Of a stretch of DNA of 38,517 bases, positions 1-38,517 are shown piece after piece; position 1 is the first letter of the stretch; each line of letters starts with the position of its first letter. This DNA is from Spirochaetota bacterium. GTDB taxonomy: Bacteria; Spirochaetota; Brachyspiria; Brachyspirales; JACRPF01. The position numbers and the translations under genes were made by a program. The stretch covers positions 1 to 38,517 of the forward strand of contig JBBTBY010000031.1 of NCBI GenBank assembly GCA_038043445.1, read 5' to 3'. The notes under the pieces are model-generated. The model ran no database searches and was not told where the DNA came from. It saw only the letters and a program-made list of their open reading frames with translations.

Positions 1-101
1 TCGGCAACACTGTGCGGGGTGTCGGCAACACTGTGCGGGGAGTCGGCAACACTGTGCGGGGAGTCGGCAACACTGTGCGGGGAGTCGGCAACGCGTGCGC
101 C
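1..101. repeat. 21-bp tandem repeat at the window edge
   Basis: Four complete copies of a 21-bp unit beginning TCGGCAACACTGTGCGGGG lie at 1-21, 22-42, 43-63 and 64-84. A fifth copy (85-101) decays after TCGGCAAC. Copies 2-4 are identical and copy 1 differs by one base near its end. Because 21 is a multiple of three, the array stays open in one + frame and would encode a GVGNTVR heptapeptide. No start signal or recognisable downstream protein domain supports translation. The array touches the window edge, so its true copy number is unknown. Confidence 0.9.
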
Positions 102-206
102 ATGGAGGGCGCTGCTGGCGCGAGGCAGGATGCCGATTTGCGCCATGCTGTGCGGGCGGGGTTGGTATTCATGATGGCGAGTGGCGGATTATAATGAGAA
201 AAATGT

Positions 207-263
207 CACGCGGATTTCGCTGATGGGCGCAGATAAGCGGTGAACATCTGCGACATCTGCGTG
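207..263. repeat. 19-bp imperfect inverted repeat
   Basis: Arms at 207-225 (CACGCGGATTTCGCTGATG) and 245-263 (CATCTGCGACATCTGCGTG) are reverse complements at 16 of 19 positions, separated by 19 nt. A transcript could fold into a long hairpin. No U-run follows, so a terminator role is not supported. Its size and organisation resemble the inverted repeat at 7932-8072. Confidence 0.65.
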
Positions 264-399
264 AGATATTCTTCCATAAATTGAATACGGCATAATGTTT
301 GCCGCAAGAAAAGGTACTCTGCGACGTTCAGACTGTTGCGAAAATATCGATCTTTGGCATCGATAGGAGTGCGGTCATTATAACATCATCAGAACCGTT

Positions 400-429
400 G
401 AGAACAAGGGGTCGCGACCCCTTGTTCTC
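400..429. repeat. Perfect 30-nt palindrome
   Basis: The segment 400-414 (GAGAACAAGGGGTCG) is the exact reverse complement of 415-429, with no spacer, centred on TCGCGA. A TCTTTT stretch follows within a few bases, so a rho-independent terminator in the + direction is possible, though the zero-length loop is unusual. A cruciform-forming or recombination-related sequence is an alternative. No gene directly upstream needs a terminator. Confidence 0.7.
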
Positions 430-566
430 TCTTTTCGCGACGGGCTCACGTTACTTTTTGACTTTTTTCCTATTCCGCCCTATAGTCTGAGAATGGAACA
501 TCGCAGGAATCATTTAAATGTTTTCTGGATATTAAAAGTTATGCCACCAATTAAGAAAGAATTAAA

Positions 567-866
567 ATGAATAGAATATTAAATAAATTCAAGGAATATA
601 AATTACGAAATCAATTATTGCTCATGGTTGTATACGAATTAATATCAAATATTGGAATAATAATTATATATCCAACTCTAATTCGTATATTTCACTACTC
701 ATTTTATATTCCTCACGTAATTTCGATTATAACAATTATAATAACAATATTATTTGGAATAAGAATAAAAAATATTCCAATAAGAATAATATCAATAATA
801 ATATTTATAATAATAACAGTTTATTCATTCATGATCGGCGGATTATTTGCTGGAGAAGCAATGTGA
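567..866 (+). CDS. Cassette 1: small three-helix membrane protein of unknown function
   Basis: This 99-residue protein is very rich in Ile, Leu and Phe. After a basic N-terminus (MNRILNKFKEYKLRNQ) three hydrophobic segments can be drawn at about residues 17-40, 46-66 and 71-92, so it is probably an integral inner-membrane protein. I do not recognise a family. The gene is extremely AT-rich, far below the flanking chromosome, and a weak purine run (AAGAAAG, 553-559) precedes the ATG. It is the cargo of the first cassette: its 5' boundary GTTATGCCA lies 29 nt upstream and attC1 begins 30 nt after the stop. Small membrane proteins are frequent in cassette arrays, some acting as toxins or phage-defence factors, but nothing in the sequence assigns such a role. 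Confidence 0.72.
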   Translation: MNRILNKFKEYKLRNQLLLMVVYELISNIGIIIIYPTLIRIFHYSFYIPHVISIITIIITILFGIRIKNIPIRIISIIIFIIITVYSFMIGGLFAGEAM

Positions 867-896
867 ATAAAATGAAATTAATAAAGAAAAAAGATG

Positions 897-956
897 GCAT
901 AACAAGCGAGTGGAGCGGACAAGTGAGTACACTTGCCGCTCACTCTTCCGTTGGCG
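897..956 (+). repeat. attC1 integron recombination site
   Basis: R'' is GCATAAC (897-903). L'' is GTGGAGCGG (910-918), pairing with L' CCGCTCAC (936-943) if one G (912 or 913) is left extrahelical. The inner stem CAAGTG (920-925) pairs with CACTTG (930-935) around the loop AGTA (926-929). R' is GTTGGCG (950-956), with the expected cut after G950. At 60 nt it is at the short end of the attC size range. An extrahelical base in the L'' arm is a known attC feature that directs strand choice by the integrase. Confidence 0.88.
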
Positions 957-972
957 CAATTAAGGAGAATAA

Positions 973-1494
973 ATGAGAAATATAAAAGTATTATTATTAA
1001 TAACGGCAATTATAACGGTTATATACGGAATGACAAAGATTAATAGCAAATCAATTAATCACGTAAACGATACAGCTAAATTATTTAATAGCAATGAAAT
1101 ATATCAATTAAATTCAATGTTGAGTTCATTTTCTTCAGATTACGGTCCACAAATCGTTGTAATGACAATACAACAACTACCAACAAATCAGACTATTGAA
1201 GAATATTCTATAAATATTGCAAATAATCTACGAATTGGCCGAAAAAAATATGATGATGGTCTTCTTATTTTATTTTCATTAAATGATCGTTCAATACGAA
1301 TTGAAGTAGGTTATGGACTTGAAAAAATAATACGTGATGATATTGCAGCAAATATCATTCGCTATCAAATAGCACCACAATTTAAAAATAAAATGTTCTA
1401 TGACGGCATCAATAATGCATTATTTGAGATAACTAATGAAATAATTAGAAATAAAAAACTGATTGGTGATAAAAAAGGAATAAAATATGAATAA
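973..1494 (+). CDS. Cassette 2: membrane-anchored TPM-domain protein
   Basis: This 173-residue protein has an N-terminal hydrophobic segment (about residues 5-21), likely a signal anchor, followed by a TPM domain (residues about 30-155). Family hallmarks are the early segment predicting loss of catalytic extension (NSMLSSFSSDYGPQIVVMT), the middle DDGLLILFSLNDR strand and the IRIEVGYGLE motif. TPM proteins (YgcG, Psb32, MOLO-1) are small extracytoplasmic domains tied to photosystem repair, receptor accessory roles and weak phosphatase activity; the bacterial role is poorly defined. Here the usual C-terminal glycine-rich tail is absent. The gene has a clear ribosome binding site (AAGGAG, 962-967), only a few bases after the cassette boundary, and ends 5 nt before attC2. 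The anchor predicts an extracytoplasmic domain. Confidence 0.82.
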   Translation: MRNIKVLLLITAIITVIYGMTKINSKSINHVNDTAKLFNSNEIYQLNSMLSSFSSDYGPQIVVMTIQQLPTNQTIEEYSINIANNLRIGRKKYDDGLLILFSLNDRSIRIEVGYGLEKIIRDDIAANIIRYQIAPQFKNKMFYDGINNALFEITNEIIRNKKLIGDKKGIKYE

Positions 1495-1499
1495 TATGC

Positions 1500-1559
1500 G
1501 CCCAACAGACGGGTGCAGCAGACAAGCGAGTACGCTTGCCGCTGACCCTTCCGTTGGCC
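1500..1559 (+). repeat. attC2 integron recombination site
   Basis: R'' is GCCCAAC (1500-1506), an exact match to RYYYAAC. L'' GGGTGCAGC (1511-1519) pairs with L' GCTGACCC (1541-1548) leaving G1515 extrahelical. The inner stem CAAGCG (1523-1528) pairs with CGCTTG (1533-1538) around AGTA (1529-1532). R' is GTTGGCC (1553-1559). Relative to attC1 the inner stem differs by a compensatory pair change (T-A to C-G at its fifth pair), and the L arms differ together, which supports folding of the element. Confidence 0.9.
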
Positions 1560-1571
1560 AGAATGTTAATA

Positions 1572-2108
1572 ATGAATAGAATATTTTTTATTCTTATACT
1601 TTTATTGACAAGTCATCATGCTATATATACAAACGACAGTAACAAATCAAATATAGATTTTGAAAATAGTAAAAATTACAAACTGCTGGATAATTATTTA
1701 TTATTTGGGGCAACATTTGGTACACCAACAATAATTAATATAAATATTGGCTATCATACTAAATATTTCGGTGTACAATTATCTGGATTATATTTAATTG
1801 AAATACATGGCGCACAAATAAATGTGATGGGAATATTACAAAATAGTGAGCATGTTTTATTAGGATTTTCACTAATTGGTGGATATACTCCTCTATTAAG
1901 TTTTAAAGGCGGGAAGACATCGTTTAGTCCTTTTGTAGGTGGTACTGCAAATATAAATCTTAGTATATTTTACATCGAAATCGGGTTAGCAAAACATTTC
2001 GATAGCTATGAAAGCTATGAAATGATTAGATTGAAATTTCAACTTGGAATATTATTCAGATTGAATAGAGAATATAAGACTGGTCAACAAGGTGGAGCCG
2101 ACAAATGA
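1572..2108 (+). CDS. Cassette 3: secreted, possibly outer-membrane protein of unknown function
   Basis: I chose the ATG at 1572, giving 178 residues (MNRIFFILILLLTSHHAIYT...). A longer frame from 1536 would start inside attC2 and adds an unlikely extension; ATG 1563 is an alternative. No clear ribosome binding site is visible. Residues 1-18 form a signal peptide. The remainder alternates polar and apolar residues in strand-like stretches (for example IININIGYHTKYFGVQLSGLY and INLSIFYIEIGLAKHF), with many Gly and aromatic residues, as in small outer-membrane beta-barrels. No named family is recognised. The stop codon (2106-2108) lies inside attC3, so the last residues (GQQGGADK) are encoded by the recombination site itself and would change if the cassette joined a different 3' neighbour only beyond the crossover. 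Confidence 0.7.
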   Translation: MNRIFFILILLLTSHHAIYTNDSNKSNIDFENSKNYKLLDNYLLFGATFGTPTIININIGYHTKYFGVQLSGLYLIEIHGAQINVMGILQNSEHVLLGFSLIGGYTPLLSFKGGKTSFSPFVGGTANINLSIFYIEIGLAKHFDSYESYEMIRLKFQLGILFRLNREYKTGQQGGADK

Positions 2109-2138
2109 GTACATTTGCCGCTCACCCTTCCGTTGGGC
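2082..2138 (+). repeat. attC3 integron recombination site
   Basis: R'' is GGTCAAC (2082-2088), one base off the partner predicted from the cassette 5' end. L'' GGTGGAGCCG (2091-2100) pairs with L' CCGCTCACC (2118-2126) with one extrahelical G and one mismatch. The inner stem CAAATG (2102-2107) pairs with CATTTG (2112-2117) around AGTA (2108-2111). R' is GTTGGGC (2132-2138), an exact GTTRRRY. The inner stem again differs from attC1 and attC2 by compensatory pairs while the loop is unchanged. Confidence 0.88.
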
Positions 2139-2157
2139 ATGTAAAAAAGGAGAATAA

Positions 2158-2616
2158 ATGAAAACTATAAAAGCATTATTATTTTTGATAATATGTGTAT
2201 CATGCGCAACTGCTCCCAAAAATGAATTTTATGAACGGATGACAATAAATGGAGTATGGGAAGTAGTTTTTCGTGGTTATCAATATAATATGTCAAAAGA
2301 AAAAGCGAAAAGCATTTGCATGCGAAGATGTGCTGATTTAACATTACGAGAAGGTGAAAATTATTTTAAAATATGTTCTGACCCATATTCAATTACTGAA
2401 AATAAAGCAACAGGCAGAATAGATGACGGTAATTATTTTGTAATTGGTGATCAAATTAAACATACAATAACATCTCCAAAATATTCTGGAAGCAATCCAA
2501 AAGCAACCTTTTATATAAAGTTTATAACAAAAGAAGAATATGATGAAAATCATTTAAACTATCCAGATGTATTTTTTAATGCAAAATATGTTAGATCAAC
2601 AAACCCGAAAGAATAA
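2158..2616 (+). CDS. Cassette 4: putative lipoprotein, CC0125/CC1285-like
   Basis: This 152-residue protein starts with a lipoprotein signal (MKTIKALLFLIICVSC), with the lipid-modified Cys at residue 16 or a nearby Cys in the VSCATAP context. The mature part carries a Cys-rich patch (SICMRRCADLTLREGENYF, residues about 51-69) that resembles the helix-then-strand motif in the CC0125/CC1285 lipoprotein family, where a similar ‘CLxRAAELTLxxGYxYF’ pattern occurs. That assignment rests on a single motif. The start has a strong ribosome binding site (AAGGAG, 2147-2152), and the 14-nt context AAGGAGAATAAATG is identical to that of cassette 2. The gene is AT-rich like its neighbours and is followed by attC4 after 11 nt. 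A periplasm-facing anchored protein is predicted. Confidence 0.72.
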   Translation: MKTIKALLFLIICVSCATAPKNEFYERMTINGVWEVVFRGYQYNMSKEKAKSICMRRCADLTLREGENYFKICSDPYSITENKATGRIDDGNYFVIGDQIKHTITSPKYSGSNPKATFYIKFITKEEYDENHLNYPDVFFNAKYVRSTNPKE

Positions 2617-2627
2617 TTATAAGACAC

Positions 2628-2709
2628 GCCCAACAAGCGTCTATGATAAAAGTCAAAGTATTGCGCGTACGCATTCAGAGAGAACTCATCGCCAACCCTT
2701 CAATTGGAT
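2628..2709 (+). repeat. attC4, divergent terminal integron site
   Basis: R'' GCCCAAC (2628-2634) is an exact match to the 5' end of its own cassette. The remainder differs from attC1-3: it is longer (82 nt), GCG-ATGA (2637-2639 and 2643-2646) can pair with TCAT-CGC (2686-2692) leaving TCT bulged, and an inner hairpin TGCG-CGTA-CGCA sits at 2662-2673. The 3' end reads CCCTTCAATTGGAT where the others have CTTCCGTTGG. The presumed R' is therefore ATTGGAT, with A in place of G at the crossover. It may be a decayed end of the array. Confidence 0.6.
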
Positions 2710-2718
2710 AGAACCTAT

Positions 2719-3504
2719 ATGAAAACGATATCTCTGTTCCTATTTGCGTTGATATCAGTATTTTGTTACAGCAGAGAAAACATCTCGCTCCATGTGTTCG
2801 TTTCATTATGCGACAATGAATATCAGGGGATAGTCCCCGTCCCGAAGAACATCGGTAATGGCGATGACCCGAATAATAATCTATACTGGGGATTATCTGA
2901 AGGGGTCAGGGGTAATTTCAATAAGAACAAAAAATGGGAGCTTGTATACAACAGGAAATATACGAATACCGCTGTCAGCCCAATAGTATATGAGCGATGC
3001 GTTTATAGATCATTAGATACGAATTTCTTCCTGATCGCTGATGCGTACCGGGGCAGAGAAATATACGCCGCTACCGTTGATTTCTTATCAGCTTCAATAA
3101 ATCACAGGGATGAATATCTCAGTATAACGAACAAGGGCGTCGTATATATCATCCCGGTCGGAAGGGGCGCAAGGAATATCGCATATATCGGGCATAATGG
3201 CTTAATGGATTTCGCATTGCCGAATATCCCCATTGAGAATCAAAACAACAGGAAAAACGCCATTGTTTTATGCTGCAAGAGCATGCACTATTTTGAACAT
3301 GTTCTGAGGAAGAACGGTGCAAATCCCGTATTATTGACGAAGCAGCTCATGTATCCGGCATCGTGCATACTCGAGAATGTAATGTACGGCATGATGCGCA
3401 ACGAATCAAAAAAGCAGCTGTTGCACCGCGCCGCCGAAGCATATGCAAAAAATCAGAATATCTCGGTACGATCAGCATCGGGAATATTCTATGAAATGGA
3501 ATGA
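2719..3504 (+). CDS. Secreted conserved hypothetical protein at the array border
   Basis: I chose ATG 2719, giving 261 residues. The longer frame begins with TTG inside the degenerate attC4. Residues 1-18 (MKTISLFLFALISVFCYS) form a signal peptide. The mature protein resembles a conserved but unnamed family that I recognise only by pattern: VSLCDNEYQGIVPVPKNIGN, a GDDPNNNLYWG segment, LIADAYRGREI, and AYIGHNGLMDF. I know no function. A conserved Cys pair may be present near CCKSMHYF. GC content is intermediate between the cassettes and the host chromosome. The gene lies immediately after attC4, like a fifth cassette, but I found no downstream R'' complementary to its 5' end, so it may be flanking DNA or a cassette that lost its attC. 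Confidence 0.72.
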   Translation: MKTISLFLFALISVFCYSRENISLHVFVSLCDNEYQGIVPVPKNIGNGDDPNNNLYWGLSEGVRGNFNKNKKWELVYNRKYTNTAVSPIVYERCVYRSLDTNFFLIADAYRGREIYAATVDFLSASINHRDEYLSITNKGVVYIIPVGRGARNIAYIGHNGLMDFALPNIPIENQNNRKNAIVLCCKSMHYFEHVLRKNGANPVLLTKQLMYPASCILENVMYGMMRNESKKQLLHRAAEAYAKNQNISVRSASGIFYEME

Positions 3505-3823
3505 ATACCAGACAAAAACATCATGAATATCAATTCCATATTCTTGATACATCCGAGTTAAGATATATCTCGGTCTTTCACTCACAAAAAAGTTTTTCTG
3601 CACGAAGCGAGCGGCGTGTGATTGCGAAACGATTATGTCCGAGCCTACACGGATGTAGTATATAAGCACGACAGGATTGAAAATTTACTTTCAGGAATAA
3701 ATAGGAATGAAAAGATATCGCGAGGACATTTCGAGCGAAGAACACGATGTTCTGAGCGATTTCGCGATCACACGCTGCCGCGTAGTGCAGAAAAAACGCC
3801 CAAATTTCCCCGGCGCGCGCAGC
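3505..3823. other. Intergenic stretch with hairpins, no gene recognised
   Basis: This 319-nt stretch separates the array border gene from the converging larA. Open frames here are short and lack start signals. Two structures are visible. CCGAG (3553-3557) and CTCGG (3569-3573) flank an AT-rich loop and could weakly terminate the upstream gene. A stronger nested hairpin lies at 3717-3768 and is listed separately. The stretch also marks the change from AT-rich to GC-rich sequence. Confidence 0.6.
3717..3768. repeat. Nested hairpin downstream of larA
   Basis: Outer arms ATCGCGA (3717-3723) and TCGCGAT (3762-3768) are exact complements. Inside, AGAACA (3739-3744) pairs with TGTTCT (3748-3753) around CGA. 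The element lies 56 nt beyond the larA stop on the minus strand and could stabilise or end that transcript, though no U-run follows in either direction. Confidence 0.5.
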
Positions 3824-5098
3824 CTACCCCACCCTCGCCACCACATACGGCCCCTTCGGTATCACCGCAATACGCGCCGACGGCCCATAGTCCTTAAGGC
3901 ATTGTGCAATGCCGTCCTCTACGCTCGCTATCGGCGTAACGCCGTATCTCGATAATTTCTCAGCCGGTATTCCCTCGGTGTACACCATAACGCGCACTTT
4001 CATGACGGCCTTGCAGAGCTCTTCTACTTCCCATTGCTCGGACTTGAAGAAACCGGGCGCGAGTATCATCTTCATGAACGCCTCGGGTGTGGTGAACGCC
4101 TCAAGGAGATCGATGAACGCAATGCTCCCGACACCTTTTTCACAGCGGCTTGCTATGATAATGGTGCCGCCGGGGCGCACGATATCGAGCGCAGAGACCA
4201 TGCCTTTCACGGTCTGATAGAAATTCAGGTCCAGCGGATAACCGGAGTTCGTGGTCACGACGACATCCGCTTCGCGGTCGATGGTGTCGATGCAGAGCGA
4301 TGACACGAAAGCGACACCCGCTTCATGCGCCTTGAAAAGATCGCCGGCGAATATCCCGGTAATGCGCTTTTCCTCATCGATGGTGACGTTGAGGATGAGA
4401 TCCGCACCGCCCGCCATGCGCGCGACCTCGCTTATTTCGTCATGGAACGGATTGCCGGGGATGGCGCCGTTCTTCGAGCGCGCGTCCTCGAGGAATTTCG
4501 GCGAATGCATTGAGTGCACGGTTTCAGAGGCAACGATGCCGGGACATATCAGCTTGCGTCCGCCGGAAAAGCCCGCCATGAAATGCGGCTCGATGAGCCC
4601 GGTGAGTATCTTGAGATCGGCATCCAGATAATGACGATTGACCGATACACGTGAAAGCGCCTTCGTCGTGCCGATAAAGCACACTTCCTTCGCGTCGTCG
4701 GAACGATGATTGACGATAGTATAATGTGCATATACATCATCGCCGACCATGGCGCGGAGCGTTTCGCCTTCATTGGGCTCATGCGTGCCGGTGGCTATGA
4801 GTATCGTAATATCCTTTCGCAGTATGCCCGTATCCTCGATGGCCCGCAGTATCGGCGGCAGTATCAGATGATTCGGCGTCGGACGCGTCACATCGGTAAT
4901 GACTACTACCGCGTTGCGTTTTCCCGCGGCAAGTTTTCTGAGCGGCATTGTCCCGATAGGATTCTCCAGCGCCTGCGCTATCGCCGTTTCAATATCAGCG
5001 ACCGGACGCGCCGCTTTCATGCGAAGCACCTTGGCGATGTTCGCGTCGGGTACATCCACATCGAGACCATCTTTTCCATACGCCAGTTTGATTCTCAT
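3824..5098 (-). CDS. larA: Nickel-dependent lactate racemase family protein LarA
   Basis: This 424-residue protein has the length and motifs of LarA (DUF2088), which interconverts D- and L-lactate with a nickel-pincer cofactor tethered to lysine. The N-terminal half has DVTR (69-72), ATGTHEP with His106, EPHFMAGFSGGRK with His172 and Lys182. These match His108, His174 and Lys184 of the characterised enzyme at a constant offset of two. LarA homologues also act on other 2-hydroxy acids, so the substrate is inferred. The start has a purine run (GAGGAAAAA) just upstream. It is the last gene of a minus-strand set with the glcF- and glcD-like subunits, which suggests racemisation of lactate to feed a stereospecific dehydrogenase. 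The cofactor genes larB, larC and larE are not in the window. Confidence 0.88.
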   Translation of the reverse strand: MRIKLAYGKDGLDVDVPDANIAKVLRMKAARPVADIETAIAQALENPIGTMPLRKLAAGKRNAVVVITDVTRPTPNHLILPPILRAIEDTGILRKDITILIATGTHEPNEGETLRAMVGDDVYAHYTIVNHRSDDAKEVCFIGTTKALSRVSVNRHYLDADLKILTGLIEPHFMAGFSGGRKLICPGIVASETVHSMHSPKFLEDARSKNGAIPGNPFHDEISEVARMAGGADLILNVTIDEEKRITGIFAGDLFKAHEAGVAFVSSLCIDTIDREADVVVTTNSGYPLDLNFYQTVKGMVSALDIVRPGGTIIIASRCEKGVGSIAFIDLLEAFTTPEAFMKMILAPGFFKSEQWEVEELCKAVMKVRVMVYTEGIPAEKLSRYGVTPIASVEDGIAQCLKDYGPSARIAVIPKGPYVVARVG

Positions 5099-5119
5099 TT
5101 TTTCCTCAGTGCATTCGCT

Positions 5120-5148
5120 CCCCTTTCCCTTCTATGAGGGGAAAGGGG
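5120..5148. repeat. GC-rich hairpin between glcF and larA
   Basis: CCCCTTTCCC (5120-5129) and GGGAAAGGGG (5139-5148) are exact complements around a 9-nt loop. The hairpin sits in the 58-nt gap between the glcF-like stop and the larA start. It has no U-run in the minus direction, so it may be a processing or mRNA-stability element, or a dispersed repeat, rather than a terminator. Confidence 0.65.
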
Positions 5149-5156
5149 CTGGGGGG

Positions 5157-6464
5157 TTAGGGGTTCTTCTCTTTATTCTTCAGCGACTTTGCAAGCAGTT
5201 CTATCACGAACGCCGTCCCCTCTTTCATGTGATGCTGTGCCATATTATCCTGCATATGCATGACGCAGATGGGGCACCCTGTCACGACAAGATCGGCATT
5301 CGCCGCGGCAATGTTCTTCCGTTTATGCTCGTCAATGGCGAGCGCATGCTCATAATGCGTGAGCGAATAGCTCCCCGCCCCGCCGCAGCACACGGCAGCG
5401 TCCTTCATCTCGATGTACCTCACGCCGGGTATCTTCTTCAGGATATCCCGCGGCTCCTTCGTGATATTCTGCCCGCGCACCATGTGACAGGGGTCATGGT
5501 AGGTCACGGCAACATTAAGCGGTGACAGTTCTTTCGCATCTATCTTTATGAACTTCTCAATGAACTCGTGAATATCGTACACTTTCTTCCGGAAATCATC
5601 GCGGACGGTATTCTCCGGGATGAAATTGGTTATCTCGGTCTTCAATGAAAGCCCGCAGGATGAGCAGCCGACGACGATGGCATCGAGGTCATAGCCGGTG
5701 AACAACGCTAGATTGTGCTCCATAAAACGCTTCGCGCCGTCGTAATCGCCGTTCGCGAACACCGGCGTGCCGTTGCATTTCTGCGCCTTGGGGATGACGA
5801 CTTCACAGCCGTAATGCGTGAGCACCGATATTATCGAATCGCCGACATTGGTATAGATATAGTTCGCCGCACAGCCGACGAAATAGCCCACGCGCATTTT
5901 CGGCTTGCCGTTCTTCGGAGGGATACGTTCCGGATATTTGCCCAAGACCGTGCGCAATGCGAATTGCGGGAATATCCTCCTGCGCGAAACGCCGAAAAGC
6001 GGGAAAAGGAATCGCACAGGATTCTTCGGCCCCATACCGAAAAGAACTCGCTGCGATATCGCCATGGCTTTCGCACCCAACGTAAGCGGCCAACGCCGCC
6101 AGAGTACGATGCGGAATATGAGCGCACGTATCAGGCCAAGCCCGGTCTGTGTTGTCGCATACCAGCGGAGGCGAAGCACCACCTCTTCGGCCTTCACGCC
6201 GGACGGACAATTCGCCGTACATGTTTTGCAGATGAGGCATTCATCGAGCGCTTCTCGTACGCGCTTCGTCACTTTCATATCGCCGTCGCTCACCATGCGC
6301 GCAAGCTTCAACTTGCCGCGCGCGACAAAGAGCTCATTCTCTAATTCCTTGAAAACAGGGCATACCGAACGGCATTTTCCGCATTTCATGCATCGCTCGA
6401 ATTCATGCGCAGCGATACGCAGATGCTCACGGGCGCGATCGTGTGCGCTCACTCTCATGTTCAT
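5157..6464 (-). CDS. glcF: Glycolate/D-lactate oxidase iron-sulfur subunit (GlcF-like)
   Basis: This 435-residue protein carries two 4Fe-4S clusters near its N-terminus, with Cys25, 28, 31, 35 (CMKCGKCRSVC) and Cys76, 79, 82, 86 (CLICKTCTANC). Two Cys-rich CCG domains follow, seen in GCAANYIY, CNGTPVF, VGCSSCG and later CCGGAGSYSL and GCPICV. This is the layout of GlcF and the related LldE/heterodisulfide-reductase D family. It passes electrons from the flavin subunit to the quinone pool at the membrane. The start overlaps the stop of the upstream glcD-like gene by four bases (ATGA, 6461-6464), indicating translational coupling and a complex of the two products. Whether glycolate or D-lactate is the substrate cannot be read from sequence; the larA neighbour favours lactate. 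Confidence 0.88.
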   Translation of the reverse strand: MNMRVSAHDRAREHLRIAAHEFERCMKCGKCRSVCPVFKELENELFVARGKLKLARMVSDGDMKVTKRVREALDECLICKTCTANCPSGVKAEEVVLRLRWYATTQTGLGLIRALIFRIVLWRRWPLTLGAKAMAISQRVLFGMGPKNPVRFLFPLFGVSRRRIFPQFALRTVLGKYPERIPPKNGKPKMRVGYFVGCAANYIYTNVGDSIISVLTHYGCEVVIPKAQKCNGTPVFANGDYDGAKRFMEHNLALFTGYDLDAIVVGCSSCGLSLKTEITNFIPENTVRDDFRKKVYDIHEFIEKFIKIDAKELSPLNVAVTYHDPCHMVRGQNITKEPRDILKKIPGVRYIEMKDAAVCCGGAGSYSLTHYEHALAIDEHKRKNIAAANADLVVTGCPICVMHMQDNMAQHHMKEGTAFVIELLAKSLKNKEKNP

Positions 6465-7831
6465 TCGAACATCTTCCCGGGGTTGAGGATATTGTTCGGA
6501 TCGAGCGCCTTCTTTATCGTGCGGAGAAGGCCCACACCCGCGTCGCCCAATTGCGCCTTGAGGAACGGTTTCTTTTCAATGCCGATGCCGTGTTCGCCGG
6601 ATATCGTTCCGCCCATTTCTATCGTAGCTGCAAAGAGCTCTTTCACCGCTGCTTCTGTCCGCTTCATAAGATCGGCGTCCTTGCTGTCGATAAGGAATGT
6701 TGGATGCAGATTACCGTCGCCGGCATGCCCGAACGTTCCGACAGTGATCGAATATTTCTTCGCTATCTCCTGCACCTTGCGCACAAGATCGGGAACGCGG
6801 CTTCGCGTGACCGTTGCATCCTCGAGCACCGTCGTCGGCTTGATGCGTGCGAGCGCAGAAAGGGCAACGCGACGCCCTTCAAAAAGCGATTCCCTCTCGG
6901 CGGCATCCTTCGCGCGGTCGAATCGATCGACCTTGTTCTTTTGTGCTACCGTTTCGACCTTTTCCATTTCCCGCATCGCCGATTCACGATAGCCGTCGGT
7001 CTCGATGAGAAGCACCGCTTCCGCATCTCGTGGCAGTCTGCATGATTTATAATCCTCGATGGCATTGATCGTGAACCGGTCCATTATCTCAAGCGTCGAC
7101 GGCGTCACGCCCGCTTCGATGATCGCCGATACCGTGCGCGCCGCATCATCAAGGGAGTTATATACGGCAAGCGCCGATTCGCGATGCTCGGGCAGCGGCA
7201 GAAGCGAAAGCGTCATCTCGCTGAAAATGCCGAGCATGCCTTCGCTCCCGACGAAGAGCTGTTCGACATTGTATCCGGCGACATGCTTCACCGTCTTCGA
7301 ACCGAGCGATACTATCTCACCGGAAGCAAGTATCGTACGGAGCACTTTCACGTAATCTTTCGTAACGCCGTACTTAAGCCCGCGGAGGCCGCCCGCATTC
7401 TCGGCGACATTGCCGCCGATGGTGGAGAACGCTACACTCCCGGGATCCGGCGGAAAGAACAGCCCTTTGGGGTTCGTAAGCGCATCTATCTCGCTCGTTA
7501 TCACACCCGCCTCGAGCGTAATGAGCCGGTTCACGATATCGATATCCTTCACCGCTTTCATCTTGTCGAGGCAGACGACGATGCCCTTCTGCACAGGGAC
7601 CGAGCCGCCGGAAAGTCCGCTCCCGGCGCCGCGCGGCGTTATCGATATGCGTTCTTCGTTCGCCAGCTTCATGAGCGATGCTATCTCGGTCTCATGCTTC
7701 GCGAACACAACGGCTTCCGGTATCGTTTCGGTATGCGCGGCATCATAGCTGTATACCGCAAGCGTTTCATTGTCGAAAAAGGCGCGATCGCCGAATATCC
7801 GTTTCAGTTCCTTGCCAATGGTCTCTTTCAT
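6461..7831 (-). CDS. glcD: FAD-linked oxidase, glycolate/D-lactate dehydrogenase (GlcD-like)
   Basis: I chose the ATG at 7831, preceded by AAGGAC at good spacing, giving 456 residues; a TTG at 7861 would add ten residues but overlaps the -10 box. The N-terminal part has the PCMH-type FAD-binding loop PRGAGSGLSGG (about residues 66-76), followed by DPGS..FSTIGGNVAENAGG. The C-terminal half has GTFGHAGDGNLHP and ISGEHGIG, typical of the GlcD/LDH oxidase C-terminal domain. The enzyme oxidises a 2-hydroxy acid to the 2-keto acid. It leads the operon glcD-glcF-larA, driven by the promoter at 7864-7891. D-lactate is the likeliest substrate given the racemase; glycolate is the alternative. Confidence 0.88.
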   Translation of the reverse strand: MKETIGKELKRIFGDRAFFDNETLAVYSYDAAHTETIPEAVVFAKHETEIASLMKLANEERISITPRGAGSGLSGGSVPVQKGIVVCLDKMKAVKDIDIVNRLITLEAGVITSEIDALTNPKGLFFPPDPGSVAFSTIGGNVAENAGGLRGLKYGVTKDYVKVLRTILASGEIVSLGSKTVKHVAGYNVEQLFVGSEGMLGIFSEMTLSLLPLPEHRESALAVYNSLDDAARTVSAIIEAGVTPSTLEIMDRFTINAIEDYKSCRLPRDAEAVLLIETDGYRESAMREMEKVETVAQKNKVDRFDRAKDAAERESLFEGRRVALSALARIKPTTVLEDATVTRSRVPDLVRKVQEIAKKYSITVGTFGHAGDGNLHPTFLIDSKDADLMKRTEAAVKELFAATIEMGGTISGEHGIGIEKKPFLKAQLGDAGVGLLRTIKKALDPNNILNPGKMFE

Positions 7832-7863
7832 CGATGGGTCCTTGTCATACTTGTTCGGCAACT

Positions 7864-7891
7864 AGTATAACGAAATTATCGATTTTATCAA
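7864..7891 (-). promoter_or_regulatory. Sigma-70-type promoter of the glcD-glcF-larA operon
   Basis: Read on the minus strand, TTGATA (7886-7891) and TATACT (7864-7869) are separated by 16 nt, each one base from consensus. Transcription would begin near 7857, leaving a leader of about 25 nt with the AAGGAC ribosome binding site before the chosen ATG at 7831. Confidence 0.65.
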
Positions 7892-8185
7892 ACGAAACAG
7901 ATCACCCAAATCCTCACATAAGGATTAAGAGAACCACGGAGATCACCGAGAAAAGACTGAGAAAGCACAAAAAACGACTTGAACTTTATCACCCGAGAGG
8001 TGAAACCTGCTGCGCATTATTCTCCCTGTCTTTTCATTGCATTCTCTTGTGTTCTCTGTGCCCTCAGTGGTTTTCTTTTCTTACGTGAGTATCTGAGGAT
8101 CACCCGCGACACAGCGCGAGAACGTTCTTGCAATGATATCCGCACGCAACGACGCGTCGGTCAGCGCTGCTGTGCCGATCTGACG
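7892..8185. other. Intergenic stretch dominated by an inverted repeat
   Basis: No gene is supported between the lactate operon promoter and the end of the LVIVD gene. Short open frames cross the inverted repeat at 7932-8072 and lack start signals. The part 8078-8185 holds a small palindrome (AGAACGTTCT) and nothing else I can name. Confidence 0.55.
7932..8072. repeat. Long imperfect inverted repeat, possible MITE-like element
   Basis: AACCACGGAGATCACCGAG (7932-7950) and CTCTGTGCCCTCAGTGGTT (8054-8072) are complementary at 15 of 19 positions, and weaker complementarity continues inward for about 15 nt on each side. The whole unit is about 140 bp with roughly 100 bp between arms. Repeats built on CCACNGAG and CTCTGTGG are seen in intergenic regions of several bacterial lineages. 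No transposase or clear target duplication is visible. Confidence 0.6.
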
Positions 8186-9163
8186 TCAGCCGGAGAGACC
8201 GGGAACGGGGACTTCGGCTACTTCACGCGGCGACTTTGGATCGGACAGATCGATGATGCGGACCCCGAACATACGGTCGGCAACGTACGCATACGGCCAT
8301 GCAATGTTCCAGTGCTCGAATTTTGCCTTCCGTTCATACGTACCGAGAAGTAGCGGCGTATCGGGGTCGGCGATGTCATACATCCGCACACCGCTCGCGG
8401 TGTCGTACCACTCATGGCCCCATTCCTGCAGGAGAACAGCGGCAACTCCATCCTTGATATGAACACCCATCGCATTGCGATCGAGCTCTATTCGCGAACG
8501 CTCCCGCATCGATGCCGCATCGCATTCGAGGAACGCTATGCCGCTGAAACCCGTATACCCGTGGCTGCCGTAACGGCCGAAGGCCGCACAGAGCGTGCCG
8601 TTCTCGAACGCAAGCGATTCGACACAGCCCTCGACGACGGAGAGGGAAACACCGGGCTTCCACCCGTCGCCGCTGCGGGTGAACGAAATGACATCGCCGT
8701 GATCGCTCCCGGCAAAAAGCATCGTACCGGAATGATGTACGCTCTGCAGCCCAGGCACCATCACGCCTTCGCGCAAAAGGGGATGTTCCGCATTACTGAT
8801 ATCAATAGTGTAGAGGCCGCGATAGATATCGGCGACAATGAGATCGTTCCCGTCGGCGCGCATATCCCGCGGGAAACCGGACACGAAATCGGCCACATGG
8901 ATGCGTACCGATTCGGTCAACGTTTCACCCGCATGCGTGAACACCGAAAGCTCCTCGCCTTCATGGAATACCTCCATGACAAAGAGCGCGCCGTTCGTGC
9001 GGGCGAGCAGATACGGTGCGCCGCGGGTATGGGCTTCGCACGTGAGCTTTGGGCGTATCGGGTCTGCGATGGAATAGGCGACTATACGATCCGACACAGC
9101 TGCATAGAGCGTTCTATCGGCGACAAGTACGGCATTTACGTTCGCGTTCGATCGTTCATTCAT
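8186..9163 (-). CDS. LVIVD-repeat beta-propeller protein
   Basis: The chosen ATG (9163) gives 325 residues. An open frame reaches a TTG at 9262, but its extension covers a likely promoter (TTGACA at 9236-9241, TATCGA at 9213-9218 on the minus strand) and lacks a signal peptide, so the shorter start is preferred. The sequence is built of repeats around phrases such as AYSIADPIRPKL, LYTIDISNAEHP, VRMYDIADPDTP and VRIIDLSDPKSP, the LVIVD blade signature. Such proteins fold as beta-propellers and usually bind partners or carbohydrates; no enzymatic residues can be named. Without a signal peptide it would be cytoplasmic. It diverges from the fucosidase operon and may share its regulatory region. 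A larger secreted LVIVD protein is encoded at 29090-31600. Confidence 0.78.
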   Translation of the reverse strand: MNERSNANVNAVLVADRTLYAAVSDRIVAYSIADPIRPKLTCEAHTRGAPYLLARTNGALFVMEVFHEGEELSVFTHAGETLTESVRIHVADFVSGFPRDMRADGNDLIVADIYRGLYTIDISNAEHPLLREGVMVPGLQSVHHSGTMLFAGSDHGDVISFTRSGDGWKPGVSLSVVEGCVESLAFENGTLCAAFGRYGSHGYTGFSGIAFLECDAASMRERSRIELDRNAMGVHIKDGVAAVLLQEWGHEWYDTASGVRMYDIADPDTPLLLGTYERKAKFEHWNIAWPYAYVADRMFGVRIIDLSDPKSPREVAEVPVPGLSG

Positions 9164-9212
9164 CCATGGACTATACCACGGAAGCCGGCTTGAGGCAATA
9201 CCAGACGCATGT

Positions 9213-9241
9213 TCGATAGAACTCGCGATCTCGGATGTCAA
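9213..9241 (-). promoter_or_regulatory. Candidate promoter of the LVIVD gene
   Basis: On the minus strand TTGACA (9236-9241) is an exact -35 and TATCGA (9213-9218) a weak -10, with 17-nt spacing. It would place the transcript start near 9206, about 43 nt before the chosen ATG. Confidence 0.45.
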
Positions 9242-9297
9242 TAAAACCCACCTAAATGTCAACTTTCGCCGTTGTCATCCATCCCCCGCGATATTAC

Positions 9298-9309
9298 TGT
9301 ACTAGTACA
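9298..9309. promoter_or_regulatory. Palindromic operator candidate upstream of the fucosidase operon
   Basis: TGTACTAGTACA (9298-9309) is a perfect 12-bp palindrome 19 nt before the fucosidase ATG. It resembles operators of AraR-type regulators (a GntR reader head fused to a LacI sensor), which are built on TTGTAC...GTACAA. The last gene of this operon encodes a regulator of exactly that architecture. Overlap with a possible -10 (TACAAT, 9306-9311) suggests repression, relieved by a sugar. Confidence 0.6.
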
Positions 9310-9328
9310 ATTTACTTCAGGAGTACGC

Positions 9329-10813
9329 ATGCCGTCATATATCGACGCGAACCCGATAGCGAAAGGCCCCTTCACGCCTGCCTGGGGGTCGCTCGGGACA
9401 TTCCAATGCCCGGCGTGGTTCCGCGATGCGAAATTCGGCATCTGGAGCCATTGGGGACCGCAAAGTGTGCCCATGTTCGGCGACTGGTACGCGCGGCACA
9501 TGTACACCCCCGGTCATCCGCAATACAATCATCACCTGCGTACCTGCGGTCATCCGTCGAAATTCGGATGGAAGGATATGATACCGCTTTGGAAGGCCGA
9601 GCGGTTCGACCCCGAAGGCCTCATGAAGATATATACGGACGCGGGAGCGAAATACTTCGTAGCACAGGCGGCACATCACGACAATTTCGATAATTGGGAT
9701 TCAAAGCATCATCGATGGAATGCGGCGACCATGGGTCCGAAGAAGGATATCGTACGGCTCTGGCATGATGCGGCGCGAAAATTCGATCTGCCGTTCGGAT
9801 TGACCGAACATCTCGGCGCAGCCTATACCTGGTGGATAACGAATAAAATGGCCGATATCGATGGTGCTTTCGCCGGGGCGCCGTATGACGGCAATGACCG
9901 TGCGAACGATGATCTCTATCTCCCGCATACGAAAGCGGAGATCGAGGAAGGGATACGGCTCCACAAAGAAGGCAAACGACTGCAATGGTACACCGACAAT
10001 CCGTACTGGCATGAGCGATGGTATCTGCGCGTGAAGGATATGATTGATCAATTCGAGCCCGACCTCCTCTACTCCGACGGCGAACTCCCGTTCGGCGAAA
10101 CGGGGCTTGCCATAGTGGCACATCTGTACAATGTGAGCGCGAAGAGGCACGGCGGCACGAACAATGCCGTGTACAATCAGAAGAACAAAGACCCGAAATT
10201 CGCCGCGACCGGCGTCTTCGATATCGAGCGCGGACAAATGGACGAAGCCGCCTCATCTCCGTGGCAGACGGACACCTGCGTCGGCGGGTGGTTCTATGAT
10301 GTGCGCCAGACCTATAAATCGGCCAAACAGATAATAGAGACCCTCGTCGACATCGTGAGCAAGAACGGCAATCTCCTTCTCAATTTCACCCAGCGCCCCG
10401 ACGGTACGCTCGATGAGGAATGTCATCACATCCTGAAAGGGATAACCGCGTGGACCTCGGTGAACGGCGAGGGGATATTCGGCACGCGCCCGTGGAAAAA
10501 AGCCGCTGAGGGACCGTCGAGATTCGTGCAGAAAGCCACGTTCGAGGAAAAGCCGGTGGAATGGACGAGCGCCGATTTCAGGTTCACGCAGAAAGATGCT
10601 GCGGTGTATGCCTTCCAAATGAAATGTCCGGAGGACCGGGGGGCGTATATTCGCAGTCTCGGCCGCGCCGCAGGAAAAGTAAAAAGCGTCGCCGTACTCG
10701 GGAGCAGCGAGGCGATCACATTCCGCCAGCTTGAAGATTGCCTGTTCGTTCAGCTTCCAAAAGAGATGACCTGTCCGCATACGCCCTGCATCAAAGTAAC
10801 AGTGGAACCGTGA
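9329..10813 (+). CDS. GH29 alpha-L-fucosidase
   Basis: The ATG at 9329 has a clear ribosome binding site (CAGGAG, 9318-9323) and gives 494 residues; the open frame upstream is not needed. GH29 hallmarks are WFRDAKFGIWSHWG (residues 30-43), WYARHMY (53-59), AKYFVAQAAHHDNFDNWDS (107-125) and LLYSDGELPFG (247-256), in which Asp250 is the likely nucleophile. SKNGNLLLNFTQRPDG precedes a C-terminal beta-domain. The enzyme removes terminal L-fucose from glycans by a retaining mechanism. No signal peptide is present, so it acts in the cytoplasm on imported oligosaccharides. It opens a five-gene operon with oxidoreductases, a lactonase-like hydrolase and a regulator. Confidence 0.92.
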   Translation: MPSYIDANPIAKGPFTPAWGSLGTFQCPAWFRDAKFGIWSHWGPQSVPMFGDWYARHMYTPGHPQYNHHLRTCGHPSKFGWKDMIPLWKAERFDPEGLMKIYTDAGAKYFVAQAAHHDNFDNWDSKHHRWNAATMGPKKDIVRLWHDAARKFDLPFGLTEHLGAAYTWWITNKMADIDGAFAGAPYDGNDRANDDLYLPHTKAEIEEGIRLHKEGKRLQWYTDNPYWHERWYLRVKDMIDQFEPDLLYSDGELPFGETGLAIVAHLYNVSAKRHGGTNNAVYNQKNKDPKFAATGVFDIERGQMDEAASSPWQTDTCVGGWFYDVRQTYKSAKQIIETLVDIVSKNGNLLLNFTQRPDGTLDEECHHILKGITAWTSVNGEGIFGTRPWKKAAEGPSRFVQKATFEEKPVEWTSADFRFTQKDAAVYAFQMKCPEDRGAYIRSLGRAAGKVKSVAVLGSSEAITFRQLEDCLFVQLPKEMTCPHTPCIKVTVEP

Positions 10814-10844
10814 CGGATGAAGTATCGCTTGGAGGAGACGTCGC

Positions 10845-11882
10845 ATGCATAGACAATTCGGATCGACCGGCTTACGTATCCCGCCCGTCGTCTTCGGGAC
10901 GAGCTGCCTCGGCAATCTCTACGATATCGTTCCCGACGCGACAAAATCATCGCTCGTATCCGAATACATTCGCTCCGTGCCATCGCCGGCCGCTGTCGAT
11001 TCCGCGGGAAAATACGGCGCGGGCCTCGCGCTCGAAGTGCTGGGGCGCGAACTCGCCGCAAGGAACGTATCACCCGATGACGTGCTCATCAGCAATAAGC
11101 TCGGATGGTATCGCGTGCCGCTCACGAACGCTGAACCGACGTTCGAACCCGGCGCATGGAAAGGATTAATGTTCGACGCGGAACAGCGCATATCGGCCGA
11201 CGGCATCATCCAATGCTACGAACAGGGCTGTCGATTGCTCGGCAACTACCGCCCGTCACTCGTCTCCGTCCACGACCCCGATGAATATCTTGCCGCAGCA
11301 CTTGATGAAAAAGACAAACAACGCCGCTGGAACGACATACTCGGCGCATATCGATCTCTCTTCGAGCTGAAAAAGCAAGGCAAAGTGAACGCTGTCGGCA
11401 TCGGCTCCAAGGATTGGAAGGTGATACGCTCGCTTACCGATGCGGTCCCGCTCGACTGGGTGATGTTCGCCGTGAGCTTCACGATACTCGAGCATCCGAA
11501 AGAGCTCATCGCCTTCATCGCCGGCCTTCACGCGCGCGGCATCGGCATGATAAACTCCGCGGTATTCCATGCGGGCTTTCTCACCGGCGGGAAATATTTC
11601 GACTATCGCGTGCTTTCGCCGAACGACCCGAACGACGCGGCACTCTTCTCATGGCGGGAAAAGTTCAATACCATCTGCACCCGTTTCGGCGTAACGCCCG
11701 CAGCAGCATGCGTGCAATTCGCCATGTCGGCTCCCGGGATCGCATCGATCGCGCTCAATACGGGGAATCCCAAACGCGTCGCCGAGAACGTATCGCTCGC
11801 CACCGCAAGCATTCCCGACGGCTTCTGGAAGTCAATGAAAGAAGAACGCCTTATCGACAGGGACTATCCCTATGTGGAATAA
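10845..11882 (+). CDS. Aldo/keto reductase, probable L-fucose (D-threo-aldose) 1-dehydrogenase
   Basis: This 345-residue protein has the aldo/keto reductase tetrad: Asp52 and Tyr57 (VDSAGKYG), Lys85 (LISNKLGW) and His143 (SVHDPDEYL). Length and the long, tryptophan-containing insertion after the Lys resemble the D-threo-aldose/L-fucose/L-galactose dehydrogenase group, which oxidises the anomeric carbon to a lactone with NAD(P). A strong ribosome binding site (GGAGG) precedes the ATG, 31 nt after the fucosidase stop. Its position directly after an alpha-L-fucosidase supports L-fucose as substrate. This substrate is inferred; other aldoses are possible. Confidence 0.83.
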   Translation: MHRQFGSTGLRIPPVVFGTSCLGNLYDIVPDATKSSLVSEYIRSVPSPAAVDSAGKYGAGLALEVLGRELAARNVSPDDVLISNKLGWYRVPLTNAEPTFEPGAWKGLMFDAEQRISADGIIQCYEQGCRLLGNYRPSLVSVHDPDEYLAAALDEKDKQRRWNDILGAYRSLFELKKQGKVNAVGIGSKDWKVIRSLTDAVPLDWVMFAVSFTILEHPKELIAFIAGLHARGIGMINSAVFHAGFLTGGKYFDYRVLSPNDPNDAALFSWREKFNTICTRFGVTPAAACVQFAMSAPGIASIALNTGNPKRVAENVSLATASIPDGFWKSMKEERLIDRDYPYVE

Positions 11883-11921
11883 TTTCGAACGAGCAATGAT
11901 GTGCCGTACAAGGGGGCATCG

Positions 11922-12935
11922 ATGAAAGCAGTACATATCACCGGACCGGGGACGATAGCCATCGTCGATATACCGGCGCCAAAGCCGAAGAGCGGCGAGG
12001 CGCTGCTCAAGATACTCTACTGCGGTATATGCGGATCCGATGTGCAGACCTATACCGGCAATCAGCCGTTCGCGAGCTATCCGCGCATACCGGGGCATGA
12101 ATTCTCGGCACGCATCGAAGCGATCGGAACGAACGACCGCGGTCTTACCGAAGGGATGATCGTCACCGCTGTTCCCTATTTTAATTGCGGCGCATGCCAT
12201 CCCTGCCGTACCGGCAGAAAGAACTGCTGCGAGAAGAACGAGACGATGGGCGTTCAGCGCGACGGCTGTTTCGCCGAATATATCGTCATGCCCGTCGACC
12301 ACATTATCGACGGCAAAAGCCTTTCGCCGAAGACGCTCTCGCTCATAGAACCGTTCTCGATAAGCGCGCATGCCATTTCGCGCGGAGGCGTACGGGCGAA
12401 CGACAATGTGCTCGTCATCGGCACCGGACCGATAGGGATGTTCGCCGTCATCGCGGCAAAGCGTATCGGCGCGCGCGTCCATGCCGCCGATGTCTTCGAC
12501 GATCGCCTTTCGATGGCACGTTCGCTCGGCGCCGACGGCGTCATCAATACGAAGAACGATGTCCTTAAGGAACGCGTCGCCGCGCTTACCGATGGCGCGG
12601 GCATGGACGTATGCGTAGAAGCAGCGGGCTTACCGGAAACATTCCTCGCCGCCATCGATGCGGCAGCGTTTTCCGGCACGCTCATTCTCATCGGCAACGG
12701 CAAACGCGAAACGACGTTCAATCATTCGATACTTCTCAAAAAGGAACTTTCCGTGTTCGGCTCGCGCAACAGTCTCAACGACTTCCCTCCCCTCATCGAC
12801 GCGGTGGCATCCGGCCGCACCGTGATCGACCGATTGATCACCGATGTGTATCCGTTCTCCGACGCCGTTTCGGCGTTCGAACGCCTCAGGAACAACGATG
12901 GGAGTACGGCAAAAGTGCTGGTGTCATTCGAATGA
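11922..12935 (+). CDS. Zinc-dependent medium-chain alcohol dehydrogenase
   Basis: The ATG at 11922 follows AAGGGGG and gives 337 residues; a GTG at 11901 is less likely. Catalytic zinc ligands are visible as Cys37 (GICGSD) and His59-Glu60 (PGHE). The structural zinc loop has Cys89, 92, 95 and 103 (NCGACHPCRTGRKNCC). The Rossmann motif VIGTGPIGMF follows near residue 165. The family includes sorbitol, threonine and sugar-acid dehydrogenases. In a fucose operon it could oxidise a downstream intermediate such as 2-keto-3-deoxy-L-fuconate or lactaldehyde, but the specificity is not readable from the sequence. Its stop overlaps the next start by four bases (ATGA, 12932-12935), so the two products are translationally coupled. 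Confidence 0.85.
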   Translation: MKAVHITGPGTIAIVDIPAPKPKSGEALLKILYCGICGSDVQTYTGNQPFASYPRIPGHEFSARIEAIGTNDRGLTEGMIVTAVPYFNCGACHPCRTGRKNCCEKNETMGVQRDGCFAEYIVMPVDHIIDGKSLSPKTLSLIEPFSISAHAISRGGVRANDNVLVIGTGPIGMFAVIAAKRIGARVHAADVFDDRLSMARSLGADGVINTKNDVLKERVAALTDGAGMDVCVEAAGLPETFLAAIDAAAFSGTLILIGNGKRETTFNHSILLKKELSVFGSRNSLNDFPPLIDAVASGRTVIDRLITDVYPFSDAVSAFERLRNNDGSTAKVLVSFE

Positions 12936-13858
12936 TGGCCGCCTGTCCTGTCATCGACGCACATGCGCATCTTTGGGAACGCATCGACGGCTTGATCGAC
13001 GGTACGAGGATACGCCACATCGGCGGCGGGAGAACGACATTCCCCGGCGGCATTCGCCAGATGATGCCCGCGCTCATGCACGACGGAAAAAATACCGCCG
13101 AGCGATTCCTTGCAGCGATGGATGCCGCGGGAGTTGCCGGGGCTGTCATCACGCAGGAATACATCGACGGGATACAGAACGATTATCTTCGCTCCGTTCG
13201 CCGAAAATACCCCGCGCGCCTGCGCGTCTGCGGAATGGCGGAATTCCGCCGCCCCGGATATCTTTCAACGGTGGGACGGCTCATCAAAGCGGGTTTCGAC
13301 GGGATAAAGATCCCCGCACAGCGCCTTGCATCGTTATCTCCTCGCGTCCTGCTTACTTCGGATGAGATGATGCGTGCTTTAAAATTAATGGAAAAGAACG
13401 ATATATTCCTTTCCATCGATCTCGCCGACGGGGATACGCAGGTCCCGGAAATGGAGGAAATAATACGCGAATTCCCGAAGTTGAGGATCGCCATCGGCCA
13501 TTTCGGCATGGTAACGCGAGACGGATGGCTTTCGCAGATACGCCTCGCACGCCATGAGAACGTCGTGGTAGAATCGGGCGGGATAACCTGGCTCTTCCAC
13601 AAAGAAGCCTATCCCTTCAGAGGTGCGGTACGCGCTATACGCGAAGCCGCAGACCTGGTCGGCATCGGCAAGATCATGTGGGGCTCGGACTATCCGCGGA
13701 CTATGACGGCGATAACCTATCGCATGTCATTCGATTTCATCCTCAAGAGCGGCTTTAACGAATTGGAATCATGTTCATTCCTCGGAGGCAATGCTTCCCG
13801 ATTCTATCGATTCGCCCCGCCGGAGACACCCGCAGTAAAGAGCATCCTTGAGGATTGA
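12932..13858 (+). CDS. Amidohydrolase-2 family protein, possible L-fuconolactonase
   Basis: This 308-residue protein is an amidohydrolase of the COG2159/COG3618 type. The metal-binding pair His11 and His13 (DAHAHLW), a distal His in AIGHFG and an Asp in WGSDYPRT are visible. COG3618 includes L-fuconolactone hydrolase and related sugar lactonases, so hydrolysis of the lactone made by the upstream aldo/keto reductase is a good hypothesis. Decarboxylases of the same superfamily are an alternative. The start is nested in the upstream stop (ATGATG at 12932). The gene ends one base before the regulator's ATG. No signal peptide is present. Confidence 0.8.
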   Translation: MMAACPVIDAHAHLWERIDGLIDGTRIRHIGGGRTTFPGGIRQMMPALMHDGKNTAERFLAAMDAAGVAGAVITQEYIDGIQNDYLRSVRRKYPARLRVCGMAEFRRPGYLSTVGRLIKAGFDGIKIPAQRLASLSPRVLLTSDEMMRALKLMEKNDIFLSIDLADGDTQVPEMEEIIREFPKLRIAIGHFGMVTRDGWLSQIRLARHENVVVESGGITWLFHKEAYPFRGAVRAIREAADLVGIGKIMWGSDYPRTMTAITYRMSFDFILKSGFNELESCSFLGGNASRFYRFAPPETPAVKSILED

Positions 13859-13859
13859 C

Positions 13860-14903
13860 ATGGCCTCACGTAGAGAAAAACACCCGTACATGCTCGTAAA
13901 AGACCGCATCAAAGACATGGCCAGGCGCGGCATCGTCGCCCCCGGACAAGCCGTGCCTTCGGTGCGCCACATGATGCGTGTGACCGGGCTCTCGGCAGTT
14001 ACCGTACAGCGCGCATACACGGAACTCAAGCAGGAGGGCGTCCTCTTCTCGCGGCACGGCGCCGGATATTTCATCGCGGATAAGAAGAAGCGTTCAAGCA
14101 TCGTGGAGATATTCCTCCCGTCGGAGCATCTCACGCTGTATCTCCTCTTCCTGCAGGGCGCGCACGCCGCCGCTGCGAAAGCGGGTCTTACGCTCCGTCT
14201 CCATGACCTTGATACCGATAAGCTTGCCTGGGGGCGTGAGACGATGCGCCTTCTTTCCGACGCGAAACGTGAAGGGTCCAGCGTCATTTTCATACAGGAA
14301 GCGTTCAACGATGTCAGGGAGCGCTGCAGGGATACCGCGATTTCATCGCCGTTCGTGACCGTGGAGTGGATGCTCCCGGGTGCCGCCGCCGTTGTCAACG
14401 ATTATGAGCGATCGGCGGCGATGGGGCTCGAGTATCTTGTGAAAAAGCGTTCGGCAAAGCGCATCCTTGTGCTCACGGGAAGAGAGAATCAGTACAATGC
14501 ACAGCTGAAGCTGAAGGGCATTCGGGAAGCAGCAGAACGTCTCTCCATTGCCGATATCGATTATCGCGCTACCGATTTCGATGCCTATTCGGCGTACCAT
14601 GAAGCCAAGCGCTATCTGAAGAACGCCCGCCCTCACGCCGTTTTCTGCGCGAACGATTACGAAGCCATCGGCGTGTGCGGGGCGCTCACCGAAGCAGGGC
14701 TGCTCCCCGGCAAGGGAGTCGCCGTGCTCGGCTACGGAAATTTCATCGACAAAGCGACATCGCATTTCCCGATAACGACCATCGATCAGCGATGGCGCGA
14801 CATGGGCGAAAAAGCGGTGGATATGATAGCGGCGAAGGTCCGCGGGGAAGCCTTTGTACCGGTCATGGAAATACCGGCCCGATTCGTGAACGGCGCGACG
14901 TAG
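13860..14903 (+). CDS. GntR-type reader head fused to a LacI-type sensor: likely operon regulator
   Basis: The ATG at 13860 follows GAGGA and gives 347 residues. Residues 1-76 form a GntR winged helix (KDRIKDMARRGIVAPGQAVP, MRVTGLSAVTVQRAYTELKQEGVL, then the wing SRHGAGYFI). Residues about 80-347 form a type-1 periplasmic-binding fold, as in LacI/GalR, with RILVLTGRENQYNAQLKLKG and AVFCANDYEAIGV. The same combination is found in AraR, a repressor released by its sugar. Being the last gene of the fucose operon, it probably binds TGTACTAGTACA upstream of the fucosidase (9298-9309) and autoregulates. The effector is inferred to be L-fucose or an intermediate. It converges with the CDF-like gene, with a 3-nt gap. 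Confidence 0.85.
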   Translation: MASRREKHPYMLVKDRIKDMARRGIVAPGQAVPSVRHMMRVTGLSAVTVQRAYTELKQEGVLFSRHGAGYFIADKKKRSSIVEIFLPSEHLTLYLLFLQGAHAAAAKAGLTLRLHDLDTDKLAWGRETMRLLSDAKREGSSVIFIQEAFNDVRERCRDTAISSPFVTVEWMLPGAAAVVNDYERSAAMGLEYLVKKRSAKRILVLTGRENQYNAQLKLKGIREAAERLSIADIDYRATDFDAYSAYHEAKRYLKNARPHAVFCANDYEAIGVCGALTEAGLLPGKGVAVLGYGNFIDKATSHFPITTIDQRWRDMGEKAVDMIAAKVRGEAFVPVMEIPARFVNGAT

Positions 14904-14906
14904 CGC

Positions 14907-16067
14907 TCAGCGGCGATCTGCCGTTTCAATGACCACGCGAAGCTTCGGATGTTTCCCGAGCATCTCGCGCTCGATACGCGTGCGGATCTCATCGGCACGT
15001 TCGGGAATAGTGGACCTGTCCAGCGTCAGTGCGCAATGGAAGACACCGCTTTCGGCATCGCCTTCGATGCGTACGCGCGTCACTGCGGACACCTCGCTCA
15101 TATGCCGCGTAACACGCTCCACATCCTCCCTGAGGTGAGCGACATCGCCCGCCGCGGTCGACACCGGGCGCGGACGGATTATCGCCCTGACCGACAGCTT
15201 TTTCTCAAGCAGCGACTCTGCCGCATCGCACGTGCTCGTCGCCGCCGTGAACGACATGGAGTCGTCGATATCGGCATCGAAGGAAACGATACTCTTCTTC
15301 CCGTACGTATGCACGGCTATCGAATGTATGCCGAGAATGCCCGGGACGCCCTGGGCGGCGCTGCGTATCGCATCGAGGAACGCACCATCCGGCGATTCGC
15401 CGCGCATGGAGAATATCGATTCCTTGGCGATGTCAAAACCGTTATAGATGATCACACCCGAGAGTATGAGCCCCATGACGCCGTCGATGATCGACTGTAC
15501 GCCGAAAAGCCGAAGGAGAAAGCCCACGAGCACGATGGCGGTTATCACCGTATCACGGCGCGCGTTGAGCGTGGCCGTCCGGGCGCTCTGCGTACCGAGC
15601 ACCGAGCCCAATGATGCCGCGAAGAACGAAAGCCAGAGATTGACGCAGACGACCGCGGCGATGACCGCAATGGCGACGATGTTCGCCGCTACCGGCTGCG
15701 GCGTCAGTATGCGTTCGAGCGACGCCTTGCCGAATTCGACCCCGGTGATGATAAGGACGAACGCGATGCTGAAGAGCACTACACGCCGCACTCGTTCGGT
15801 CTTGAACGTCTCATGGGCACCGACGAGCCGCGTATGCGGGGAAAAGAACTGTACGGACGGCGGCACCACGGACGCCCAGGCGTGCACCCCATCGGCGACG
15901 AGCGCAGCCGAATTCGCAACGATACCCGTAACGAAACGGATCACCCCGAGCATGATGCCGAAGCCGATGAGCGACACATGATGCACATAGAGATACCGCA
16001 GGCGTACATCGGCATCGCCTGTTCGTGTATATCCCGGTATGAGCCGCTTAAGGATGAACCGAATCAT
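14907..16067 (-). CDS. Cation-diffusion-facilitator-like transporter with altered metal ligands
   Basis: The ATG at 16067 is preceded by a purine run and gives 386 residues; an in-frame ATG at 16097 would add ten and overlap the upstream gene more. Six hydrophobic segments and an extended cytoplasmic C-terminus (about residues 235-386) match the CDF fold. In CDF proteins TM2 carries [HD]-x3-D and TM5 H-x3-D, which bind the transported metal. Here TM2 reads ADGVHAWAS, with His62 present but Ser66 at the Asp position, and TM5 reads LNARRD, with Asn168 at the His position and Asp172 kept. Two of four ligands are therefore replaced, so the ion may be unusual or transport lost. The long tail resembles the CDF cytoplasmic dimer domain, possibly duplicated. 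Confidence 0.78.
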   Translation of the reverse strand: MIRFILKRLIPGYTRTGDADVRLRYLYVHHVSLIGFGIMLGVIRFVTGIVANSAALVADGVHAWASVVPPSVQFFSPHTRLVGAHETFKTERVRRVVLFSIAFVLIITGVEFGKASLERILTPQPVAANIVAIAVIAAVVCVNLWLSFFAASLGSVLGTQSARTATLNARRDTVITAIVLVGFLLRLFGVQSIIDGVMGLILSGVIIYNGFDIAKESIFSMRGESPDGAFLDAIRSAAQGVPGILGIHSIAVHTYGKKSIVSFDADIDDSMSFTAATSTCDAAESLLEKKLSVRAIIRPRPVSTAAGDVAHLREDVERVTRHMSEVSAVTRVRIEGDAESGVFHCALTLDRSTIPERADEIRTRIEREMLGKHPKLRVVIETADRR

Positions 16068-16884
16068 CTTTCTTCGCCTTTCGGTCGCTCGGGTCATAGA
16101 GCGTCATGCGGTTGCGGTCCTTGACCTTCACGTCGTCGCCGCCCATCTTGTTGATCGTGGTGCGCAGCTTTTCGATGAGTTCATCAAGATAAAGGCGGAA
16201 GAACACGTCCGCATATACCGAACTGCGATCAAGAGCTATCGTCATGATATTGGTGCGGTCGTCGAACATATCGACGAACACGAAATATTTCTTTGCATCG
16301 GCATCCTTGTCGTTGAAGTACTTCGAATGCTCCTCTTCCATGACCGACGTGTTGAAGATGAAGCCGAGAAGGAGGTACAGGAGATGCGGCGGCGTACGGT
16401 TCTGCATGTATTCATCTTCCGAACGCTTTACCATCACATGATTGAAATTGTTCTCGGAGAGTATCGACTGCTCGGTTATCGTCTTGTCATAGGAAAAATT
16501 CGGCCGCTGAATACCGCCGATGGTGACCGTCGAGAGCAGATTGGAGAAACAGTGATTGGTGACGTGATCGACGAATTTCCCGGAATTGATGCTGCCGCCC
16601 ATGATGAAACGGAACACGTTCGAAAGATCGAGCCGCGAGCGCTTGAAATACATGTCGGATACGGCCTGGGCGAAGAGCGCATTGAGGATGTTCTTGTAAT
16701 TCGCGAACGCCGCCTTGTACGCTTCCTTCTCCACCGGCGTAAGGATGCCCTTTTTCGCTCCCTGTATCATCTGGGGAAAATTCTTCAGCCCCTGCGAGTT
16801 CTGCGGGTTGTTCTTGAGCAGGTTCTCGACTATCTGCATGCGGTTCGTATAGATGTCGTGCTGATATGTTTCGGTTTTTGTCAT
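16048..16884 (-). CDS. Protein of unknown function upstream of the CDF-like gene
   Basis: The ATG at 16884 is preceded by GCGAGG and gives 278 residues; a GTG at 16929 is less likely. I do not recognise the family. The protein is soluble, mixed helical, rich in Asn, Tyr and Phe, with segments such as LSNVFRFIMGGSINSGKFVDHVTNHC and YFVFVDMFDDRTNIM, and a highly charged tail (DDVKVKDRNR..). No metal or nucleotide motif stands out. The gene overlaps the start of the CDF-like gene by 20 nt and they probably form an operon, with the promoter at 16919-16946. A lineage-specific protein working with the transporter is possible but unsupported. Confidence 0.72.
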   Translation of the reverse strand: MTKTETYQHDIYTNRMQIVENLLKNNPQNSQGLKNFPQMIQGAKKGILTPVEKEAYKAAFANYKNILNALFAQAVSDMYFKRSRLDLSNVFRFIMGGSINSGKFVDHVTNHCFSNLLSTVTIGGIQRPNFSYDKTITEQSILSENNFNHVMVKRSEDEYMQNRTPPHLLYLLLGFIFNTSVMEEEHSKYFNDKDADAKKYFVFVDMFDDRTNIMTIALDRSSVYADVFFRLYLDELIEKLRTTINKMGGDDVKVKDRNRMTLYDPSDRKAKKDDSVHP

Positions 16885-16918
16885 ACGGGCCTCGCTTGGT
16901 TCCCCAAGCGCTCCCTGT

Positions 16919-16946
16919 AGTATAATCACAATGGGAAAAAATGCAA
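16919..16946 (-). promoter_or_regulatory. Promoter of the unknown protein/CDF operon
   Basis: On the minus strand TTGCAT (16941-16946) and TATACT (16919-16924) are separated by 16 nt. The leader would be about 28 nt. It diverges from the GH20 promoter on the plus strand, whose TATAAT is at 16974-16979. Confidence 0.6.
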
Positions 16947-16973
16947 TAATCTGTACTTTCCGGACTTTTCCGG

Positions 16974-16979
16974 TATAAT
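16974..16979 (+). promoter_or_regulatory. -10 box of the GH20-pdxB operon
   Basis: An exact TATAAT lies 26 nt before the GH20 ATG. The -35 position (CTGTAC, 16951-16956, 17-nt spacing) is poor, so an activator may be needed. A CCGG-ACTTTT-CCGG arrangement occupies the spacer. Confidence 0.5.
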
Positions 16980-17005
16980 ACCGTCACATCCATCAAGGAC
17001 GGCAC

Positions 17006-18409
17006 ATGAAGTTCAACGGCATCATGATCGACTGCGCGCGCATCATCGAACGGCACGAGTACTACTACCGGCTCGTGGATTTCATGGCATCGTGGGGGAT
17101 GAACACGCTCCTCTTCCATTTCACCGACGACACCGGCTGCTCGATCGCGCTGCCCGGCTTCGAACACATCGCGGCAAAGAACGCGTTCACCGCGCTCGAG
17201 ATGAAAAAGCTCATCGCCCATGCGAAAAAGAACGGCATCGATATCATCCCCGAGCTCGAGACGTTCGGCCACACGCGGTATCTCACCGACACGAAGAAGT
17301 ATGCGCATCTGTACGCGGGCAAAAGAACGAAGGAACTGACGTTCAATGCCATCGATCCCGTCTCCGCGGAAAGCCGCGATATCATGAAGAAGCTTATCCG
17401 TGCAGTGAAGAAAGTTTTTTCGAGCGAGTACATCCATATCGGCTGCGATGAAGTGAACCTCGCCGAATACTGTAAGAAGAATAAAAGTGATGAGGCCGAT
17501 GTATGGACATCGTATGTCAACGCCGTCATCGGCATGGTGAAGGACGCGGACAGGACACCGATGATGTGGGCCGATCACCCGACAAAAAGCGCCGCTATCG
17601 CCGCAAAGCTCAGGAAGGACGTCATACTCATCGATTGGCGCTACCATCGCACAGTGAAGGACGATGTCTACGCCGGACTTTCCAGGGCCGGCTTCAGGAA
17701 GATCGTCGTCGCACCGTCCATCGCCTGCTGGGAATACCGCTTTCTCCCGGCAGCTATCGCGCTTGAGAACACCGAAAAAATGATCGGCTTCAACGCAAAG
17801 CACAAAGGCATGGGCGTGCTCACGACGATATGGTGCCCGTTCCGCTATCTGCAGGATGCGCTCTGGTACGGCATAGCGTTCAGCGCATTTGCGGTGCGGT
17901 CGCGGGGGAAAGTGAGCCGCGCGAAGTTCAACGAAGCGTTCGCGGAGAACGTGTTCAGCTCGGACTGCAAAGGTCCTATCGCCTCGATACTTTCCCATTA
18001 TCCGATGCTGACGATAGACCATCGTGCCGCGCGTGCGATAACCGGAAAAAAACCGGACGCATCCGTCATAGCCGAAATGAAGACCGTCCACACCCTCGCC
18101 AAAGAAGTGCTCGATCTTTCCACCTGGTACCGGCCGCAGAAGAACGAACGCATCTATGAAGCGATGCTCCTCGCAGCGACATGCGCCTATCTCGTGAGCG
18201 GACACACCGTTTTTCAGGGCGCGACCGATACCGTCGAACGCAGCGCTTATAACGAACTCCTGCGCTCGACGATGAAGGACCTTTCTCTGGACTGGGACAA
18301 TACCCGCTTCGCCGACGATCCGCAGAAACGCAAGCCGAAATTCCCGGGGCATGAGGATCAATTCGTCCTCACGCTCATCGAAGCGCTTTCCGCCGGGACG
18401 GGAAAATAG
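17006..18409 (+). CDS. GH20 beta-N-acetylhexosaminidase-like catalytic domain
   Basis: This 467-residue protein starts directly in a (beta/alpha)8 barrel without signal peptide or the N-terminal beta domain usual in GH20 enzymes. NTLLFHFTDDTG (33-44), IDIIPELETFGHT (78-90) and YIHIGCDEVN (142-151) are diagnostic; Asp148-Glu149 is the catalytic pair, in which Glu donates the proton and Asp positions the substrate's acetamido group. The family removes terminal GlcNAc or GalNAc. Cytoplasmic location points to recycling of imported amino-sugar oligosaccharides or cell-wall fragments. A ribosome binding site (AAGGAC) supports the start. pdxB follows after one base, an operon by spacing rather than by obvious function. 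Confidence 0.85.
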   Translation: MKFNGIMIDCARIIERHEYYYRLVDFMASWGMNTLLFHFTDDTGCSIALPGFEHIAAKNAFTALEMKKLIAHAKKNGIDIIPELETFGHTRYLTDTKKYAHLYAGKRTKELTFNAIDPVSAESRDIMKKLIRAVKKVFSSEYIHIGCDEVNLAEYCKKNKSDEADVWTSYVNAVIGMVKDADRTPMMWADHPTKSAAIAAKLRKDVILIDWRYHRTVKDDVYAGLSRAGFRKIVVAPSIACWEYRFLPAAIALENTEKMIGFNAKHKGMGVLTTIWCPFRYLQDALWYGIAFSAFAVRSRGKVSRAKFNEAFAENVFSSDCKGPIASILSHYPMLTIDHRAARAITGKKPDASVIAEMKTVHTLAKEVLDLSTWYRPQKNERIYEAMLLAATCAYLVSGHTVFQGATDTVERSAYNELLRSTMKDLSLDWDNTRFADDPQKRKPKFPGHEDQFVLTLIEALSAGTGK

Positions 18410-18410
18410 C

Positions 18411-19544
18411 ATGCCGCTCAATATCGTTGCCGACGAGAATATCCCCTTCGCCGGGGAGGCGTTCTCGTCCATCGGCACCGTGACGCTTGCGAAAGGAAGG
18501 GCTGTCACACGCGATATGCTCCTGCATGCGGATGCACTCGCGGTCCGTTCGGTCACGAAAGTGAACGAAGCGCTCCTTGCCGGCACGGCCGTGAAATATG
18601 TCACCACCGCGACGATAGGCTACGATCATATCGACCGCGGCTACCTTGACCGCGCCGGTATCGGTTTTGCCTCAGCCCCGGGGAGCAACGCGAATTCCGT
18701 GAGTGAATACATCACGAGCGCCATACTCGCCGTAGGTGCGCTGAGCGGCATTTCGTGGCGCGGCAGGAGCATCGGCATCATCGGCGTCGGGAATGTCGGG
18801 AGCATCGTGGCGAAAAAAGCGTCGGCGCTTGGGCTCATACCCGTATTGAACGACCCCCCGCTCGCGGAAAGTACCGGCGACGCGAAATACCGCCCCATCG
18901 ATGAAGCGCTCGAGTGCGATATCATCACGATACATACGCCCCTTGAGAAGGGCGGTGCGCATCCCACGTACCGGCTTGCGAACGCATCGTTCTTTCAGCG
19001 CATGAAGCGATGCACGCTCTTCATCAATTCATCGCGCGGGAAAGTGACGGAACAGGCCGCGCTCAGGAACGCGATCAAGAGCGGTCACGTCCGTCATGCG
19101 GTGCTCGACGTGTTCGATACCGAACCGAATATAACCCCCGCCGATGTCGAGGGCATCACCTATAGTACGCCGCATATCGCCGGCTATTCGTATGACGGGA
19201 AAGTGAACGGCACCGCGATGAACTATGCCTCCATCTGCGCTCATTTCGGCATCGCCCCGTCATGGGACTTCCGCGCGTCTCTGCCGAGAACGGACACGCC
19301 GTCGGTGACCGTCGATCCGTCACTCGATGCGGAGCGTACGCTCTGGGAGGCGGTACGCGCGCTTTACGATATCCGTGCCGACGACAAGGCGCTGCGCGGC
19401 GTACTTACTTCGGAAAGCGATGTCGCCAAGGGGTTCGACCGCCTCAGGAAAGAGTACCGCGTGCGGCGCGAATTCATGCACACACGTGTCACCGCGAACA
19501 CGGATGCACACGCATCGCTCAGGACGCTCGGATTCATAGTCTAA
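18411..19544 (+). CDS. pdxB: 4-phosphoerythronate dehydrogenase PdxB
   Basis: This 377-residue protein is a D-2-hydroxyacid dehydrogenase of PdxB type. TIGYDHID (68-75) and SAPGSNANSVSEYI (88-101) are characteristic of PdxB, GIIGVGNVGSIVA (122-134) is the NAD-binding loop, and Arg209 (NSSRG), Glu238 (DTEP) and His255 (TPHIAG) form the catalytic set. The C-terminal region after about residue 290 fits the PdxB dimerisation domain. The enzyme oxidises 4-phospho-D-erythronate in the deoxyxylulose-phosphate-dependent pathway to pyridoxal phosphate. The start is placed one base after the GH20 stop. The other pdx genes are not in the window. Confidence 0.87.
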   Translation: MPLNIVADENIPFAGEAFSSIGTVTLAKGRAVTRDMLLHADALAVRSVTKVNEALLAGTAVKYVTTATIGYDHIDRGYLDRAGIGFASAPGSNANSVSEYITSAILAVGALSGISWRGRSIGIIGVGNVGSIVAKKASALGLIPVLNDPPLAESTGDAKYRPIDEALECDIITIHTPLEKGGAHPTYRLANASFFQRMKRCTLFINSSRGKVTEQAALRNAIKSGHVRHAVLDVFDTEPNITPADVEGITYSTPHIAGYSYDGKVNGTAMNYASICAHFGIAPSWDFRASLPRTDTPSVTVDPSLDAERTLWEAVRALYDIRADDKALRGVLTSESDVAKGFDRLRKEYRVRREFMHTRVTANTDAHASLRTLGFIV

Positions 19545-19555
19545 GGGGGAACAGT

Positions 19556-19975
19556 ATGGATGTTTTCACGAAAGATGAGGCCATGCTCGCTGTCGTCTGG
19601 TATATCGCGCATATGAACGGGGTGACGGATAAAGAGAAGAACATCATCGCGACCGCGCTCATACCCATGGAGAAAATATCGGGCGCTGCAGAGGAAAAAG
19701 CACGGGCAAAATGGGATTTCCTCGCCGGCAGGGACCCGCGTATCATTGACGATCTCGCCGTCCTTGCGGCACGGCATCTTTCCATCGAAGAGCGCGTGCG
19801 CATACTCGCCTGGGGACTTATTGTCGCGGGGGGAAGCAAGGAAACGGAAGGCGCGGAAAAGCTCGAGGTCGATATCATCATCGATCTTGCGCTTCGCTTC
19901 CGCGTGGAAACGAGCGACATCATCCTGAAAGCACGGGCGATAGCGATGCAGATGCGAAAGGAATTGAAAGGGTGA
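19556..19975 (+). CDS. Small helical protein, possibly TerB-like
   Basis: The ATG at 19556 follows GGGGGA and gives 139 residues. The protein is nearly all alpha-helical, beginning MDVFTKDEAMLAVVWYIAHMNGVTDKEKNIIA. This resembles the first repeat of TerB-type domains, where a segment ‘DGxIdxxE’ joins two helices, here seen as NGVTDKEK. The match is weak. No membrane segment or Cys cluster is present. It is 11 nt after pdxB, probably co-transcribed, and converges on the HD-domain gene with a 3-nt gap. Confidence 0.65.
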   Translation: MDVFTKDEAMLAVVWYIAHMNGVTDKEKNIIATALIPMEKISGAAEEKARAKWDFLAGRDPRIIDDLAVLAARHLSIEERVRILAWGLIVAGGSKETEGAEKLEVDIIIDLALRFRVETSDIILKARAIAMQMRKELKG

Positions 19976-19978
19976 ACG

Positions 19979-21436
19979 CTACTCCCTGAGGAAGGAGCCG
20001 ATCACCTTCACCTCGGAAAAATCCTCGTTCTCGGAATGCGCAAGGAAATCGACGAAGAGATCGAAAAGTATGGGGTCTATCTTCTGTTCGCGCTCGACGA
20101 AGTCCCGCTTGATCAGCTCAAGCGCCTCATAGGGTGAATAGGCGCGGCTCCGATAACGGCGCGCGGGGTCGGTGAGCGCGTCGAACACGTCGAGCACCTC
20201 GAGCGCTTTCACCGGGAAATAACCGATAGCGTTGAAATTCTCCACGGAATCGCAGTGATAGGACACCGCGAACTGATGCTTCTGGCTCATATCCTCGAAT
20301 TCGCTGCGCACTTCGTAGGCATCGTGCAGCACGCCGTAGCCGGAAGAATGACCGGAATATTCATGATGGAGCGCCGCCATGAGCGCCACTTCCTTGGGAT
20401 AGGTCGCGGTGCGCACGATAAGATTATATCCATTGTACACATGCCGTTTGATACGGGCGTAATCGCGGCTTTCCTCTCCCTCGAAATAATCGAGGTTCTC
20501 TATCTTCCCGATGTCATGCAGGAGCGCGCCGACGGCGAGCGTAAGAAAATCGCGCCCGTCGACGCGCGACATGCCGCGTTCGAAGACCTGCTCGAGCGAG
20601 CGCACCTCCTCACGATTCGTAAGAAGACGCCGGTAGTAGGGCTGATAATAGTTCTGGAAACGGAGCCGCAGCTTGGTGACAAGCCCCTTGTTCATGCACT
20701 CGTTGTAATAGAACAGGAATTGGATGAAATTGATGAACACCCTGTCCGTATGGTAGATCGTATTCCCCTCGGCGTAGGGCTTGAACCTGAGGAACACCTG
20801 CCGCATCTCCTCGTTCTGGCCGACCACCTGCGTAATGGAATTGACGAGCGAGCGGGTAAGCTTGGCGATGCCGCGCATCTCGCGGCGTACCGCTTCATCG
20901 TTCTTATCGTTCAAACCGAGCTGCGACATCGATTCGATGAGCGACGTCTTCGATATGAGCTGCGCATCCGTGCTCGCGGTGAGCACTTCCCCCGCATCGC
21001 GCTCGGTCACCGCTTCCGCCGGCTTTGCTGCTATCTCAGAAAGCCGTTCAGCGCTTTCGGCGAGCATATCCTCGCGCTCATCATTATCCGCCTTGACGAT
21101 CTGTTCTGTCCGGCTCGTGAGCTCAATGTCCGCAGCAGTATCCGGTACGGTCTCGCGCACGACCTCGGAGGGCGGAACGCTGAAGCGTTCTGTGCGGAAC
21201 GTCCGTATCGCATCGCGCCAGTCGCCGCGCGTAAAGAGCGTAAGCGACGCCACATATTTCCTGTTCTTTCCGAGCAGAAGGTCCAGATTGACGATGGGCA
21301 CCTCGGCGAGCGATCCGTCCTTCTTGCGTCGGAACACCGGAATGGAGCAGGCGAGAAGTTCCGAGTGATGGGCGATCACCTCATCGAGCGAAATGGTATC
21401 GTACTCGCGCTCGTTCACCTTCTCCTCGCCGTTCAT
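19979..21436 (-). CDS. HD-domain protein of degenerate HD-GYP type
   Basis: This 485-residue protein has three parts. Residues 1-90 form an unnamed N-terminal domain (IPVFRRKKDGSLAEVPIVNLDLLLG). Residues 95-180 are acidic and probably disordered or coiled. Residues 260-485 form an HD domain: HD307-308 in LLHDIGKI, His332 in RIKRHVYNGY, HHE at 357-359 and GYG (366-368) where HD-GYP enzymes have GYP, followed by FDALTDPARRYR. HD-GYP proteins hydrolyse cyclic di-GMP. Most metal-binding residues survive here, so phosphodiesterase activity is possible. The gene is the last of a DUF2723-xseB-HD operon. The start at 21436 has only a weak ribosome binding site. Confidence 0.82.
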   Translation of the reverse strand: MNGEEKVNEREYDTISLDEVIAHHSELLACSIPVFRRKKDGSLAEVPIVNLDLLLGKNRKYVASLTLFTRGDWRDAIRTFRTERFSVPPSEVVRETVPDTAADIELTSRTEQIVKADNDEREDMLAESAERLSEIAAKPAEAVTERDAGEVLTASTDAQLISKTSLIESMSQLGLNDKNDEAVRREMRGIAKLTRSLVNSITQVVGQNEEMRQVFLRFKPYAEGNTIYHTDRVFINFIQFLFYYNECMNKGLVTKLRLRFQNYYQPYYRRLLTNREEVRSLEQVFERGMSRVDGRDFLTLAVGALLHDIGKIENLDYFEGEESRDYARIKRHVYNGYNLIVRTATYPKEVALMAALHHEYSGHSSGYGVLHDAYEVRSEFEDMSQKHQFAVSYHCDSVENFNAIGYFPVKALEVLDVFDALTDPARRYRSRAYSPYEALELIKRDFVEREQKIDPILFDLFVDFLAHSENEDFSEVKVIGSFLRE

Positions 21437-21451
21437 GTGCGCACGTACCGC

Positions 21452-21700
21452 CTATTCGCCGTCATTCGCTTGTTCAAAAAGCTCAAGCCGCATCGCTTTC
21501 TCGCCGCCCTTGCCCGACTTGAGCATCTTTACCTGACGCTCATACCCGGCAAGCTGTTCGGAGCAGACCTTGGCAAGTTTTGTTCCCTTCTCAAAAAGGG
21601 TGAACGACTTATCGAGGTCGGGCTCTTCATTCTCGAGCTTGGCGACAATGCCCTCAAGCTCCTTGAACGCCTCCTCGAATTTTATCCGCTTCTCGGCCAT
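21452..21700 (-). CDS. xseB: Exodeoxyribonuclease VII small subunit
   Basis: The ATG at 21700 gives 82 residues, the usual XseB length. The core IKFEEAFKELEGIVAKLENEEPDLDKSFTLFEKGTKL is diagnostic: paired helices that wrap around XseA. Exonuclease VII degrades single-stranded DNA and functions in repair. The start is one base after the upstream DUF2723 stop, so the genes are coupled. xseA is not in the window, which is common. Confidence 0.92.
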   Translation of the reverse strand: MAEKRIKFEEAFKELEGIVAKLENEEPDLDKSFTLFEKGTKLAKVCSEQLAGYERQVKMLKSGKGGEKAMRLELFEQANDGE

Positions 21701-21701
21701 A

Positions 21702-24700
21702 TCAGTTCGCCTGTATGCCGGCACCGCCGCGGCGCATATGCGCATCGATGTTCGCCTTCATCTGCGAAGCGAAATTGATAAGACCGCGTATCGTCTGATC
21801 GTTCTGGAAGGGCATCGCCGCTGCGAGGAATTCGTTGTACCAGCGGTATGACCCGGCTACATCCTGCTTCATATCGCTCACGCGGGCGAGCATGAATTTG
21901 CTTATCACGCCGTTGATACCCGGGTCCTTCAGGTAACGGCGGAATATCACCTCCGCCATGTCGAACCGGCGCTCGTTCATGTAGATATTGCCGAGCTGCA
22001 TCTCCACCTGCCCGTACATGTTCGCATCGAGCTTACCCGACGCGAGCGCTCTCTGCGACGCCCATACCGCATTGCCCAGGTCGATGCGCTGCAGATAGAT
22101 GCCGATGAGCCTCAGATACGCATTCACATCGCCGTTCTTTTCGGCCTGATTCCGTATCTCGGCAAGCTGTGCCGACGGCAGTTCGATGCATGAATTCACC
22201 TTCGTGATCGCATAGCGCACGCGCTGATAGTCCATGTTCTGCTCGAGCGCAGCCGCATTCCCGGCCGAATTGCGCTTGATGCGTTTTTCCGCGCGCTGAT
22301 AATGATCCTTCGCCTTCTTGAGGAGCTCCACCTCTTTCGCACCCGGATACGTGCTCTCCTGCTCGTATATGGAACCGAGGTTCATCGCCGCCTGATAGAG
22401 CCCGGGGTCGACAGCGAGCGCCTCTTCGTACATCTTCTTCGCCTCGGGAAGTCTCCCGCGGTTGGCATACTTCACCGCAAAGGTGAAATACGAGCTCACC
22501 ATACCCTTGCCGTATACTTTGCCCTTTTCATAGAGCGACTCGCGATATTTCTCCTGCGCTGCTATCTCTTCATTGTATTTTGCGACAGCGGCGGCATTGC
22601 CGCGTTCACGCTCCGTGCGTATACGAAGCTCGTTGATGCGGCGGTCGCAGACATCGATTCGCTGCGAGACATAGTTGATGAGTATCTCGCGCGTGAGGTA
22701 GTCCCAGTTCACTTTCTCGTTATCGGAACCGCGGTCGAGCACCTTGTTCGTGCCGATGCCGGTGCCGAGATAGCGGTCCCAATACGACTCTTCGTTCAGA
22801 AGCCCGGAAAGGGGCTGTTTGTACATCTTGCGGAACTGTACCGCGCCGCCGAGGTCGGCGATGCATCCTTCGTTCACGAGCATGGCGATATCGCGGGCGA
22901 TCTTCGCACCGTCATAACTTCGTTTCAATATGTCCGAGGCGTCCTTCTGGTATTCGGCGATGCTCATCGTGCCGACCACCGCGAGCTTGTCGACGAGATA
23001 GTAGCGTATCGGCTGGACCTTGAAGACGATACCGTACTGCCTGAAGTAGTAGTCGCCGAGGCGCTCAAGCCCGGGGCGCTGCCAGAGCATATAGTACGGA
23101 CGGCCCGTCTCGATGAACTGCCGGTCGACGGTATCCTGTATGTTCTGCAGCCATGTCGGATACACCTTCATTAAATTGCCGTAGATGCGCTCGAACACAT
23201 TGCCCTTCTGGTCATAGACCTTGATATCGGGACGGCGGCGTTCCACCATGGTGAAATACGCGAGGCCGAACACCTGATTATCGCCGCCCTCGGTGGCGAT
23301 AATGGCATTGGGCTCGAGCGACATCATGATGTTCTGGATATAATCACTGTCAGCCCAGCAGTTATGATTGTTGTTCAGATTGAAGTTGATCCCCCCGGCG
23401 ACACCGAGAAAGAGCACGATGGAACCGGTTGCGATGCGCTGCGGCATCGATATCCGCGCATGCCATGGCAGCACATGCTCTTCGGCCGGCTGGGCGATGT
23501 CCGCCGATGACTCCGGCGCAAGGAACCTCTTTATCCCCTTGTTCGCGAACTCGATCACGAACTGCATGCCGAACGCCACCCAGATGATGAAATAGAGCAC
23601 CGCGGGCAGGAAGAACACCTGGAAGAAGAATTCCGTGCGGCTGTCCGCGGGCGGATTGATGTATATCGTGAGCGGTATGACGAACGATATGAACCCGAAA
23701 AGCGTGTACGAGAAGAACATCTTGTTGCGCTTGTAGAGCATCGCGATCCCCGGGATGACGAGGAGATACGCGATCCACGTGAGCTGCATGGTGAAGATGT
23801 TGAACAGCATCTTCAGCTGCCCCGGATGAACGATAAGGAGCGGCGAATTCCCCCACGGAGAAATATCCGCCCCCATGCGGCCGTACTGTTTGCGGTGTAT
23901 CATGTTGAAGAGATAGGAGAAATTCTCCCAACCCGACGCTTCATTGAGCTGGCCCCAGTTGAGCGGCGGCTCGCCGCGTGCGCGTATCGGCATGTAGAGA
24001 TAGAAGAACGCACCGAGCATGAACAGGAACAGCATCTGATAGTACTGCACGGTTATATCGCTGATGAAATCGAATTCCATACCGGCGACGCGTTTTTTCA
24101 GGAAGAACTTATAGACCGCGTACCAGATCAATGCGATGAATATCGGCCAGAAGACGATGAATATACCTTTATAGAGGTTCGGATAGTTCGGGTCGGACAG
24201 GAGCCCGCGCTTATTGCCGTCATAGAGATAGGATTTATCCCCGAGTGTCGCCATGATATCACTGATGATGCCGGGATTGGCGAAGGGATGGAATATCACC
24301 TGCGGGAAGCTTGCAAGCGCGGTATAGATATCCTGCGGGTTCTGCATCGGCGCGAAAAAGAGGTTCGATTCGAACGACATGATGAAGCGCAGATACCCGA
24401 AGCCCGCGATGAGGAGCGCGAAGAAGAAGATACCGATGGAGATGAGCGGAATGACGACGGACTTGAGCTCGCGCACGAAACGCATATTCGCGGTAAAAAG
24501 GACGACAGCGATGAACAGCAGCGGGGCGAACCCGAACGGGAGTATGATGTTGTGGTTCCCGAACGCAACGCCGAACTGGAATGCGAACGCCATGAGATAG
24601 CGCCCGCCGAAATACGGCGTAAGCGTATCGCGATGATTGAACACATCCTCATACCAGGATATGAAGATGAGCGTAAGTACCGCCACCTGGATGATGTTGA

Positions 24701-25313
24701 GCGTATACACTTCCGACTGCATCGACTGCGACCAGAGATTATACGTGAGCGTAAAAGCGATGGCGCCGAGCAGCGCCGGCACATGTACGCGGACGTTGAA
24801 CCCTTTTGACACGCGGTTCTGACCGAGAAGCTTTACCAGGATGAAATACATGATGAACACGGTGACGACCGACATGAACATGGAGAAGAAATTCGTACGC
24901 CAGGCGACGTTCCCGAACGGAAGATACGTGAATATCTTCGCAAGACAGGTGAAGAGCGGATACCCCGGCGCATGGCCGATACCGAGGAAGTACGATGCCG
25001 TCGAAAGCTCGCCGCTGTCGCCCGCAGGGAGCGACGGTGTCAGAGTATAGATATAGAGCACGAGACAGATGAACGCTGCCGCCCCGGCGAGTATCCAGTC
25101 GAGGGGGGTGATGGCATGCGGGATTATCTTCTTCGATGGATCGAAAATATCGACCGCTGCCGCCGCTTTCGCGGGCCGCGTTTCGAAGCCGGCAATGGCC
25201 TTGCGGACCAGTTCCACATCCCTGCCGAGTTTCGCCGCTATCTCTTCCGGCGTCCTGTCCTTACGGTTGTCCTTGATATATGCAGTTTCAACCGGCGTAA
25301 GCTTGTCGTCCAT
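21702..25313 (-). CDS. DUF2723 GT-C-type membrane glycosyltransferase with TPR repeats
   Basis: The ATG at 25313 follows AAAGGAC and gives 1203 residues; a TTG at 25328 is less likely. Residues 1-45 look like a small helix-turn-helix-type segment (TPEEIAAKLGRDVELVRKAI). A first transmembrane helix is at about 72-92, followed by TPSLPAGDSGEL (Asp99, Glu102) and GIGHAPGYPLF, the hallmark of DUF2723. About ten further helices follow. DUF2723 contains TMEM260, an O-mannosyltransferase, so transfer of a sugar from a lipid carrier to secreted proteins is inferred. A periplasmic stretch comes next, then TPR-like helical repeats (about 900-1190). It leads an operon with xseB and the HD gene. Confidence 0.85.
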   Translation of the reverse strand: MDDKLTPVETAYIKDNRKDRTPEEIAAKLGRDVELVRKAIAGFETRPAKAAAAVDIFDPSKKIIPHAITPLDWILAGAAAFICLVLYIYTLTPSLPAGDSGELSTASYFLGIGHAPGYPLFTCLAKIFTYLPFGNVAWRTNFFSMFMSVVTVFIMYFILVKLLGQNRVSKGFNVRVHVPALLGAIAFTLTYNLWSQSMQSEVYTLNIIQVAVLTLIFISWYEDVFNHRDTLTPYFGGRYLMAFAFQFGVAFGNHNIILPFGFAPLLFIAVVLFTANMRFVRELKSVVIPLISIGIFFFALLIAGFGYLRFIMSFESNLFFAPMQNPQDIYTALASFPQVIFHPFANPGIISDIMATLGDKSYLYDGNKRGLLSDPNYPNLYKGIFIVFWPIFIALIWYAVYKFFLKKRVAGMEFDFISDITVQYYQMLFLFMLGAFFYLYMPIRARGEPPLNWGQLNEASGWENFSYLFNMIHRKQYGRMGADISPWGNSPLLIVHPGQLKMLFNIFTMQLTWIAYLLVIPGIAMLYKRNKMFFSYTLFGFISFVIPLTIYINPPADSRTEFFFQVFFLPAVLYFIIWVAFGMQFVIEFANKGIKRFLAPESSADIAQPAEEHVLPWHARISMPQRIATGSIVLFLGVAGGINFNLNNNHNCWADSDYIQNIMMSLEPNAIIATEGGDNQVFGLAYFTMVERRRPDIKVYDQKGNVFERIYGNLMKVYPTWLQNIQDTVDRQFIETGRPYYMLWQRPGLERLGDYYFRQYGIVFKVQPIRYYLVDKLAVVGTMSIAEYQKDASDILKRSYDGAKIARDIAMLVNEGCIADLGGAVQFRKMYKQPLSGLLNEESYWDRYLGTGIGTNKVLDRGSDNEKVNWDYLTREILINYVSQRIDVCDRRINELRIRTERERGNAAAVAKYNEEIAAQEKYRESLYEKGKVYGKGMVSSYFTFAVKYANRGRLPEAKKMYEEALAVDPGLYQAAMNLGSIYEQESTYPGAKEVELLKKAKDHYQRAEKRIKRNSAGNAAALEQNMDYQRVRYAITKVNSCIELPSAQLAEIRNQAEKNGDVNAYLRLIGIYLQRIDLGNAVWASQRALASGKLDANMYGQVEMQLGNIYMNERRFDMAEVIFRRYLKDPGINGVISKFMLARVSDMKQDVAGSYRWYNEFLAAAMPFQNDQTIRGLINFASQMKANIDAHMRRGGAGIQAN

Positions 25314-25349
25314 CGATAGTCCTTTCAATGCGTATTTGATGCGCTGGCC

Positions 25350-25378
25350 ATTATATCCGCGGGGCTGAAAAAAGACAA
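25350..25378 (-). promoter_or_regulatory. Promoter of the DUF2723-xseB-HD operon
   Basis: On the minus strand TTGTCT (25373-25378) and an exact TATAAT (25350-25355) are 17 nt apart. An inverted repeat CCGCGGG (25357-25363) and CCCGCGG (25385-25391) brackets the -35 box, so a repressor or a hairpin may act here. The leader is about 30 nt. Confidence 0.65.
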
Positions 25379-25471
25379 GGTAAACCCGCGGCGCAATTCA
25401 GAACATGAAATTACAATAAATACGCGGGTTAATACCCAGAAAATTGTAGAAGCCGGTATGATCGATATCGT

Positions 25472-25642
25472 CTAGCGATACCGATATCCGAACCGATCAT
25501 TGATATTGATACTTGACTTGAGCGCCTTGCGTCGTTTCTTAAGCAGGACAGCCGCATGCGGCATAGCTGCTTTTTTCTGATGCCTGGACACATCGCCGGC
25601 GCCGGGCACTTCCGCTTTCCCCGTTCGGTCGTCTTTTTTCAT
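25472..25642 (-). CDS. Small basic protein overlapping the ArsC/Spx-like gene
   Basis: This 56-residue ORF (MKKDDRTGKAEVPGAGDVSR...) begins with an ATG that overlaps the ArsC-like stop by four bases (ATGA, 25639-25642), a usual sign of translational coupling. It is rich in Lys and Arg (VLLKKRRKALK) and ends in DRFGYRYR. I recognise no domain. It could bind nucleic acid or be a partner of the upstream protein. A chance ORF cannot be ruled out because it is short. Confidence 0.5.
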   Translation of the reverse strand: MKKDDRTGKAEVPGAGDVSRHQKKAAMPHAAVLLKKRRKALKSSININDRFGYRYR

Positions 25643-25965
25643 GCTATCCATGCCTGCCACACGTCTTCCTGGTGCCCGCTCGTGATCGCCTTGCCGCTGC
25701 GCACTACGGGCGTCCGCAGAACATCCTGATGCGTGAGGAGCATTTCCCGTTTGTCGGCACGATACCGAACCGATGCATATGCCTTCGCATCCGTATCGAT
25801 GAGCGCATCCTCCCCGACCGCTCGGATGAACGCATCCAGCTCTCCGCCCGACACCGGCTTCTCCGCAATGTTCACGAAATGAACCGGTATGCGCCGTTCC
25901 TTGAAGAATCGCAGCGCCTTCTGCGTATCCCGGCATTTTTTTGTTCCGAATATCTGAATGTTCAT
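25639..25965 (-). CDS. ArsC/Spx-family thioredoxin-fold protein
   Basis: The ATG at 25965 gives 108 residues, normal for the ArsC/Spx/YffB family. It starts MNIQIFGTKKCRDTQKALRFF, with a single Cys11 at the active-site loop, then RRIPVHFVNIAEKPVSGGEL. LRTPVVRSGKAITSGHQEDVW contains the conserved cis-Pro strand and glycine. Family members include glutaredoxin-dependent arsenate reductases and Spx regulators; with one N-terminal Cys, arsenate reductase-like or orphan redox roles are open. No arsenic genes are nearby. The intergenic region (25966-26192) to the divergent dehydrogenase is 227 nt. Confidence 0.82.
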   Translation of the reverse strand: MNIQIFGTKKCRDTQKALRFFKERRIPVHFVNIAEKPVSGGELDAFIRAVGEDALIDTDAKAYASVRYRADKREMLLTHQDVLRTPVVRSGKAITSGHQEDVWQAWIA

Positions 25966-26105
25966 CCAGTCTCGCTCGCTATTCCCTGTCATGGATGCCG
26001 ACCCTGCACCAGTATATTCCCAACGATGACTACCGTCAAGCACTGATCGCGCATTACCGGCTCAGCAAATCGATGTCCCGCCAGGTCCCCATAGCTTGCA
26101 GCCGA

Positions 26106-26132
26106 TTCGTACAACACACGAACCGCTTCGTG
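26106..26132. promoter_or_regulatory. Candidate operator with three TTCGT half-sites
   Basis: Between the divergent ArsC-like and dehydrogenase genes, CACGAA (26117-26122) and TTCGTG (26127-26132) form a perfect inverted repeat around CCGC. A further TTCGT lies at 26106-26110. Three half-sites in 27 bp suggest a binding site for a dimeric regulator. No regulator gene is adjacent. Confidence 0.45.
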
Positions 26133-26192
26133 CATTTTCCTGCGTTCATACTTTGATTATTGTTTCAGCAACGTTTAAACGCGGAGGATGCC

Positions 26193-27164
26193 ATGCGCGC
26201 AGCACTGTTAACGAACAAAGGATTCACCGTCAGGGATACGGGTATACCCGAGCCGGGCCAGGGAGAGATACGCGTACGTTCTGTCTCCAACGGGATATGC
26301 GAAGGCGATGTTTTTCGGTACACCAGCGTAAAGAGCGGCAATGAGAACCCCGAAAATGGCATACTCCTCGGCCATGAAGGCTCAGGTATCGTAGATGCTG
26401 TCGGCAGGAATGTCGAGGGCATATCGCCTGGCATGCGCATTACCGCGCTCGGGGGCGGATACGCTGATTACTTCATTGCTGAAGCATCGGGTATAGTTCC
26501 CGTGCCGGATACCTTGCCGGTTGAGAACGCACTTGGAGAGCCCATCGCCTGTTGTGTCCACGCCGCCGAACGCTTCGGTGTCCGTGTCGGCGACCGCGTT
26601 GCGGTCATCGGTGCCGGCTTCATGGGCCTCATGTGCATGCAATTAACGAAGCTCATGGGCGCGGCGCATACCGCCGTCTTCGACATCATCCCCTGGCGGC
26701 TTACCGCAGCGAAAGAGCTCGGGGCCGATGTCGTGTACGACGCGGCACATTACAAGCCGTCATCCGAATTCAATTCGAACATCGTCGCGAAAGATCTCGG
26801 TGAATTCGATGTGGTGATAGAAGCGACCGGGGTGGAGAACGCGGTCACCCTTGCCACCGATCTCGTAAAACAGCACGGGACGCTCGTGCTCGTCGGCTAT
26901 CATCAGTCGAATGACGGCATGCGTTCGGTGAACATGAAGACATGGAATTTCAAGGCGATAACGATCGTCAATGGGCACGTACGCCGCCGCGAAGAGAAGC
27001 ATCAGGCGATGGCTCGTTCGATGGCGCTCCTCGCATCAAAGCGCATCACGTACGGACCGCTCATCACGAATTATCGCTTTGAGGACATCGGTGCGGCGTT
27101 CAACGATCTAACGTCGCGCAAAGAGGGACTGTTCAAGGCGAACCTCGTCTACTCCCGTAATTGA
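26193..27164 (+). CDS. Medium-chain dehydrogenase without structural-zinc Cys cluster
   Basis: The ATG at 26193 follows GGAGGA (26183-26188) and gives 323 residues. The N-terminal catalytic domain has NGICEGDVF and GHEGSG (glutamate of the GHE motif), and VIGAGFMGLM is the Rossmann loop. Unlike the dehydrogenase at 11922, the segment after ITALGG lacks the four structural-zinc cysteines; the Cys of the catalytic zinc site is Cys35 in GICEGD. Substrate is unknown; sugar or polyol oxidation is common in this group. It stands alone, followed by a separate promoter inside its stop codon. Confidence 0.82.
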   Translation: MRAALLTNKGFTVRDTGIPEPGQGEIRVRSVSNGICEGDVFRYTSVKSGNENPENGILLGHEGSGIVDAVGRNVEGISPGMRITALGGGYADYFIAEASGIVPVPDTLPVENALGEPIACCVHAAERFGVRVGDRVAVIGAGFMGLMCMQLTKLMGAAHTAVFDIIPWRLTAAKELGADVVYDAAHYKPSSEFNSNIVAKDLGEFDVVIEATGVENAVTLATDLVKQHGTLVLVGYHQSNDGMRSVNMKTWNFKAITIVNGHVRRREEKHQAMARSMALLASKRITYGPLITNYRFEDIGAAFNDLTSRKEGLFKANLVYSRN

Positions 27165-27188
27165 CAATTTCGGCGATATTGTTAGAGT
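27161..27188 (+). promoter_or_regulatory. Promoter of the TRASH-domain protein gene
   Basis: An exact TTGACA (27161-27166), overlapping the upstream stop codon, and TAGAGT (27183-27188) are 16 nt apart. The gene starts 57 nt further on with a GGAGG ribosome binding site. Confidence 0.55.
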
Positions 27189-27245
27189 ATCATAACGGAC
27201 GGCGTCCGCCCGGCGCAAGTCGGAACATCGATTATGGAGGAACCC

Positions 27246-27620
27246 ATGAAAAAACTTTTTCTGATCATTTCAGCAGCGCTCATCACCGGCCTTTTCGTAC
27301 AAGCCGCCGATGTAAAAGCGGCGAAGACCGATGTGAAAGGGACGGTACAGAACTATGCGTCCACGCAGGCGAAGGTCGGCGATACGGTGATATGCCCTGT
27401 CATGAAAGAAGGCTTCAAGGTGACGGACAAATCCCTGTCGGTATCGGTCAAGGGCAAGAAGTACTTTATCTGCTGCGCGAAATGCGAGGGTGAGCTCAAG
27501 AAGAACCCGGACAAGTATCTCACCCCGGCAAAGGATGACAAGAAATCAGCCGTGAAGAAAGACGAGCACCCGAAGGGCGAACATCCGAAGAATGAGCACC
27601 CGAGCGAGCACCCGAAATAG
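27246..27620 (+). CDS. Secreted TRASH-type metal-binding protein with His-Pro tail
   Basis: The ATG at 27246 follows GGAGG and gives 124 residues. Residues 1-21 are a signal peptide ending AQA/AD. The mature part has ICPVMKEGF (Cys50) and KYFICCAKCEGEL (Cys76, 77, 80), the treble-clef TRASH/YHS arrangement thought to bind heavy metals. The tail repeats EHPK-like units four times (EHPKGEHPKNEHPSEHPK), adding four histidines. A periplasmic metal-binding or chaperone role is likely, perhaps for copper or zinc. Its 3' end overlaps the following lipoprotein ORF if that starts at 27592. Confidence 0.83.
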   Translation: MKKLFLIISAALITGLFVQAADVKAAKTDVKGTVQNYASTQAKVGDTVICPVMKEGFKVTDKSLSVSVKGKKYFICCAKCEGELKKNPDKYLTPAKDDKKSAVKKDEHPKGEHPKNEHPSEHPK

Positions 27621-28962
27621 GCCGCATCATTTGAACGCATCGACAGCCCGGATACTCGGCTATGCCATTCTCGCAGTATCCGTCCTCGCGGCCGGTGGAT
27701 GCCGGCGCGAGGGGGCGGATGTGTCGAAGCGATCGACGATCGTCACTCGCGACATCAGCGCCGGAATAGAAAAGCATATCGCCGACAAGACACGCTTAGG
27801 CGGCGGGTATTTCCCCCTCGACTTCGGCACGAATCACATGCGGCTGAAGCTCGTGCGCGTACACACCGAATACCTTGCGAATCTCGGGCCGCGAAGACAT
27901 TTTGCCTGTGTCGATCTCGTGGACACGAAGGGCGATGTGTACGACGTCGACTTCTTCCTCTCCGGCGGTCGCGGGAACATGGTCGTGACCGAAACGACGG
28001 TGCACAAGATGAACGGCCAGCCCTATTACGCATGGAAGCAGAAACCGGACGGCGGTTGGGGCCGCGTACCGCCCGACAAAGCATCACAGGAACTCCTCGG
28101 CGTCAAGCGCGGCAGCGACAGATTCGAATTCATCTATCGGGCGGAACTTCCCGAGATAACGCACGATACGCGCGTATGGCTGCCGATCGCCGTTTCGGAC
28201 AGGTTCCAGACCGTGGAGGTCCTGTCTATTCACGTTCCCGGGGTTCGAACGATGATCGAAAAAAGCGGCACGGGAAAGATATTATTCCTTGCGATACCAC
28301 GCGGCGAAACCAATCGAATCATCGAGATACGATACCACGTTCTGCGCGCTGAAAAATCCGCTTATGCTGACGCAACGGATATCGCTCAGTACCTCAAGCC
28401 GGACCGCCTCGTGCCCATCACCGGTGAATTCAAACGAACAGCGAAGGAAGTGCTCGCGGGAAAGAACGGCGACCTTGTACGCGCACGCGCATTGTATGAC
28501 CATGTCATTGAGCGGATGCGGTATATGAAATACGGCACCGGATGGGGCAAGGGCGACGCCGTGTACGCCTGCGATGTTCGCACCGGCAACTGCACGGACT
28601 TTCATGCCTATTTCATCGCGCTCTCGCGGGCGGCAGGAATACCGGCACGATTCGCCATCGGCGCAGCTATACCATCGGAGCGAAATGACGGCGGTATCGA
28701 CGGGTATCACTGCTGGGCCGAATTCCATGCCGAGGGCAAATGGTGGCCGGTGGACATCAGCGAAGCGGACAAGTATTCGAGCCTTGCCACCTATTATTTC
28801 GGCCATCACCCGGCGAATCGCTTCGAACTGAGCCGCGGACGCGACATCATCGTATCGCCGCTCCCGGCATCGGGGCCGATCAACTTCCTCGCCTACCCCA
28901 TCGTCGAGATGAACGGAACAGTACGGCCGAGGGTCGAATTTTCTTTCATCAGAAAAAGATGA
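27592..28962 (+). CDS. Transglutaminase-like lipoprotein
   Basis: From the ATG at 27592 this gives 456 residues. A hydrophobic segment ends in AAGGC with Cys37 as lipid anchor. A TTG at 27631 would give a more usual lipoprotein leader and avoid the 29-nt overlap with the previous gene; neither start has a good ribosome binding site. The transglutaminase core is clear: Cys334 (RTGNCTDFHAYF), His373 (GYHCWAEF) and Asp388 (WWPVDIS). Bacterial members of this fold are usually proteases or peptide-crosslinking enzymes, so the reaction is open. An N-terminal beta-rich region (about 50-250) precedes the core. Confidence 0.85.
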   Translation: MSTRASTRNRPHHLNASTARILGYAILAVSVLAAGGCRREGADVSKRSTIVTRDISAGIEKHIADKTRLGGGYFPLDFGTNHMRLKLVRVHTEYLANLGPRRHFACVDLVDTKGDVYDVDFFLSGGRGNMVVTETTVHKMNGQPYYAWKQKPDGGWGRVPPDKASQELLGVKRGSDRFEFIYRAELPEITHDTRVWLPIAVSDRFQTVEVLSIHVPGVRTMIEKSGTGKILFLAIPRGETNRIIEIRYHVLRAEKSAYADATDIAQYLKPDRLVPITGEFKRTAKEVLAGKNGDLVRARALYDHVIERMRYMKYGTGWGKGDAVYACDVRTGNCTDFHAYFIALSRAAGIPARFAIGAAIPSERNDGGIDGYHCWAEFHAEGKWWPVDISEADKYSSLATYYFGHHPANRFELSRGRDIIVSPLPASGPINFLAYPIVEMNGTVRPRVEFSFIRKR

Positions 28963-29033
28963 TGATCGCTACAGGAACGGCATTCGGGCATTCGCAGAAC
29001 TTAATTTACGCATAAAAAAAACTAATATGTTCC

Positions 29034-29062
29034 TGGACGAGAGCAGGAGTATTGCTTATACT
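29034..29062 (+). promoter_or_regulatory. Promoter of the large LVIVD gene
   Basis: TGGACG (29034-29039) and TATACT (29057-29062) are separated by 17 nt. The string TATACTATCG at the -10 is shared with the promoter of the GH gene at 33941, hinting at common control. Confidence 0.5.
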
Positions 29063-29089
29063 ATCGCGAAACGATCCAATGAGAGCCCA

Positions 29090-31600
29090 ATGAGATTTTC
29101 ACTGTGTGTATCGATCATAGCTGCGGCACTATCACTCCCGGGAGCACCAATGGAACACGATGCATCGCTTTACGGCAAACCGCTTTCAGGGGTACAGAGA
29201 ACGGAGATAGGCCCCTGTATCGATGCCACCATAGACAGATCGCTGCTCTATGTCATCGGATCGGGTTCGCTTTTCATTGCCTCGCTTAAGGACCCCTCGT
29301 CGCCGGACGTACTCGGCCGCGTCGACAACCTCGGCAATGTCCGTCAGATTGAGATCGCCGGGGATCATGCCTATATCACCGCGCGTGAGGACGGGTTCTA
29401 TATCATCAATATTCGCGACCCGCAAAAACCGTCCGTCGTCTACCATTACGATACGCTGGAAAAGGCGACCGGCCTCGCCGTGTCATACCCCCTCGCGGCG
29501 GTGGCCTGCCGCTTCCACGGCGTCGAGCTCATCGATATATCGGACCCGCGGGCGCCGGAATATATCTCCACCGCGGTGCCGACAAAGGAGCTGCAGTCCG
29601 TCGATATTCACAACGGGTATCTCTATGCGGGCGCCTGGGCCGACCGCGAACTTGTCGTCGTCGATATATCCGATCCGCTCAATCCCTATCTGACGAATCT
29701 CTCTCCGCTCGATGGATACGGCGACGGCGTTCGCGTGAGGGGGGGGCTCTGCTTCGCAGCGACGGGGCATCACGCACCTGCTTTCACAAAAGTCCATTAT
29801 CAGGCGCCGGCGCCGGGAGAAAAGGCTGCCGGTTTCGGCGAAGGTCACGGCATCGAGCTATTCGACCTGTCACGCCCGGCACAGCCGAAATTCCTCTCTC
29901 GTATAAAAATGCCCTCCTTCTACAACGGTTACCCCGACATGTGGGGCGTCGAGGTTTCCGGCGATCACGCCGTTGTTTCCGATGTATATAATGGATTGTT
30001 CATCATCGATATCCAGAACACGAAAGAGCCGCGCAGTGTCGGCCATTTCATACCGCCGCCGAAAAAGGACGGAAAACCGGATGCCATCGCCGCCGCCGCC
30101 ATCGGGGACGGATACATCTATGCCGCAGGATATTTTTCCGGGCTCCATGTCGTCGAGGCAAAAGCGTTCGCGCGGACGCAGAAAAAAGAGAATGGCACGC
30201 CGCCCAAGGTGACCCGTGCGAAAAAAGCGGAGATCGTGAAGGACAAGGAATGGACGGTGTACAATGCCGGCGGACAGGTGCACGCGGTATCGGCCATCGA
30301 TGAGAACACGGTCGCACTGGCAGCGGGGAATGCCGGTGTTCATATCCTGAGCATATCGCCTGAAATAAAACGCCTGTCCGTCATCCCTTCGGAGGACATC
30401 GCGTTCGATGTTGCTGTCCGCGGCGACAAGCTCTTCATGGCCGAAGGCAGACGCGGGCTTTCCATCTGGGATTACCGCGGGGGAAAAGCGAGTCTCATCG
30501 GCAGGTATGTTAAGGAAAAAAGCACTATCAATCAGGTCGTCGTCCCTCCCGACGGAAATTTCGCCCTCGTGCAGAACGCCCCGTTCTTCGTTGAAGTGAT
30601 AGACTTTTCAGATCCCGCTGCTCCAACCTGCATCATATCGGATAAGGGCCCCGGGATATTTTACGGCAAATTCATCACGGCACAACTTGTCGGCGGGCGA
30701 TACGCATCGGTGTACTGGCATATGGGCGGCCCCGTATGGTATGACATGCTCTCGCCGGGGAAGCCTGCGATCGCAAGCGATATGCCGTCAAGCGCGAACA
30801 ATATCATCAGCGGCATGGCCTCGTACGGCGACAAACTGCTTGTGCTCCACAACAACGGATATTCGTTCCTGAACCCGTGCGCCGTCGAAACGCTCAAGGA
30901 CAAGCCGGTGCGCTCATTAGCGAACAAAGAGCCGATGAACGGGTCCCTGTCGATATACGGTTCGGTGATGTTCATCGTGAATGGCGCGTACAAGGTCGTC
31001 AAGGCCGTCGATATAGCCGACATCGAACACCCGAAGGTGATAGAAAAGATATTCACGCCCGGCAATCCGGGTATAGTCTCAGCCGCGGGCACCCGTGTGC
31101 TCATTCCCGATGGTCATGGCGGGCTTCGCATCGCCGATAAAAAAGCATGGTTCACATCAAGATCGTCCGACGCGCTCGCGGTGAACGAAATACCGCTGGA
31201 ACGCGGGGCAAAGTCCGGGGCGTTCTCATCATCGATTGGCCGATGCTCGGACCGTTTCAGTTTCGACTCAGTGCCGTCATCACTGGAAGGAAAGACCTTC
31301 GTCAGCGTTCAGCGCGGTGATAAGACGGCGAGCGGTGCCGGCTATTCGTTCATGGCGAACAAGGATACTACGGTATATATCTTTGTAATGGACGCATCTT
31401 CGTATGTACCTGCCGGCTGGATAAAGACCGATATGCGCGCACAATGGAATTTCCAGAACACATTGAAATTCACGGACACCATCTACCGTAAGGAATTCCC
31501 TGCCGGGCTCATCACCATCCCTGCGCATGATGGAAGATCGGGGGACGGCTACGCCGTACCGCATCTGTGCGTGATCGAAGCACGGAAGCACATAGAATGA
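29090..31600 (+). CDS. Large secreted LVIVD-repeat protein
   Basis: The ATG at 29090 (GAGAG upstream) gives 836 residues; an earlier open frame from 29027 lies on the promoter. Residues 1-19 form a signal peptide. The body consists of LVIVD blades such as FIASLKDPSSPDVL, FYIINIRDPQKPSVV, VELIDISDPRAPEY and LVVVDISDPLNPYL, in two groups separated by a Lys-rich linker (about 365-390), consistent with two seven- or eight-bladed propellers. A C-terminal domain (about 700-836) contains TVYIFVMDASSYVPAGW and may bind glycans. The first gene of a row of secreted carbohydrate-related genes; binding to polysaccharide or protein is inferred. Confidence 0.82.
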   Translation: MRFSLCVSIIAAALSLPGAPMEHDASLYGKPLSGVQRTEIGPCIDATIDRSLLYVIGSGSLFIASLKDPSSPDVLGRVDNLGNVRQIEIAGDHAYITAREDGFYIINIRDPQKPSVVYHYDTLEKATGLAVSYPLAAVACRFHGVELIDISDPRAPEYISTAVPTKELQSVDIHNGYLYAGAWADRELVVVDISDPLNPYLTNLSPLDGYGDGVRVRGGLCFAATGHHAPAFTKVHYQAPAPGEKAAGFGEGHGIELFDLSRPAQPKFLSRIKMPSFYNGYPDMWGVEVSGDHAVVSDVYNGLFIIDIQNTKEPRSVGHFIPPPKKDGKPDAIAAAAIGDGYIYAAGYFSGLHVVEAKAFARTQKKENGTPPKVTRAKKAEIVKDKEWTVYNAGGQVHAVSAIDENTVALAAGNAGVHILSISPEIKRLSVIPSEDIAFDVAVRGDKLFMAEGRRGLSIWDYRGGKASLIGRYVKEKSTINQVVVPPDGNFALVQNAPFFVEVIDFSDPAAPTCIISDKGPGIFYGKFITAQLVGGRYASVYWHMGGPVWYDMLSPGKPAIASDMPSSANNIISGMASYGDKLLVLHNNGYSFLNPCAVETLKDKPVRSLANKEPMNGSLSIYGSVMFIVNGAYKVVKAVDIADIEHPKVIEKIFTPGNPGIVSAAGTRVLIPDGHGGLRIADKKAWFTSRSSDALAVNEIPLERGAKSGAFSSSIGRCSDRFSFDSVPSSLEGKTFVSVQRGDKTASGAGYSFMANKDTTVYIFVMDASSYVPAGWIKTDMRAQWNFQNTLKFTDTIYRKEFPAGLITIPAHDGRSGDGYAVPHLCVIEARKHIE

Positions 31601-31641
31601 ACTCAACACGATCAATTATCATTTATTGATGAGGGGTCAGC

Positions 31642-32214
31642 ATGACAGGAATACGCGTCCTTATTGCATTCGCGGTCTTTCTGCCGCTCGCGGCGCAGAC
31701 AAAGATCGCCGAGTGGAACTGCACCGCAGGCATACCGGAGAACATGAGCAGCTACATCAACACCCCCGGCGGGGCAGCAGCGATCATCACGCACGATGCA
31801 TCGGCTGATACCCCGACAGGACGGGGTGCGCTAAAGATAACCATCACGAAAGGATCTCTGAGCGAGTCGGACTCCGACGTTCAGCTGTCATTCGTACACA
31901 AGGATGGCCTCGTCAAAGGCAAAAAGTATCGTGTAGCAGTGACCCTGCGAGCACAACGCTCGCTCGCACTGCCGGTGCGTTTGTCGGTGATACAGAACAC
32001 CTCCCCCTGGGCGGCGGTCAACGCCCCTTTCGAAAGCTATGCGCCCAACGGCCGTTACTCCCTGCCCAAGCGGGAATGGGAAACGATTTCGCTCCGCTTC
32101 ACCGCGGCGGGAGACTGCGCCCGTGAAGTGCGCGCCCCTTGTGTGTTCCTCGGGATGCTCGATACGGGCAGCATCATCTGGATAGAAAGCGTCCTTCTCG
32201 AATCCATGGATTGA
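31642..32214 (+). CDS. Secreted jelly-roll (CBM-like) protein
   Basis: The ATG at 31642 follows GAGGGG and gives 190 residues. Residues 1-18 form a signal peptide ending at AAQ. The rest looks like one beta-jelly-roll domain in the style of carbohydrate-binding modules 4/9: GRGALKITITKG, YRVAVTLRAQ, WETISLRFTAAGD and IIWIESVLLES are its strands, the last being the usual terminal strand of these modules. No catalytic residues are visible. It precedes a hydrolase by 9 nt and could deliver substrate to it. Confidence 0.72.
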   Translation: MTGIRVLIAFAVFLPLAAQTKIAEWNCTAGIPENMSSYINTPGGAAAIITHDASADTPTGRGALKITITKGSLSESDSDVQLSFVHKDGLVKGKKYRVAVTLRAQRSLALPVRLSVIQNTSPWAAVNAPFESYAPNGRYSLPKREWETISLRFTAAGDCAREVRAPCVFLGMLDTGSIIWIESVLLESMD

Positions 32215-32223
32215 GGATACACC

Positions 32224-33789
32224 ATGAACTATGTAATGAAAATCGCCCTCATCTCGCTTTTATCGGCTGCACTCTTCGCCGAGGATATTCTTCCGCTCAG
32301 TGTGCGGGTCGGCGAAACGACTGTCATCAAACGAGCAGATCCCGCACTGCTTGGCTTCGGCACCTCATTGATCGGCGGTTGGTTCCTGCTCACGCCGGGC
32401 ACGACCGAGATACGGACGAAAGTGTATGCTGCACTCAAGGACTTTCCGACACCGCTTATCCGACTCGAGGGAACCATGTCGCAGGTGTGGAACTGGAAAA
32501 AAGCTGTCGGCCCGCTCGAGAGCCGCCCGGAACACCGCATCGAGCCGTGGGAAAGACCCGGCACCAAGCGCGCATTCGGACCCGTCGAATGGGTCACCTT
32601 CGCCAAACGCCTGAACCCCGGAGTAAAACTCGTTTGGGACATCAACATGCGGGAAAGCGCCGAGGATGCGGCAGATCTTGCAGAGTTCCTCTGCGGCGAC
32701 GGACAGTCGAACCCCAACGGCGGCGTGAACTGGGCGCAGAAGCGTATCGAATGCGGCCTCGCCGAGCCCGTCGAGATATTCGTCTGGGAACTCGGCAATG
32801 AACTCGATGGAAGCGAGTTCTGGAAGGAATTCGACACGATCAGGAAATACACTGACAAATGCAAGGCGGTCATACATGCGATCAAGGGCGTCCTGCCCAA
32901 CGCGCGCTTCGCCCCTTTTGCGGCGACGCTCAATCAGGGCTTTGATTTTTACAAACGCGTGTATGGAGGGACATGGGAAATTTGGCACCGCACCGTGCTG
33001 AGAGACCTTGTTGCCGAGATGGATTCGATCGACTACGTCATGCTTCATCCGTATTTCGGCGGCGTCGGAACATTGTACCAGAAGACCTGGGATATGGATA
33101 TCATACCCGCTATCGCCGCAGATATTCGTGAGATCACCGGCAGCGACCGGATCAAGATATTCCTCTCCGAGTATGCATTCTGGCCGCCGTATGAGGACCC
33201 TGCCGAAAAGTGGGATGCTTTTTTCTACAAGTCGCATGCGCTCGTCGGTTGCCTGCAGAATGCTGAATGGCTTAATCGCATGCTTGCGCGTAAAGAGGTT
33301 TCCATCGCGGCGCTCCATAATCTCGGCGGCACGTTCACCTCGCCGTGGGGGATCATCTATCCCGACCGCAGGGATTACGGGAGTGACCCTGAGTACTATC
33401 TCACCGGCATCGCCCCCATGATGCGAATGTTCAACAGCATGCTCGCGAACAACGGCAACAGTGTCCGCGTGGAACTTGAAGGCGAGCAGACGGATAAAAC
33501 AAGCAGGCGATGCCTTGTCACCGCAGCAGCCGTTGCGCTGGATGAAAGCATTTTCCTTTCACTTGTCAATCGAGATCCCGATGTCGCCCGCAACGTAGCA
33601 TTTTCAGCAGAGAAAACCTACGCATTGTCAAGCGAAACCATCCTTACTGCGGATGATATCGATGCGTATAATACGATGACGAATCGGCCGTTGAAATCGG
33701 TGATACACAGAGCAAACGATATCAAACCGTTCTCAAATTATCTGCTGGGCGCGCGATCGTTCGTCGTACTGCATCTCGTCAAAAAGTAA
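32224..33789 (+). CDS. Secreted clan GH-A glycoside hydrolase, GH51-like
   Basis: The ATG at 32224 follows GAGGA and gives 521 residues with a signal peptide (1-19). The (beta/alpha)8 barrel shows VWELGNELDG with Glu193 as acid/base and KIFLSEYAFWP with Glu316 as nucleophile, and the intervening MLHPYFGG resembles alpha-L-arabinofuranosidases of GH51 and relatives in GH39 and GH79. A C-terminal beta-domain (about 390-521) fits. Substrate may be arabinose- or uronate-containing polysaccharide; the family assignment is by motif only. Confidence 0.78.
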   Translation: MNYVMKIALISLLSAALFAEDILPLSVRVGETTVIKRADPALLGFGTSLIGGWFLLTPGTTEIRTKVYAALKDFPTPLIRLEGTMSQVWNWKKAVGPLESRPEHRIEPWERPGTKRAFGPVEWVTFAKRLNPGVKLVWDINMRESAEDAADLAEFLCGDGQSNPNGGVNWAQKRIECGLAEPVEIFVWELGNELDGSEFWKEFDTIRKYTDKCKAVIHAIKGVLPNARFAPFAATLNQGFDFYKRVYGGTWEIWHRTVLRDLVAEMDSIDYVMLHPYFGGVGTLYQKTWDMDIIPAIAADIREITGSDRIKIFLSEYAFWPPYEDPAEKWDAFFYKSHALVGCLQNAEWLNRMLARKEVSIAALHNLGGTFTSPWGIIYPDRRDYGSDPEYYLTGIAPMMRMFNSMLANNGNSVRVELEGEQTDKTSRRCLVTAAAVALDESIFLSLVNRDPDVARNVAFSAEKTYALSSETILTADDIDAYNTMTNRPLKSVIHRANDIKPFSNYLLGARSFVVLHLVKK

Positions 33790-33869
33790 GTTCTGGCGGC
33801 GCACACAGCGCATCGATTCACAATAGCCTCACGCCCGTTTTTGTGCAAATTCCACCCCCGTTTCGTCCA

Positions 33870-33898
33870 TTGCGGCATACAACGTCACTGTATATACT
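33870..33898 (+). promoter_or_regulatory. Promoter of the 1120-residue hydrolase
   Basis: TTGCGG (33870-33875, weak) and TATACT (33893-33898) are 17 nt apart. An inverted repeat ATACTAT (33894-33900) and ATAGTAT (33910-33916) overlaps the -10 and start point, a probable regulator site. Confidence 0.5.
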
Positions 33899-33940
33899 AT
33901 CGTAAGCGAATAGTATGACTTCCGTTCCGAGGAGCGCTGC

Positions 33941-36900
33941 ATGAGATATTTCATCGCCTGTATCCTGTTCACGGCGTCCGCGTTCGCGCAGGCAGTGCTC
34001 CCGTCGGAAACACGCCTCGATATTGACGGAGTGGATACCGGCGTCGAAATGAAAGCGGCTTCGCTCATAGGCGAAGGAAAGCTCCTCCCCTCCTATCGAA
34101 AAGCGGGTTTCGGCTACAGCTGCTATCTCCCCCTGCCCCCCAATACATGGAAACAGGTCGGCATCAAATTCACCCCCGTCACCGACGGCAAGGTAACGCT
34201 CATCCTGATGAGCAAATTCATGGCGGTCGATAAGACGAACGCGGTCATCATCAGTTTCTGGGACGGCATCGAAGCGGAAGGTACCGATATCGTCAATCCC
34301 GATTTCGAGGACGCCGATGGGAATTCGCCGCGCGGGTGGACACTCTCATCGGCAAAGGACACGAAGCTCGAGGCATCCCTCACCGACGAGAAACGTTATG
34401 TGCGCTCCGGGCAGCACAGCATTCGTGTATGGCATGATTCAAAATTCATGCAGGTGATAACGGTGAAAGCCGGCGTACCGGTGACGATCAGGGGATGGGC
34501 ATTCGTCCTTGACAAGGCAAAGCCCACCGCCGCGACCGTTGATATTTCTTCCGCAGCGAACATGGCGCTCACCGATCAGAACGACGGGGATCAGAAAGGC
34601 GGATGGACCGACCAGGGGCGCGCGAACGATCTTTCGGCGCTCCCCACCGGCGACCGCGTATTCGCCAACGTACCGTTCCTTATCTCTAAAAACGCAAAAG
34701 CATGCATTGTGCTGAAAGCGCCGAAGCGGCCGTATTTCCCCGCACAGGCGACCGTGAGCATTCCCTCCGGCGGCAATCCCGGTTATCTCTATCTTCTGCA
34801 TGCAACGGCATTCACGCCGAAACTCGATATCGAGATCGGACGCATCGTACCGATATATAAAAGCGGAGAAGGCAAACCGATATCCGTCATGCGAGGACGC
34901 GATGTTGCCGATTGGTGGGGGGCGAACCGTATTCCGAACGGCCAAGTCGGGTTCACCACGGAGAACGGAAGCGCCTATGTCGGTCTCTATGTATCAAAAT
35001 TCGAGCTTAAGGGGCCGGGCGGAGACCTTACCGCTCTGCGCTTCGAAAGCGCCGATCAGGCAGTATGGGGCATTGCCGGCGTTACGCTATCTCAGGACGA
35101 AATACCGATACCGCAGAAACCCATCTATACGGCAAGCGCGTCAAAAGAATGGGTTCCGATGAAGATGGAAAAAACGATAGTCGACGGCAGCGCGCTCGAT
35201 CTCTCCTCGCTCATCGAAAAGCCGGCGGGCAAACACGGCTTTCTTACCGTGAACGACGGGCGGTACTATTTCGAGAAGAACCCATCCGTTCCCGCACGCA
35301 TCACCGGGGCATGCATCGCCACGTTCAATACGAATTTCCTCGGCGGCATGACGCATGATGAGATCGCCGCCATGGCGAGGAATTTCTCAAAGATGGGATA
35401 TAACTGCGCACGCTTCCAGTATTTCGATTCACTCTTCTACCGAACACGCGATGACCCCTCTACGTACGATGCCGTGCAGATGGATGCGATAGATCTTTTC
35501 CTCTCCGAGCTCAAAAAGAACGGCGTCTACACCACCATCGACCTTGTCTGGTCACGCGGGCCGAGAAAGCTCATCGAGAAATATTTTCCCGGTGTTATCG
35601 CGACCGGCGTTCACTGGCGGGACTGCTACTTTCCCGGCTTTTACCTCATCCCCGAATTCCGCGAGGAGCTGAAGGCATACGCCAAGGACATTCTCTCGCA
35701 CAAGAACCGATATACCGGCCTCGCATGGAAGGACGACCCCGGTCTGCTCTTCATCAATACGATCAATGAGGATCCGCTCGGCGATTTTTACGGCAAGGTC
35801 AGCGAAGTGTTCGTCATGTACACAAAAGCGTTTAACGACTACTGCGCGAAAAAATACCGCACCACCGCGGAAGTCCGCGCGGCATGGGGCGACCTCACGA
35901 GCGGGGAATCGCTCGAACAGAGGACGCTCGTTCTCCCTCGCTATCTCGCCGCAGATAAACGATGCGCGGATGCTTGTCGATTCCTCGTTGAAACGCAGGC
36001 AAGCGGCCACGCAGAAATGACCGCCTATCTCAGAAGCATCGGTTTCCGCCAGCCCGCCGCCGACTGCAACATGGTCAGCTCGCGCTATACCGCGCTCCTC
36101 AGGCGCAGCTTCGAGGTGGTCGATATGCATGCCTACTGGGACCATCCGAAATTCGTCCAGAAACTCTGGTCCCTCCCCTACGGCTTTCACGACCAGTCCG
36201 CGATAAAGCGCCTGCGGTTCAATTATCTGAACGGATCGCACTCCATGAACTGCTTCGGCGCATATTTTGCGACGACACGGCATCTGGGCAAACCGTACTT
36301 CATCACCGAATACAATTTCGTTTTCCCCAACCGCCACCGCTCCGAGGCCGGTCTCTATCACGGTGCGCTCGCCGCCCTTCAGGGATGGGACGGGATATGG
36401 CTTATGGGGTATGCGGCGAACAAAGAGGATGTTCTTTCCGATGTACCGAGCAAGGGTTTCATGAGCGCAAGCGAACCGGTGCTGCAGGCTACCGAACGAC
36501 AGATGAAATTCCTCTATCTCCGGGGCGATATGAAGGAATCGCAGAGCGTGGTCCATTTGTACGGGAAACCGGATGATATCGCGGAAAACTGGTATCTCGG
36601 CGGTGAGAGCGCAGCACTCTCCTTCATGACCAAGGTCGGGCTTACCATAGAGAACACGCCTCCCGCGGGTGCTGTCCTCCCTGTCTCGACGAACCTGTCG
36701 GGAAGCGCCTTCCTTCCGTTCGCAAAGTCCGCCGATACCGAAGACACGGCGGCATGGCTCGATTCCCTCAAAGGCTCGGTCATACCCGCCGGCAATAAGA
36801 GCGACCTGAGAACAGGCCTCATCGAGACATCGACACGCGAAGCGCGCTTCAACTTCAATGAAGGCACCATAGCGGTGAACACATCCGGCACCAGGGGTTG

Positions 36901-37303
36901 GGTGATAAAGACGAACGGCACATATACCGTCCCCGGCATACGCGCCGATGTGGACGCGAAGGAATGCTCGCTCACGTTCTCATCGCTCGACGGGAAACCG
37001 CTCGATGAAAGCAGACGCATACTCATCATGTTCCCGACGGATGCGCTCAACAAGAACATGAAATTCGAATCCGATGAACGCACAACGCTTATCACCTGGG
37101 GCGAAACTCCGATGCTCATACGCGTCGGCAAAGCGTCAGTCATTCTCAGGAATTCGAATGCGCTCAAGCTGTATGCGCTAGCAACGAGCGGACGCCGCAT
37201 CGAGGAGGTGCCGATACGCGCCTCGAATGGTGAATGTACGTTCGTGCTCGCGCACACCTCGAAGGACGGCGGTGTATTCAATTGGGAACTGTCTGCAGAA
37301 TAG
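33941..37303 (+). CDS. Large secreted multidomain clan GH-A hydrolase
   Basis: The ATG at 33941 follows GAGGAG and gives 1120 residues with a signal peptide (1-17). Residues about 117-240 form a jelly-roll (NPDFEDADGNSPRGWTLSS..), followed by another beta domain (240-390). A barrel spans about 450-830 with INTINEDP (Glu610, acid/base) and YFITEYNFVF (Glu790, nucleophile), as in GH5/GH42-type enzymes. GMTHDEIAAMARNFSKMGYNCAR (469-491) fits an early barrel strand. The C-terminus (about 900-1120) is beta-rich. The specific family is not recognisable. It is the largest of the secreted set. Confidence 0.78.
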   Translation: MRYFIACILFTASAFAQAVLPSETRLDIDGVDTGVEMKAASLIGEGKLLPSYRKAGFGYSCYLPLPPNTWKQVGIKFTPVTDGKVTLILMSKFMAVDKTNAVIISFWDGIEAEGTDIVNPDFEDADGNSPRGWTLSSAKDTKLEASLTDEKRYVRSGQHSIRVWHDSKFMQVITVKAGVPVTIRGWAFVLDKAKPTAATVDISSAANMALTDQNDGDQKGGWTDQGRANDLSALPTGDRVFANVPFLISKNAKACIVLKAPKRPYFPAQATVSIPSGGNPGYLYLLHATAFTPKLDIEIGRIVPIYKSGEGKPISVMRGRDVADWWGANRIPNGQVGFTTENGSAYVGLYVSKFELKGPGGDLTALRFESADQAVWGIAGVTLSQDEIPIPQKPIYTASASKEWVPMKMEKTIVDGSALDLSSLIEKPAGKHGFLTVNDGRYYFEKNPSVPARITGACIATFNTNFLGGMTHDEIAAMARNFSKMGYNCARFQYFDSLFYRTRDDPSTYDAVQMDAIDLFLSELKKNGVYTTIDLVWSRGPRKLIEKYFPGVIATGVHWRDCYFPGFYLIPEFREELKAYAKDILSHKNRYTGLAWKDDPGLLFINTINEDPLGDFYGKVSEVFVMYTKAFNDYCAKKYRTTAEVRAAWGDLTSGESLEQRTLVLPRYLAADKRCADACRFLVETQASGHAEMTAYLRSIGFRQPAADCNMVSSRYTALLRRSFEVVDMHAYWDHPKFVQKLWSLPYGFHDQSAIKRLRFNYLNGSHSMNCFGAYFATTRHLGKPYFITEYNFVFPNRHRSEAGLYHGALAALQGWDGIWLMGYAANKEDVLSDVPSKGFMSASEPVLQATERQMKFLYLRGDMKESQSVVHLYGKPDDIAENWYLGGESAALSFMTKVGLTIENTPPAGAVLPVSTNLSGSAFLPFAKSADTEDTAAWLDSLKGSVIPAGNKSDLRTGLIETSTREARFNFNEGTIAVNTSGTRGWVIKTNGTYTVPGIRADVDAKECSLTFSSLDGKPLDESRRILIMFPTDALNKNMKFESDERTTLITWGETPMLIRVGKASVILRNSNALKLYALATSGRRIEEVPIRASNGECTFVLAHTSKDGGVFNWELSAE

Positions 37304-37323
37304 CTCCGGCCACGGAACACTGC

Positions 37324-37351
37324 TTGACGCCGTATCGCCGCATGGTACAAT
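37324..37351 (+). promoter_or_regulatory. Promoter of the DUF2271 gene, possibly leaderless
   Basis: TTGACG (37324-37329) and TACAAT (37346-37351) are 16 nt apart, each one base from consensus. The ATG at 37358 lies only 7 nt after the -10, at the expected transcription start, and no ribosome binding site precedes it. Confidence 0.6.
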
Positions 37352-37357
37352 CGGTCA

Positions 37358-37927
37358 ATGAGATACATGGCACGGTTCATTGCCGCTCTTGCGGTGCTCA
37401 CGCTCATTGCAGCATCGCCCGATTCGCAGACGTCGGCTACCAAGCGGGATGGCGGCGGCACACCGAGCAGGATCGAACCATCCGGACCGCTGGTGATGAG
37501 CGTGACATTCGACGCCGTCAAGCCGCATAAAGGCGTGTACCTCTGGGTGACACTCGACGGAAAATATGTGGCAACGATACAGCAGTACGGCGGACGTCGT
37601 AAGAACGGGTCACGCTACGGACAGGACCGCCCGAACGCATGGGCGAAATCTGCCGGGTCGCTCGATGCTCTCGACGGCATAAGCGGCGCCACCCCGCATG
37701 AGACGACGTTCAGCACAGCATGGAATTGCTGCGACAAGGACGGCAAGAAGATATCCCCGGGCACCTACGTCGTCTGGATGGAGTTCACCTTGCATTCGAC
37801 GAATAAAGGCCCGAACCCGCTGTATTCAAATGAGATAGTGATCGGCGATATCGCTTCCGAAACGGCGATAACACCCGGCGCACACGTCGTGGACGGAAAG
37901 ATCGTCTTCAATCCCGCCGTCGAATAA
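37358..37927 (+). CDS. Secreted DUF2271-like protein
   Basis: This 189-residue protein starts at ATG 37358, with a second ATG at 37367. A signal peptide spans residues about 1-20. The mature part is beta-rich: KGVYLWVTLDGKYVATI and ISPGTYVVWMEFTLH are typical of DUF2271, a small family often found next to ApbE and PepSY proteins in periplasmic redox clusters. The segment DALDGISGATP resembles the ‘D..SGAT’ flavinylation motif of FMN-binding proteins, but the family is better matched by DUF2271. It converges with a partial apbE with a 20-nt overlap. Confidence 0.75.
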   Translation: MRYMARFIAALAVLTLIAASPDSQTSATKRDGGGTPSRIEPSGPLVMSVTFDAVKPHKGVYLWVTLDGKYVATIQQYGGRRKNGSRYGQDRPNAWAKSAGSLDALDGISGATPHETTFSTAWNCCDKDGKKISPGTYVVWMEFTLHSTNKGPNPLYSNEIVIGDIASETAITPGAHVVDGKIVFNPAVE

Positions 37928-38517
37928 GGTTCGTCCGCGTATACACCGTGACGGCATTGCTCGTCTCGGTGAATATCCACGCCGAACGATAATTGAAGTC
38001 ACGCGCGAAGAAATTCGTCCCCTCGATGACGGCAATGGTACTGAGCGCGTCCACTGCGGTCGCGTCATTTCCGATAATGGTGGCCGCTATCGCCGCGCGT
38101 GAAGGATACCCCGTCGCCGCATCCATGATATGATGATAGCGGTCATTCCCGACAAAAAAGCAGTTCTCATAATCGCCGCTCGTCGATATCGTTTCATTGC
38201 TGAGCGACACGGTCACATACACACCGTCCGTACGCGGGTTCTGAATGCCGACCGTCCAGTATCTGCCCCGGGGATTTCGCCCTCGAGCGATGATATTGCC
38301 GCCAAAATTGATGAGGTAGTGATGTATCTTCAGCCGCGCCGCATGCGATGCAAAAATCGAGAGCGCATATCCCTTGCCGTACGATCCAAGGTCGAACATC
38401 ACCGGCCGGGCGACGAGGAGCGTTTTCCCCTGCAGCCGCACCATGCGTGAGCCCACGGAACGAAGCGTGTTCTGTATCTCATACGGGGACGGCACGCGTT
38501 TTTTATCCGTACCGAAA
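37908..38517 (-). CDS. apbE: FAD:protein FMN transferase ApbE (5' part beyond the window)
   Basis: The frame is open to the window edge, so the N-terminus is missing; about 202 C-terminal residues are visible. Motifs FDLGSYGKGYALS, YLINFGGNII, TSGDYENCFF and YHHIMDAATGYPS mark ApbE, which attaches FMN covalently to threonine or serine of membrane and periplasmic flavoproteins with FAD as donor. A normal ApbE is about 330-350 residues. It converges on the DUF2271 gene, and its last 20 nt overlap that gene's end. The pairing suggests that they work together, with the target flavoprotein unidentified. Confidence 0.88.
   Translation of the reverse strand, partial: FGTDKKRVPSPYEIQNTLRSVGSRMVRLQGKTLLVARPVMFDLGSYGKGYALSIFASHAARLKIHHYLINFGGNIIARGRNPRGRYWTVGIQNPRTDGVYVTVSLSNETISTSGDYENCFFVGNDRYHHIMDAATGYPSRAAIAATIIGNDATAVDALSTIAVIEGTNFFARDFNYRSAWIFTETSNAVTVYTRTNLIRRRD

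Follow-up and report, generated by a model that had tools for sequence, protein, structure and literature searches.

A short integron cassette array headed by a putative promoter and an attI-like leader in a Spirochaetota genome, and the possible service of several such arrays by one unlinked integrase

The DNA analysed here (the window, 38,517 nt) is the whole of contig C31 of a 178-contig draft genome of 5.13 Mb from an uncultured Spirochaetota bacterium. Its positions 453-2710 probably represent a short sedentary-integron array, belonging to a system in which one unlinked integrase serves several arrays headed by an attI-like site and a promoter. A more specific form of this reading, which we favour with less assurance, is a distributed integron in which a solo integrase would serve at least four such arrays in trans, each promoter driving its own genes, with C as the second extrahelical base of the attC sites. 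The data thus suggest that one enzyme serves several scattered gene-capture platforms. The argument is built by sequence comparison from the anatomy and covariation of the attC sites, the cassette boundaries, the conserved leaders, the absence of intI beside the arrays, the single IntI found elsewhere and an off-target insertion.

The cassette array of the window

The features of the array, all on the + strand, are as follows.

453-538, +, leader ending in an attI-like junction, with G538 as its last base
458-486, +, putative cassette promoter (Pc-like), -35 TTGACT, 17-nt spacer, -10 TATAGT
539-950, +, gene cassette 1, 412 bp, GC 26%, ORF 567-866 (99 aa), no Pfam family
896-957, +, attC1, inner stem CAAGTG/CACTTG, AGTA loop, 77.4 bits with the covariance model
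951-1553, +, gene cassette 2, 603 bp, ORF 973-1494, TPM-domain protein (PF04536, E=8e-33)
1498-1560, +, attC2, inner stem CAAGCG/CGCTTG, AGTA loop, 73.9 bits
1554-2132, +, gene cassette 3, 579 bp, ORF 1572-2108, R'' matching the cassette's own start at 9/12 positions, no Pfam family
2080-2139, +, attC3, inner stem CAAATG/CATTTG, AGTA loop, spacer shorter by 3 nt, 71.1 bits
2133-2703, +, gene cassette 4, 571 bp, ORF 2158-2616 (152 aa), own-start match 10/12, no Pfam family
2624-2710, +, attC4, decayed, R'' CGCCCAAC and CCCTTC kept, stem degenerate, R' without its G

A preliminary description of this region had reported three attC sites with covarying inner stems around an invariant AGTA loop. 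These are present with the stems and loop that it gave, and with AAC (R'') and GTT (R') boxes flanking the L''/L' stem; that they are attC sites is near certain. As an inventory the description was incomplete, since it omitted the leader and a decayed fourth site, which belongs to cassette 4, and an array of only three sites was consequently rejected. In attC4 the AAC is retained and R' reads ATT instead of GTT; it shows no attC fold and no match to the covariance model, and its assignment rests on the agreement between R'' and the start of cassette 4. The more interesting part, which had been missed, is that this is an integrase-less array with a putative promoter and attI-like leader, and that four such arrays are present in the genome.

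When a true cassette is circular, its own start supplies the R' with which its R'' pairs. Across 20 cassettes of two genomes (this one and a relative, G001, introduced below), counting positions beyond GTT, R'' agrees with its own cassette start at 147 of 180 nt, versus 72 with partners shuffled (0/20,000 shuffles), and at 72 of 99 versus 43 in this genome alone. A cassette located on contig C66 entered this comparison with a wrong start, which counts against the result; with the right one it matches at 11/12. The match spans 11-12 nt in several cassettes. In the window, the start of cassette 1 (GTTATGCCA) is the reverse complement of its own R'' over 9 nt and cassette 2 gives the weakest match (7/12). 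The preliminary description had stood to fall if the sites occurred without cassettes or as an ordinary dispersed repeat; they bound cassettes, and the lone site of C66 is likewise part of a complete one. GC content is 29% in the cassettes versus 56% in the remainder of the contig.

Products of cassettes elsewhere in the genome include GrpB, a HAD hydrolase, VapB-PIN and a Phd-type antitoxin, the latter with a possible Gp49-like partner that lies under the Pfam cut-off. Cassettes 2 and 4 have 37-nt starts (962-998 and 2147-2183) that are 92% identical and include the ribosome-binding site and first codons, while their proteins differ. The stop codon (TGA) of the cassette 3 ORF sits within attC3 (window 2081-2108), and a reading frame similarly enters the attC site at C66, C27 and four sites of the G001 loci L051 and L052. 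In these seven cassettes, from two genera, the frame ends at the TGA of TGAGTA (TGATCG in C27), with a tail of the type QQAxGAxK in six of the seven frames and a diverged one in the seventh. In G001, three cassettes in a row (L051 7678-8797), each of 372-376 bp and without a long ORF, resemble near copies of one another, and the contig of that genome on which cassettes continue has at its start (L052 1-150) a stretch resembling an insertion-sequence end, so that the array there may be interrupted.

Structure and distribution of the attC sites

The core CAARYGAGTACRYTTG occurs seven times in the 5.13-Mb genome, spread over C31, C66, C117 and C150, and its reversed control does not occur. Together with a more diverged one from C117, these seven sites give a gap-free alignment of 47 columns. 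Of the stem cells of this eight-site alignment, 96.1% pair on the bottom strand, versus a mean of 87.0 in shuffled alignments, none of 500 reaching the observed value; changes on both sides are found in 8 of 16 pairs (0/500 shuffles), and sliding the partners by 1-3 columns drops pairing to 32-44%. On the top strand, 93.8% of the cells pair, and the wobble tally (8 on the bottom versus 4 on the top strand) is too small to count. The covariation between L'' and L' noted previously is confirmed, with G-C/A-T at columns 2/37 and G-C/C-G at columns 6/34. Seven different inner-stem pairs occur among the 18 intact sites of the two genomes, including TTCGCG/CGCGAA and TTCGTG/CACGAA, with AGTA in all.

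The unpaired G that had been placed in each L'' is fixed at L'' position 5, because position 6 covaries with L' (G-C to C-G); position 6 was therefore rejected as the extrahelical base, and that register also fits worse. It reads C, however, on the strand bound by integrases. A second unpaired base had been overlooked, A on the top and T on the bottom strand, six pairs inward from this C, and the sites therefore read T-N6-C on the folded strand. This holds for 9/9 sites of the family in this genome, and 8/9 of those in G001 read A-N6-C. In the folded bottom strand, which we infer to be the strand used as integrase substrate, one arm holds both extrahelical bases. In most attC sites the second extrahelical base is G, giving the usual T-N6-G pattern; when four integrases were tested, sites with the N6 spacing were excised most efficiently, and for three of the four enzymes excision rose when the second extrahelical base was C (PMC3053210).

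A covariance model of these sites, proposed earlier as a means of searching this lineage, recovers nine strong sites in this genome and nine in one genome of the same family, Spirochaetes bacterium NC_groundwater_1980_Pr3_S-0.2um_53_5 (G001), which belongs to another genus. Among 60 relatives, matches occur in G001 only. In a sample of 296 genomes of the phylum, 35 of them with an IntI, only these two match at E<=0.001, and the core pattern was found in no other species among 84,980 species genomes scanned. The model thus works as a lineage-specific search model, and the earlier attribution of the sites to a spirochaetal chromosomal integron lineage is supported.

Leaders, and an integrase encoded elsewhere

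The leader of the window is common to C31, C150, C117 and, more distantly, C27, and comprises in order a putative promoter, about 50 nt, and an attI-like junction followed by the first cassette. A sequence model of the leader has exactly four matches in the genome (E 6e-24 to 2e-18; the following hit E 0.69) and one in G001 (E 3e-13; further matches above 0.1). All five leaders directly precede a cassette, and the same search found no empty leader elsewhere in the genome. The last base of each is the G of a junction resembling GTTRRRY, and the distance from the -35 to the junction is 81-85 nt in 5/5. The consensus score of the promoter is no better than chance in the window region (4 found versus 4.3 expected); the arrangement TTGACW-N17 is kept across leaders, and it is because of this conservation and its position that the promoter is assigned. 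Promoter function and recombination at the leader are both predicted on these grounds.

Several further elements were observed around the leaders. The first cassette starts with GTTAGG in four of the five arrays (C150, C117, C27 and G001), a start absent from all other cassettes among the 20 examined. Upstream of the leader, a 21-bp tandem repeat (TCGGCAMCACTGTGCGGRGAG) is found in C31 (window 1-90) and in C117 (L019 12440-12500). In the window, a perfect 15/15 palindrome at 400-429 (GAGAACAAGGGGTCG/CGACCCCTTGTTCTC), followed by a T-rich stretch, forms a terminator-like element that closely precedes the leader.

No intI adjoins any of the four leader-headed arrays, and tblastn detected no IntI in the window or at the C150, C117 and C27 array loci. 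The only IntI of the genome above the curated cut-off is at the end of C109 (TIGR02249, 335 bits versus 265) and corresponds to the C-terminal 258 aa; a second, N-terminal piece lies at the end of C70. The two contig ends overlap by ~68 nt with 6 mismatches, one of which gives a stop. All six mismatches set a base against its complement (G/C or T/A) and lie near the contig tails, so that the two pieces are likely one split intI gene, though they may instead represent two separate genes or a damaged gene. The gene upstream of the C70 piece is ispG, which has the same orientation and is separated from it by about 240 bp that contain no leader; downstream of the C109 piece come a small ORF and then, on the opposite strand, an ABC-transporter gene. 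These two neighbours, ispG and the ABC transporter, are on different contigs in G001, so that synteny of C70 and C109 is not informative there.

Motifs carrying the catalytic R, H, R, H and Y are present in the IntI of this genome. As regards a possible link between the extrahelical C and altered IntI contacts, two of the contact positions are K and R in this IntI, and presumably also in IntI1. In the G001 enzyme, R and Y occupy the positions aligned to VchIntIA P232 and H240, which contact the first extrahelical base. G001 encodes a full-length IntI (375 bits) that aligns to VchIntIA (2A3V) across the whole catalytic part; the IntI sequences of the two genomes share 51%. In both genomes (L051 5811-7151; L017 12101-12649) IntI has an N-terminal extension of ~100 aa before the SAM-like domain, and other spirochaete IntI frames are also long. 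The intI gene of G001 is divergent from the leader and cassettes, and the leader lies between intI and a run of six cassettes, as in the classical layout.

In the mechanism proposed, the promoter would read into the attI-like junction, circular cassettes would be inserted there between G and TTRRRY, and the nearest cassettes would be transcribed from that promoter. The folded bottom strand of each attC would be the substrate of a tyrosine integrase which, encoded once downstream of ispG, would act in trans on the four leader-headed arrays.

Alternative explanations and comparison with known systems

A vapBC cassette of 703 bp stands alone on C66, where it interrupts a dispersed repeat. The insertion point is CCGCATATCATGTG^ATAGCTTAAGGATATGC; the flanks, once joined, restore the repeat consensus exactly, and the repeat is found uninterrupted at seven other places of the genome. 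The target sequence, G^AT, conforms to the GNT consensus of IntI1 secondary sites (PMC4618277). Judged from these flanks, this is a precise non-att, off-target cassette insertion, showing that cassettes of this attC family have moved as units. This cassette (L020 17879-18495, G000:C66) carries a promoter-like TTGACA...TATATT of its own.

The main rival to an integrase serving the arrays in trans is that these are relics, i.e. ordinary CALINs derived from complete integrons that lost intI and now served by no integrase. CALINs have been proposed to be degraded integrons (PMC9024848), and in Xanthomonas they occur at several loci away from intI (PMC12444791). The terminal attC sites at window attC4, C150b and the second site of C27 are decayed, with degenerate R' boxes, and some decay has therefore happened; single attC remnants are also found on C75 and C98. 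Against this, nine attC sites retain their stem with compensatory changes, the four leaders keep promoter and junction even though their flanks have diverged, and the genome has retained an IntI with the catalytic motifs, so that we consider a relic status for the arrays unlikely. Decayed sites of the same family were also observed at L049 5825-6400 and L050 6993-7039 (35.8, 14.4 and 30.9 bits), the pair in L049 flanking a gene that resembles an HNH nuclease.

Much less probable is an assembly artefact, in which one or a few complete integrons would have been split by metagenome assembly into the present arrays. The genome is a draft, a kind of assembly in which CALINs are overestimated (PMC9024848), and the C31 and C150 arrays, as well as intI, are near contig ends. 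An intI further out is possible at C31 and C150 because these contigs begin 457 and 197 nt upstream of the leader -35, distances that nevertheless exceed the one between intI and the -35 in G001. Break-up cannot explain the C117 and C27 arrays, which have kilobases without intI on both sides; moreover, each array has its own leader, and it is ispG, not attI, that lies upstream of the C70 intI piece. Finally, the sites on other contigs could be cited in favour of an ordinary dispersed hairpin repeat without relation to integrons, but this reading is rejected by the match of each R'' to its own cassette start, and also conflicts with the IntI beside such an array in G001 and with two conserved extrahelical bases six pairs apart.

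If a single integrase does act in trans, the genome would run multiple expression platforms in parallel, kept without a local intI. The lineage also provides a natural set of T-N6-C attC sites. Since attI sites are poorly described outside class 1 (PMC9024848), the five leaders offer a chance to define attI there. In the literature covered, outside which most subscription journals lie, no description was found of several attI/promoter-headed arrays with one unlinked integrase.

Sedentary chromosomal integrons, such as the Vibrio cholerae VCR/VchIntIA system (PDB 2A3V), have the same R''/R' and L''/L' arrangement, two extrahelical bases on one arm and cassettes; K209, Y210 and W219 of VchIntIA are kept in IntI, and an attI-like leader and putative promoter lie beside intI in G001. 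The present arrays differ from sedentary chromosomal integrons in that the genome's own integrase is beside none of the four leaders, that the second extrahelical base is C and not G, and that the match of R'' to its own cassette start extends to 9-12 nt in most cassettes. Integrons typically have one attI close to intI (PMC9024848); intI next to an attI-like site, as in a complete integron, is found in G001 but neither in the window nor beside the arrays on C150, C117 and C27. As in CALINs, two or more attC sites without intI nearby occur at several loci of the genome, C31 and C150 being near contig ends, whereas the CALIN definition does not include the conserved putative promoter and attI-like leader with which all four arrays start. 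Treponema integrons likewise have spirochaete hosts and short attC sites (63-68 bp in T. denticola), but their intI reads toward attI and has the orientation of the cassettes (PMC3607928), while intI is divergent in G001 and unlinked in this genome. Lastly, the vapBC cassette of C66, inserted in a genomic repeat at G^AT, resembles the attG insertions, non-att genomic cassette insertions attributed to Loot et al. 2024 as cited in PMC12444791, from which it differs as a natural insertion for which uninterrupted copies of the target repeat are present in the same genome.
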